A DNA stretch of 40,500 bases, taken from the NCBI GenBank assembly GCA_031285775.1, contig JAITVN010000054.1, positions 1 through 40,500 of the forward strand. The letters are read 5' to 3'. How positions within the stretch are numbered: the first letter of the stretch is position 1; each line of letters opens with the position of its first letter. The notes beneath the pieces were generated by a model. It had not been told where the DNA came from. It saw only the letters and a list, made by a program, of their open reading frames with translations, and did no database searches. This DNA comes from Streptococcaceae bacterium. GTDB lineage: Bacteria > Bacillota > Bacilli > Lactobacillales > Streptococcaceae. Below are positions 1 through 40,500 of the stretch, in pieces. A program made the position numbers and the translations under genes.

Positions 1-423
1 AATCTAAGTGCCGTGGAAGAAAAGTTCACCTATTTTGGCCTTGGTCCCGATGAGAATTATCCAGATCGGCAAGGAACGGCACGTATTGGCAAGTGGGAAC
101 TTCCGTTGGAGAAAGCTTACACGCCTTATATTTTTCCAAGCGAGAATGGGCTCCGCCAGAAAGTATCAAACTTGAAATACGGCGATTTGAGCGTAAGTGC
201 GGCCAACGCAGAATTTTCGTTTAATCTCAGTCGCTTCAGTCAGAAACAATTGCAAGAAAAAGATCACAGAAATCTGCTCGTCCCTGAGCAGGGCAGCTGG
301 CTTAATCTGGATGGCTTTCATATGGGCGTCGGCGGTGATGATTCTTGGAGCCCGAGCGTAAGTCCTGAATTCTTACTTTCGGACAGTCATTACCATTATG
401 AATTAACATTACAAATGAATTAG
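1..423 (+). CDS. lacZ: Beta-galactosidase (LacZ type), C-terminal fragment
   Basis: This is the last 140 codons of a gene that enters from the left edge; the frame is open from base 1 and ends at TAG 421-423. The protein matches the C-terminal beta-sandwich domain of GH2 beta-galactosidases: YFGLGPDENYPDRQ near the start, then YTPYIFPSENG, and MGVGGDDSWSPSVSPEFLL near the end, all signatures of the LacZ small-chain or domain 5 region. The catalytic glutamates lie upstream of the window, so activity cannot be judged. The enzyme hydrolyses lactose to glucose and galactose in the cytoplasm. Position directly ahead of galE fits a lactose/galactose (Leloir) cluster. Because the upstream part is missing, I cannot tell whether this is one full-length LacZ or the small subunit of a split LacLM enzyme. 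Confidence 0.93.
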   Translation, partial: NLSAVEEKFTYFGLGPDENYPDRQGTARIGKWELPLEKAYTPYIFPSENGLRQKVSNLKYGDLSVSAANAEFSFNLSRFSQKQLQEKDHRNLLVPEQGSWLNLDGFHMGVGGDDSWSPSVSPEFLLSDSHYHYELTLQMN

Positions 424-428
424 TAAAG

Positions 429-457
429 TTGTTTCACTACAAGCCCTGTGTTATAAT
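429..457 (+). promoter_or_regulatory. galE promoter
   Basis: A perfect -10 box TATAAT (452-457) carries the TG extension (449-450). A weak -35, TTGTTT (429-434), sits 17 bp upstream. The promoter overlaps the end of the lacZ gap, so galE can be transcribed independently of lacZ. Confidence 0.75.
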
Positions 458-486
458 TAATTAAGTAAACTTTGAAGGAGAATGTA

Positions 487-1470
487 ATGACAGTTTTAGT
501 ACTTGGCGGCGCTGGATATATCGGAAGCCATGCAGTAGAAATGCTGCATGCCGTTGGTTATGATGTGGCAGTGGTTGACAATCTGGTTACAGGGCATAAA
601 GAGGCCTTGCCTGAAGTTATCCGCTTTTATGAAGGTGATGTGCGTGACCGCGAGTTTATGCGTGAGGTTTTCAAAAAAGAAAAACATATCGAAGGTGTGA
701 TGCATTTTTGTGCTTACTCGCTGGTGAGCGAATCAATGGAAAAGCCGATGAAGTATTTCGACAACAATGTCGGAGGCTGTATCTCCATTCTTGAGATCAT
801 GCAGGAGTTCAATGTTAAACATATTGTCTTTAGTTCTACAGCTGCGACATTCGGCATTCCTGAGTCAAGTCCGATTTCTGAAAAAACACCGCAGAAGCCG
901 ATCAATCCTTACGGCGAGTCCAAACTCATGATGGAAAAGATGATGGACTGGCAGTCAAAGGCGACAGATATGACTTATGTGGCACTGCGCTACTTCAATG
1001 TGGCTGGGGCTTCAGATGACGGCCATATCGGCGAGGCGCATAATCCAGAGACACATTTGATTCCGATTATCCTTCAGGTGGCTTTGGGGAAGCGCGACAA
1101 TGTGACGATTTACGGCGACGACTACAAGACGCCTGATGGCACTTGTATCCGCGATTACATTGACATGGAAGATCTGATTGATGCGCATATCAAGGCGCTT
1201 GAGTATCTAAAAGCCGGCGGGAAGTCTGATCAGTTCAATCTGGGAAGTGCTCACGGCTATAGCAATCTCGAAGTCCTGAATGCAGCACGCAAGGTGACAG
1301 GAAAAGAGATTCCAAGTAAAATAGGCCCGCGGCGTCCTGGCGATCCAGATGAGCTGGTTGCAGACGCTTCAAAAGCTGGACATGTTCTGAAATGGAAAGC
1401 CGAGCATGGTCTAGAGCATATTATTGAAAAAGCATGGAACTGGCATTTGAACCATCCAAATGGTTTCTAA
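487..1470 (+). CDS. galE: UDP-glucose 4-epimerase GalE
   Basis: GalE interconverts UDP-galactose and UDP-glucose in the Leloir pathway, using tightly bound NAD in the cytoplasm. The 327-residue protein has the typical length of the family. It opens with the Rossmann NAD-binding motif GGAGYIGSH (about residues 7-15), has the catalytic Ser region FSSTAATFG, and the short-chain dehydrogenase YxxxK in PYGESK. The start is ATG 487, 6 nt after the Shine-Dalgarno sequence GAAGGAG (474-480); an in-frame TTG at 472 overlaps that site and is unlikely. It lies downstream of a beta-galactosidase, so it would process lactose-derived galactose. It has its own promoter and a terminator directly after the stop. 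Confidence 0.96.
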   Translation: MTVLVLGGAGYIGSHAVEMLHAVGYDVAVVDNLVTGHKEALPEVIRFYEGDVRDREFMREVFKKEKHIEGVMHFCAYSLVSESMEKPMKYFDNNVGGCISILEIMQEFNVKHIVFSSTAATFGIPESSPISEKTPQKPINPYGESKLMMEKMMDWQSKATDMTYVALRYFNVAGASDDGHIGEAHNPETHLIPIILQVALGKRDNVTIYGDDYKTPDGTCIRDYIDMEDLIDAHIKALEYLKAGGKSDQFNLGSAHGYSNLEVLNAARKVTGKEIPSKIGPRRPGDPDELVADASKAGHVLKWKAEHGLEHIIEKAWNWHLNHPNGF

Positions 1471-1483
1471 GCCTAAATGTGAT

Positions 1484-1520
1484 AAAAAAACTCATTCCTT
1501 CTTGGTAATGAGTTTTTGTT
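1484..1520 (+). terminator. Rho-independent terminator after galE
   Basis: The stem AAACTCATT (1488-1496) pairs with AATGAGTTT (1507-1515) and is followed by a T-rich run. It sits 15-20 nt after the galE stop. Confidence 0.85.
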
Positions 1521-1527
1521 TGTTTTC

Positions 1528-1556
1528 TTGACATCATGTGTAGAATATTGTATTAT
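1528..1556 (+). promoter_or_regulatory. Promoter of the tandem phosphatase gene
   Basis: A consensus -35 TTGACA (1528-1533) and a near-consensus -10 TATTAT (1551-1556) are separated by exactly 17 bp. They lie just after the galE terminator and about 37 nt before the start codon of the next gene. Confidence 0.85.
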
Positions 1557-1592
1557 TAAATTGAAAAATAAATTAAAAAACGAGGTTTGATT

Positions 1593-4121
1593 ATGAACAG
1601 AGTATCACATATGAAAAAGTGGTTGATCGCTTTTATTTTTATTGCTGTTTTTTCCTTTGCTCCAACTGCAGTATGCTCTGCTGCTGCAAGTGAACTGCAA
1701 GTCAGGAATGTTAATCAGACACTTATTGGCAATGTGACGACTTCTGTACGTTTAAACTTTCATACGGAAAAACAATCATCGGCTGCGCTTCAGCCAGTGC
1801 CTAGACTCTATTATTATAAGGCGGGAACCACTTTTAACCAGGCAACAAGCGCTTATGTCGATGCTGCGACCACTGTTTATAGCAGCGTTGCTTATCATAA
1901 AGTGACAATTTCTGGTCTACAAGCTGGCCAGAAATATAATTATAAGATTTATGACTCTGTGTCTAAAACATTTTCAAAAGAGTTTACTTTTGTTACACAA
2001 GCTGCAGAAGCAGACGACTTTTCGTTTATTGCAGCGGCTGATGCCAATTGGCGCTCTACAGCAACTTATAACAACTACTTTGGGAATACTTTATCTGCCG
2101 CTGTTACTCAGACACCAGATGCAGCATTTATTGTGCATACTGGCTCGGCGAATAGTTCTTTGGCTGATGTGACGCATTGGGAAGGTTTCTTTTCAAATGC
2201 GGCGAATACGCTGGAAAATTATCCGATTGTCCCGAACACGATCTCAAAAGATGCAACAAATCAGTTGTTCAAATTAAACTACAATTTAGATTATTCGAAT
2301 TATAATCTAAAGGACTATTCTTTTGTTGAAGGAGAGATGCTCTTTTTGTCTTTGAACAGTCAGCTTACTTCAACGGCAGAGATTGCTGCACATATCAAGT
2401 GGCTAGAAGATGAAATCGCCGCTAAAGGCAGCGGCAAATGGCTCATTGTCAGCATCGGCGATAATTTTTACGGCTCAGCGACGAACACCAGTACAATCAA
2501 AACTAAGCTCGCTGAAGCCTTTAAGGCAAACGGTGTGTCACTTGTACTTCAAGGAAAAGAAGGTGCCTATACACGCTCTGTGCCGATTAACGGCACAACA
2601 GCTCTGACAGATTATCCAAGCAGCAGCACGATTGCGACGAAAGATGGTGTGGTTTATCTGACGCCAGGTGCCAGCGGCATTCAGCAAACAAATGGGGCGA
2701 CTGGGAAAGACTGGCTTGCGGCGGCTTCAAATTTCAGTGCAAGCGCGACCAATCTGCTGGCTGAAAAGAAGATGTACACTAAGGTTAGTGTGTCGGACAG
2801 TCAGCTTTCCGTAAAAGCTTACACAGTAGACGGCTCAGTCGTGGATAGCTTTGACATCACGCAGGGGGAAACGCCAGCGCGTGATACGAAGAACTTGGTT
2901 TATACTGCGCTCAATAATGCCTTTGGAAGCGACTCAAAAACAACACGAACGATGACGTGGCAGGCTGATAAAACCATGGTTAATGCGAGTGTTGAGCTTG
3001 TCGTGCAGGGCCAGGATTTTGCAGGCAAAAATATCAAGACTTTTGCAGGGACAACAACAGCCAATACGACAATTTTCACAAGCAAGATGACAAATAAGGT
3101 TAACTTGACTGGTTTGACTGCTGGAACAACCTATCAATATCGCTTGAAAAATGAGTTGATTAATAAAACGACAGGTTCAGTGACCGTTTACTATAGCAAG
3201 ATTTTTAGTTTCCAAACAGAGCCTGAAGCGAGCAGAAGTTATACTTTTCTTAATTTTTCAGATTCACAGGGCGGCTCGGATTCTTATTCAAAATATTGGG
3301 GGAATACTTTAAGTACTGCCTTGGCAGCGTATCCGACAGCGCCATTCGTTATTCAGAACGGGGATATGGTGGAGTCTATCACAGATTTGCATTATACAAA
3401 TTATTTTGCAGCAACAGGGGATTTACTTTCATCAACTGCCTTTGAGCCGGTGTTGGGGAATCATGAAGGAAAGAATGCTGAAGCTTTCTACAAGTCAGTT
3501 TTCAGTGTGACAGCCCGCGACAATGTACCGCTTACTTACACTTTTAGTTATGGGAATGCTTTGTTTTTCAACTTAAATGAAAACTATGACAGCAAGGCAG
3601 AAATGACGAGTCTTGCGGCTTGGATGAAAGAAATAGCTGGGAAGGCTGAAAATAAGGGGAAATTTATCATTGTTACCATGCATAAAAATCCTTATGGCGG
3701 GCAATGGACAAGTCAAACAAGCGGCTCTCTTGCCTCAAAAAATGCCCAGGCATATCTTTACCCAACGATGGAAGAAATTGGGGTTAATTTAGTGCTTTCT
3801 GGTCATGATCACAATTATATCCGCAGTTATCCAGTGAAGAACGGAGCGGCGAATACCTCAGCAACGAATTATAATGTGTTTGTTTCGACATCAAAAGACG
3901 GTTTGATTAATATGGTGACACGCAACAGCGGTGAGAAGACATACGCCTTGATCAACAAAGCAAATTATCCATGGGTCGATGTGCTGTGGCAGCCTGATTT
4001 GTCAACGAATTTGCCAGGCAATACGATGTATGCGGCGATTACAGTGTCCAGCAGTCAACTAATTGTCAAGGCCCAGACGACAAGCGGGCAGGTAATAGAT
4101 TTTTACGTGATTGTAAAGTGA
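1593..4121 (+). CDS. Secreted tandem purple-acid-phosphatase-like protein; first domain degenerate
   Basis: The 842-residue protein has a signal peptide (about residues 1-34, ending near VCSAAA) and two homologous halves. Each half is a fibronectin-like segment followed by a calcineurin-like metallophosphatase. The second half keeps the metal ligand motifs: FSDSQ (about 556), NGDMVE (about 590), GNHE (622-625), TMHKNPYG (about 695) and SGHDHNY (about 736). The first half aligns with it block by block, but the ligands are replaced: VHTGSAN for GDMV, VPNTIS for GNHE, SIGDNFYG for MHKNPYG and QGKEGAY for GHDHNY. So the C-terminal domain is probably an active phosphoesterase and the N-terminal one a pseudoenzyme. 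No LPXTG anchor or membrane anchor was seen. ATG 1593 follows GAGG (1582-1585); ATG 1611 is an alternative start. The natural substrate is unknown. It has its own promoter and is monocistronic. Confidence 0.88.
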   Translation: MNRVSHMKKWLIAFIFIAVFSFAPTAVCSAAASELQVRNVNQTLIGNVTTSVRLNFHTEKQSSAALQPVPRLYYYKAGTTFNQATSAYVDAATTVYSSVAYHKVTISGLQAGQKYNYKIYDSVSKTFSKEFTFVTQAAEADDFSFIAAADANWRSTATYNNYFGNTLSAAVTQTPDAAFIVHTGSANSSLADVTHWEGFFSNAANTLENYPIVPNTISKDATNQLFKLNYNLDYSNYNLKDYSFVEGEMLFLSLNSQLTSTAEIAAHIKWLEDEIAAKGSGKWLIVSIGDNFYGSATNTSTIKTKLAEAFKANGVSLVLQGKEGAYTRSVPINGTTALTDYPSSSTIATKDGVVYLTPGASGIQQTNGATGKDWLAAASNFSASATNLLAEKKMYTKVSVSDSQLSVKAYTVDGSVVDSFDITQGETPARDTKNLVYTALNNAFGSDSKTTRTMTWQADKTMVNASVELVVQGQDFAGKNIKTFAGTTTANTTIFTSKMTNKVNLTGLTAGTTYQYRLKNELINKTTGSVTVYYSKIFSFQTEPEASRSYTFLNFSDSQGGSDSYSKYWGNTLSTALAAYPTAPFVIQNGDMVESITDLHYTNYFAATGDLLSSTAFEPVLGNHEGKNAEAFYKSVFSVTARDNVPLTYTFSYGNALFFNLNENYDSKAEMTSLAAWMKEIAGKAENKGKFIIVTMHKNPYGGQWTSQTSGSLASKNAQAYLYPTMEEIGVNLVLSGHDHNYIRSYPVKNGAANTSATNYNVFVSTSKDGLINMVTRNSGEKTYALINKANYPWVDVLWQPDLSTNLPGNTMYAAITVSSSQLIVKAQTTSGQVIDFYVIVK

Positions 4122-4150
4122 GATTAGTAGTGAAATAGTAGCTCAAATAT

Positions 4151-4177
4151 AAAAAATTCGCAAATCTGCGAATTTTT
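4151..4177. terminator. Bidirectional terminator between phosphatase gene and araR
   Basis: An A/T-flanked hairpin, AAAAATTCGCA paired with TGCGAATTTTT, has only a short loop. The A-run on one side and the T-run on the other let it stop transcripts from both convergent genes. Confidence 0.85.
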
Positions 4178-4179
4178 AT

Positions 4180-5262
4180 TTATAGACACTTCACAGAGTT
4201 CCTCCGAACCAAATGCGTGTGGTAGAGAAGGTTAGCTTCAGGCTGGCCTTTTTCAATGGTGCTGACGATCCAGTCAGCTGCAGCGATGCCCATTTTTTCT
4301 TTGGGATGTTCGGTGCTGCTTAGGTTAACGCCACCGATTTGGCTAAGGCTGGAATTGTCGTTTCCAACAATAGAGTAATCATCCGGAATGCTGAAGCCCA
4401 TCTCTAGGATTCTGCTGCAGAGTTTTTTGGCTACTTCGTCATTGTAGCAGACGATGCCTGTGATATCAGGGGATTTTTCCAGTCGCTCCAGCGCTTTGCG
4501 GTAGACGTCTGGTTCACTTTCAGTGGTAAAAGTGATGATCAGGTCGGAGGAAATCTTGATGTGATTTTCTTCGCAGGCTTTGATGAAGCCTTTCATGCGG
4601 AGTTTGCCCTGCTGGTCATCCAGTTTTGTAATGAGCAAGAGTTGCGTGTGGTGCTTGTCTATCAGCTCTTTTGTGGCGAGATAGCCGACTTCGACATCAT
4701 CGACGCAAATGTAGGGCAGGTTGAGCTCTTCGTAAACAGCATTAATCATGACAATGGGAATGTTGTGCGCGTGCAGGTTGACGTAGGTGGCTAGATTCGG
4801 ATTGTACTGGTTACTTTTGGTAGGCTCGACAATCAGGCCGTCCACGCCGAAATCTATCATTTTTTCTAAACACTTTTCTTCCTGGGCATAGTCGTTGTTG
4901 GTGCTGGACAGCAGCAGCGAGTAGCCTTTTTCTTTTAGCCGCAGCTCAATGCCGCGAATGATGGAGGGAAAGATGTAATCGGAGATATAGGTGGTAATGA
5001 CGCCGATGGTTTTTCTGTCAGGGCGAATGGCGGGCAAATTTGGATGGGAGAGGTCATTGACATAAGTGCCCGAGCCTTTTTCGCGACGCAAAAGACCTTC
5101 GTTGACGAGGATGGTCACGGCTTTGCGGACGGTGTCACGGCTGGCCTGGTAGTTCACTTGAAGCTGGTGTTCTGCTGGGATGGCGGGGCCGATTGGATAG
5201 TGCTGAGAGCGGATCTTTTCACGGATGTCGTCAGCAATGGTCTGATATTTTGGTTTATTCAC
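4180..5262 (-). CDS. araR: Arabinose operon repressor AraR (GntR/LacI hybrid)
   Basis: AraR represses arabinose genes and is released by L-arabinose. The N-terminal 70 residues form a GntR-type winged helix (KYQTIADDIREKI..., IPAEHQL, SRDTVRKAV, GLLRREKGSGTYV). The remaining 270 residues are a LacI/GalR-type periplasmic-binding-like sensor (TIGVITTYISDYIFPSIIRG). This fusion is diagnostic of AraR. I prefer GTG 5262, giving 360 residues, close to the Bacillus protein and starting just before the helix-turn-helix. ATG 5331 adds 23 residues but has no Shine-Dalgarno site, and its reading frame crosses a good -10 box. No strong Shine-Dalgarno site precedes the GTG either; the start may be coupled to a small upstream ORF. 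It is divergent from araBDA with AraR-like operators between, so autoregulation is likely. Confidence 0.9.
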   Translation of the reverse strand: MNKPKYQTIADDIREKIRSQHYPIGPAIPAEHQLQVNYQASRDTVRKAVTILVNEGLLRREKGSGTYVNDLSHPNLPAIRPDRKTIGVITTYISDYIFPSIIRGIELRLKEKGYSLLLSSTNNDYAQEEKCLEKMIDFGVDGLIVEPTKSNQYNPNLATYVNLHAHNIPIVMINAVYEELNLPYICVDDVEVGYLATKELIDKHHTQLLLITKLDDQQGKLRMKGFIKACEENHIKISSDLIITFTTESEPDVYRKALERLEKSPDITGIVCYNDEVAKKLCSRILEMGFSIPDDYSIVGNDNSSLSQIGGVNLSSTEHPKEKMGIAAADWIVSTIEKGQPEANLLYHTHLVRRNSVKCL

Positions 5263-5302
5263 GGTTATTTCTTTTAGTTCCTTTGTTTCTATTATAACAC
5301 AT
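5255..5302 (-). other. Possible leader mini-ORF coupled to the araR start
   Basis: A 15-codon ORF starts at ATG 5302, preceded by the strong Shine-Dalgarno AAAGGAG with 4 nt spacing. It ends with TAA at 5257-5255, overlapping the proposed GTG start of araR (GTGAATAA). This geometry would permit translational coupling. It only works if the transcript begins upstream of about 5310; the TG-extended -10 box at 5296-5291 lies inside the mini-ORF and would exclude it. Speculative. Confidence 0.3.
5291..5299 (-). promoter_or_regulatory. Candidate araR promoter (extended -10)
   Basis: On the minus strand TGT-TATAAT is an extended -10 box, with no good -35. It would give a short leader of about 20 nt before GTG 5262. 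It is the best promoter seen for araR, but it conflicts with use of the mini-ORF. Confidence 0.5.
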
Positions 5303-5387
5303 ACATCTCCTTTTTTTATCGGAAAAGCCATACAAATTTTTAGCTTGAAGTGATGAATAAGTTCTGTTCTGAGTATTAATCCGAAAA

Positions 5388-5403
5388 ATATGTACGTACG
5401 TAA
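5388..5403. promoter_or_regulatory. AraR-like operator 1
   Basis: The core ATGTACGTACGT (5390-5401) matches the palindromic NTGTACGTACAN centre of known Bacillus AraR operators. It is nearest the araR side of the divergent region, so it probably serves autoregulation or looping. Confidence 0.65.
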
Positions 5404-5429
5404 CGCAAAACGGAAATGAAAACGCCTTT

Positions 5430-5444
5430 TTGGAAGCGTTTCCT
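5430..5444. promoter_or_regulatory. cre site (CcpA) in the araR-araB region
   Basis: TTGGAAGCGTTTCCT fits the cre consensus WTGNAANCGNWNNCW at every defined position. It predicts carbon catabolite control of the arabinose genes. Confidence 0.75.
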
Positions 5445-5459
5445 AAAAAAACTGAAATT

Positions 5460-5475
5460 TTGGAAAAATTTCCAA
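5460..5475. repeat. Inverted repeat of unknown role in the ara regulatory region
   Basis: Half-sites TTGGAAA and TTTCCAA are separated by 2 bp. It is neither a cre nor an AraR site. It could be another operator or a chance A/T palindrome. Confidence 0.45.
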
Positions 5476-5549
5476 GCTTTAGGTGGTAAAATGTCATTAT
5501 AGATATCAGAAGAAGATACGCGTTTTTTGTTCAATGCGGTCATCAATTT

Positions 5550-5563
5550 TCCTGTACGTATCT
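5550..5563. promoter_or_regulatory. AraR-like operator 2
   Basis: The core TGTACGTA (5553-5560) repeats the AraR operator centre about 50 bp upstream of operator 3. Paired operators of this kind support cooperative AraR binding in Bacillus. Confidence 0.65.
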
Positions 5564-5599
5564 TATTAGCGAAAATATTTTCTTTTTTTAACATTTCCA

Positions 5600-5628
5600 T
5601 TGACATGTACGTATGTTTATGTTATATT
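5600..5628 (+). promoter_or_regulatory. ara operon promoter with overlapping AraR operator 3
   Basis: TTGACA (5600-5605), a 17-bp spacer and TATATT (5623-5628) form a strong sigma-A promoter. The operator core ACATGTACGTATGT (5603-5616) overlaps the -35 and spacer, so bound AraR would block RNA polymerase. Confidence 0.85.
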
Positions 5629-5634
5629 ATGTAT

Positions 5635-5648
5635 TGTAAGCGCTATAA
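5635..5648. promoter_or_regulatory. cre-like site at the ara transcription start
   Basis: TGTAAGCGCTATAA has one mismatch to the cre consensus and begins 7 nt after the -10 box, on the predicted start point. CcpA binding here would repress initiation. Confidence 0.65.
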
Positions 5649-5678
5649 TTTTCGTGAAAAAAGGAGAATTGGCCAAAA

Positions 5679-7274
5679 ATGGAAAAAATACAAGCAGACA
5701 TTGCTGAACAAATAGAAAATGTCCGTACATATCTTGGGATTGAATTTGGTTCTACTCGAATCAAAGCGGTTCTGATTGGTCCAGATTTTCAGAGCATTGC
5801 CTCTGGCAGCTATGAATGGGAAAACCAACTTAAAAACGGTTACTGGACTTATTCATTGGATGACGTGGTTAAGGGCTTGCAGCTAAGCTATTCGATGTTG
5901 GCTGCCGAAGTGAAAGAAAAGTACGGATTGAGCCTGAAAAAGGTGGCTTCCATTGGCGTGAGTGCCATGATGCACGGCTACTTGGCTTTCAGCAAGTCTG
6001 GCGAGCAGCTGGTTCCCTTTAGAACTTGGCGAAATGCTACAACTGGAGAAGCTGCCTCAAAGCTGACAGAGCTGTTTGGCTACAATATTCCTGAGCGCTG
6101 GAGTATCGCGCATCTCTATCAGGCCATTCTCAATCAGGAAGCGCATGTGCCCCAGATTGATTATCTGACAACTTTAGCAGGCTATGTGCACTGGCAACTG
6201 ACAGGTGAGAAAGTTATAGGAATTGGCGATGCTTCTGGCATGTTCCCGATTGATCTAAAGAGCAAAGACTATGACGAAAACTTCATTGAACGTTTCGAAA
6301 CCCTAGAAAAAGGCATTTCTCTCAGGAAAATTCTACCGAAGGTGCTTCAGGCTGGTGAAAATGCAGGTGCTTTGACGAAAGCTGGCGCGATGCTGCTTGA
6401 TCCATCTGGTCAACTTGAAGCTGGCATTCTTGTGTGTCCGCCAGAAGGGGATGCAGGGACAGGAATGGTTGCCACGAACAGTGTTGAAGTTCGCCGGGGC
6501 AATATTTCGGTTGGGACTTCGGCTTTTGCGATGCTCGTTTTGGAGAAAAATTTGTCCAAAGTCTACCCGGAAATTGACTTGGTGACAACGCCCGATGGGC
6601 ATCTGGTCGCCATGGTGCATGCCAACAATTGTACATCAGATATTAATGCTTGGGTCAAACTTTTCGAGGAGTACACTGAGGCTCTTGGAGTTAACATAGC
6701 GCGTGATAAAATATTCTCACTTCTTTTCAACAAGGCGCTGGAAGCAGACAAGGACACAGGCGGTTTGATAAGTTACGGCTATTTCTCTGGTGAGAACATT
6801 ACCAAGATGCCGGAAGGCCGTCCTCTCTTTGTGAGACAGGCAAACAGTCAGCTGACTTTGGCTAATTTTATGAAAGTACACATTGCGAGTGCCTTTGGAG
6901 CCATCCGTTTAGGAATGAATATTCTTCTCCAGGAAGGCATCAAGATTGAAGGATTGGTCGGTCACGGGGGGATTTTCAAAACACCAGCGGTGGGCCAAAG
7001 TATTCTTGCAGCAGCCATTCAAACGCCTGTCACGGTAATGAAAACTGCCAGCGAAGGCGGTGCTTGGGGAATGGCGATTCTTGCAGCATTTGCAGCTTCT
7101 GGCAAAAAAGATTTGAACCTGTATCTAAAAAATCAAGTATTTATCAACGTTGAGCATACAACACTGTCGCCAACCCTGGAAGACATGGAGAGTTATAACA
7201 TTTTCATTAAACGCTATGCAGCAGGACTTGAGATTGAACGTCAAGCCGTCGAAACTTTGAAAGAAGGACTTTAA
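5679..7274 (+). CDS. araB: FGGY-family sugar kinase, probable L-ribulokinase
   Basis: It phosphorylates L-ribulose to L-ribulose 5-phosphate, the second step of arabinose use. The 531-residue protein has the FGGY-kinase N-terminal nucleotide motif YLGIEFGSTRIKAVL (about residues 18-32), MMHGYLAF and FRTWRN in the sugar-binding domain, and a C-terminal GHGGIFKTPAVGQ and ASEGGAWGMA region. It belongs to the FGGY branch often labelled xylulokinase or ATPase in Lactobacillus and Bacteroides rather than the classical AraB branch; its place ahead of araD and araA assigns the role. ATG 5679 follows AAGGAG (5661-5666) with a 12-nt spacing. araD starts 2 nt after its stop. An AraR-like sequence lies inside the coding region at 5718-5731. 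Confidence 0.88.
   Translation: MEKIQADIAEQIENVRTYLGIEFGSTRIKAVLIGPDFQSIASGSYEWENQLKNGYWTYSLDDVVKGLQLSYSMLAAEVKEKYGLSLKKVASIGVSAMMHGYLAFSKSGEQLVPFRTWRNATTGEAASKLTELFGYNIPERWSIAHLYQAILNQEAHVPQIDYLTTLAGYVHWQLTGEKVIGIGDASGMFPIDLKSKDYDENFIERFETLEKGISLRKILPKVLQAGENAGALTKAGAMLLDPSGQLEAGILVCPPEGDAGTGMVATNSVEVRRGNISVGTSAFAMLVLEKNLSKVYPEIDLVTTPDGHLVAMVHANNCTSDINAWVKLFEEYTEALGVNIARDKIFSLLFNKALEADKDTGGLISYGYFSGENITKMPEGRPLFVRQANSQLTLANFMKVHIASAFGAIRLGMNILLQEGIKIEGLVGHGGIFKTPAVGQSILAAAIQTPVTVMKTASEGGAWGMAILAAFAASGKKDLNLYLKNQVFINVEHTTLSPTLEDMESYNIFIKRYAAGLEIERQAVETLKEGL
5718..5731. promoter_or_regulatory. AraR-like operator 4 inside araB
   Basis: ATGTCCGTACAT (5719-5730) lies 40 bp inside araB. It has the NTGTNCGTACAN pattern of Bacillus AraR sites, and could act as a roadblock or looping partner. 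It could also be chance coding sequence. Confidence 0.45.
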
Positions 7275-7276
7275 GC

Positions 7277-7972
7277 ATGTTAGAAAAACTCAAAGAAGAA
7301 GTTTGGAGACAAAACTTGGAACTGCCCAAGCATGGCTTGGTCAAATTCACTTGGGGAAATGTTTCAGCAATGGATCGTGAATCAGGTTATTTTGTCATTA
7401 AACCGAGCGGTGTCAGCTATGAAAAATTAAAAGCTTCTGACATGGTAGTGGTTGATCTTGACAATCATGTCATTGAGGGCGATTTAAACCCTTCATCAGA
7501 TACCCCGACTCATGCTGTGCTTTACAAAAAATACCCCGAGCTTGGCGGGATTGTTCATACACACTCGACTTGGGCGACTGCTTGGGCGGAATCAGGTGTT
7601 GATGTCATGCCGATGGGAACGACGCATGCGGACACATTTTATGGGCCTGTGCCTTGCACACGCTACCTGACACAAGAAGAAATTAACGCAGGCTACGAGC
7701 ATGAAACTGGGAACATCATCATTGAAACCTTTATGGAACGCGAGATCGGTATTTTAGACATCCCTGCTATTTTACTCCATGGCCATGGGCCATTTACCTG
7801 GGGAAAAGATGCCGAGACCGCAGTATACAATGCTGTGGTTCTAGAAGAAGTCTGCAAAATGAACCTGCTGGCGCGTCAAATCAACAGTTACGCCACAGAA
7901 CTTCCGCAGCGTGTGCTGGATAAGCACTACCAGCGCAAACACGGGAAAGATGCCTATTATGGTCAAAAATAA
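7277..7972 (+). CDS. araD: L-ribulose-5-phosphate 4-epimerase
   Basis: AraD converts L-ribulose 5-phosphate to D-xylulose 5-phosphate, feeding the phosphoketolase or pentose phosphate route. The 231-residue protein is a class II aldolase-fold enzyme of the usual length. The zinc ligands are visible in IVHTHSTW (His94, His96) and LLHGHGPFTW (His170), with acid residue Asp119 in THADTFYGPVPC. Numbers are one below E. coli AraD. Start ATG 7277 is 2 nt after araB, and its Shine-Dalgarno AAGGA lies within the araB end. The TAA stop (7970-7972) is also the first three bases of an intergenic repeat, which separates araD from araA by 274 nt. Confidence 0.96.
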   Translation: MLEKLKEEVWRQNLELPKHGLVKFTWGNVSAMDRESGYFVIKPSGVSYEKLKASDMVVVDLDNHVIEGDLNPSSDTPTHAVLYKKYPELGGIVHTHSTWATAWAESGVDVMPMGTTHADTFYGPVPCTRYLTQEEINAGYEHETGNIIIETFMEREIGILDIPAILLHGHGPFTWGKDAETAVYNAVVLEEVCKMNLLARQINSYATELPQRVLDKHYQRKHGKDAYYGQK

Positions 7973-8147
7973 GATGTGAAGCAGGCTCGTTTTGAAGCGT
8001 AGAAAATTAGAAATTTGTGGCTCTGACCGTAGGTCAGGTTCACAAATTGTCTATTTTCCCCCCGCAAAAGAGGGGAAAGCGACCCGTAATCGGCTGAAGC
8101 CGAAACGGTCTGCTTACTAGCTTCAAGCCTGCTGAACTCAGTTGAAA
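7970..8147 (+). repeat. Intergenic hairpin repeat, full copy (araD-araA)
   Basis: The element begins TAAGATGTGAAG on the araD stop codon and ends GAACTCAGTTGAAA. Its arms pair: GCAGGCTCG (7981-7989) with CAAGCCTGC (8124-8132), GAAGC with GCTTC, AATTTGTG with CACAAATT (8041-8048), and a tip hairpin TGACC/GGTCA. An extra GC-rich module (8058-8120) with its own stems is inserted on the 3' side; 50 nt of it (8079-8128) are identical to 14224-14273. As the other ara genes are close together, this is probably transcribed within the ara mRNA. Confidence 0.85.
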
Positions 8148-8210
8148 TAAGATGTGAGGCGCACCGACCTCAGTTGGAATAAGATATGAGCTGCGCCCGA
8201 AAACGTACCC
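8148..8210 (+). repeat. Two minimal tandem copies of the same repeat
   Basis: 8148-8179 starts TAAGATGTGAGGC and ends CCTCAGTTGGAA, so both element ends are joined without the hairpin body. 8180-8210 starts TAAGATATGAGCTGCGCCCG and is cut short. Head-to-tail arrangement after the full copy suggests unit-length amplification followed by internal deletion. Confidence 0.75.
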
Positions 8211-8246
8211 AAAAAAATAAACCCAAAAAGGAGAAAAATATCGAAC

Positions 8247-9662
8247 ATGCTTGAAAAAGAATTTTGGTTTGTGACAGGATCTCAATTCCTGTACGGACCT
8301 GAAGCACTTGCCGAAGTGGAGGAAGATTCTCGAGTCATCGTCGAAAGGATGAATGCTGCAGGAAGCTTGCCCTACCCGATTGTATTCAAAATTGTCGGCA
8401 CGACCGCTGAAAACATCACAGAAGTTTTAAAAGAAGCCAGCTTTGAAGACAAAGTCGCAGGCGTCATCACTTGGATGCACACTTTCTCGCCAGCTAAAAA
8501 CTGGATTCGCGGCACGCAGTTGTTGACAAAACCCTTGCTGCATTTGGCCACACAATTTCTAGATCATATTCCGTATCAGACCATTGACTTCGACTACATG
8601 AACGTAAATCAGTCGGCACATGGCGATAGGGAATACGCGTTCATCAATGCCCGGCTTCACAAGAACAACAAAGTCATCTTTGGCCACTGGGATAATCCGG
8701 AAATTCAAACTCAAATTGCTAAGTGGATGGATGTCGCTGTTGCTTACGATGAATCTTACAAGATTAAAGTGGTTACCTTTGCAGACAAAATGCGTAATGT
8801 TGCAGTTACAGACGGCGATAAAATTGAAGCCCAGATCAAATTCGGATGGACAGTGGATTATTGGGGAGTTGGCGACTTAGTCAAATATGTCAATGCAGTG
8901 GATGCAGCAGAAGTTGACCAGCTTTACATTGACCTTCAAGAAAAATATGACTATGTAGAAGGACAGAATTCGCCGGAGAAGTTCGAACACAATGTGAAAT
9001 ATCAGCTGCGCGAGTATCTGGCCATTAAAAAGTTTATGGACGAAAAAGGCTACAGTGCCTTTACAACCAACTTTGAAGATCTTGAAGGCCTTGAACAATT
9101 ACCAGGTTTGGCAGCTCAAATGTTGCTGGCTGAAGGATACGGCTTTGCCGGGGAAGGCGATTGGAAGACAGCTGCATTGGTTCGACTCTTTAAAATCATG
9201 TCACACAATCAGCAGACAGTCTTCATGGAAGATTACACCTTGGATTTGCGCAAGGGACATGAAGCGATTCTTGGCTCACACATGCTGGAAGTAGATCCGT
9301 CAATTACATCAGATCGTCCGCGTGTGGAAGTGCATCCGCTGGATATCGGCGGTAAAGAAGATCCGGCACGCCTGGTCTTTACAGGCATGGTTGCAGATGG
9401 GATCGACATTACAATGGCTGACTACGGCGATGAATTCAAACTGATTTCCTACGATGTCATCGGCAGCAAACCTGAGGAGGAAACGCCGTTTCTGCCCGTT
9501 GCAAAGCAGCTCTGGACACCCAAAATGGGGCTGAAAGCTGGCGCTGAAGCATGGATGGTGACAGGCGGCGGACATCATACTGTCTTGTCATTTAAGATTG
9601 ATTCAGAACAGCTGCAGGATCTCAGCAATTTATTCGGCTTAACTTACATTAATTTGGGCTAA
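8247..9662 (+). CDS. araA: L-arabinose isomerase
   Basis: AraA isomerises L-arabinose to L-ribulose, the first pathway step. The 471-residue protein spans the whole family length. The Mn-binding and catalytic residues are in place: Glu303 ([10 protein letters not shown]), Glu328 (FMEDYTLDL), His345 (GSHMLEVDP) and His444 (GGGHHTVLS), each three below the Bacillus numbering. The N-terminus [13 protein letters not shown] is typical. ATG 8247 follows AAGGAG with a long spacing of about 13 nt. It is placed last in an araB-araD-araA order, after a repeat-rich gap. No convincing promoter is seen in the gap, so it is likely cotranscribed with araBD. Confidence 0.97.
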
Positions 9663-9731
9663 ATTATTGGGAAGGTGCAGGGGTTATCCAATTAACAAAG
9701 GAATAATAAAAAAATAAGGAGTGAATTTCAA

Positions 9732-10949
9732 ATGAAATTGAAAAAACTAGCTAAAGTGGCAGTATTAGCAGCTGCAGGCCTCATGGTTGCCTCCAGTCTG
9801 ACCGCATGTTCTTCATCAGGTGACCGCGGCGGCTCTTCTTCAGATTCAAAACTAAAAAAAGGCGATTTAATTGGTATTTCAATGCCGACAAAAGCTGATC
9901 AGCGTTGGAACGTGGATGGTGCAAACTTAGTAAAAGAACTCAAAGATGCAGGCTTTAAGACAAAATTAGCTTATGCTAACAACTCGACTTCTCAACAGTC
10001 AACAGATATCAATAATCTCGTGTCTGCAGGTGCGAAAGCTGTTGTCGTTGCATCTGTCGATGGAACAGCGGTCGGCCCAGCCGTGAAACAAGCCGAAGAC
10101 AGCGGCGCCACAGTAATTGCCTATGACCGTCTGATTATGAATACAGAATCGGTTGATTACTACGTGACCTTCCAGCTTGAGCGTACAGGTATTCTTGAAG
10201 CCAATACGATCATTGACAAGCTTGACCTCAAAAATGGCGGCGGCAAGACAACCCCATACAACATTGCACTCTTTGCGGGTTCAGATGATGACAATAATGC
10301 GCCATACTTCTTCAAAGGCGCTTGGGACTTGTTAAAACCTTATTTTGAATCAGGTCAATTAGTTGATCCTTCAGGTCTTGTTACCAAGGACACGACAAAT
10401 GCTGACTGGAAGAAAATCTCCGTTCACGCTTGGGATCAGAACCAAGCTCAAAAGCAAATGGATGCCGTTATGACAAAGCTCGGCGATCAGCCTTTGGCAG
10501 CCGTGCTTTCCCCATATGATGCCATTTCACTCGGCGTAATGAAATCAATCAAGAGTGCGCGCCCTGATATGACGCCGTCCATCGCATTTGATGCAAAGAA
10601 CCCGACAAACAAGTCAGCTTGGCCTGTGATTACAGGACAAGACGGAATGGACATTGCCATCACCAACATTTATTACGGTGCACAAGCTCAGACTGTCTTT
10701 AAAGATGTTTCGCTACTGGCAAAGCAGACAACTTCCATTTTGAAAGATATCGCTGATGGCAAGTCACCAAAATCAACAGATGACCCAATGAATAACGGCA
10801 ACAAAGATGTTCCAACTTGGTTGATGGAATCTGTTGAATTAGTGAAAAACCCTACTGGTGAACAAAAGGACCTTCATTTCGTAGCAGATACCGGCTTCAT
10901 CACAGAGGAACAGTATCAGAAAGACATTGCCGCTCCAATTATTGAATGA
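9732..10949 (+). CDS. ChvE-type sugar-binding lipoprotein of an ABC importer
   Basis: This is the extracellular receptor of a carbohydrate ABC importer (CUT2 class). The 405-residue protein has a lipoprotein signal with lipobox SLTAC (Cys26), a Ser/Gly-rich linker, then a two-lobed periplasmic-binding-protein fold: GDLIGISMPTKADQRW, DINNLVSAGAKAVVVA, ATVIAYDRLI. The pattern TKADQRWxxD and the later VLSPYDAISLGV resemble ChvE (multiple monosaccharide binding). ATG 9732 follows AAGGAG (9716-9721). Location directly after araA and before matching ATPase and permease genes implies arabinose as the main ligand, though ChvE proteins bind several sugars. Two hairpins after the stop could keep its expression above that of the membrane parts. 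Confidence 0.9.
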   Translation: MKLKKLAKVAVLAAAGLMVASSLTACSSSGDRGGSSSDSKLKKGDLIGISMPTKADQRWNVDGANLVKELKDAGFKTKLAYANNSTSQQSTDINNLVSAGAKAVVVASVDGTAVGPAVKQAEDSGATVIAYDRLIMNTESVDYYVTFQLERTGILEANTIIDKLDLKNGGGKTTPYNIALFAGSDDDNNAPYFFKGAWDLLKPYFESGQLVDPSGLVTKDTTNADWKKISVHAWDQNQAQKQMDAVMTKLGDQPLAAVLSPYDAISLGVMKSIKSARPDMTPSIAFDAKNPTNKSAWPVITGQDGMDIAITNIYYGAQAQTVFKDVSLLAKQTTSILKDIADGKSPKSTDDPMNNGNKDVPTWLMESVELVKNPTGEQKDLHFVADTGFITEEQYQKDIAAPIIE

Positions 10950-11020
10950 CAAGTGAGTTGTGCAAGTCTTAAAGCTCAGAAATTAAGGAGCTAGATTCAG
11001 ACGCACGAAACTAAGTTTAA
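10947..11020 (+). repeat. Degenerate repeat/hairpin after the binding-protein gene
   Basis: Nested stems AGTT/AACT, GTGC/GCAC, GTCT/AGAC and AGCTC/GAGCT (10956-11012) start just after the TGA stop. The ends (TGACAAGTGAG... and GAAACTAAGTTTAATAA) look like a diverged copy of the TAAGATGTGAGG...GAACTCAGTTAGAATAA repeat family. It may stabilise the upstream mRNA. Confidence 0.6.
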
Positions 11021-11043
11021 TAATTAATACTATAAAGAGTACA

Positions 11044-11093
11044 GAAGCTCATTGCGGCAGCTGACAGACAAATGCCGGCTGCCGAATAGCTTC
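11044..11093 (+). other. Second intercistronic hairpin before the ATPase gene
   Basis: CGGCAGC (11055-11061) pairs with GCTGCCG (11078-11084), extended by GAAGC/GCTTC (11044-11048 and 11089-11093). There is no T-run, so it is more likely an mRNA-processing or stability structure than a full terminator. It ends 10 nt before the Shine-Dalgarno of the next gene. Confidence 0.6.
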
Positions 11094-11116
11094 GCTGTTG
11101 TTTAAGGAGTGTAAAA

Positions 11117-12682
11117 ATGTCAGATTCAGATATGATTTTACAAATGCAGAACATCACGAAAACATTCGGCCCCGTAAAAGCTTTAACAAATGTCAATTTG
11201 GACATAAGACGCGGAGAAATTCACGGAATATGCGGAGAAAACGGCGCAGGAAAATCAACGCTGATGAATGTCCTTTCAGGCGTGTACCCTTACGGGACTT
11301 ACTCAGGGCGCATCCTGTTCGAAGGAAAAGAATGTAATTTCAGAAAAATATCAGATTCAGAAGAGCTAGGTATTGTCGTCATTCAGCAAGAATTGGCCTT
11401 GAGTCCTTTTCTCTCAATTGCTGAAAATATTTTTCTCGGGAACGAAAAAGAGAAGAATGGTGTGATTGACTGGAATCGGACACGTTCAGATGCCATAAAA
11501 GTCATGGGACGTGTCGGGCTGATGGAGAGCCCTGAAGCAAAAATTATGGATATCGGCGTGGGCAAGCAGCAACTGGTTGAAATTGCCAAGGCTCTGTCAA
11601 AAAATGTTAAACTGCTGGTGCTGGACGAACCGACAGCAGCTCTGAATGATGAAGATTCAGCGCACTTATTGAATATTCTGCGTGATTTGAGAGAAAATCA
11701 CGATGTCACATCTGTTATTATTTCTCATAAGTTGAATGAAATTGCAGCGATTGCAGATAATGTCACGATTATCCGTGACGGCTCAACAGTCGGCTGGATG
11801 GAGAATACCAAAGTGCATCCGATTAATCAGGATGAACTTATTCATAAGATGGTCGGCCGCGAGCTGACGAATCTTTATCCAAAACATGAGTCCAAACTCG
11901 GGGAGGAGATCTTCCGAATTGAGGATTGGACAATTCACCACCCGCTTGATCAGCAGCGTGTCATTGTTGATCATGCCACAATCAGCGCACGCGCTGGAGA
12001 AATTGTCGGCATTGCAGGTCTGATGGGAGCAGGACGTACAGAAATGGCCATGAGTGTTTTCGGCCGTTCCTATGGTTCAGGAATATCAGGGAAAGTTTTC
12101 ATTCACGGGAAAGAAACAGATACTTCTAGCTCACGAAAAGCCATTGATGCAGGTTTAGCCTATGCTACAGAAGATCGAAAAGCATATGGCCTCAATCTTC
12201 TGCAGAATATCCGTGAGAATGCTTCTATGGCAGCTTTGCTGAAACATTCAAAACATGGCATCATGGACGACAACATTGAACGTGTCGCTGCTGAAAAATA
12301 CCGTAAAGATTTTCGGATCAAAACGCCGACAATCGAAGAACGCGTGTCAAACCTTTCGGGCGGCAATCAGCAGAAAGTCGTACTGGCAAAATGGGTTATC
12401 TCTGATCCGGACATTTTGATTTTGGATGAACCGACCCGAGGCATTGACGTGGGTGCTAAATACGAAATATATGAAATCATTGATCAGTTGGCAGATGAAG
12501 GAAAAGCTGTCATCGTGATTTCTTCAGAGCTTCCAGAGCTCATCGGAATTTGTGACCGAATATATACCGTCAGTCAAGGCGTTGTTACCGATGAAGTGCC
12601 GAAAGAGAAATTTAGTCAGGAATATCTGATGAAGGGGATGACCCTAGAAAAAACTCAAGATGAGAAGGAGAATGCTTCATAA
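11117..12682 (+). CDS. Sugar ABC importer ATPase (GguA/MmsA/XylG-like, two nucleotide-binding domains)
   Basis: It powers uptake by the CUT2 importer. The 521-residue protein has two fused ABC domains. Domain 1 has Walker A GENGAGKST (residues 40-48), an atypical signature around IGVGKQQLVEIAKAL, and Walker B LLVLDEPTAAL. Domain 2 has a degenerate Walker A (GLMGAGRTEMAM), a normal signature LSGGNQQKVVLAKW and Walker B ILILDEPTRGIDVGAK. An active and a degenerate site are usual in this family. ATG 11117 follows TAAGGAG (11102-11108). Its TAA overlaps the ATG of the permease (TAATG), so the two are translationally coupled. Confidence 0.93.
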   Translation: MSDSDMILQMQNITKTFGPVKALTNVNLDIRRGEIHGICGENGAGKSTLMNVLSGVYPYGTYSGRILFEGKECNFRKISDSEELGIVVIQQELALSPFLSIAENIFLGNEKEKNGVIDWNRTRSDAIKVMGRVGLMESPEAKIMDIGVGKQQLVEIAKALSKNVKLLVLDEPTAALNDEDSAHLLNILRDLRENHDVTSVIISHKLNEIAAIADNVTIIRDGSTVGWMENTKVHPINQDELIHKMVGRELTNLYPKHESKLGEEIFRIEDWTIHHPLDQQRVIVDHATISARAGEIVGIAGLMGAGRTEMAMSVFGRSYGSGISGKVFIHGKETDTSSSRKAIDAGLAYATEDRKAYGLNLLQNIRENASMAALLKHSKHGIMDDNIERVAAEKYRKDFRIKTPTIEERVSNLSGGNQQKVVLAKWVISDPDILILDEPTRGIDVGAKYEIYEIIDQLADEGKAVIVISSELPELIGICDRIYTVSQGVVTDEVPKEKFSQEYLMKGMTLEKTQDEKENAS

Positions 12683-13878
12683 TGGAAAAGAAAGAAAGTA
12701 AAGGGGGGCTGCTTGCGTCATTTGCCTCAAATGCACGCCAATACGGCATTGTTGGTGCCTTGATCGTCATCATCATTGTCTTTCAAATCTTGACTGGCGG
12801 ACTTTTACTCCAGCCGAACACCGTTGTCCAGCTGATTCAGCAGAACGCCTATGTCATCATCCTGGCAGTCGGCATGGTCATGGTTATCATTGCCACACAC
12901 ATTGATTTGTCAGTCGGCTCGCTGGTTGGTTTTATCGGCGGCTGTGTGGCTCTGCTCATGCAGGACATGCATTTGAACTGGTTCTTGGCAATTCTGGTTG
13001 GTCTATTGATCGGTGTGGCCGTTGGTATTTGGCAAGGCTTCTGGGTGGCCTTTGTCGGCATCCCTGGCTTTATTACAACTTTGGCCGGTATGCTGGTCTT
13101 CCGCGGACTTGCGACAACGATGATTAATGCGTCAATTCCTGTTAACAACTCATCGTTCAATGCCATTGCGGCAAATTATCTGCCCAATATTCTCGGCTTC
13201 TGGGGACCTTTTGACGGCTTGACAATTGTGGTCGGCCTGCTTATCATTGCAGCTTTTGTCTGGTCGACACTCAACAACCGCAAGAAAGCAGATAAAATCG
13301 GGCTTGAAGTAGAACCGCTGTCAACGTCATATGCCAAAATTGGAATCGCTGCGCTTGTGATACTCTTCCTGACCTACGAATTTGCCTCATCAGGCAATGC
13401 GACACAGGGCGGAATTCCGATCATGCTTGTCATTGTTGGTGTTCTGGTTCTAATTTACAACTTTATCCTGACGCGAACAGTATTTGGACGTCACGTCTAT
13501 GCTGTCGGCGGTAATCGTCGCGCAGCAATGCTTTCAGGTATCAACACAAAACGCGTCGACTTTGCTCTATTTGTCCACATGGGAATACTGTCAGCCATTG
13601 CAGCCATTGCGATGCTGTCGCGACTAAGTTCAGCTTCAGCGTCAACCGGAACATCATTTGAAATGGATGCCATTGCCTCCTGTTTCGTAGGCGGAACTGC
13701 CGTAACAGGTGGTATAGGTACAGTTCCAGGCGTTGTCATTGGTGCCGCAGTAATCGGTGTGATCAACCAAGGCCTATCAATCATGGGCGTCGATTCAGCA
13801 TTGATTCAGACAATAAAAGGCCTCGTTCTACTTTTGGCCGTAGCAATCGACATCTACTCAAAACGCCGTAAACATTAA
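12682..13878 (+). CDS. Sugar ABC importer permease (GguB/MmsB-like)
   Basis: This 398-residue protein is the membrane channel of the importer. It has about ten hydrophobic segments and the CUT2 permease features GMVMVIIATHIDLSVGSLVGF near the N-terminus and CFVGGTAVTGGIGTVPGVVIGA near the C-terminus. It starts one base inside the ATPase stop. With the ChvE-like lipoprotein and two-domain ATPase it makes a complete multiple-monosaccharide importer; the operon context points to L-arabinose. The stop codon TAA (13876-13878) coincides with the first bases of the first of three tandem repeats. Confidence 0.92.
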   Translation: MEKKESKGGLLASFASNARQYGIVGALIVIIIVFQILTGGLLLQPNTVVQLIQQNAYVIILAVGMVMVIIATHIDLSVGSLVGFIGGCVALLMQDMHLNWFLAILVGLLIGVAVGIWQGFWVAFVGIPGFITTLAGMLVFRGLATTMINASIPVNNSSFNAIAANYLPNILGFWGPFDGLTIVVGLLIIAAFVWSTLNNRKKADKIGLEVEPLSTSYAKIGIAALVILFLTYEFASSGNATQGGIPIMLVIVGVLVLIYNFILTRTVFGRHVYAVGGNRRAAMLSGINTKRVDFALFVHMGILSAIAAIAMLSRLSSASASTGTSFEMDAIASCFVGGTAVTGGIGTVPGVVIGAAVIGVINQGLSIMGVDSALIQTIKGLVLLLAVAIDIYSKRRKH

Positions 13879-13994
13879 GATGTGAGGCAGGCTTGTTTTG
13901 AAGCGTAGAGATTTAGGGACTTGTGGTTCTGCCGTATGGCAGGTTCACAAGTCATCTAATCTCCTAGCTTCAAGCCTGCCGAACTCAGTTAGAA
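13876..13994 (+). repeat. Intergenic hairpin repeat, tandem copy 1
   Basis: Starts TAAGATGTGAGG on the permease stop and ends GAACTCAGTTAGAA. This is the best-paired copy: GGCAGGCTTG (13887-13896) with CAAGCCTGCC (13971-13980), GAAGC with GCTTC, GAGATTTAG with CTAATCTC, GACTTGTG with CACAAGTC, and a tip hairpin GCC-gtat-GGC. The fold is about 95 nt of near-continuous stem. Confidence 0.9.
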
Positions 13995-14115
13995 TAAGAT
14001 GTGAGGCAGGCTCGTTTTGAAGCGTAGAGATTTAGGAAAACTGGAGGAAAAGCTTTAGCTTTTTCGGAAGTTTTATCTAATCTCATAGCTTCAGGCGCCC
14101 CGAACTCAGTTAGAA
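13995..14115 (+). repeat. Intergenic hairpin repeat, tandem copy 2
   Basis: Begins TAAGATGTGAGGCAGGCTCG and ends CCGAACTCAGTTAGAA. The left arm is of the GGCAGGC type, but the right arm reads CAGGCGCCCC, so the outer arms no longer match well. The tip differs from copy 1 and carries an AAAAGCTTTAGCTTTT-like hairpin. It looks like a chimera of two arm types. Confidence 0.85.
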
Positions 14116-14285
14116 TAAGATGTGAGGTGCGCCCGTTTTGAAGCGTAGAGATTCAGGGAGCTTGTGCTTTTGCCTTTAGGCAGGTTCACAAGTCATTTAA
14201 TCTTTCCCCCCAGAGGAGGGGAAGCGACCCGTAATCGGCTGAAGCCGAAACGGTCTGCTTACTAGCTTCAAGCGCCCCGAACATA
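14116..14285 (+). repeat. Intergenic hairpin repeat, tandem copy 3 with extra module
   Basis: Begins TAAGATGTGAGGTGCGCCCG and ends CCCCGAACATAACT. It carries the same additional GC-rich module as the araD-araA copy; bases 14224-14273 are identical to 8079-8128. Together, copies 1-3 fill the 444-nt gap between the permease and the next gene; no promoter is evident there. Confidence 0.85.
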
Positions 14286-14322
14286 ACTGGCTAGCGTGAC
14301 AAAACAGCAGAAAGGTCTCACC

Positions 14323-14595
14323 ATGAATAAAGAGTTAAACACAACACAAAAATCACGTTTGTACGGATTGACAGCTATTGTCTGTGCGATTTGGCTCGGT
14401 CAGTCGCTGTTTAAAGCGAATCATGAGGACCAGCTGTTTTCAGTCTATAACGTCATCTTTTACATCTGTCTCCTATTAGTGATCGCATATACCGCTTTTT
14501 CCGCCTATCAAATGTGGAAGCAAGCGAAGTCAGAAGCTACAGAGTCCACACAGGACAATCCGTCTAATATCCCCAATGATTCCACCAAAGGCTAG
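14323..14595 (+). CDS. Small two-segment membrane protein of unknown function
   Basis: A 90-residue protein with two hydrophobic segments (about residues 12-29, ending near IWLGQSLF, and 42-62, VYNVIFYICLLLVIAYTAFSAY) and a hydrophilic, Ser/Asn/Thr-rich tail. I do not recognise the family. ATG 14323 follows GAAAGG with about 8 nt spacing; an upstream in-frame GTG at 14296 lacks a ribosome site. It is the last gene before the terminator closing the arabinose locus. The link to sugar uptake is positional only, and weak because three repeats intervene. Confidence 0.7.
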   Translation: MNKELNTTQKSRLYGLTAIVCAIWLGQSLFKANHEDQLFSVYNVIFYICLLLVIAYTAFSAYQMWKQAKSEATESTQDNPSNIPNDSTKG

Positions 14596-14646
14596 CAAAT
14601 GCCTACCAGAATCCGCTTCAATGAAAAAATGCCTCCTAATTTTAAA

Positions 14647-14680
14647 AAAAGCTTATGAATGATTAAATTCATGAGCTTTT
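14647..14680. terminator. Bidirectional terminator closing the arabinose locus
   Basis: AAAAGCTTATGAAT (14647-14660) pairs with ATTCATGAGCTTTT (14667-14680) with one G-U pair. A-rich and T-rich flanks serve both the ara side and the convergent Nudix gene. Confidence 0.85.
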
Positions 14681-14705
14681 AGTCGTTCTCAATAAAAAAT
14701 TAGTC

Positions 14706-15152
14706 TTAAAACGCGTTGTGAAATTTCTCAAGTCCCCATTTATGGCTGCCGCGCTTAAGCTTTTCCATCGCCTCTTCATAATCAAACCAGTAAATTTGAT
14801 TAAAATCCTCCAGCGGGGTTTTATCAAATACAACAGTGGCCAGACTGTAGATAAAAGCAGGGTTATAGTAATGCTGGTCACGGTGTGAACTATAAAAATA
14901 CTCATCAGCCTGTCCAAGAAAATCCCCGATCTCGCAAGTCGCCCCGATTTCTTCGAGGAGTTCGCGTTTCAGCGCCTGTTCATGATTTTCACCCGCTTCA
15001 ATCTCGCCGCCAGGCAGAAAAAAGCCCTTATTCGGCGCTTGAATCAAGCAGAACTGCTGATTTTTTTCGACAATTGCGTAAACACCCAAGCGGACTTTAT
15101 AATCCGCATCGTTCGATTTTTCCCCGAAAGTAGGAATTTTTTCGCTATTCAT
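14706..15152 (-). CDS. Nudix hydrolase
   Basis: A 148-residue single-domain Nudix protein that hydrolyses nucleoside-diphosphate-linked substrates; the exact substrate cannot be read. The Nudix box is complete: GGEIEAGENHEQALKRELLE followed by EIG fits GX5EX7REUXEEXGU. The end (FNQIYWFDYEEAMEKLKRGSHKWGLEKF) resembles MutT-like Nudix proteins of streptococci. ATG 15152 has no Shine-Dalgarno; instead an extended -10 box TGT-TAAAAT ends 7 nt upstream, so the mRNA is probably leaderless. It is divergent from mreC and convergent with the arabinose locus. Confidence 0.9.
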   Translation of the reverse strand: MNSEKIPTFGEKSNDADYKVRLGVYAIVEKNQQFCLIQAPNKGFFLPGGEIEAGENHEQALKRELLEEIGATCEIGDFLGQADEYFYSSHRDQHYYNPAFIYSLATVVFDKTPLEDFNQIYWFDYEEAMEKLKRGSHKWGLEKFHNAF

Positions 15153-15159
15153 TATTTAT

Positions 15160-15192
15160 ATTTTAACAAATTATCTGGAGAAATGTTAAAAT
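15160..15192. promoter_or_regulatory. Mirror-symmetric divergent promoter (Nudix / mreC)
   Basis: A 9-bp perfect inverted repeat ATTTTAACA (15160-15168) and TGTTAAAAT (15184-15192) flanks 15 bp. Read rightward it gives -35 TTAACA, 18-bp spacer, -10 TAAAAT with TG extension; read leftward it gives the same. Each -10 overlaps the other -35. Both start codons lie exactly 7 nt beyond their -10 boxes, so the two start sites compete and both mRNAs should be leaderless. Confidence 0.8.
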
Positions 15193-15199
15193 AAATAAG

Positions 15200-16033
15200 A
15201 TGAAAAAGTTTAATTTCAGTAAAGTGATCGTAATCGGTCTGCTCATTGTAATTGCCAGCATGACGGCCATCACCATAACGGCCAGATCTTACAGCAGTGA
15301 AAAGGAACCAAACGCATTTATCAAAGTAATCAACGACGGCACAGGAACGGCCGATGGCCTTTTATCAATGCCTGGAAATTTTATCAAATCGAGAGTCAAT
15401 GACTTTCGCAACGCACTGAATGCATTTTCGCAAAATCAGAATTTGAAAAAAAAGCTTTCGAATTCCTTTGTGGACAAGCAAAAACTTGCTGCGCTTGAAA
15501 ATGAAAACAAGCAATTGCGGGACGCTCTTCAGCTGCAGGAATCCTTAGCCAGTTACAAACTCATCAATGCTTTGGTCATCAATCGGGCGCCATCCAGCTG
15601 GAATGACATGATCATCATTAACAAAGGCAGCAGCTCCGGACTGGTAAAAGACACCTTGGTGATGTCGAACGGCGGCATTATTGGAATTGTCAGTCAGGTC
15701 AATATTTCCACCAGCAAAGTAAAGCTGCTGAGTAACTCAGACAATTTATTAAGCAAAATCCCTATCAAAATCGGGGACAATGCAGGCTTCCTAATGGATT
15801 TTGACAAAAAGTCAAACAGCTTTGTCATCTCCAATATGGGGAGCTTGACAGACATTTCTAAAGGTAATGACGTTGTCACTTCAGGATTAGATGGTGTGTT
15901 TCCTAGCGATCTGATGCTGGGGAAAGTTGACAAAGTCGAGACAGCCAGCTCAACATATGATGCCAAGATTTATGTAAAACCGACATCTGATTTTTATAAT
16001 TTAGAAATTGTTTCCGTTGTTAGCAGACAGTAA
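15200..16033 (+). CDS. mreC: Cell-shape protein MreC
   Basis: MreC is a bitopic membrane scaffold of the peripheral peptidoglycan synthesis machinery. The 277-residue protein has one N-terminal transmembrane helix (about residues 9-28), a coiled coil (about 68-115, DKQKLAALENENKQLRDALQLQ) and the double beta-barrel C-terminal domain, with ALVINRAPSSWNDMIIINKGSSSGL and MSNGGIIGIVSQV motifs. Length is normal for the family. ATG 15200 is preceded by an extended -10 only 7 nt away and no close Shine-Dalgarno (a GGAG lies 19 nt upstream), so it is probably leaderless. It is followed 54 nt later by mreD. No mreB is seen, as is usual in cocci. Confidence 0.94.
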   Translation: MKKFNFSKVIVIGLLIVIASMTAITITARSYSSEKEPNAFIKVINDGTGTADGLLSMPGNFIKSRVNDFRNALNAFSQNQNLKKKLSNSFVDKQKLAALENENKQLRDALQLQESLASYKLINALVINRAPSSWNDMIIINKGSSSGLVKDTLVMSNGGIIGIVSQVNISTSKVKLLSNSDNLLSKIPIKIGDNAGFLMDFDKKSNSFVISNMGSLTDISKGNDVVTSGLDGVFPSDLMLGKVDKVETASSTYDAKIYVKPTSDFYNLEIVSVVSRQ

Positions 16034-16087
16034 ATCTTTCCTGTTACTCGGAGCTGACGCTACATCAAAAAAGATCAAGGGGAATTT

Positions 16088-16645
16088 ATGAGCCACTGGG
16101 CTTTCCAATTTTTCAGTCCAATCATTCTGTTTTTTCTGATATTGGTTGACAGCCATTTCAGTATTTTTTTGACTGGCATATTTTCTGCTGCGATCATTCC
16201 CGTCTCGCACCTTTTTCTGATTTTCCTGATGTACACTACTTTAAAACATCATCTAACCTATCTGATCATCATGAGCGTGCTTTTGGGTATCATCTATGAC
16301 AGTTATTTTTTGGGCGTCATTGGTATTGCAGCTGCCATTTTCCCTCTGATCAGTCTTTTTCTTTACGAAATTCGCGACACTGTCTTTCAAAATCGATGGA
16401 CACGTATCTTTGCGACAGTCATTATCGTCTTTACTTTCGAGATCTTCAGTTACGGGATTGAATTTGCTTTCGGTTTGACGTCGCTCGCCCCGCTGACATT
16501 TATCAGTAAAGAATTAGCTGCGTCACTTGTCCTGAATATTATCTTGGCAACCGCATTACAATGGCCGCTGGAAGCATTGTACCAAGTTGAAAAAGCTGAA
16601 AATGTCAGGAAATTTAAAAAAGACAAAAATGAAATATTCCCGTAA
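16088..16645 (+). CDS. mreD: Rod-shape protein MreD
   Basis: A 185-residue polytopic membrane protein with about five or six hydrophobic segments, the size and pattern of MreD (for example FFSPIILFFLILVDSHFSIFLT, GIIYDSYFLGVIGIAAAIFP). MreD partners MreC in guiding peripheral wall synthesis. ATG 16088 follows AGGGGAATTT. It sits directly downstream of mreC with no terminator between, so the two form an operon, and the pcsB-like gene follows after its own -10 box. Charged tail KFKKDKNEIF is cytoplasmic. Confidence 0.9.
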   Translation: MSHWAFQFFSPIILFFLILVDSHFSIFLTGIFSAAIIPVSHLFLIFLMYTTLKHHLTYLIIMSVLLGIIYDSYFLGVIGIAAAIFPLISLFLYEIRDTVFQNRWTRIFATVIIVFTFEIFSYGIEFAFGLTSLAPLTFISKELAASLVLNIILATALQWPLEALYQVEKAENVRKFKKDKNEIFP

Positions 16646-16665
16646 TATCATTTTCTTCAAATTTG

Positions 16666-16674
16666 TGGTATAAT
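16666..16674 (+). promoter_or_regulatory. Promoter of the first pcsB-like gene
   Basis: TGG-TATAAT is an extended consensus -10 box with no clear -35. It would give a leader of about 40 nt with GGGAGG (16705-16710) before ATG 16723. No WalR box was seen here, unlike the second paralogue. Confidence 0.65.
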
Positions 16675-16722
16675 TACAGAAGTTATTCTTATGTCGATTA
16701 TTTTGGGAGGAAAAACGAACCA

Positions 16723-17874
16723 ATGTCAATTAAGAAAAAAGCGCTTGCTGGTTTGCTCTTATCAACTGTTACCCTGTCAACACTGGCACCGATCACGCCT
16801 TTGACGCACACAAAGATTGCCTATGCCAACACAACTGACGACCAAATCGCCGCTGCCGAAGCGACCATCGCAAATGCGCAAGCAAGCTCAGCCGAGACTC
16901 AGGCTGCTTTAAATACGCTTCAGGCCTCAGTGGACGCCGCCAATGAAAAAGTAAATCAGCTTCTGGCTGAAAGTACAGCAACATCGGCACAAATCAAAGA
17001 GCTTAAAGTCACGATTGAACAACGAAGCGAGACGCTGAAAACACAAGCGCGTAATGCACAGACCAGCGGTAGTGTGACAAATTACATCAACACCATCATA
17101 AATTCCAAGTCATTAACCGATGTCGTTCAGAGAATTTCTGCCATGACACAAATGGTTCGAGCCAGCAATAACATGCTTAAACAGCAGAAAAAAGATCAAG
17201 CTGCGCTGCAGGAAAAACTCGCTCAAAACACAAAAGCTTATGGCGAGGCGAAGGAACTGCAAGATCAGCTGGAAATCCAGAAGCATGACCTAGAAGCAGC
17301 AAAGATAGCCTATAGTGCAACCATCGCTTCCACCCAGGAGGAGAAGGACCAGCTTCTGGCCAAAAAGGCTGAAGAAATTGCAAAAGCCGAAGCAGCCGCT
17401 GCCGCTCAGGCAGCTGCAGAAAAAGCAGCTGCAGAAGCCGCGGCGGCACGTGCGGCACAACAGCAGCAAAGTGCAAGTACAACTACTTCAAATAGCACAG
17501 CAAGTAATTCAACAAGTGATAGTAGCAGTAGCGTATATCACTCAATAATACCTGTTTCATACAGCAGTAATAATCCATTTCCAGCAGGCCAATGTACCTG
17601 GGGAGTATATGAAATTCTTAATGGAAACATGCCTATCTTTCAAGGAAATGCTGGGGACTGGGCAGTTAATGCGAATTCCTCAACTCCTGTTGCAGGGGCA
17701 ATAATGGTCTTCTCGCCAGCAGCAGCAGGAAATGAGTGGGGTCACGTAGCAGTTGTTGACAGTGTGAACCCCGATGGAACTGTGAATATCAGAGAGTCAA
17801 ATTACAATGAACAGAAATACATAACCTCTCGATCAAATGTGTCGACTGCAGGCTGTTTATTTATTATTCTTTGA
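16723..17874 (+). CDS. Secreted PcsB/Usp45-like CHAP-domain peptidoglycan hydrolase (paralogue 1)
   Basis: The 383-residue protein has a signal peptide (about residues 1-35, cleaved after AYAN-like residues), a long coiled coil (about 38-245) with a hydrophobic helix NSKSLTDVVQRISAMTQMVR typical of PcsB/Usp45, an Ala/Gln and Ser-rich linker, and a C-terminal CHAP amidase/endopeptidase domain. The CHAP catalytic Cys is in GQCTWGVYE and the His in WGHVAVVD. PcsB proteins split peptidoglycan at division, activated by FtsEX. Start ATG 16723 has GGGAGG upstream; the frame extends 20 codons further 5' without a ribosome site. Its place after mreCD matches usp45 in Lactococcus, and a close paralogue follows at 18976. 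Confidence 0.93.
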   Translation: MSIKKKALAGLLLSTVTLSTLAPITPLTHTKIAYANTTDDQIAAAEATIANAQASSAETQAALNTLQASVDAANEKVNQLLAESTATSAQIKELKVTIEQRSETLKTQARNAQTSGSVTNYINTIINSKSLTDVVQRISAMTQMVRASNNMLKQQKKDQAALQEKLAQNTKAYGEAKELQDQLEIQKHDLEAAKIAYSATIASTQEEKDQLLAKKAEEIAKAEAAAAAQAAAEKAAAEAAAARAAQQQQSASTTTSNSTASNSTSDSSSSVYHSIIPVSYSSNNPFPAGQCTWGVYEILNGNMPIFQGNAGDWAVNANSSTPVAGAIMVFSPAAAGNEWGHVAVVDSVNPDGTVNIRESNYNEQKYITSRSNVSTAGCLFIIL

Positions 17875-17881
17875 TAAAGCG

Positions 17882-17914
17882 ATCAAAAAAGTACACGCTG
17901 TGTGCTTTTTTGAT
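17882..17914. terminator. Terminator after pcsB-like gene 1
   Basis: ATCAAAAAAG(TACAC) pairs with (GTGTG)CTTTTTTGAT around a small loop, ending in a T-run. The next 160 bases up to 18077 are very A/T-rich and hold no gene I can support. Confidence 0.85.
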
Positions 17915-18077
17915 GTCTTCTATTGTACGTTATAGTTTTTTTGTTTGAATTTTTGTGTGACTAGACTTGAGAAGTATAATACAAATTATATATTTATATA
18001 ATACATCGATCAATAATTAGGTTGACAGTTGTTATTCCGATCTTGCACACGATGTTTATTTTTTCGAAACTATTTAT

Positions 18078-18125
18078 TTGACATTATTCTTTTTTTGTCT
18101 TAAAATACTACTGTAAGCGCTTGCC
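18078..18125 (+). promoter_or_regulatory. Promoter with cre site for the 168-residue secreted protein
   Basis: TTGACA (18078-18083), 17 bp, TAAAAT (18101-18106) is a near-consensus promoter. TGTAAGCGCTTGCC (18112-18125) fits the cre consensus except for the last W position and overlaps the expected start point, so CcpA repression is predicted. Confidence 0.8.
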
Positions 18126-18147
18126 AACCAAATTAATAGGAGAAGAA

Positions 18148-18654
18148 ATGAAGAAAAGAAAGATTATTACAGCAGCTGTTAGTGCTGCCTCAGTTTTGAT
18201 GTTCTCTGGTTTCTTAGGCAAGACCGTTTCGGCTAATACGACAGTAAACAGGTACTATTTTCCTGAGTTTAGTGGGAGACATGATTGGGTGCCATTAAAT
18301 GGACGAGCAGCCGTGCCGACTAAGGGGCTCGAAGGGAGAGCTTGGACAGTTCCTGATAGCGGTACAGAAGTTTATGAGCTCCTTAATCCGAACACATGGG
18401 ATACACTTTTAACAACAAGCCCATTTGAAGCAAATCAAGTATCAAAAGCAGGTTGGTTAAATATTGTGTCTGGATCTTCTGTATCACTAAAGTGGGCATT
18501 TCATTCGGGTGGCTCTGTTAGTATTTATCGTCTCTACAATCCAGATGCAGGTAAACATTTCTACACAGCTAGCACATTTGAGAAGAATTCTTTAGTATCA
18601 GCAGGATGGAGACTTGAGAGCAGTAGTGTGTTTAAGGCGCTCAGTGGCGTATAA
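18148..18654 (+). CDS. Small secreted protein with two DUF5648-like repeats
   Basis: The 168-residue protein has a signal peptide (KKRKIITAAVSAASVLMFSGFL region, cleavage near VSANT) and two copies of a roughly 40-residue motif: VYELLNPNTWDTLLTTSPFEANQV...AGW and IYRLYNPDAGKHFYTASTFEKNSL...AGWR. This pattern (Y.L.NP..G.H.YT.s..E...L...GW) is found at the C-terminus of many secreted hydrolases of lactobacilli and streptococci, where it is thought to act in surface or glycan binding. Here it occurs without any catalytic domain. ATG 18148 follows TAGGAG. It lies alone between two pcsB-like paralogues under a cre-controlled promoter, with its own terminator. Base composition is lower in G+C than its neighbours. 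Function unknown. Confidence 0.8.
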   Translation: MKKRKIITAAVSAASVLMFSGFLGKTVSANTTVNRYYFPEFSGRHDWVPLNGRAAVPTKGLEGRAWTVPDSGTEVYELLNPNTWDTLLTTSPFEANQVSKAGWLNIVSGSSVSLKWAFHSGGSVSIYRLYNPDAGKHFYTASTFEKNSLVSAGWRLESSSVFKALSGV

Positions 18655-18688
18655 TAGACACTTTGCAATTTTTATGAAACTATAAGAC

Positions 18689-18720
18689 GAAGCTGTGAGA
18701 AAAAACTCGTAGCTTCTTTA
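18689..18720 (+). terminator. Terminator after the small secreted protein
   Basis: GAAGCTGTGAG (18689-18699) pairs with CTCGTAGCTTC (18706-18716), then TTTA. The following 160 bases to 18880 are A/T-rich with no supported gene. Confidence 0.75.
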
Positions 18721-18880
18721 TTAATGAATTTCAATAAATGACTTCAAACATGTTCCAACAATTAATTTGAGAAAGAAAGAATTGAATATTGAATTTTAAA
18801 TTCTCCTAAATAATTTACAGAAAATAAACATAATCCTCTAATTTGTTCATTATTTGGAAATAACTTTGTTTTATTCAAAT

Positions 18881-18924
18881 TGTAATCTGTCTGTAACAGC
18901 AAATTTGGGGTTTCATGTTACAAT
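18881..18924 (+). promoter_or_regulatory. WalR box and promoter of pcsB-like gene 2
   Basis: TGTAAT-CTGTC-TGTAAC (18881-18897) exactly fits the WalR/YycF direct-repeat box (TGTWAH-N5-TGTWAH). It lies just upstream of the expected -35 position for the extended -10 TGT-TACAAT (18916-18924). WalRK control of pcsB is established in Streptococcus pneumoniae, which supports the reading. Confidence 0.8.
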
Positions 18925-18975
18925 AATGTAAGTCGTTCTCATACGGTTCTAATTCAGAAAAGAGGAAAAGAATCA

Positions 18976-20172
18976 ATGTCCATAAAGAAAAAAGTATTAG
19001 CTGGGGTCATGTCCTCAACGGTTATGTTATCCGCGTTAGCACCAGTTACTCCCTTTGTCCATACAGTGGTCGCACATGCCAACACAACAGACGATAAAAT
19101 CGCCGCCGCTGAGGCTACCATTGCAAATGCACAAGCAAGCGCAGCGGAGACTCAGGCAGCTTTAAATACAATTCAAGCGTCCGTGGATGCTGCAAATGCT
19201 AGAGTTGATCAGCTTGTAGCTGAAAGCAAAGCAACCAATGCACAGATTGAATCGCTCAGACAAACGATTGATCAGCGGAGTGAGAGCCTTAAGACGCAAG
19301 CGCGCAGCGCCCAGACAAATGGTACTGTGACGAGCTATATTAACACTGTCTTAAACTCGAAATCACTGACAGATGCAGTCCAGAAAGTGATGGGCATGTC
19401 CCAGGTCGTTAAAGCCAGCAATGACATGATGCAGCAGCAGAAAAAAGATGAAGCCGCGCTAGAGCAAAAACTTGTCGAAAATGGCAAAGCATATGATGAA
19501 GCTACCGTGCTTCAACAGCAGTTGGAAGTTCAGAAACATAGCCTAGATGCCGCTAAGGCAGCCTATGAATCAACTATCGCCTCTACACAGGAAGAGAAAG
19601 AGCAATTACAAGCAAAAAAAGCCGAAGAGATTGCAAAAGCTCAAGAGGAGGCGGCAAGACAAGCAGCAGCGCAAAAAGCCTCGGATGAAGCAGCAGCTCA
19701 ACGCATCGCACAGCAACAGCAGCTTTCAACAAACACAAATACGCCTAGTAATAATACCCCAAGTAATCCCGCTCCAAGCAATAACAATAGCAGTACTGCT
19801 GATACAGTTCCTGTCAATAACAACAAGCCATCAGGCAGCGTTTCAAAACCCTCCTATAGCACAGGCAGGAACCCTTACCCAGTAGGTCAATGCACATGGG
19901 GCGTCTATGAGATCCTCGGCGGAAGAATGCCTATTTATCAGGGAAATGCAGGAAACTGGGTAGCTTATGCCAATTCCTCAAGTCCCGCTCCAGGCGCAAT
20001 AATGGTCTTCTCACCAGCGGCGGCAGGAAATGATCTTGGCCACGTGGCTGTTGTTGACAGTGTGAATGCCAATGGAACTGTCAACATCAGAGAGGCAAAT
20101 TACAATGGTCAACAGTATGTAACTTCTCGATCAAATGTTTCAACAGCTGGTTGCTCATTTATTATCCTTTGA
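18976..20172 (+). CDS. Secreted PcsB/Usp45-like CHAP-domain peptidoglycan hydrolase (paralogue 2)
   Basis: A 398-residue paralogue of the protein at 16723, with the same order: signal peptide (about 1-35), coiled coil (about 38-245), a low-complexity linker here rich in Asn/Pro/Ser/Thr, and a CHAP domain with catalytic Cys in GQCTWGVYE and His in LGHVAVVDS. The CHAP domains of the two are nearly the same; the linkers differ most. ATG 18976 follows GAGGAAAAG. A WalR box precedes its promoter, so it is likely the WalRK-controlled, possibly essential, cell-separation enzyme, while paralogue 1 lies with mreCD. Tandem placement indicates local duplication, with the small secreted gene now between the copies. 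Confidence 0.93.
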   Translation: MSIKKKVLAGVMSSTVMLSALAPVTPFVHTVVAHANTTDDKIAAAEATIANAQASAAETQAALNTIQASVDAANARVDQLVAESKATNAQIESLRQTIDQRSESLKTQARSAQTNGTVTSYINTVLNSKSLTDAVQKVMGMSQVVKASNDMMQQQKKDEAALEQKLVENGKAYDEATVLQQQLEVQKHSLDAAKAAYESTIASTQEEKEQLQAKKAEEIAKAQEEAARQAAAQKASDEAAAQRIAQQQQLSTNTNTPSNNTPSNPAPSNNNSSTADTVPVNNNKPSGSVSKPSYSTGRNPYPVGQCTWGVYEILGGRMPIYQGNAGNWVAYANSSSPAPGAIMVFSPAAAGNDLGHVAVVDSVNANGTVNIREANYNGQQYVTSRSNVSTAGCSFIIL

Positions 20173-20181
20173 TAAAAAACC

Positions 20182-20207
20182 AAAAACGCGCGTTTGTGCG
20201 TTTTTAG
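20182..20207 (+). terminator. Terminator after pcsB-like gene 2
   Basis: AAAAACGC pairs with GCGTTTTT around a short GC/T loop, 10 nt after the stop. The rest of the gap to secA holds only the secA promoter. Confidence 0.8.
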
Positions 20208-20348
20208 TATGGGAGAACGACAGTTTTAATTAGCTGCCAAGTAATAGATACCTTTTTGAGGAAACTTAACATGTTAGAGCCAGCTTTATCTTATTTATAA
20301 AAATAGTAGAATATATAGGATTAGAATTTCCAAAAACTAACGAAAACA

Positions 20349-20357
20349 TGGTATAAT
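20349..20357 (+). promoter_or_regulatory. secA promoter (extended -10)
   Basis: TGG-TATAAT is an extended consensus -10 box with no clear -35; the leader is about 35 nt and carries AAGGAAA 6-8 nt before the start. Confidence 0.65.
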
Positions 20358-20397
20358 ATATAATTGACTGAAATTATAGTAGCACAAGGAAAAGTGA

Positions 20398-23112
20398 ATG
20401 CCAAATATTGTCCAAAGAATAATAGAAAACGATAAAAAAGAACTCCGTAAGCTCCACAAAATGGCGAACAAGGTTGAATCCTACGCCGATGAGATGGCTA
20501 GACTTTCTGATGAGGAACTTAAAGCCAAGACAGACGAGTTCAAAGCACGCTACAAGTCCGAGATAGAAAAGAGAGGCGAAGACAAAAAAGAAGAAATCCT
20601 CGACGATATGCTTTTCGAGGCTTTTGCTGTTTGTCGTGAAGCCGCCAAGCGCGTGCTGGGTCTCTATCCTTTCCATGTCCAAATCATGGGTGGTATTGTC
20701 CTGCACAATGGTGACGTACCCGAGATGCGTACTGGTGAAGGTAAAACCCTGACCGCAACCATGCCGGTGTATTTAAATGCACTTTCTGGAGAAGGTGTAC
20801 ACGTTGTCACGGTTAATGAATACTTGTCACAGCGTGATGCCGAAGAAATGGGCGAGCTCTACAACTGGCTAGGTCTGTCGATTGGCGTCAACCTGAACTC
20901 CAAGTCACCTGATGAAAAGCGGATGGCCTACGCCTGCGACATTACCTATTCAACCTCTGCTGAACTCGGATTTGATTACCTCCGTGACAATATGGTTGTC
21001 CGCAGAGAAGACCTGACACAGCGGCAGCTCAATTACGCACTCGTCGACGAAGTCGATTCCATCCTGGTTGATGAAGCCCGGACACCGCTGATTATTTCAG
21101 GTCAAGCCTCAGGTAACTCAGGGCTTTATGCGCGTGCGGACCAATTTGCGAAAACGCTGCATGGTCATGAAGAGTACGACGAAGGTGACGATTACAAGAT
21201 TGACATTCAGTCGAAAACGATCTCACTTTCAGAAATCGGAATCGATAAAGCCGAGAAGTATTTCGGTGTTGACAATCTTTATGATCTGGAAAATGCAGCT
21301 CTGACTCATTTCATTGACAATGCCATTCGTGCCAATTATATCTTTTTCAACGATATTGACTATATGGTGGATGAAAACCAGGAAGTTCTGATTATTGACC
21401 AGTTTACAGGACGTACCATGCCGGGACGTCGATTCTCGGACGGTTTGCACCAAGCCTTGGAAGCGAAGATGGGCGTGCCGATTCAGGATGAAGCCAAGAC
21501 TTCAGCCTCGATCACGATCCAGAATTTCTTCCGTATGTACAAGAAATTGTCAGGAATGACAGGTACGGCCAAAACCGAAGCTGAAGAGTTCCGTGAAACT
21601 TATAATATTCAGATTATCCCGATTCCTACTAACAAGCCGGTTCAACGTGTGGATCATCCGGATCTGCTTTATCCGACGCTCGAGTCGAAGTTTAATGCTG
21701 TACTGGAGGACATCAAACGGCGTCACGCAGAAGGCCAGCCTATTCTGATAGGTACTGTGGCGGTTGAAACTTCCGAGCTGATTTCACAAAAGCTGAATCA
21801 GGCTAGAATTCCGCATGAAGTGCTGAACGCCAAGAACCATTTCAAAGAAGCTCAAATCATTATGAATGCGGGTCAGCAAGGTGCGGTTACCATTGCCACC
21901 AATATGGCAGGACGTGGAACAGATATCAAGCTTGGGCCAGGTGTTGTGGACCATCCCGAACAGGAATTTCGCGGATTAGCAGTTATTGGTACAGAGCGTC
22001 ATGAATCACGCCGTATTGACAATCAGCTGCGCGGCCGTTCTGGCCGTCAAGGTGATCCAGGTGTTTCACAGTTTTACCTCTCACTTGAAGATGAGTTAAT
22101 GAAACGATTCGGGTCAGAACGAGTGGCGACTGTCTTGGAGCGCTTTAAGATTTCAGGCGACGATGCGGTGATCAAATCCCGCCTGATTACCAATCAGATT
22201 GAGTCTGCCCAGAAACGCGTAGAAGGCAACAACTATGACTCACGTAAGCAGACCCTGCAATATGATGACGTCATGCGTGAACAGCGAAACGTGATCTATT
22301 CACAACGTCAGCGCGTAATTTTTGCAACAGAAGACATGACACCAGAGCTGATGGGAATGTTCAGCCGTGCGACAGATCGTTTGGTTGATGACTCAGTCAT
22401 AGCTGGCAGCGGAAAACTTTCTGTTGAAGCCTATAAAGATATTTTTGCCACTTTGGAAACTTCCTTCTTCCGTGAAGACACCGCCACTGAGTCAGAAATT
22501 CAGGGCATGCCTGCAGCTGATCTGAAAGCTTTCATTTTCGGAAAGATCAAAGCCATCTATAAACAGCAGATGTCAAAGCTGAGCCCAGATCGCCAAGTCG
22601 AGTTCCAGCGTGCAGTTATTCTTCGCGTCGTCGACAATAAATGGTCAGACCATATTGACCAGCTCGACCAGATGCGCCAAGCTGTTGGACTTCGCGGCTA
22701 TGCACAAAATACGCCGATTGTAGAATATCAGGAAGAATCATTCAAACTCTTTAATGCGATGATTGGTGCGATCGAATTTGAAATTACCCGTTTGATGATG
22801 AAGGCGCAAATTCATGATCCTCAACAGCAGCAGCAAAGACAAGTTTATACGCAAGTAGAAGCTTTGAGGGCAGAAGCCCTTCAGCAGCAACTTCAAGCGC
22901 AGGCTCAGCTTCAGCAAATGAATCAAGAGACAATGACCATTGGTCAGCAGATGCAGCAGGAGATCCAGCCTCAGCAAATGCGTGCTGTACAGCCGGAAGT
23001 GCTTGACGGCAGCAAATTGGACTTCTCAAAAGTTGGACGCAATGACCCTTGTCCATGCGGCTCAGGCAAAAAATTCAAAAATTGCCACGGTCGGACAATG
23101 GGCGTCTTATAA
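20398..23112 (+). CDS. secA: Preprotein translocase ATPase SecA
   Basis: SecA drives secretory preproteins through SecYEG using ATP. The 904-residue protein has all the parts: Walker A in [12 protein letters not shown] (about residues 110-121), DEVD box [17 protein letters not shown] (about 215-231), preprotein cross-linking domain, helicase motif VI-like region ([16 protein letters not shown]), helical scaffold and a C-terminal zinc-binding SecB-type tail ([20 protein letters not shown]). It is longer than the typical 840 residues because of a Gln-rich linker of about 70 residues before the zinc tail (about 805-880). ATG 20398 follows AAGGAAA. It has its own promoter and a terminator with a UUCG loop. 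Confidence 0.98.
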
Positions 23113-23177
23113 GGGGAGATGTGCCGCATTCCTATATCAATGCAAATGCTTTGAAGCCCGTAATAATCAATCTGGAA

Positions 23178-23204
23178 TAAGCAGCTTCGGCTGCTTAGTT
23201 TTTT
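23178..23204 (+). terminator. secA terminator with UUCG tetraloop
   Basis: TAAGCAGC (23178-23185) pairs with GCTGCTTA (23190-23197) around TTCG, followed by GTTTTTT. A stable, textbook intrinsic terminator. Confidence 0.88.
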
Positions 23205-23205
23205 A

Positions 23206-23310
23206 CAAAACTGAGTTCGGCGCGCCTAGAGCTAGCAAGCAGACTCTTATCGTTTCTATGATTGGAGGTTGCAATTTATTCACTTCAAGCCTGGCGCACC
23301 TCATATCTTA
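23206..23310 (-). repeat. Intergenic repeat, reverse-oriented copy (secA-aroF gap)
   Basis: On the minus strand it begins TAAGATATGAGGTGCGCCAGG (at 23310) and ends GGCGCGCCGAACTCAGTTTTG. Internally GTCTGCTTGCTAGCTC (minus strand) recalls the GTCTGCTTACTAGCTT of the extra module in the copies at 7970 and 14116. It ends 16 nt before the next start codon, so in this orientation it sits in a 5' leader, unlike the copies placed after stop codons. Confidence 0.75.
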
Positions 23311-23326
23311 ATACAAAGGACAACAA

Positions 23327-24352
23327 ATGACATTTAAAAAGTTGAGCCAAAAGATAAACGTTGATGAGCTCAAACAGGGTAGCGTTCTAAACTTCGAGCA
23401 AATCACCCGTAAAATTGAGCGCGAAAAAGAATTATACAATATCATAGCTGGTCGTGATGATCGCCTGCTGCTTGTGATTGGCCCATGCTCAAGCGATCGA
23501 GAAGAACCCGTACTTGAATATGCGCAACGTCTTGCAGAACTTCAAGAAGAAGTTAAGGACAAGATTTTCATGGTGATGCGTGTTTATACTGCAAAACCGC
23601 GAACCAATGGCGATGGATACAAAGGACTTATTCACCAGCCCAATCTAAATGAAAGTCAGGATCTTATCAATGGCCTACATGCAGTGCGGGAGCTCCATTA
23701 CAAGGTTATAACGGAAACAGGGCTCATCACAGCTGACGAAATGCTCTATGTCGAGAATTTGAATTTGGTGGAAGATCTTGTCAGCTATCATTCAGTCGGC
23801 GCTAGATCAGTCGAAGATCAGGCGCACCGTTTTGTCGCCAGCGGGATTGATGCGGCTGTAGGAATGAAAAATCCGACCTCTGGAAATCTCAACGTCATGT
23901 TTAACGCGATTCACGCGGCGCAGAAGCCTCAAACATTCCTTTTTGACCACGAAGAAGTAGAAACAAGCGGTAATCCGCTGGCACATGCCATTTTGCGCGG
24001 CAGTATGGATGAAAACGGGAAAAATCATCCCAACTTTTTTACAGATAATTTGCTGGATACAATTGAAAGTTATGAAAAGCTGGAACTAAAAAATCCCTTT
24101 ATCCTGATAGATACAAATCATGACAACTCCGGTAAAAAATACTTGGAGCAAATTCGAATTGTGCGGCAGACACTGCTCAACCGAAGCTGGAATGAGAAAA
24201 TTCGGAAATACGTGCGCGGCTTTATGATTGAGTCTTATCTTGAAGACGGACGCCAAGATGAGCCGCTGGTATTTGGGAAATCAATCACAGATCCTTGTCT
24301 TGGTTGGGAGAAAACAGTGCGCTTGGTCCACAAAATTGCCGAAACGATTTGA
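23327..24352 (+). CDS. 3-deoxy-7-phosphoheptulonate (DAHP) synthase, class I
   Basis: It condenses phosphoenolpyruvate and erythrose 4-phosphate, the first step of the shikimate pathway. The 341-residue protein belongs to the AroFGH (E. coli-type) class: LLLVIGPCSS (about residues 48-57), MRVYTAKPRTNGDGYKGL (PEP/E4P site), GARSVEDQAHR, GMKNPTSGN and ILIDTNHDNSGK (metal ligands) are all seen. ATG 23327 follows AAAGGA. Which aromatic amino acid inhibits it cannot be told from sequence, so no AroF/G/H letter is given. It stands alone between a repeat and a tandem-repeat array. No terminator hairpin is evident after it; the T-rich array begins 43 nt after the stop. Confidence 0.95.
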   Translation: MTFKKLSQKINVDELKQGSVLNFEQITRKIEREKELYNIIAGRDDRLLLVIGPCSSDREEPVLEYAQRLAELQEEVKDKIFMVMRVYTAKPRTNGDGYKGLIHQPNLNESQDLINGLHAVRELHYKVITETGLITADEMLYVENLNLVEDLVSYHSVGARSVEDQAHRFVASGIDAAVGMKNPTSGNLNVMFNAIHAAQKPQTFLFDHEEVETSGNPLAHAILRGSMDENGKNHPNFFTDNLLDTIESYEKLELKNPFILIDTNHDNSGKKYLEQIRIVRQTLLNRSWNEKIRKYVRGFMIESYLEDGRQDEPLVFGKSITDPCLGWEKTVRLVHKIAETI

Positions 24353-24395
24353 AGCAGTGGACGCGCTTAAAAAAAGTATTGAAAACATGACAGGG

Positions 24396-24512
24396 TTTTT
24401 GAATTATTGATTTTAGTCTTTTTGAATTATTGATTCTAGTCTTTTTGAATTATTGATTCTAGTCTTCTTTTTGAATTATTGATTCTATCTTTTTGAATTA
24501 TTGATTCTAGTC
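24396..24512. repeat. Array of five 23-bp direct repeats upstream of rpmB
   Basis: The unit TTTTTGAATTATTGATTCTAGTC occurs five times: 24396-24418 (one T for C), 24419-24441, 24442-24464, 24468-24489 (one base short, after a TTC insert) and 24490-24512. Units are contiguous without spacers and each holds the partial dyad GAAT-N5-ATTC. The array ends 1 nt before the -35 box of the rpmB promoter, so it is placed like an activator or UP-element array, although a simple slippage tract is possible. Confidence 0.9.
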
Positions 24513-24513
24513 T

Positions 24514-24542
24514 TTGACAAAGTCTGTTTATTTTGATAAACT
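24514..24542 (+). promoter_or_regulatory. rpmB promoter
   Basis: Consensus TTGACA (24514-24519), a 17-bp spacer and TAAACT (24537-24542). The leader is about 65 nt and contains TGGCC...GGCCA-type complementarity (24559 region), then AAGGAA before ATG 24616. Confidence 0.75.
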
Positions 24543-24615
24543 ATTAATGCGCTGTTTTGGCCAGCAAGCGTGCAGGCCATTTAACAGGAAAATCTGAGGG
24601 AAGGAAATTTTAAAA

Positions 24616-24810
24616 ATGTCAAAAGTATGTTATTTTACAGGTCGAAAGACGGTCTCAGGCAATAATCGATCACACGCAATGAACCAGACAAAGCGTCAAG
24701 TTAAGCCGAATCTTCAAAAGATTAAGATTGTTGAAGACGGAAAGATTAAGACAGTTTGGGCTTCAGCAAAGGCGCTTAAAAAGTTGCCTGCTGGCGTTAC
24801 TCGCGCGTAA
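24616..24810 (+). CDS. rpmB: 50S ribosomal protein L28
   Basis: A 64-residue basic protein matching bL28 over its full length: [20 protein letters not shown] at the N-terminus and [18 protein letters not shown] at the end. It binds 23S rRNA in the large subunit. ATG 24616 follows AGGGAAGGAAA. It is divided from the following asp23-fakA pair by repeats and a terminator, though the order rpmB then asp23-fakA is common in Firmicutes. Directly upstream lie its promoter and the 23-bp repeat array. Confidence 0.97.
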
Positions 24811-24837
24811 TCATCCAGTAGTGAAACACGCTTTTTT

Positions 24838-24975
24838 TAAGATTGAAATCAAGCCCCTAAAGGGGATGAGCGTTCTCTAAAACAGAGTCAGCTTGGGAAT
24901 ATTGGCATCTGCCACCAGACAGTTCCAAAATTCAGCCGATTTCAAAGCTTCAGGCTTGTTGCACTCGATTAATCA
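24838..24975 (+). repeat. Degenerate copy of the intergenic repeat after rpmB
   Basis: It begins TAAGATTGAAATCAAGCCCC and ends AGCTTCAGGCTTGTTGCACTCGATTAAT, which parallel the two ends of the family (TAAGATGTGAGGCAGGC... and AGCTTCAAGCCTGCCGAACTC...). CAAGCC at the left pairs with GGCTTG at the right, and CCCCT-aa-AGGGG makes a small hairpin. The middle is unlike the other copies. Of the 561-nt gap between rpmB and the next gene, this fills the first quarter. Confidence 0.55.
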
Positions 24976-24982
24976 TATATTG

Positions 24983-25004
24983 AACCGAGAAATCGGTTTT
25001 TTTT
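24983..25004 (+). terminator. Terminator downstream of rpmB
   Basis: AACCGA-gaaa-TCGGTT with a GNRA-like GAAA loop is followed by at least six T. It probably ends the rpmB transcript after reading through the degenerate repeat. Confidence 0.85.
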
Positions 25005-25091
25005 GACGCATCAAAATCTTGATATGAATGGTTTTATTGATAAGACCAGGCGGCAAAAAAGTGATATTTCCTAGAGTGTCTAGCCCTAGAT

Positions 25092-25121
25092 TTGACTAAT
25101 TTTCTTAGAATGTGGTAAAAT
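25092..25121 (+). promoter_or_regulatory. Promoter of the asp23-like/fakA operon
   Basis: TTGACT (25092-25097), 18-bp spacer, and extended -10 TGG-TAAAAT (25113-25121). Predicted start about 25128. Confidence 0.75.
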
Positions 25122-25127
25122 AAAATG

Positions 25128-25371
25128 ATTCCAAATGCATTCAGGAAAACAAGACAGTGGCTGAATGCACCTAATGATAAAACTGCCCATCTCTCCAGAA
25201 GTTAGAAAATGAGATAAATCTTGAGCTTTCGTAAAGCTGGATTCCTGCATTTCTTTTTCTATAAAGGGCTAAAGCTATTGCAGCTTCAAGAAGCCGAAGT
25301 TCGCGTACAGCTGTTCATGCTTGCTTCTAAAGGGCAAGATTTACATCAGATTCACATCTTAATAGGAGTTT
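25128..25371 (+). other. Long structured 5' leader of the asp23-like/fakA operon
   Basis: About 244 nt of non-coding leader. It holds a 9-bp perfect stem TGCATTCAG/CTGAATGCA (25136-25170 region), ATCTC/GAGAT (25190-25215 region) and AGCTTT-cgt-AAAGCT (25225-25239 region). The last 15 bases before the Shine-Dalgarno, TTCACATCTTAATA, are the reverse complement of the TAAGATGTGAA repeat end. I do not recognise it as a known riboswitch. It could be a regulatory leader or an eroded repeat insertion. Confidence 0.5.
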
Positions 25372-25740
25372 ATGAAAATGCCAGTTACATTTAACACATC
25401 GAACGGCAAAGTTGAAATTTCGACAGAAGTGATTTCAACGGTTGTCGGCACATCAACAACAGAAATTTTTGGCGTGGTTGGGATGACCAGCCAGAATTCA
25501 GTGCGTGACAATGTCCGCCAAATCTTGCGACAAGATAATTACAGCAAAGGTGTCCTTGTGAAATCTGATGAAGACGGGACTACCATTGATGTTTTTGTTG
25601 TTATCAGCTACGGCGTTAAACTGTCAGAGGTGGCACGCAACATTCAGGAGCGCGTGCGTTTCAATCTTGAAAATCAGCTCGGCCTGACCAATGTCAAGGT
25701 CAATGTGAACGTACAATCAGTGAAAGTGACGGGCGAGTAA
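25372..25740 (+). CDS. Asp23/Gls24 family envelope stress-response protein (YloU-like)
   Basis: A 122-residue small Asp23-domain protein (VEISTEVISTVVGTSTTEIFGVVGM, then DVFVVISYGVKLSEVARNIQERV, ending VNVNVQSVKV). Proteins of this family lie at the cytoplasmic face of the membrane and respond to envelope stress; the exact function of the YloU branch is not settled. The invariable partner downstream is fakA (yloV), and here the gap is only 3 nt, so they form an operon. ATG 25372 follows TAGGAG; the ATG two codons later is less well spaced. The long structured leader upstream may control both genes. Confidence 0.92.
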   Translation: MKMPVTFNTSNGKVEISTEVISTVVGTSTTEIFGVVGMTSQNSVRDNVRQILRQDNYSKGVLVKSDEDGTTIDVFVVISYGVKLSEVARNIQERVRFNLENQLGLTNVKVNVNVQSVKVTGE

Positions 25741-25743
25741 CAG

Positions 25744-27411
25744 ATGGTAGAAAAAATAAGCGGAGCGATTTTCGCTGAAATGATCCTGGCAGCAAGCAAT
25801 CGCATGACTTCCCAGGCTGAGTACGTTAACTCGCTCAATGTTTTTCCTGTACCTGACGGTGACACGGGCACAAACATGTCAATGACCATCGCAAATGGTG
25901 CGAAGGAAGTGTCTGAAAAGCCTGCGGATGGCGTAGGACAGATTTCACAGATTTTATCAAAGGGACTTTTGATGGGCGCTCGCGGTAATTCTGGTGTTAT
26001 TTTGTCGCAGATTTTCCGCGGTTTTGGCCAATATGCTAAAGAATATGATGAGCTGGACGGTATTCATCTGGCCAATGCCATTCAAAACGGGGTTGATGTT
26101 GCGTATAAGGCGGTAATGAAACCTGTTGAAGGAACCATTCTGACGGTTGCTCGCGGTGCGGCTGAGTTTGCGCGACGTAAATCAAATGAGACAGATGATG
26201 CAGCAGAAGTCATGGAAGCAGCTCTCAAAGGGGCAGAAGCGGCTTTAGCAAAGACGCCTGATTTACTGCCCGTCCTCAAAGAAGTTGGTGTGGTTGATTC
26301 TGGCGGTCAAGGTCTCGTTTTCATCTACGAAGGTTTCTTACAGGTGCTCAACGGTAAATATGTCCCTTCAGACACCACTCAGCCTGCAGCAATGGATGCG
26401 ATGATCAGATCAGAACATGAGATGTCAGGCGTCGCCAACGCCTCAACCAGCGATATCAAATACGGCTACTGTACTGAAATCATGGTGGAATTAGGTAAAG
26501 GCCCGACAGCCAAGCAGCCTTATAACCATGAAAAATTTCAAAATTATTTGACTGGTCTGGGAAATTCACTTCTGGTTGTTGATGATGACGAAGTGGTTAA
26601 AGTCCATGTCCATACTGAAGATCCTGGCCTTGTCCTGCAGGAAGGCTTGAAATACGGGCGCCTGGTTAAAGTTAAAGTTGACAACATGCGCATTCAAAAC
26701 GAGGGTGTGGCTGAAAAAGAAGTCGCGGCTCAATCTGCTGCGAATGCGCCTCGAAAAGAATGGGGAATTATCGCGATTGCCGCAGGAGATGGATTGGCTG
26801 AAATTTTCACGCAGATGGGTGTAAACAAAGTCGTCTCCGGCGGACAAACGATGAATCCGTCAACTGAGGATATTGTCAAAGCAATCAATGAGGTTAATGC
26901 CGAAAAAGTTATTATTTTACCGAATAATAAAAATATATTCATGGCAGCCAAATCAGCGGCAGAAGTAGCTGAAATCCCAGTTGAAGTGGTTGAAACAACG
27001 ACAGTACCACAAGGTTTCACCTCGCTTCTCAGCTTCAATCCAAGTTTCAGTCTTGAAGAAAATAAAAAAGCCATGACAGATTCATTGTCAGACGTTGTGT
27101 CTGGTTCGGTTACCGATGCCACGCGAGACACAAACATCGACGGCATTGAGATACATAAAAAAGACATCATCGGTATGATTGACAACAAAATAATTGTGGC
27201 AACTCGTAATCTTTCAGATGCGCTGTATGCAACGCTTGAGTCAATGATTCATGATGATTCAGAAGTTGTCGCCATCTATGTCGGAAAAGACGGCAAGCGT
27301 CGTGTCGCAGATAAGTTGGTCAAAGAAGTCCAGAAACTTCACCCTGAGCTTGAATTCGAGATTCATGACGGGAAACAGCCTGTTTATCCTTACCTGATGT
27401 CTGTTGAATAA
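25744..27411 (+). CDS. fakA: Fatty acid kinase subunit FakA (DAK2 domain protein)
   Basis: FakA phosphorylates fatty acids held by FakB to acyl phosphates, feeding exogenous fatty acids into phospholipid. The 555-residue protein has an N-terminal Dak2/DhaL kinase domain with the Mg-ATP motif VFPVPDGDTGTNMS (Asp38, Asp40) and GARGNSGVILSQ, a middle domain (ATSDIKYGYCTEIMVE-like) and a C-terminal EDD-like FakA domain with VVSGGQTMNPSTEDI and ILPNNKNI. Length is normal. The start ATG 25744 is 3 nt after the asp23-like gene, with only a weak Shine-Dalgarno (GGGCGAG), so coupling is likely. A strong terminator follows. No fakB is in the window. Confidence 0.95.
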   Translation: MVEKISGAIFAEMILAASNRMTSQAEYVNSLNVFPVPDGDTGTNMSMTIANGAKEVSEKPADGVGQISQILSKGLLMGARGNSGVILSQIFRGFGQYAKEYDELDGIHLANAIQNGVDVAYKAVMKPVEGTILTVARGAAEFARRKSNETDDAAEVMEAALKGAEAALAKTPDLLPVLKEVGVVDSGGQGLVFIYEGFLQVLNGKYVPSDTTQPAAMDAMIRSEHEMSGVANASTSDIKYGYCTEIMVELGKGPTAKQPYNHEKFQNYLTGLGNSLLVVDDDEVVKVHVHTEDPGLVLQEGLKYGRLVKVKVDNMRIQNEGVAEKEVAAQSAANAPRKEWGIIAIAAGDGLAEIFTQMGVNKVVSGGQTMNPSTEDIVKAINEVNAEKVIILPNNKNIFMAAKSAAEVAEIPVEVVETTTVPQGFTSLLSFNPSFSLEENKKAMTDSLSDVVSGSVTDATRDTNIDGIEIHKKDIIGMIDNKIIVATRNLSDALYATLESMIHDDSEVVAIYVGKDGKRRVADKLVKEVQKLHPELEFEIHDGKQPVYPYLMSVE

Positions 27412-27435
27412 TGAATTTGCGCAACATTTGTACAA

Positions 27436-27458
27436 ACGCGAGCACTCGCGTTTTTTTT
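27436..27458 (+). terminator. fakA terminator
   Basis: ACGCGAG-ca-CTCGCGT with eight T. The T-run leads directly into the promoter of the next gene, 10 nt later. Confidence 0.9.
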
Positions 27459-27466
27459 GCGCTTTG

Positions 27467-27475
27467 TGATAAAAT
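27467..27475 (+). promoter_or_regulatory. Promoter of the MFS gene, fused to its start codon
   Basis: Extended -10 TGA-TAAAAT ends 5 nt before ATG 27481. There is no room for a leader or Shine-Dalgarno, so the transcript should start at or next to the ATG. Confidence 0.7.
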
Positions 27476-27480
27476 GAAAC

Positions 27481-28623
27481 ATGAATAAAAAACAGAAGCT
27501 CATCCTAATTCTGCTCAGCTTTGCACTTTATGTTTCACTGGGACTGCCTGATTCGATCGTTGGTTCCGGCTGGCCAGTGATTCGTAAGACATTCAGCTTC
27601 TCCCTTGAATTTGTCAGCGTCATCACGACGCTTTCGCTCCTCTTCTCCCTTATTTCCAACTTCGCCTATGTTAAGTTGTCCTCAAGAATTCAAGAAGGCA
27701 CTGTCATTTTCATGTCGATGCTGTCAATTGTGATTGCGCTCATCATCATGCTGCTGGCGCCAAATGGTCTGATTTACTTGCTCTCGATTCCATTTTTGGG
27801 CTTGGGTCAAGGGGCGATTGATGTGGCGGTGAATACAATTGTTGCGAGGAACTTTTCTGGGAAGATCATGAATTTTGTCCATGCTTTTTATGGGCTTGGT
27901 GTGACTTTGTCATCTATGGCAGTGGCCTTATCCATCCGTATGACTTCCTCGTTCCGACTGGCAGTTCTGTTGCTTCTGTTTTTGCACACGCTGGTTTTGA
28001 TTTTCTTTTTAAGTCGAAAGTCTACTTTTTCGGCACATGAAAATGCTCAGAAAAAAAGTAAATCTGCAAAGGTCAGACTCTCATTCAATAATTGGCTCTT
28101 TCCGCTGTTCTATTTTCTTTATTCCATAGAGCAAGTATTCTCACTGCTGATGGCCTCGTATTTGGTATACTGCAGCTATGAAGCGGCTTTCGCGGCCTTG
28201 GTAACTGGCGTTTTCTGGTTTGCTTTGATGATCGGGCGGGTGTTCAGCGGCTTTCTGCTGGATTATTTTAAGGCAGAGTCATTTATTGTCATGCTGCTGA
28301 GCTTGTCTTTTGTCGGGACTTTGTTAATTTCCGTATTTCCTTTGGGCGCGGCTGTGCTGATCGGCTTAGGTTTTTCAGGCTTGTATCCAACTGTCATGAC
28401 TTTGCCGCATCGCTATTTTCCTGATAATTTGGCGAATAAACTCGTAGCTGCCAATGTTACTGCGGCGAGCGCGGGCATATTTCTGATGCCTATTATTTTC
28501 TCTGGTCTCATTGCATTGACAAATCTTGGCTTTTTCGCATGGATTTTCGAATTCTCATTTTTAATGCTGTTTTTGGTCGGACTGCTGATGCTGCGTTTCA
28601 ACAAAAAGGCAAAAGTGGCCTAA
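27481..28623 (+). CDS. Major facilitator superfamily transporter
   Basis: A 380-residue, 12-helix-type membrane protein. It has MFS features such as LGLPDSIVGSGWPVIRKTF in the first loop, GLGQGAIDVAVNTIVAR in helix 4, and FALMIGRVFSGFLLDYF and GLGFSGLYPTVMTLPHRYF in the second half, an arrangement like the FucP/sugar-related MFS group. The substrate cannot be read. ATG 27481 is only 5 nt after an extended -10 and has no Shine-Dalgarno, so a leaderless mRNA is expected. It is monocistronic, between the fakA terminator and a bidirectional terminator shared with the convergent aldo-keto reductase. Confidence 0.88.
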   Translation: MNKKQKLILILLSFALYVSLGLPDSIVGSGWPVIRKTFSFSLEFVSVITTLSLLFSLISNFAYVKLSSRIQEGTVIFMSMLSIVIALIIMLLAPNGLIYLLSIPFLGLGQGAIDVAVNTIVARNFSGKIMNFVHAFYGLGVTLSSMAVALSIRMTSSFRLAVLLLLFLHTLVLIFFLSRKSTFSAHENAQKKSKSAKVRLSFNNWLFPLFYFLYSIEQVFSLLMASYLVYCSYEAAFAALVTGVFWFALMIGRVFSGFLLDYFKAESFIVMLLSLSFVGTLLISVFPLGAAVLIGLGFSGLYPTVMTLPHRYFPDNLANKLVAANVTAASAGIFLMPIIFSGLIALTNLGFFAWIFEFSFLMLFLVGLLMLRFNKKAKVA

Positions 28624-28632
28624 AATAAGTCA

Positions 28633-28669
28633 AAAAAAATGAACTGAGTAACATTCAGTTCATTTTTTT
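28633..28669. terminator. Bidirectional terminator, MFS / aldo-keto reductase
   Basis: AAAAAAATGAACTGA pairs with TTCAGTTCATTTTTTT around a 6-nt loop. It has A- and T-tracts on both sides of a convergent gene pair. Confidence 0.9.
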
Positions 28670-28676
28670 GCATGAA

Positions 28677-29774
28677 TTAGTTGCGATTTTCCCATTTTGT
28701 AGCAGAAGATTCTCGGTCTGCGACGGAGTATTTCCAACTGTCACTTTCTGCGAAGATTTCTGGATCCTGAGCTAAGACTTGGTCGATTTGGTTGAGTTCC
28801 TGGTCTGCAAATTGAAGATTATCAAGTGCGGCAACATTTTCTACAATCTGCTCTGGACGACTCGCCCCTATCAGCGCGCTTGTAATAGGCGCAACATTGC
28901 GGCGCTTATCATCGCGTAAAACCCAAGCGAGAGCCATTTGTGGAAGTGTCTGTCCGCGGTCTGATGCGATGTCATTAAGTTCACGTACTTGTTTCAGCTT
29001 GGCTTCTGTCACGGCCTCAGCCTGTAGAGAAGCGCCTGGCTTGCGGATACGAGAATTTTCAGGGATGCCGTTCAGATATTTAGTGGTTAAGAGTCCCTGA
29101 GCCAGCGGTGCAAAGGCGATTGAGCCAGTTCCTGTGTCTGTTAAGACTTCCTGCAGACCATGCTCGATCCAGCGGTCAAACATTGAATAATTCGGCTGGT
29201 GTATTAAGAGCTTAAAGCCCATTTGCTTGGCCACTTCATAGGCCTGTCGCGTCTGCTCTGGATTGTAGGATGAAATGCCGACATAGAGTGCTTTTCCTGA
29301 ATCAAGGGCAGTTTTCAGTGCGCCCATTGTCTCTTCTAGCGGTGTTGCCGGATCAGGACGATGAGAGTAGAAGATATCAACGTAGTCAAGCCCCATTCTT
29401 GTTAATGATTGATCAAGACTTGCCAGAAGATATTTACGACTGCCGAACTCGCCGTATGGTCCTGGCCACATGTACCAGCCAGCTTTAGTTGAAATTACCA
29501 GCTCATCACGCAGCCCTGCGAAATCCTCGCGCAGAATCTTGCCGAAATTAATCTCAGCCGAGCCGTCCGTCGGCCCGTAATTGTTGGCCAAATCAAAATG
29601 AGTGATTCCGAGATCGAAAGCTGTACGAATCATCTCGCGCGCATTTCCAAAATCATCCACATCGCCGAAATTGTGCCACAGTCCAAGAGAAATTGCCGGC
29701 AGCAGCAAGCCTGACTTCCCTGCTCGGCGGTAGATCATCTTGTCATAACGTTTTTCATTTGGTATATATGCCAT
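28677..29774 (-). CDS. Aldo-keto reductase (YghZ / glyceraldehyde-3-phosphate reductase-like)
   Basis: An NADPH-dependent oxidoreductase with a TIM-barrel. The 365-residue protein has the tetrad in context: Asp and Tyr in THFDLANNYGP, Lys in VISTKAGW, His in DIFYSHRPD. MIYRRAGKSGLLLPAISLGLWHNFGD and GPTDGSAEINFGKIL are typical of the YghZ/AKR14 group, which reduces L-glyceraldehyde 3-phosphate or methylglyoxal; which applies here is unknown. It carries about 25 extra C-terminal residues (ESDSWKYSVADRESSATKWE). ATG 29774 follows AGAGGTAAAT on the minus strand. It is convergent with the MFS gene and divergent from the ABC operon. Confidence 0.92.
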   Translation of the reverse strand: MAYIPNEKRYDKMIYRRAGKSGLLLPAISLGLWHNFGDVDDFGNAREMIRTAFDLGITHFDLANNYGPTDGSAEINFGKILREDFAGLRDELVISTKAGWYMWPGPYGEFGSRKYLLASLDQSLTRMGLDYVDIFYSHRPDPATPLEETMGALKTALDSGKALYVGISSYNPEQTRQAYEVAKQMGFKLLIHQPNYSMFDRWIEHGLQEVLTDTGTGSIAFAPLAQGLLTTKYLNGIPENSRIRKPGASLQAEAVTEAKLKQVRELNDIASDRGQTLPQMALAWVLRDDKRRNVAPITSALIGASRPEQIVENVAALDNLQFADQELNQIDQVLAQDPEIFAESDSWKYSVADRESSATKWENRN

Positions 29775-29811
29775 ATTTACCTCTTTTCTGACTCTATTTT
29801 AACACAATTTA

Positions 29812-29852
29812 TTTGGCCTGAGAATAGAAGCCAATAAAATGACATTTGTCAT
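29812..29852 (+). promoter_or_regulatory. Candidate promoter and operator of the ABC/two-component operon
   Basis: TTGGCC (29812-29817), a spacer of about 16-17 bp and TAAAAT (29835-29840) make a possible promoter. A perfect dyad ATGACA-TT-TGTCAT (29839-29852) overlaps its -10/start region. As the operon encodes a response regulator, this dyad is a natural candidate for its binding site. Confidence 0.5.
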
Positions 29853-29945
29853 AATAGGTTGTGACGCCAGCGACTGGTATTGCTGCATCCAAATTGATAG
29901 AATTTGAGTATAGAAAGACAGGCGTGTCTAGAAAGAAGTAGGAAA

Positions 29946-30824
29946 ATGGAATATCTAGTTCAAATTAAAAATCTTACAAAAAAATATGGTGCAAATCTGG
30001 TGCTTGATCGGATTAATCTGGAATTGCCTCGGGGACAAATTGTTGCCTTGATCGGTGAAAACGGCGCTGGAAAATCAACACTTATTAATATCATTAACAA
30101 CTTAGCACAAGCCACATCAGGGGAAGTTGTGATGAATATCTCCCGTGACAAAATCGGTGTCATGCTGCAGGGGAACATGAGCTTGAGTCGTGTAAAGGTG
30201 AGTGAGTCGATTCGACTGGCCCAATCGCTTTATCCGCAAAATATGGACTACACTGAATTATTGCGCCTTTCCACACTTGAAGTGCAGGAAAATCAGCTGA
30301 TGACAAAGCTTTCGGGCGGTCAGAAACGTCGCTTGTCTTTCGCCTTGGCACTAGCGGGTAATCCTGAGCTGATTTTTCTGGATGAACCGACAACGGGGAT
30401 GGATCCAGAGCGTCGTGCTAGTTTTTGGACAGAAGTTAAGCGTTTGTCGGATGAAGGGCGGACATTTTTTATCACCAGTCACTATCTGGAAGAGTTGGAA
30501 AATGTGGCTGACCGGCTGCTGCTTTTGAAAGATCGGCGCATCGTTTTTGATGGAACAATTGAGCAATTGCGCAGTCAAAATGCGCAGAGCGAGGTGAGTT
30601 TCAAATTCAGCGGCTCTTTCTTGCCGAAACTTCCAGCGGTGGTGAAAGAAAGTCAAGTTGGTGATTTTTACCGCTTGTCCACGAGTCAGACAAATGAGCT
30701 GGTCAGAGAATTGCTGCCTTATTTGGACAATATTTCAAATTTGACGATTAAGCAGAATTCGCTGGAAAACATGTTTCACGGTCTTATGGAAGACTTAGAA
30801 AGTAAAGAAGGCAAATTATCATGA
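29946..30824 (+). CDS. ABC-2 type transporter ATP-binding protein
   Basis: The 292-residue ATPase energises an exporter or resistance transporter. Motifs: Walker A GENGAGKST, Q-loop VMLQGNMSLS, signature LSGGQKRRLSFAL, Walker B LIFLDEPTTGMD and switch His in ITSHYLEE; the C-terminal 80 residues form the regulatory extension common to drug/bacteriocin-type ABC-2 ATPases. ATG 29946 is chosen because conserved homology begins there and AAGTAGGA precedes it; a TTG at 29904 in frame has no support. Its TGA overlaps the ATG of the permease (ATGA). It is the first gene of a four-gene operon with the layout of Bacillus yvfR-yvfS-yvfT-yvfU. Confidence 0.92.
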   Translation: MEYLVQIKNLTKKYGANLVLDRINLELPRGQIVALIGENGAGKSTLINIINNLAQATSGEVVMNISRDKIGVMLQGNMSLSRVKVSESIRLAQSLYPQNMDYTELLRLSTLEVQENQLMTKLSGGQKRRLSFALALAGNPELIFLDEPTTGMDPERRASFWTEVKRLSDEGRTFFITSHYLEELENVADRLLLLKDRRIVFDGTIEQLRSQNAQSEVSFKFSGSFLPKLPAVVKESQVGDFYRLSTSQTNELVRELLPYLDNISNLTIKQNSLENMFHGLMEDLESKEGKLS

Positions 30825-31582
30825 AAAGATTTCTCTATCAAGTCTTAATCAACTACAAACGTGAAGTTTTCAGAAATCCCATGTTTTATGGCTTCGCGCT
30901 TTTTATGCCTGTAGCCTTCTATGTACTCTTTACCAAAATGATTAACCTGGGAATTCCAAAAAGTGCCTTGCCGGCTTTCCATCTGAGTTATTTGATCACA
31001 ATGGCCGTCTACAGTGCACTGATGTCTTCAGTCATTTCAGTAGCCAACACCCTGCTGGACGACCGCGAGCATAATTTCACATTGTTTGTCGAATTATCTC
31101 CGAAGTCGAGAGTCGGCTACTACTTGGGTATGCTGCTGGTTTTTCTTCCTCTGAACGCTCTAATCGTTGTGGTTATTGCCTTAGTGGGGATTTTAGTCAA
31201 TGGCGTCAATATCTCATTCACCATGTGGCTCATTCTGTTGCTCTTGCTGCCTTTACTGTCCATTCCCCTGATTATGATTGGCATTCTGGTCTCGCTGGCG
31301 GGACCTTCAAATGTTGTGAACGGCGTGGCTCAGCTTGTAACCCTACCGATGGCTTTGCTTTCCGGACTCTGGTTCCCGATTGAGAGCTTTCCTGAGTGGA
31401 TGCAGAGGATTGGGCATCGCTTGCCTCCTTATCAAATTTCGACTATAATACAAGAAACGGTTGATAAAGAAAATCTTGAAATGGCCAATGTCTTTGGACT
31501 TGCTCTCTGGACGCTAGGACTTGCTGCCGCAATGGTGCTCGTCTTCCGCTATATTCGCCGACATGAATTACTGACAATATGA
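30821..31582 (+). CDS. ABC-2 type transporter permease
   Basis: The 253-residue membrane partner of the preceding ATPase, with six hydrophobic segments. Recognisable ABC-2 features are the N-terminal cytoplasmic RNPMFYGFALFMPVAFYVLF and the conserved LSGLWFPIESFPEWMQRIGHRLPPYQ near the C-terminus. It overlaps both neighbours by ATGA, so translation is coupled. The transported compound is unknown; related systems export antimicrobial peptides, lipids or daunorubicin-like drugs. Confidence 0.9.
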   Translation: MKRFLYQVLINYKREVFRNPMFYGFALFMPVAFYVLFTKMINLGIPKSALPAFHLSYLITMAVYSALMSSVISVANTLLDDREHNFTLFVELSPKSRVGYYLGMLLVFLPLNALIVVVIALVGILVNGVNISFTMWLILLLLLPLLSIPLIMIGILVSLAGPSNVVNGVAQLVTLPMALLSGLWFPIESFPEWMQRIGHRLPPYQISTIIQETVDKENLEMANVFGLALWTLGLAAAMVLVFRYIRRHELLTI

Positions 31583-32670
31583 AAAATTTCCTTCAAAAGC
31601 ATATTCTCTTCCCAAAAGATGAAGGCTTCATGCCTTATGTCTACCTTGTTTTCATGCTGCCGGCAGTTGTTCTAGCCATTATGCTGCCGCTTTTTCAAAA
31701 AATCATTTTCATTTTGCTGATACTTCTCTTTCTCAAGGCTTACCGGGACGGATTCTGGAACACGAAATATCATCCGCTTCAAATCGCGATTCAGCTGGTC
31801 ATTGTGTTCTTTCTTTCCGTCAATCCCTGGTTTCCTTATTACGGGCTGCAGATTTTTACAGGTTTTGAAATCGGCTTTTCGACAGTTTCGTCTAAATTGT
31901 ACAAACGCTATCTCTGGGCCTATTACCTCCTCGCTCCAATTACTCTTGTATTTCCGCTTTTCCAGGCCTATCAGGAGAATTATCCCAACACTATCGTCTG
32001 GATAGCTGTATCATTCTTCTTTATGCTCGGATGTGTGCCCTTTGCCCGCTCCATCATGAAAACTTACAGTCTCAAAAGTGAAAACAAGGCCCTTATGCAG
32101 CAAGTACGCGACCTCGAGCGAGAGCGTATCGCCTACGACCTGCATGATAACCTCGGGCAAACTTTCTCCACGATTACCCTTAAGGCTGAACTGGCCGAAA
32201 AACTACTCGAGAAAAACAAAATTTCTCAAAGCAAGAAGGAAATCTCAGAAATCGTCCAACTCTCCCGCAATAGCCTGACGCTGGTGCGGCAAATAGTGTC
32301 AGGCATGAAGCCCATCGCCATCCGGCAAGTCCTGCATGAGAAAGAAAAAGACCTTCAACTTGCTGGTGTTAAGCTGAAGACTAAAAATTTGTCTCTCACA
32401 GAGGATTGGTCTCAAGCCTGTCAGAATGCGACCTCCGCAGTGCTCAAAGAAGCCCTGACCAATGTCATCCATCATGCGCATGCAGGCGAAGTTCAGGTCA
32501 ACGTTGAGCCAACAGGTTTCACAGTGATAGATAACGGCGTGGGGCTTGGAGATGCTGAAGCTTCACACGGGATAGCCAGCATGCGCCGTCGCATAGAAGA
32601 AGTCGGCGGCAGATTTCAGGTCAAATCAGAAAATGGCGTCAGAATTGAGGTAAATTTTGGAAACAACTAA
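31579..32670 (+). CDS. Sensor histidine kinase, HisKA_3 (NarL/DesK) family
   Basis: The 363-residue kinase has five or six N-terminal transmembrane segments (about residues 15-160) and no large extracellular loop, so it probably senses the membrane or its partner transporter. A short coiled helix leads to the HisKA_3 dimerisation domain with phosphoacceptor His189 in AYDLHDNLGQ, then a HATPase domain with N-box KEALTNVIHHAHA and G-box VIDNGVGLG...HGIASMRRRI. It overlaps the permease by ATGA and the response regulator by 14 nt. DesK-like kinases of this layout detect membrane fluidity; here the signal is unknown. Confidence 0.93.
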   Translation: MKNFLQKHILFPKDEGFMPYVYLVFMLPAVVLAIMLPLFQKIIFILLILLFLKAYRDGFWNTKYHPLQIAIQLVIVFFLSVNPWFPYYGLQIFTGFEIGFSTVSSKLYKRYLWAYYLLAPITLVFPLFQAYQENYPNTIVWIAVSFFFMLGCVPFARSIMKTYSLKSENKALMQQVRDLERERIAYDLHDNLGQTFSTITLKAELAEKLLEKNKISQSKKEISEIVQLSRNSLTLVRQIVSGMKPIAIRQVLHEKEKDLQLAGVKLKTKNLSLTEDWSQACQNATSAVLKEALTNVIHHAHAGEVQVNVEPTGFTVIDNGVGLGDAEASHGIASMRRRIEEVGGRFQVKSENGVRIEVNFGNN

Positions 32671-33268
32671 GATATATTTGGCTGAAGATCAGGCCATGCT
32701 GGTTACCGCACTGGCTGCGCTGCTTGACTTGGAGGACGACTTAGAAGTCATTGGCACCGCCCGCGACGGAAAAACTGCCCTGCTTGAGATCCAGAGACTG
32801 CAGCCTGATTTAGTCATTCTCGACATCGAAATGCCGGAAATGTCAGGACTTGAAGTCGCAGCCGCTTTGCGCGAAAAATTCCCTGATTTGAAAGTCATGA
32901 TTCTGACGACATTTGCTCAGGAAAGCTATTTTCAGAAAGCAGTAGATGCACAGGTCAACGGCTATTTACTAAAGGACAGTTCGTCCGAAAAACTGGTGCG
33001 CGTCATTCGGGATGTCATGGAAGGGGACACAGTTTTTGCGCCAGAGCTTGTCCGCAATGTGCTGCGCGCTGACAAGTGCCCATTTTCCCAGAGAGAACTT
33101 GAAGTGCTCAAAGCGGTCGAAACAGGCGCCAGCACCAGCGAAATCTCAAAAAGCGTCTATCTGTCTGAAGGAACTGTGCGTAATTATATCTCGTCCATAT
33201 TGAGCAAAACCGGCACAAATAATCGGATAGAAGCCATCAATGTGTCCAGAGAAAACAAGTGGATTTGA
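32657..33268 (+). CDS. Response regulator, NarL/LuxR (DesR) family
   Basis: The 203-residue regulator has a receiver domain (phosphoacceptor Asp56 in LVILDIEMPEM, Lys in GYLLKDSSS) and a C-terminal LuxR-type helix-turn-helix (LEVLKAVETGASTSEISKSV, EGTVRNYISSILSKTG). The start is TTG 32657, 6 nt after TTGAGG, inside the end of the kinase gene. It is the last gene of the ABC-ABC-HK-RR operon, so it most likely activates this operon through the dyad at 29839-29852. No hairpin terminator follows before the mvaS promoters. Confidence 0.93.
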   Translation: METTKIYLAEDQAMLVTALAALLDLEDDLEVIGTARDGKTALLEIQRLQPDLVILDIEMPEMSGLEVAAALREKFPDLKVMILTTFAQESYFQKAVDAQVNGYLLKDSSSEKLVRVIRDVMEGDTVFAPELVRNVLRADKCPFSQRELEVLKAVETGASTSEISKSVYLSEGTVRNYISSILSKTGTNNRIEAINVSRENKWI

Positions 33269-33330
33269 CGTTTAATGCGTCTCGTGTTATCATGATCGCC
33301 CTCCCAATGTTTTGCTTGATATGTTATAAT
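33265..33330 (+). promoter_or_regulatory. Two mvaS promoters
   Basis: P1: TTGACG (33265-33270), 17 bp, TGT-TATCAT (33285-33293), start about 33300. P2: extended -10 TGT-TATAAT (33322-33330), 6 nt from ATG 33337. P2 would give a leaderless mRNA; P1 a 37-nt leader that still lacks a Shine-Dalgarno. Confidence 0.65.
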
Positions 33331-33336
33331 TGCCTT

Positions 33337-34449
33337 ATGAAAATAGGAATCGATAAAATCAATTTTTACGTGCCCCAACGCTACATAGACATGACAGATT
33401 TAGCTGAGGCGCGTGGTGTTGACCCTGCAAAATTCCACATTGGGCTCGGACAGGATCAGATGGCAGTGACGACCGCCAATGAAGACATCATCACGTTGGG
33501 CGCTAACGCAGCGTCTGAAATCCTGACCGCTGAAGATCGCGCAGCTATAGATTTAGTCATTGTCGGCACCGAGTCAAGTGTCGATGAATCCAAGGCCTCG
33601 GCAGTTATCCTGCACAACCTGCTGGGTATTCAGCCTTTTGCGCGTGCTTACGAGATCAAGGAAGCCTGCTACAGCGGAACTGCAGCTCTAATGATGGCCA
33701 AGCAGCACGTTGAGGCACATCCTGAGCAGAAAGCGCTCGTCATTGCGGCAGATATTGCCCGCTATGGGCTGAACTCCAGCGGTGAGCCTACTCAAGGTGC
33801 GGGTGCTGTTGCCATGCTGGTATCTGTAAATCCAAGCATTTTAGCTTTGGAGGACGACTCCGTGGCGCTGAGCCAAGACATTTATGATTTCTGGCGGCCG
33901 ACTGGTGAGGCATTTCCGAGAGTGGAGGGCAAGCTCTCCAATGAGACCTACATTGACAGCTTCTCACAAGTCTGGGACGAGTATAAAGTTCGGACTGGTC
34001 TTGATTTCAGCGATTTTGCCGCTCTGGCCTTCCACACACCTTACACAAAGATGGGCAAAAAGGCACTGCAGCCGCAGACAGACGATGCGCATCTTTTTGC
34101 CGAGTTTGAAAATGCGATTGCCTACAATCGCCGCGTGGGGAACCTATACACAGGTTCGCTATATTTGAGCCTCATCTCCCTGCTGGAAAACTCAACGGAT
34201 CTGAAAGAAGGTCAGCGCATCGGACTCTTCAGCTACGGCTCAGGTGCCGTGGCAGAATTCTTCAGCGCGAAACTCGTTGACGGCTTCGAGCAGCATCTCA
34301 GGACTGAGGAACATCGCAAACTGCTGGATTCACGCCAGAAACTGACGATTGCTGAGTACGAGCAAGTTTTTACCTCAAAAGAAATCTTGCCGAGCGATGA
34401 AAAATTCAGCCTAAGTGAAATATCCGGCGGCGTCCGCTATTATAATTAA
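33337..34449 (+). CDS. mvaS: Hydroxymethylglutaryl-CoA synthase
   Basis: It condenses acetyl-CoA with acetoacetyl-CoA to HMG-CoA in the mevalonate route to isoprenoids, used by Gram-positive cocci. The 370-residue protein starts MKIGIDKINFYVPQRYIDM. The catalytic Cys111 is in KEACYSGTAALMMAK, with the His in AFHTPYTKMGKKAL and the GTESSVDESKA loop. ATG 33337 is set by homology; the open frame runs 26 codons further upstream across both promoters and has no ribosome site. The HMG-CoA reductase gene mvaA, often adjacent, is absent here. The TAA stop (34447-34449) is also the first three bases of a short repeat copy. Confidence 0.95.
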   Translation: MKIGIDKINFYVPQRYIDMTDLAEARGVDPAKFHIGLGQDQMAVTTANEDIITLGANAASEILTAEDRAAIDLVIVGTESSVDESKASAVILHNLLGIQPFARAYEIKEACYSGTAALMMAKQHVEAHPEQKALVIAADIARYGLNSSGEPTQGAGAVAMLVSVNPSILALEDDSVALSQDIYDFWRPTGEAFPRVEGKLSNETYIDSFSQVWDEYKVRTGLDFSDFAALAFHTPYTKMGKKALQPQTDDAHLFAEFENAIAYNRRVGNLYTGSLYLSLISLLENSTDLKEGQRIGLFSYGSGAVAEFFSAKLVDGFEQHLRTEEHRKLLDSRQKLTIAEYEQVFTSKEILPSDEKFSLSEISGGVRYYN

Positions 34450-34490
34450 GATGTGAAGCGCGCCCGCAAAGAGGCGCCGAACTCTGTTTA
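34447..34490 (+). repeat. Minimal intergenic repeat on the mvaS stop codon
   Basis: TAAGATGTGAAGCGCGCCCG (from the stop codon) is joined by a 5-6 nt loop region to GGCGCCGAACTCTGTTTAGA. GCGCC pairs with GGCGC. It is the shortest hairpin-retaining form of the family and lies between convergent mvaS and rlmA, where it may act as a terminator-like structure. Confidence 0.8.
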
Positions 34491-34492
34491 GA

Positions 34493-35320
34493 TCAAGTTT
34501 GACCAATCAAAAGCCGCAAATCTATCGTGGCTTTTTTTGGCGGGTTTTTCAGAGCTGCGGACTTGACCTTTTCAGAAACGGCCCATTCCAGAGGACTCAT
34601 TTCCAGAAAATCTTTCCGCAGCTTTTCTGGAATTGTGAATTCATAATGAATTTCTTTTTGCTCAAAATTCGGAAATTCCTGCGAAAAACGTGAAACAACT
34701 GCGGAATTGTCGTGATTGAGTGTCATTCCATAAGACTGTCGCAACTCCTGCAGATAATACTTATCGGGCAGCACCTTAATTAGGCGGCCGCTGGCAGGTA
34801 AAACCCGCCTGAATTCTGCATAATTTGAGGGGGTCAGGATATTCAGCACAGTTGTCATTGAATTGTCCGCAAATGGTAAATTGGTTAAATCTGACAGGCT
34901 GAAAAAAGCTGTCATATCGAGTTCGGTGGCCATCTCAATGCCGTCTTTGGCAATGTCGAAAGCAAATTTTTTGCCCCTTTCAAAATTCAGCAGCTGCAGA
35001 AAGCTTCCCTCGCCTGTTCCCACATCCAGCAGGCAATCTCCTGTCAGCAGAGCTTGTATTTCAGCCAGCAGTCCCTCGTACATTCCGCTCTGAATCAGGC
35101 GTCTGCGGGGCTCAAACATTTTTCGGGTGTAATGTTGTGTGTCTGGCGCTGTTTGCAGAAAATTCACGTAGCCTTTTTTGTTTAAATCGTAAGTATGATG
35201 ATGCGAAGGACAAATGAGCGAATGATCTGCCAAGGCAAGCACATCGTGACAAATCGGGCATCGCAGTTTCTGAACATTTTCAGCCAAAAAAAGCCTTGCC
35301 CTTTCAATCTTTTTTAACAT
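34493..35320 (-). CDS. rlmA: 23S rRNA (guanine-N1)-methyltransferase RlmA
   Basis: It methylates a 23S rRNA guanine in the helix 35 region (G748 in the Gram-positive RlmA-II type, G745 in E. coli). The 275-residue protein has an N-terminal zinc ribbon (CPICHDVLALADHSLICPSH) and a class I SAM-dependent methyltransferase domain (CLLDVGTGEGSF, FAFDIAKDGIEMA). I start at MLKK (ATG 35320); ATG 35338, 6 codons upstream, lies within the promoter. An extended -10 TGC-TATGAT ends 6 nt before ATG 35320, with no Shine-Dalgarno, so the mRNA is probably leaderless. It is convergent with mvaS and divergent from the pheST T-box. Confidence 0.92.
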   Translation of the reverse strand: MLKKIERARLFLAENVQKLRCPICHDVLALADHSLICPSHHHTYDLNKKGYVNFLQTAPDTQHYTRKMFEPRRRLIQSGMYEGLLAEIQALLTGDCLLDVGTGEGSFLQLLNFERGKKFAFDIAKDGIEMATELDMTAFFSLSDLTNLPFADNSMTTVLNILTPSNYAEFRRVLPASGRLIKVLPDKYYLQELRQSYGMTLNHDNSAVVSRFSQEFPNFEQKEIHYEFTIPEKLRKDFLEMSPLEWAVSEKVKSAALKNPPKKATIDLRLLIGQT

Positions 35321-35326
35321 AGAAAT

Positions 35327-35335
35327 ATCATAGCA
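35327..35335 (-). promoter_or_regulatory. rlmA promoter fused to its start codon
   Basis: On the minus strand, TGC-TATGAT is an extended -10 box ending 6 nt before the ATG at 35320. No useful -35 was found. Confidence 0.65.
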
Positions 35336-35350
35336 CAAAAATGCGCAATC

Positions 35351-35379
35351 TTGCTAAAAGTCCTGAAATATGGTATAGT
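35351..35379 (+). promoter_or_regulatory. pheST promoter
   Basis: TTGCTA (35351-35356), 17 bp and extended -10 TGG-TATAGT (35371-35379). Predicted start about 35386, the base of the T-box leader. Confidence 0.8.
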
Positions 35380-35385
35380 AATACA

Positions 35386-35607
35386 AATTGAATAAGGTCT
35401 CTGCAAGAAGAGTAAGCCGATGGAAATTATGAGGGAGCACGAGTCACAGACTGGAAACTCGGGCAATGAAAATCAGCTGAAGTTCGCTTGCCTGTCAAGA
35501 GACAAACTAATTAAGTTAAAAAGCAGGATGGTACCGCGGTTTCGCTCCTTTTTCCTTTATGGAAATAGAAGTAAATCGTGTTTTTTATATTTACCAGGAG
35601 AAAATAA
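35386..35607 (+). promoter_or_regulatory. T-box riboswitch, phenylalanine specifier (UUC)
   Basis: The leader senses uncharged tRNA-Phe and controls pheST. Stem I is closed by GTCTCT (35397-35402) with AGAGAC (35498-35503) and GCAAG (35403-35407) with CTTGC (35487-35491). The specifier region GAAG-TTC-G puts the Phe codon UUC at 35483-35485. The T-box AGGATGGTACCGCG (35525-35538) folds as an antiterminator: AGGA/TCCT and GCG/CGC around the 7-nt bulge TGGTACC. The competing terminator pairs CGCGGTTT (35535-35542) with AAATCGTG (35573-35580) plus an inner stem, then TTTTTT (35581-35586). So control is by transcription termination. It has GGAT where GGGT is usual. Confidence 0.93.
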
Positions 35608-36648
35608 ATGTCATCGTTACAAGAAAGAATTGAAGCACTTAAAACACAAGCATTGGCGAGTTTGCCGAAGCTTTCAGATGAATCGGCCCTGAATGATTTT
35701 CGGGTATCAATTCTCGGAAAAAAAGGCCAACTGACCGAAATTTTGAAAGGAATGAAGGACCTTTCAAATGAAGAGCGTCCCATAATTGGTGCGCTGGCAA
35801 ATGATTTCAGAGATAAAATCACAGACTTGATTGAAGAAAAAAAGCAGGAACTTGAAAGCTCAAAGCTAAATGCGGAACTCGCCCATGAGACGCTGGATGT
35901 GACGCTTCCTGGAAATATGCACCATAAGGGAACTCGCCACATTCTTACCCAAACTGAAGAAGAAATTGAAGAGATTTTTCTTGGAATGGGCTATGAGATT
36001 GTGGACGGTTACGAGGTTGAGACGGATCATTATAATTTCGAGCGCATGAATTTGCCGAAAGATCACCCTGCGCGCGATATGCAGGATACATTTTATATCA
36101 CTGAAGATACTTTGCTGCGGACGCATACATCGCCGATGCAGGCGCGTTCGATGGATGCGCACGACTTCAGCAAAGGCGGTCTGCGGATGATTGCGCCGGG
36201 TCGTGTTTATCGTCGCGATACGGATGATGCCACGCACAGTCACCAATTTCATCAGATTGAAGGCCTTGTTGTGGATAAAAACATTACCATGGCCGATCTC
36301 AAGGGCACGCTTGACTTAGTTATGAAGAAAATGTTCGGTCAGGATCGTAAACTGCGCTGGCGTCCAAGCTATTTCCCCTTTACTGAGCCGTCCGTCGAAG
36401 TTGACATCAGCTGTTTCAAATGCGGCGGTGCCGGCTGCAATGTCTGCAAGCACACAGGCTGGATTGAGATTCTGGGTGCTGGCATGGTGCATCCGAACGT
36501 GCTTGAAATGAGCGGGCTGGATTCTAAAGTCTACAGCGGCTTCGCATTCGGAATGGGACAAGAACGTATTGCCATGCTGCGTTACGGAATTAATGATATT
36601 CGCGGATTTTATCAGGGCGATTTGAGGTTTTTGAAGCAGTTTGCCTGA
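35608..36648 (+). CDS. pheS: Phenylalanine-tRNA ligase alpha subunit
   Basis: PheS holds the catalytic site of the alpha2-beta2 phenylalanyl-tRNA synthetase. The 346-residue protein has an N-terminal coiled coil (about residues 1-85) and the class II core: motif 2 region in [19 protein letters not shown], the sequence [16 protein letters not shown] and motif 3 in [20 protein letters not shown] 35608 follows CAGGAG. It is under T-box control and 30 nt before pheT. A four-Cys cluster ([17 protein letters not shown]) is normal for the bacterial form. Confidence 0.97.
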
Positions 36649-36678
36649 TTTCAATAGAAGAATAAAAGAGAGAAATTT

Positions 36679-39099
36679 ATGCTAGTAAGTTATAAATGGT
36701 TAAAAGAATTAGTACCTGGTTTGACAGCCAGTGCAAAAGAACTGGAAGAAAAAATGTCTATCACAGGCATTGAAGTTGAAGGCGTGACATCTCCTGCAGC
36801 TGGTTTGTCAAAGCTGGTTGTGGGCGAAATTCTGTCAGCGGAAGATATTCCTGAGACACACCTTCATATTTGTCAGGTTAATGTTGGTGCTGAGTCGGTT
36901 GAGCCGCTGCAGATTGTCTGTGGGGCACCGAATGTGCGTGTCGGGATGAAAGTGATCACGGCTCTGGTTGGGGCACGCATTGGCGGAGGCGTGAAAATCA
37001 AGAAAGGGAAAATGCGCGGCGTAGAAAGTCTGGGTATGCTCTGTGCGCTTGATGAGCTGGGTGTGCCGGCTGATATCAATCCGATGAAACATGAAGAGGG
37101 CATTTACGAGATGCCTGCGGAAGCTGTGCCAGGTGAGCCGATTTTTCCTTATTTAGACATGGATGATCAAATTGTAGAGTTGTCCATTACGCCTAACCGT
37201 GCTGATGCTCTGTCGATGCGTGGTGTGGCTTATGAAGTCGGCGCGATTTATGATCTGCCGGTTGATTTGCATGAGCCGCATTTGCATGAAAGCCTGCATG
37301 AAGGAACGAAGAGCGCTGCTGACGTGGTTTCAGTGAAAGTGGAGACGGATAAAGTTCCGACTTATAAGATTCGGCTGATTGAGGGCGTGAAGATTGCTAA
37401 GTCGCCGCTCTGGCTGCAGAATCGTCTGATGAGCGTGGGCATTAAGCCGATTAACAATGTGGTTGATGTGACCAACTATGTGCTGATGTATTATGGGCAG
37501 CCGTTGCATAGTTTCGATTTCGACAAGTTCGGTGCCAGTGAAATTCTTGTCCGTCAAGCCCAGAATGGTGAGAAAATTGTGACATTGAACGGCGACACAC
37601 ATGAGCTGGCAGAAAGTGACATTGTCATCACTGCCAATGGACAGCCTGTCGCTCTTGCTGGTGTCATGGGCGGGCTGGATTCAGAGATCACAGACGGCAC
37701 AAGCACTGTGGCGCTTGAATCTGCTATCTTTGACGGTCAGTCCATTCGTAAGACTTCTCAGAAGTTTAATCTTCGTTCTGAGGCTTCCTCGCGCTTTGAA
37801 AAAGGGATTAATCAGGCGACAGTAAGTGAAGCGGCAGATTTTGCTGCTGCGATGATTGTGGAGTTGGCTGGCGGCACTGTTCTTGACGGGATTGTTGAAT
37901 CAAATGATTTTCAGCCTGTGCTGCCGAAAGTCTCCATCAGCTTGAGCCGCATCAATGCAGCTCTGGGGACGGATCTCTCGCTTGCTGAAGTCAAGTCTAT
38001 TTTCGAAGCGCTTGGTTTTGGACTGGAAATCGAGGGTGAGAAGTTTACCTGCGAAATTCCTGCTCGCCGTTGGGACATCACGATTGAGGCTGACCTGGTT
38101 GAAGAAGTGGCGCGTCTCTATGGCTATGATAAGCTGCCGACAACGCTGCCAGCCAGCGACAATGCGGGCGAGCGCACCCCAATGCAGAAGCTTCGCCTCA
38201 AAGTCAGAAGTCAATTGGAAGCAGCAGGACTTGATGAGGTCATTGGCTACAGTTTGACGACAGCTGACAAAGCGGTGCAATTTACCGCTCACAAGGACAT
38301 GACACCAACTACACTGATGCTGCCGATGACAGAGGATCGCAGCACACTGCGTGTCAACATGATCACAAGCCTGCTAGACATTGTAAATTACAATCAGAAT
38401 CGCAAGAACTCAGATTTATCAATTTATGAAATCGGGAACATTTTTCTGCCTTCAATCAGTGATGATGGGCGTCCAGATGAGTGTCCAACACTGAGCTTTG
38501 CTATTTCGGGGAATGTTGAAAGAAAAACTTACGCTCACAAAGCTGTATCAGCTGACTTTTATTATGCTAAAGGCATCGTGGAGAGCTTACTGACAGATTA
38601 TGACAATGTTGAGTTCCTAGCTGATGGCCAGATAGCTGAGATGCATCCAGGTCGTACTGCTAAAATTCTTGTCAATGGTCAGCCCATCGGCTTTGTCGGA
38701 CAAATTCACCCAGTCGCGGCCAAAGCTTATGATATCAAAGAGACTTTCGTAGGCAGCCTTGATATGGCAGCACTTCTGGAGCATTCTCCTAAACAACCTG
38801 TCTTTACAGAAATTCCAAAAATTCAGCCTGTCACGCGTGATATTGCGATGCTGGTAAAAACTGATGCCGCAAATGCAGACATTGTCAAAGTTATTGAAAG
38901 CAGCGGCGTAAAGCGATTGACTGACATCGAACTTTTTGATGTTTTTGAAGATGCCTCCCTTGGCCTAGGCGTCAAGTCAATGGCTTATACACTGACTTTC
39001 CAAGCGCAGGAGCAATCTTTGACTGACGAAGAAGTGAACAAAGCGATGGCCAAAATTTCTAGAAATCTAGTTGATAAGCTGGATGTCCAAATTCGCTGA
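36679..39099 (+). CDS. pheT: Phenylalanine-tRNA ligase beta subunit
   Basis: The 806-residue partner of PheS includes an N-terminal tRNA-binding EMAP/OB domain (about residues 40-155, VVGEILSAEDIPETHLHICQV), B3/B4 editing domain (PLHSFDFDKFGA, then VMGGLDSEI), B5 domain (SRINAALGTDLSLAEV), a catalytic-like core and the C-terminal ferredoxin-fold anticodon-binding domain (KIQPVTRDIAMLV). The length is standard. The editing site removes mischarged Tyr. ATG 36679 follows AGAGAG. It is cotranscribed with pheS. A short 6-bp hairpin (CGCTGA/TCAGCG) surrounds the stop, with no T-run. Confidence 0.97.
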   Translation: MLVSYKWLKELVPGLTASAKELEEKMSITGIEVEGVTSPAAGLSKLVVGEILSAEDIPETHLHICQVNVGAESVEPLQIVCGAPNVRVGMKVITALVGARIGGGVKIKKGKMRGVESLGMLCALDELGVPADINPMKHEEGIYEMPAEAVPGEPIFPYLDMDDQIVELSITPNRADALSMRGVAYEVGAIYDLPVDLHEPHLHESLHEGTKSAADVVSVKVETDKVPTYKIRLIEGVKIAKSPLWLQNRLMSVGIKPINNVVDVTNYVLMYYGQPLHSFDFDKFGASEILVRQAQNGEKIVTLNGDTHELAESDIVITANGQPVALAGVMGGLDSEITDGTSTVALESAIFDGQSIRKTSQKFNLRSEASSRFEKGINQATVSEAADFAAAMIVELAGGTVLDGIVESNDFQPVLPKVSISLSRINAALGTDLSLAEVKSIFEALGFGLEIEGEKFTCEIPARRWDITIEADLVEEVARLYGYDKLPTTLPASDNAGERTPMQKLRLKVRSQLEAAGLDEVIGYSLTTADKAVQFTAHKDMTPTTLMLPMTEDRSTLRVNMITSLLDIVNYNQNRKNSDLSIYEIGNIFLPSISDDGRPDECPTLSFAISGNVERKTYAHKAVSADFYYAKGIVESLLTDYDNVEFLADGQIAEMHPGRTAKILVNGQPIGFVGQIHPVAAKAYDIKETFVGSLDMAALLEHSPKQPVFTEIPKIQPVTRDIAMLVKTDAANADIVKVIESSGVKRLTDIELFDVFEDASLGLGVKSMAYTLTFQAQEQSLTDEEVNKAMAKISRNLVDKLDVQIR

Positions 39100-39156
39100 T
39101 CTGTTCAGCGTGAATCTGCTTTGAACTTTCCATTCGCGAGGCCAAACTCTGCAATT

Positions 39157-39185
39157 TTGCTAAAAAAGAGAAACTATGGTAAAAT
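39157..39185 (+). promoter_or_regulatory. Promoter of the coiled-coil/transglycosylase gene
   Basis: TTGCTA (39157-39162), 17 bp, extended -10 TGG-TAAAAT (39177-39185). It is close in form to the pheST promoter. The leader is about 23 nt with only a weak GAAAG Shine-Dalgarno. Confidence 0.75.
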
Positions 39186-39214
39186 CTGGCTGAAAGATAC
39201 TTTAATATTTGTAA

Positions 39215-40243
39215 ATGAATTATTTCAATAAAAAAACTGTAAAAATAATGTCCTTAGCCCTGGGTACCTTAATGGTCTCAGGCATTTTGGCAAATCAGCC
39301 ATCAGTTTTAGCTGAAACTTCAACCGAACAGCAGATCTCTGACTATAAGAAAAAACTGGATGATTTAGCTGCTCAACTGACCCAAAACACGATGGATTCT
39401 GCAAAACTGGAAACAGACTTGGCAGCTCGAAAGGTCGTCGTTGCAGACCAGATGCGAAGTGTGCAGCTGAATTCTCAGTATGCAAACACGAACATCCTTT
39501 ATCAGATATTTTTCAACCATCTTTCACTTGAACAGGCGGTCGCCATGACGCATGTTGTCAATCAGTCGATTGCCAGCGTTGAAAGATTAAAGCGAGATGA
39601 GGCCAGACTGGCTCAGGAAAAAAAGGACATTACAGAACAGGAAGCCCAAGTTCAGGTTGTGCTTGATACCTTGTATTCGAAATTCAATCAGGAACTGGCT
39701 GATGCTGAAGCTGCCAAACAAGCGGTGCTGGCGACACAAGCTGAAGCTGCCAAGAAAGCTGCACCAGCTGCAACTGCGTCAAATGCGATTGCTGTTCCTG
39801 TCCCTGCCCAGCCTTCTGAAAGTGCGGCCAGCACGGCAAGTTCTTCAGCTGCACCAAGTTCATCAACCTCTTCAGCTTCATCAAGTTCATCCAGCGCATC
39901 AAATGCGTCATCATCCGCGCCATCCACTCCCCCAGAAAGTTCGACACCGCCGGTAAGTGCTTCGAACAGTTGGGCAGATTGGCCGCCTGCAGTGGCCGCC
40001 CAGTATGTTTCCAACGGGACAGGCGTCTCAGCAAAATGGTGGCTGACCATTCTCTACCGTGAATCTGGAGGAAATCCGACAGCGGTAAATCCTGCTTCGG
40101 GCACTTACGGCTATTTTCAAATGAATGGATCCGCTCACGGCGGGATTGATTACGCGGCAATGAGTCCCCAGCAATACTTGGATGCAGTCATTGGACTTTA
40201 TCAGTCACAAGGGGCTGGTGCTTGGGGAGAGACAGATTACTAA
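39215..40243 (+). CDS. Secreted PcsB-like coiled-coil protein with C-terminal lytic-transglycosylase-like domain
   Basis: The 342-residue protein has a signal peptide (about residues 1-33, ending PSVLAE), a coiled coil (about 35-185) reminiscent of the PcsB/Usp45 N-terminal half, including a FFNHLSLEQAVAMTHVVNQS hydrophobic helix, a Ser/Ala/Pro-rich linker (about 190-250) and an 85-residue C-terminal domain. That domain (VSAKWWLTILYRESGGNPTA, then SGTYGYFQMNGSAHGG, and GAWGETDY) matches the transglycosylase-like domain of secreted proteins in lactic acid bacteria, with the likely catalytic Glu in YRESGGNP. It probably cleaves peptidoglycan glycan strands. ATG 39215 gives the right n-region; a second ATG at 39248 would lose the positive residues. 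Monocistronic. Confidence 0.87.
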   Translation: MNYFNKKTVKIMSLALGTLMVSGILANQPSVLAETSTEQQISDYKKKLDDLAAQLTQNTMDSAKLETDLAARKVVVADQMRSVQLNSQYANTNILYQIFFNHLSLEQAVAMTHVVNQSIASVERLKRDEARLAQEKKDITEQEAQVQVVLDTLYSKFNQELADAEAAKQAVLATQAEAAKKAAPAATASNAIAVPVPAQPSESAASTASSSAAPSSSTSSASSSSSSASNASSSAPSTPPESSTPPVSASNSWADWPPAVAAQYVSNGTGVSAKWWLTILYRESGGNPTAVNPASGTYGYFQMNGSAHGGIDYAAMSPQQYLDAVIGLYQSQGAGAWGETDY

Positions 40244-40255
40244 TAATTTATATGT

Positions 40256-40288
40256 AGAGTTTTTCATTTTTGAGAAGCTCTTTTTGTA
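40256..40288 (+). terminator. Terminator after the transglycosylase-like gene
   Basis: AGAGTTTTTCA pairs with TGAGAAGCTCT (with one G-U and one mismatch), followed by TTTTT. It is moderately stable. Confidence 0.65.
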
Positions 40289-40392
40289 AGAATAATCTAG
40301 GGAATTTATCAGGAAAAGCTTCGGTAGATTTTTGCCGTAAATAGTGACTCAAACTTAACTTTCTAAAAAATGATTGACAATGGAACCTGCTG

Positions 40393-40431
40393 AAAAAGTC
40401 ACTATCTGAGTAAAATAGATAGTGATTTTTT
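40393..40431. terminator. Terminator-like hairpin near the right edge
   Basis: TCACTATCT (40399-40407) pairs with AGATAGTGA (40417-40425), flanked by A5 and T6, so it could work in either direction. It comes just before a -10-like TATAAT (40434-40439). Confidence 0.75.
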
Positions 40432-40466
40432 AGTATAATAGAGTTATCAAGCCACAGGCGGTTCAT

Positions 40467-40500
40467 ATGATAAAAACAGGACAAACCACACTCAGCTCTT
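40467..40500 (+). CDS. First codons of a gene cut by the window edge
   Basis: ATG 40467 follows AGGCGG with 6-7 nt spacing and opens MIKTGQTTLSS, still open at the edge. TATAAT at 40434-40439 would be its -10. Too short to identify. Confidence 0.4.
   Translation, partial: MIKTGQTTLSS

Follow-up and report, generated by a model that had tools for sequence, protein, structure and literature searches.

The locus considered here raises the question of whether a row of short tandem repeats beside the promoter of a ribosomal protein gene is a control site or a stretch of DNA that was duplicated in place. Five near-identical 23-bp units with the consensus TTTTTGAATTATTGATTCTAGTC occupy positions 24396–24512 of the window, i.e., of the whole stretch of 40,500 nucleotides that was analysed, and adjoin the predicted promoter of rpmB. 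The features of the locus are as follows, with "dyad" referring to the motif GAAT-N5-ATTC.

23327–24352, + strand: 3-deoxy-7-phosphoheptulonate synthase of the aroF type, the upstream gene; its stop lies 43 bp before the array
24396–24418, + strand: repeat unit 1, TTTTTGAATTATTGATTTTAGTC, with one C-to-T change; ATTT breaks the dyad
24419–24441, + strand: repeat unit 2, consensus
24442–24464, + strand: repeat unit 3, consensus
24465–24467, + strand: extra TTC at the junction of units 3 and 4
24468–24489, + strand: repeat unit 4, with only 22 bp as one G is missing
24490–24512, + strand: repeat unit 5, consensus; judging from the predicted promoter, it would occupy the UP-element position at about −38 to −60
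24514–24542, + strand: predicted rpmB core promoter (consensus scan; same layout in four congeners)
24616–24810, + strand: rpmB, 50S ribosomal protein L28 (NCBIfam TIGR00009, 71.8 bits, cut-off 48.3)

TRF recovered the array with a period of 23, 5.1 copies, 91% matches, 7% indels and a score of 199, and five matches were observed against 0.06 expected from dinucleotide shuffles. Five near-perfect 23-bp repeats ending 1 nt short of a consensus TTGACA, as described in the first-pass annotation, were thereby confirmed. The array proper has a total length of 117 bp and stops at 24512, from where a single T (24513) leads into TTGACA; the end originally assigned to it, 24542, includes the core promoter. 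The period of 23 is not a multiple of three, and it holds as the TRF period but not as a constant distance, the unit-to-unit spacing being 23, 23, 26 and 22 bp. The A+T content of the array is 79% versus 62% in the remaining aroF–rpmB intergenic region.

The identification of the downstream gene as rpmB was borne out by the match to TIGR00009 well above the cut-off. According to the consensus scan, the predicted promoter consists of TTGACA at 24514–24519, a 17-bp spacer and the −10 element TAAACT at 24537–24542. An additional, weaker promoter-like site was seen at 24379, against an expectation of 1.1 sites from shuffles, and the consensus scan gave no terminator after aroF. Neither an Rfam family at gathering score nor a tRNA was found in the window, and over the intergenic region no RNA structure exceeded that of shuffles (z −0.25). 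The genus is represented in the collection by four other genomes (G001 to G004), and a promoter-like TTGACA with a 17-bp spacer precedes rpmB in all four. The rpmB leader (24543–24615) varies among the congeners, with a GCGCTGT/GCGTTGT stretch 3' of the −10 element being kept in the genome under study (G000), G001 and G003.

As one possible function, a multi-site operator had been proposed. To act in this way, a dimeric regulator would bind the dyad of each unit and control rpmB. The multiplicity of sites would suit such a regulator, and the dyad, which had been ascribed to the units in general, is intact in four of the five (24424, 24447, 24473 and 24495), with ATTT in unit 1 as the exception. 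However, dyads with arms of at least 4 bp and a loop of 0–8 occur in 33% of random 23-mers from the window and in 30% of shuffled units, and in all four congeners the 150 bp preceding the rpmB promoter lack the exact dyad. GAAT-N5-ATTC is also present at three other places in the window. As a conserved operator, the dyad was rejected for being common by chance and missing at the rpmB promoters of the congeners. The spacing of the units, which is irregular and leaves them out of helical phase, and the lack of a second genomic copy beyond chance (see below) argue against an operator as well, and we regard it as highly unlikely.

The companion proposal, a protein sitting on one face of the DNA due to a period of about two helical turns, did not hold up. 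At 10.5 bp per turn, 23 bp correspond to 2.19 turns, and with the varying spacing the units come to lie at phases of 0, 69, 137, 309 and 343 degrees. The phase coherence of 0.46 (0.19 to 0.51 over 10.0 to 11.0 bp per turn) is near the random mean of 0.40, with a 95% point of 0.76, and helical phasing of the units was rejected.

If the array acted as a promoter-proximal rheostat or UP array, its A/T-rich units would contact the α C-terminal domains of RNA polymerase, and the gain or loss of units would tune rpmB. The placement of the proximal unit in the UP position, one base from TTGACA, is in line with this, as is the A+T content of 79% in the 24 bases at that position; the two syntenic congeners, G001 and G003, are also A/T-rich there (71% each). 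The consensus of UP elements is reportedly NNAAAWWTWTTTTNNNAAANNN at about −59 to −38, which is said to go back to Estrem et al. 1998. The proximal unit scored 7 of the 14 fixed positions, which equals the median of random sequences with the same A+T content (mean 6.7, 95th percentile 10), and the equivalent place has only 62% A+T in G002 and 42% in G004. Values range from 42 to 79% within the genus, where A/T richness is no constant property of the rpmB promoter. In addition, units beyond about −60 are usually too distant for direct α contacts. Of the A/T-rich UP array envisaged in the first-pass annotation, the high A+T content against the −35 box stands and allows a modest effect; as an explanation of the whole array, we consider promoter-proximal tuning rather unlikely.

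In the form of a copy-number rheostat, strains would gain or lose 23-bp units and thereby tune the supply of L28 and ribosome assembly without a regulator. A repeat tract directly against the core promoter is what such a device calls for, and here 1 nt lies between the array and TTGACA; this position of the array, exactly against the −35 box, could be more than coincidence. We nevertheless judge copy-number tuning of L28 to be quite improbable.

The genome under study is a draft of 2,255,563 bases in 119 contigs (89.77% complete), and the 18-base core of the unit had nine matches in it with up to three mismatches, namely the five units and four matches with three mismatches each. The reversed-pattern control yielded two. 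The unit is a single-locus sequence, and the search for it elsewhere in the genome, a check that had been proposed with the first description of the array, returned no recurrence beyond chance.

Within a set of 58 genomes including the one under study, the array was present in this genome alone; it was not found in the four congeners, with one genome per species, and G022 had one match with three mismatches. The search of the family comprised 107 genomes including the same one, 106 of them with an rpmB match, i.e., 105 relatives. For 69 of these 105, regions of 230 to 600 bases upstream of rpmB, some of them shortened by contig ends, were examined, and no comparable array was found in any of the 69. 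With a TRF score of at least 40, the 69 regions gave three two-copy rows of 12, 12 and 21 bp, where shuffles give 1.5 per 69. Upstream of rpmB in G005, a genome of another genus, one of these two 12-bp repeats, imperfect and with two copies (locus L038), ends 3 nt before TTGCAA, which may be the −35 element of rpmB there. We take this repeat as a low-score match in A/T-rich DNA; a parallel to the array is conceivable.

A mobile origin of the unit was considered and rejected, with no exact 18-mer in viral contigs and only short, weak matches of the region 24330–24640 to plasmids (two records) and phages (two records). In the collection of genome contigs, the exact 18-mer occurred in seven stretches from unrelated organisms, one match each, which by our own estimate is about chance level for 257 billion bases. 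Among the papers listed on promoter repeats with UP elements, on VNTR in Lactococcus, on tandem repeats and on rpmB promoters, none was found to report the array.

To look for other arrays, 20 stretches totalling 275,760 bases were scanned along with the 40,500 bases of the window, together about 14% of the genome, at a TRF score of at least 50. No further array of at least three copies with a period of 20–24 was found in this part; among repeats with two copies, it contained one of 21 bp and four of 25–27 bp. This result bears on the possibility that the array belongs to the intergenic tandem repeats of constant period and variable sequence known from Bacillus (20–21 or 52 nt), for which a nucleoid or RNA role would be assumed. 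The array resembles them in being intergenic and non-coding, in having a period near two helical turns and in not being shared with relatives, and repeats of 20–21 nt are reported from further groups of bacteria as well (PMC8161180). With a period of 23 instead of 20–21, and as the sole array of this kind in the fraction scanned, the array has only a very slight chance of belonging to that class.

Repeats otherwise seen in the scan included some of 17 to 27 bp in two copies, one of 15 bp in 3.7 copies, a pentanucleotide tract and elements of about 120 bp. The pentanucleotide tract (CTGCT × 14.6, 100% matches by TRF) is located at 16692–16764 of locus L076 (G000, contig C76), about 250 bp upstream of a 930-aa minus-strand open reading frame, which matched the type IIG restriction-methyltransferase model PDLC03598 over nearly its full length with 983.9 bits. 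It is possible that this tract is phase-variable. By eye, the sequence between tract and reading frame resembles the element of about 119 bp described below. At locus L075 (G000, contig C72), a long complex of 9- to 336-bp repeats extends over 14524–16378 and, from its periods and sequence, probably codes for a collagen-like surface protein.

The element of about 119 bp is a dispersed repeat, of which the window contains two full tandem copies at 13877–14114 and a third, weak one at 14117–14201 (+ strand). Weaker matches in the window lie at 7971–8146 (+), 23206–23309 (−) and 34448–34491 (+). Just downstream of rpmB, an unfiltered search of 201 bases gave a weak match of 10.7 bits at 24860–24973, which is absent from the whole-window search and is possibly a decayed copy. 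The element folds as one long hairpin, often in tandem, with compensatory changes between copies. Fourteen copies were aligned, two of them from the window and the others from 12 loci out of 55 matches; 24 of the 38 pairs in this alignment had a change on both sides, and 93.6% of the cells were paired, compared to 83.1% in shuffles of the 3' letters. With the partners slid by −3, −2, −1, +1, +2 and +3, pairing was 36.6, 44.4, 52.5, 49.4, 39.4 and 28.8%, respectively, a comparison that favours the structure over its slid versions since it was derived from the same sequences. Cells changed on both sides numbered 63 versus 18.6 in shuffles, a count reached in 0 of 500 shuffles, which is not a probability because the copies are related.

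No Rfam match at gathering score was obtained for the element in the window or at eight loci. The model built for it had at least 62 matches in the genome under study and, at E ≤ 0.001, was found in 25 of the 58 genomes of the order, this one included, with the E-values being rough and the search confined to the order. These genomes comprised three of the four congeners, with no match in G001, and also members of other families of the order, with tandem copies in some; two distant loci that were read consist of tandem hairpin units of about 120 bp. With plain blastn, the four congeners gave no match. Small repeats have been described as a class in Enterococcus faecalis, and the element may be a known intergenic repeat that the literature searches made here missed.

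For the origin of the array, the congeners provide the closest comparison. The gene order, comprising the tail of a gene which we take to be SecA, aroF, rpmB and a gene presumed to be Asp23-like, is common to the genome under study, G001 and G003; the Asp23-like gene matched only AmaP, below the cut-off. In G002 and G004, rpmB has other upstream neighbours, so that aroF is shared at this place by G001 and G003 alone. The aroF–rpmB intergenic region is 263 bp long here, 143 bp in G001 and 127 bp in G003. Of the 120-bp excess over G001, 94 bp are explained by four extra units plus TTC, and most of the remainder falls between the stop of aroF and the array. A unit-like stretch is located 1 nt from TTGACA in G001, where 15 of the 24 bases abutting TTGACA are identical to the window (anchored shuffle P 0.0026). 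When the unit was placed freely in the G001 intergenic region, the best spot was the anchored one, but with P 0.15, and the intergenic region of G003 had no significant match to the unit (P 0.82). Because of these two values, a single ancestral segment, which would later have been multiplied into the array, is put forward here as a suggestion from the aligned sequences.

An assembly artefact, i.e., units added or lost by the assembler, could be suspected for a draft genome of this fragmentation and completeness. Given that the array comprises just 117 bp, that distinct variants anchor some of the units and that the flanking gene order agrees with two congeners, this has a very small probability.

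Considering these results, the array is likely a lineage-restricted minisatellite that arose against the −35 box through duplication in tandem and has little or a modest effect on rpmB. It is composed of adjacent near-identical copies of at least 10 bp at one locus, as a minisatellite is. A slippage tract was among the readings in the first-pass annotation, and it is the part of them that fits best, because the array is confined to its own genome among those sampled. The survey of relatives likewise makes a neutral or weak-effect reading likelier. Mechanistically, tandem copies would have been made of a 23-bp segment directly upstream of the rpmB −35 box, through slippage during replication or through unequal recombination. 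The duplication would be recent, and the copies appear to have begun diverging by one substitution, one 1-nt deletion and one 3-nt insertion. With its core promoter intact, rpmB would be transcribed as in related species, with the unit next to the −35 box perhaps offering RNA polymerase some A/T-rich upstream contact and the four distal units most likely doing little. We infer that the effect of the array on rpmB is near-neutral or small. Overall, a local duplication of DNA seems a better description of the array than a control site, which makes it a fairly ordinary finding. A neutral array may be of use for strain typing in this species and little more; one whose copy number tunes rpmB would mean that a core ribosomal gene has the kind of promoter-proximal repeat rheostat reported from Helicobacter pylori, for instance at the adhesin gene sabA.

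Among known systems, the most fitting place for the array is with minisatellites beside promoters, a kind already known. The array has in common with UP elements that A/T-rich DNA immediately precedes the −35 box, whereas its consensus score is no better than that of random A/T-rich DNA. With the 20–21 nt repeats of Bacillus it shares the form of a short, non-coding, species-specific tandem array (PMC8161180). Unlike these, it has a period of 23 and an irregular spacing, and it is the single such array in the sampled 14% or so of the genome, while species rich in the Bacillus class have several families of the same period per genome (PMC8161180). At sabA of H. pylori, promoter output depends on the length of a T-tract, through which the alignment of the promoter with UP-like elements is shifted, and T- or A-tracts adjacent to −35 elements are treated in the same study (PMC4081817). 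Both cases have a repeat tract near a core promoter, where a change in length could alter upstream contacts. They differ in that mononucleotide tracts at an adhesin gene, with length variation and a promoter effect, are reported there (PMC4081817), whereas the present case concerns rpmB and a 23-bp minisatellite known from its sequence. By analogy, the sabA T-tract may be taken as the nearest functional model for the array, and the 20–21 nt tandem repeats of Bacillus, as characterised in PMC8161180, as its nearest descriptive class.
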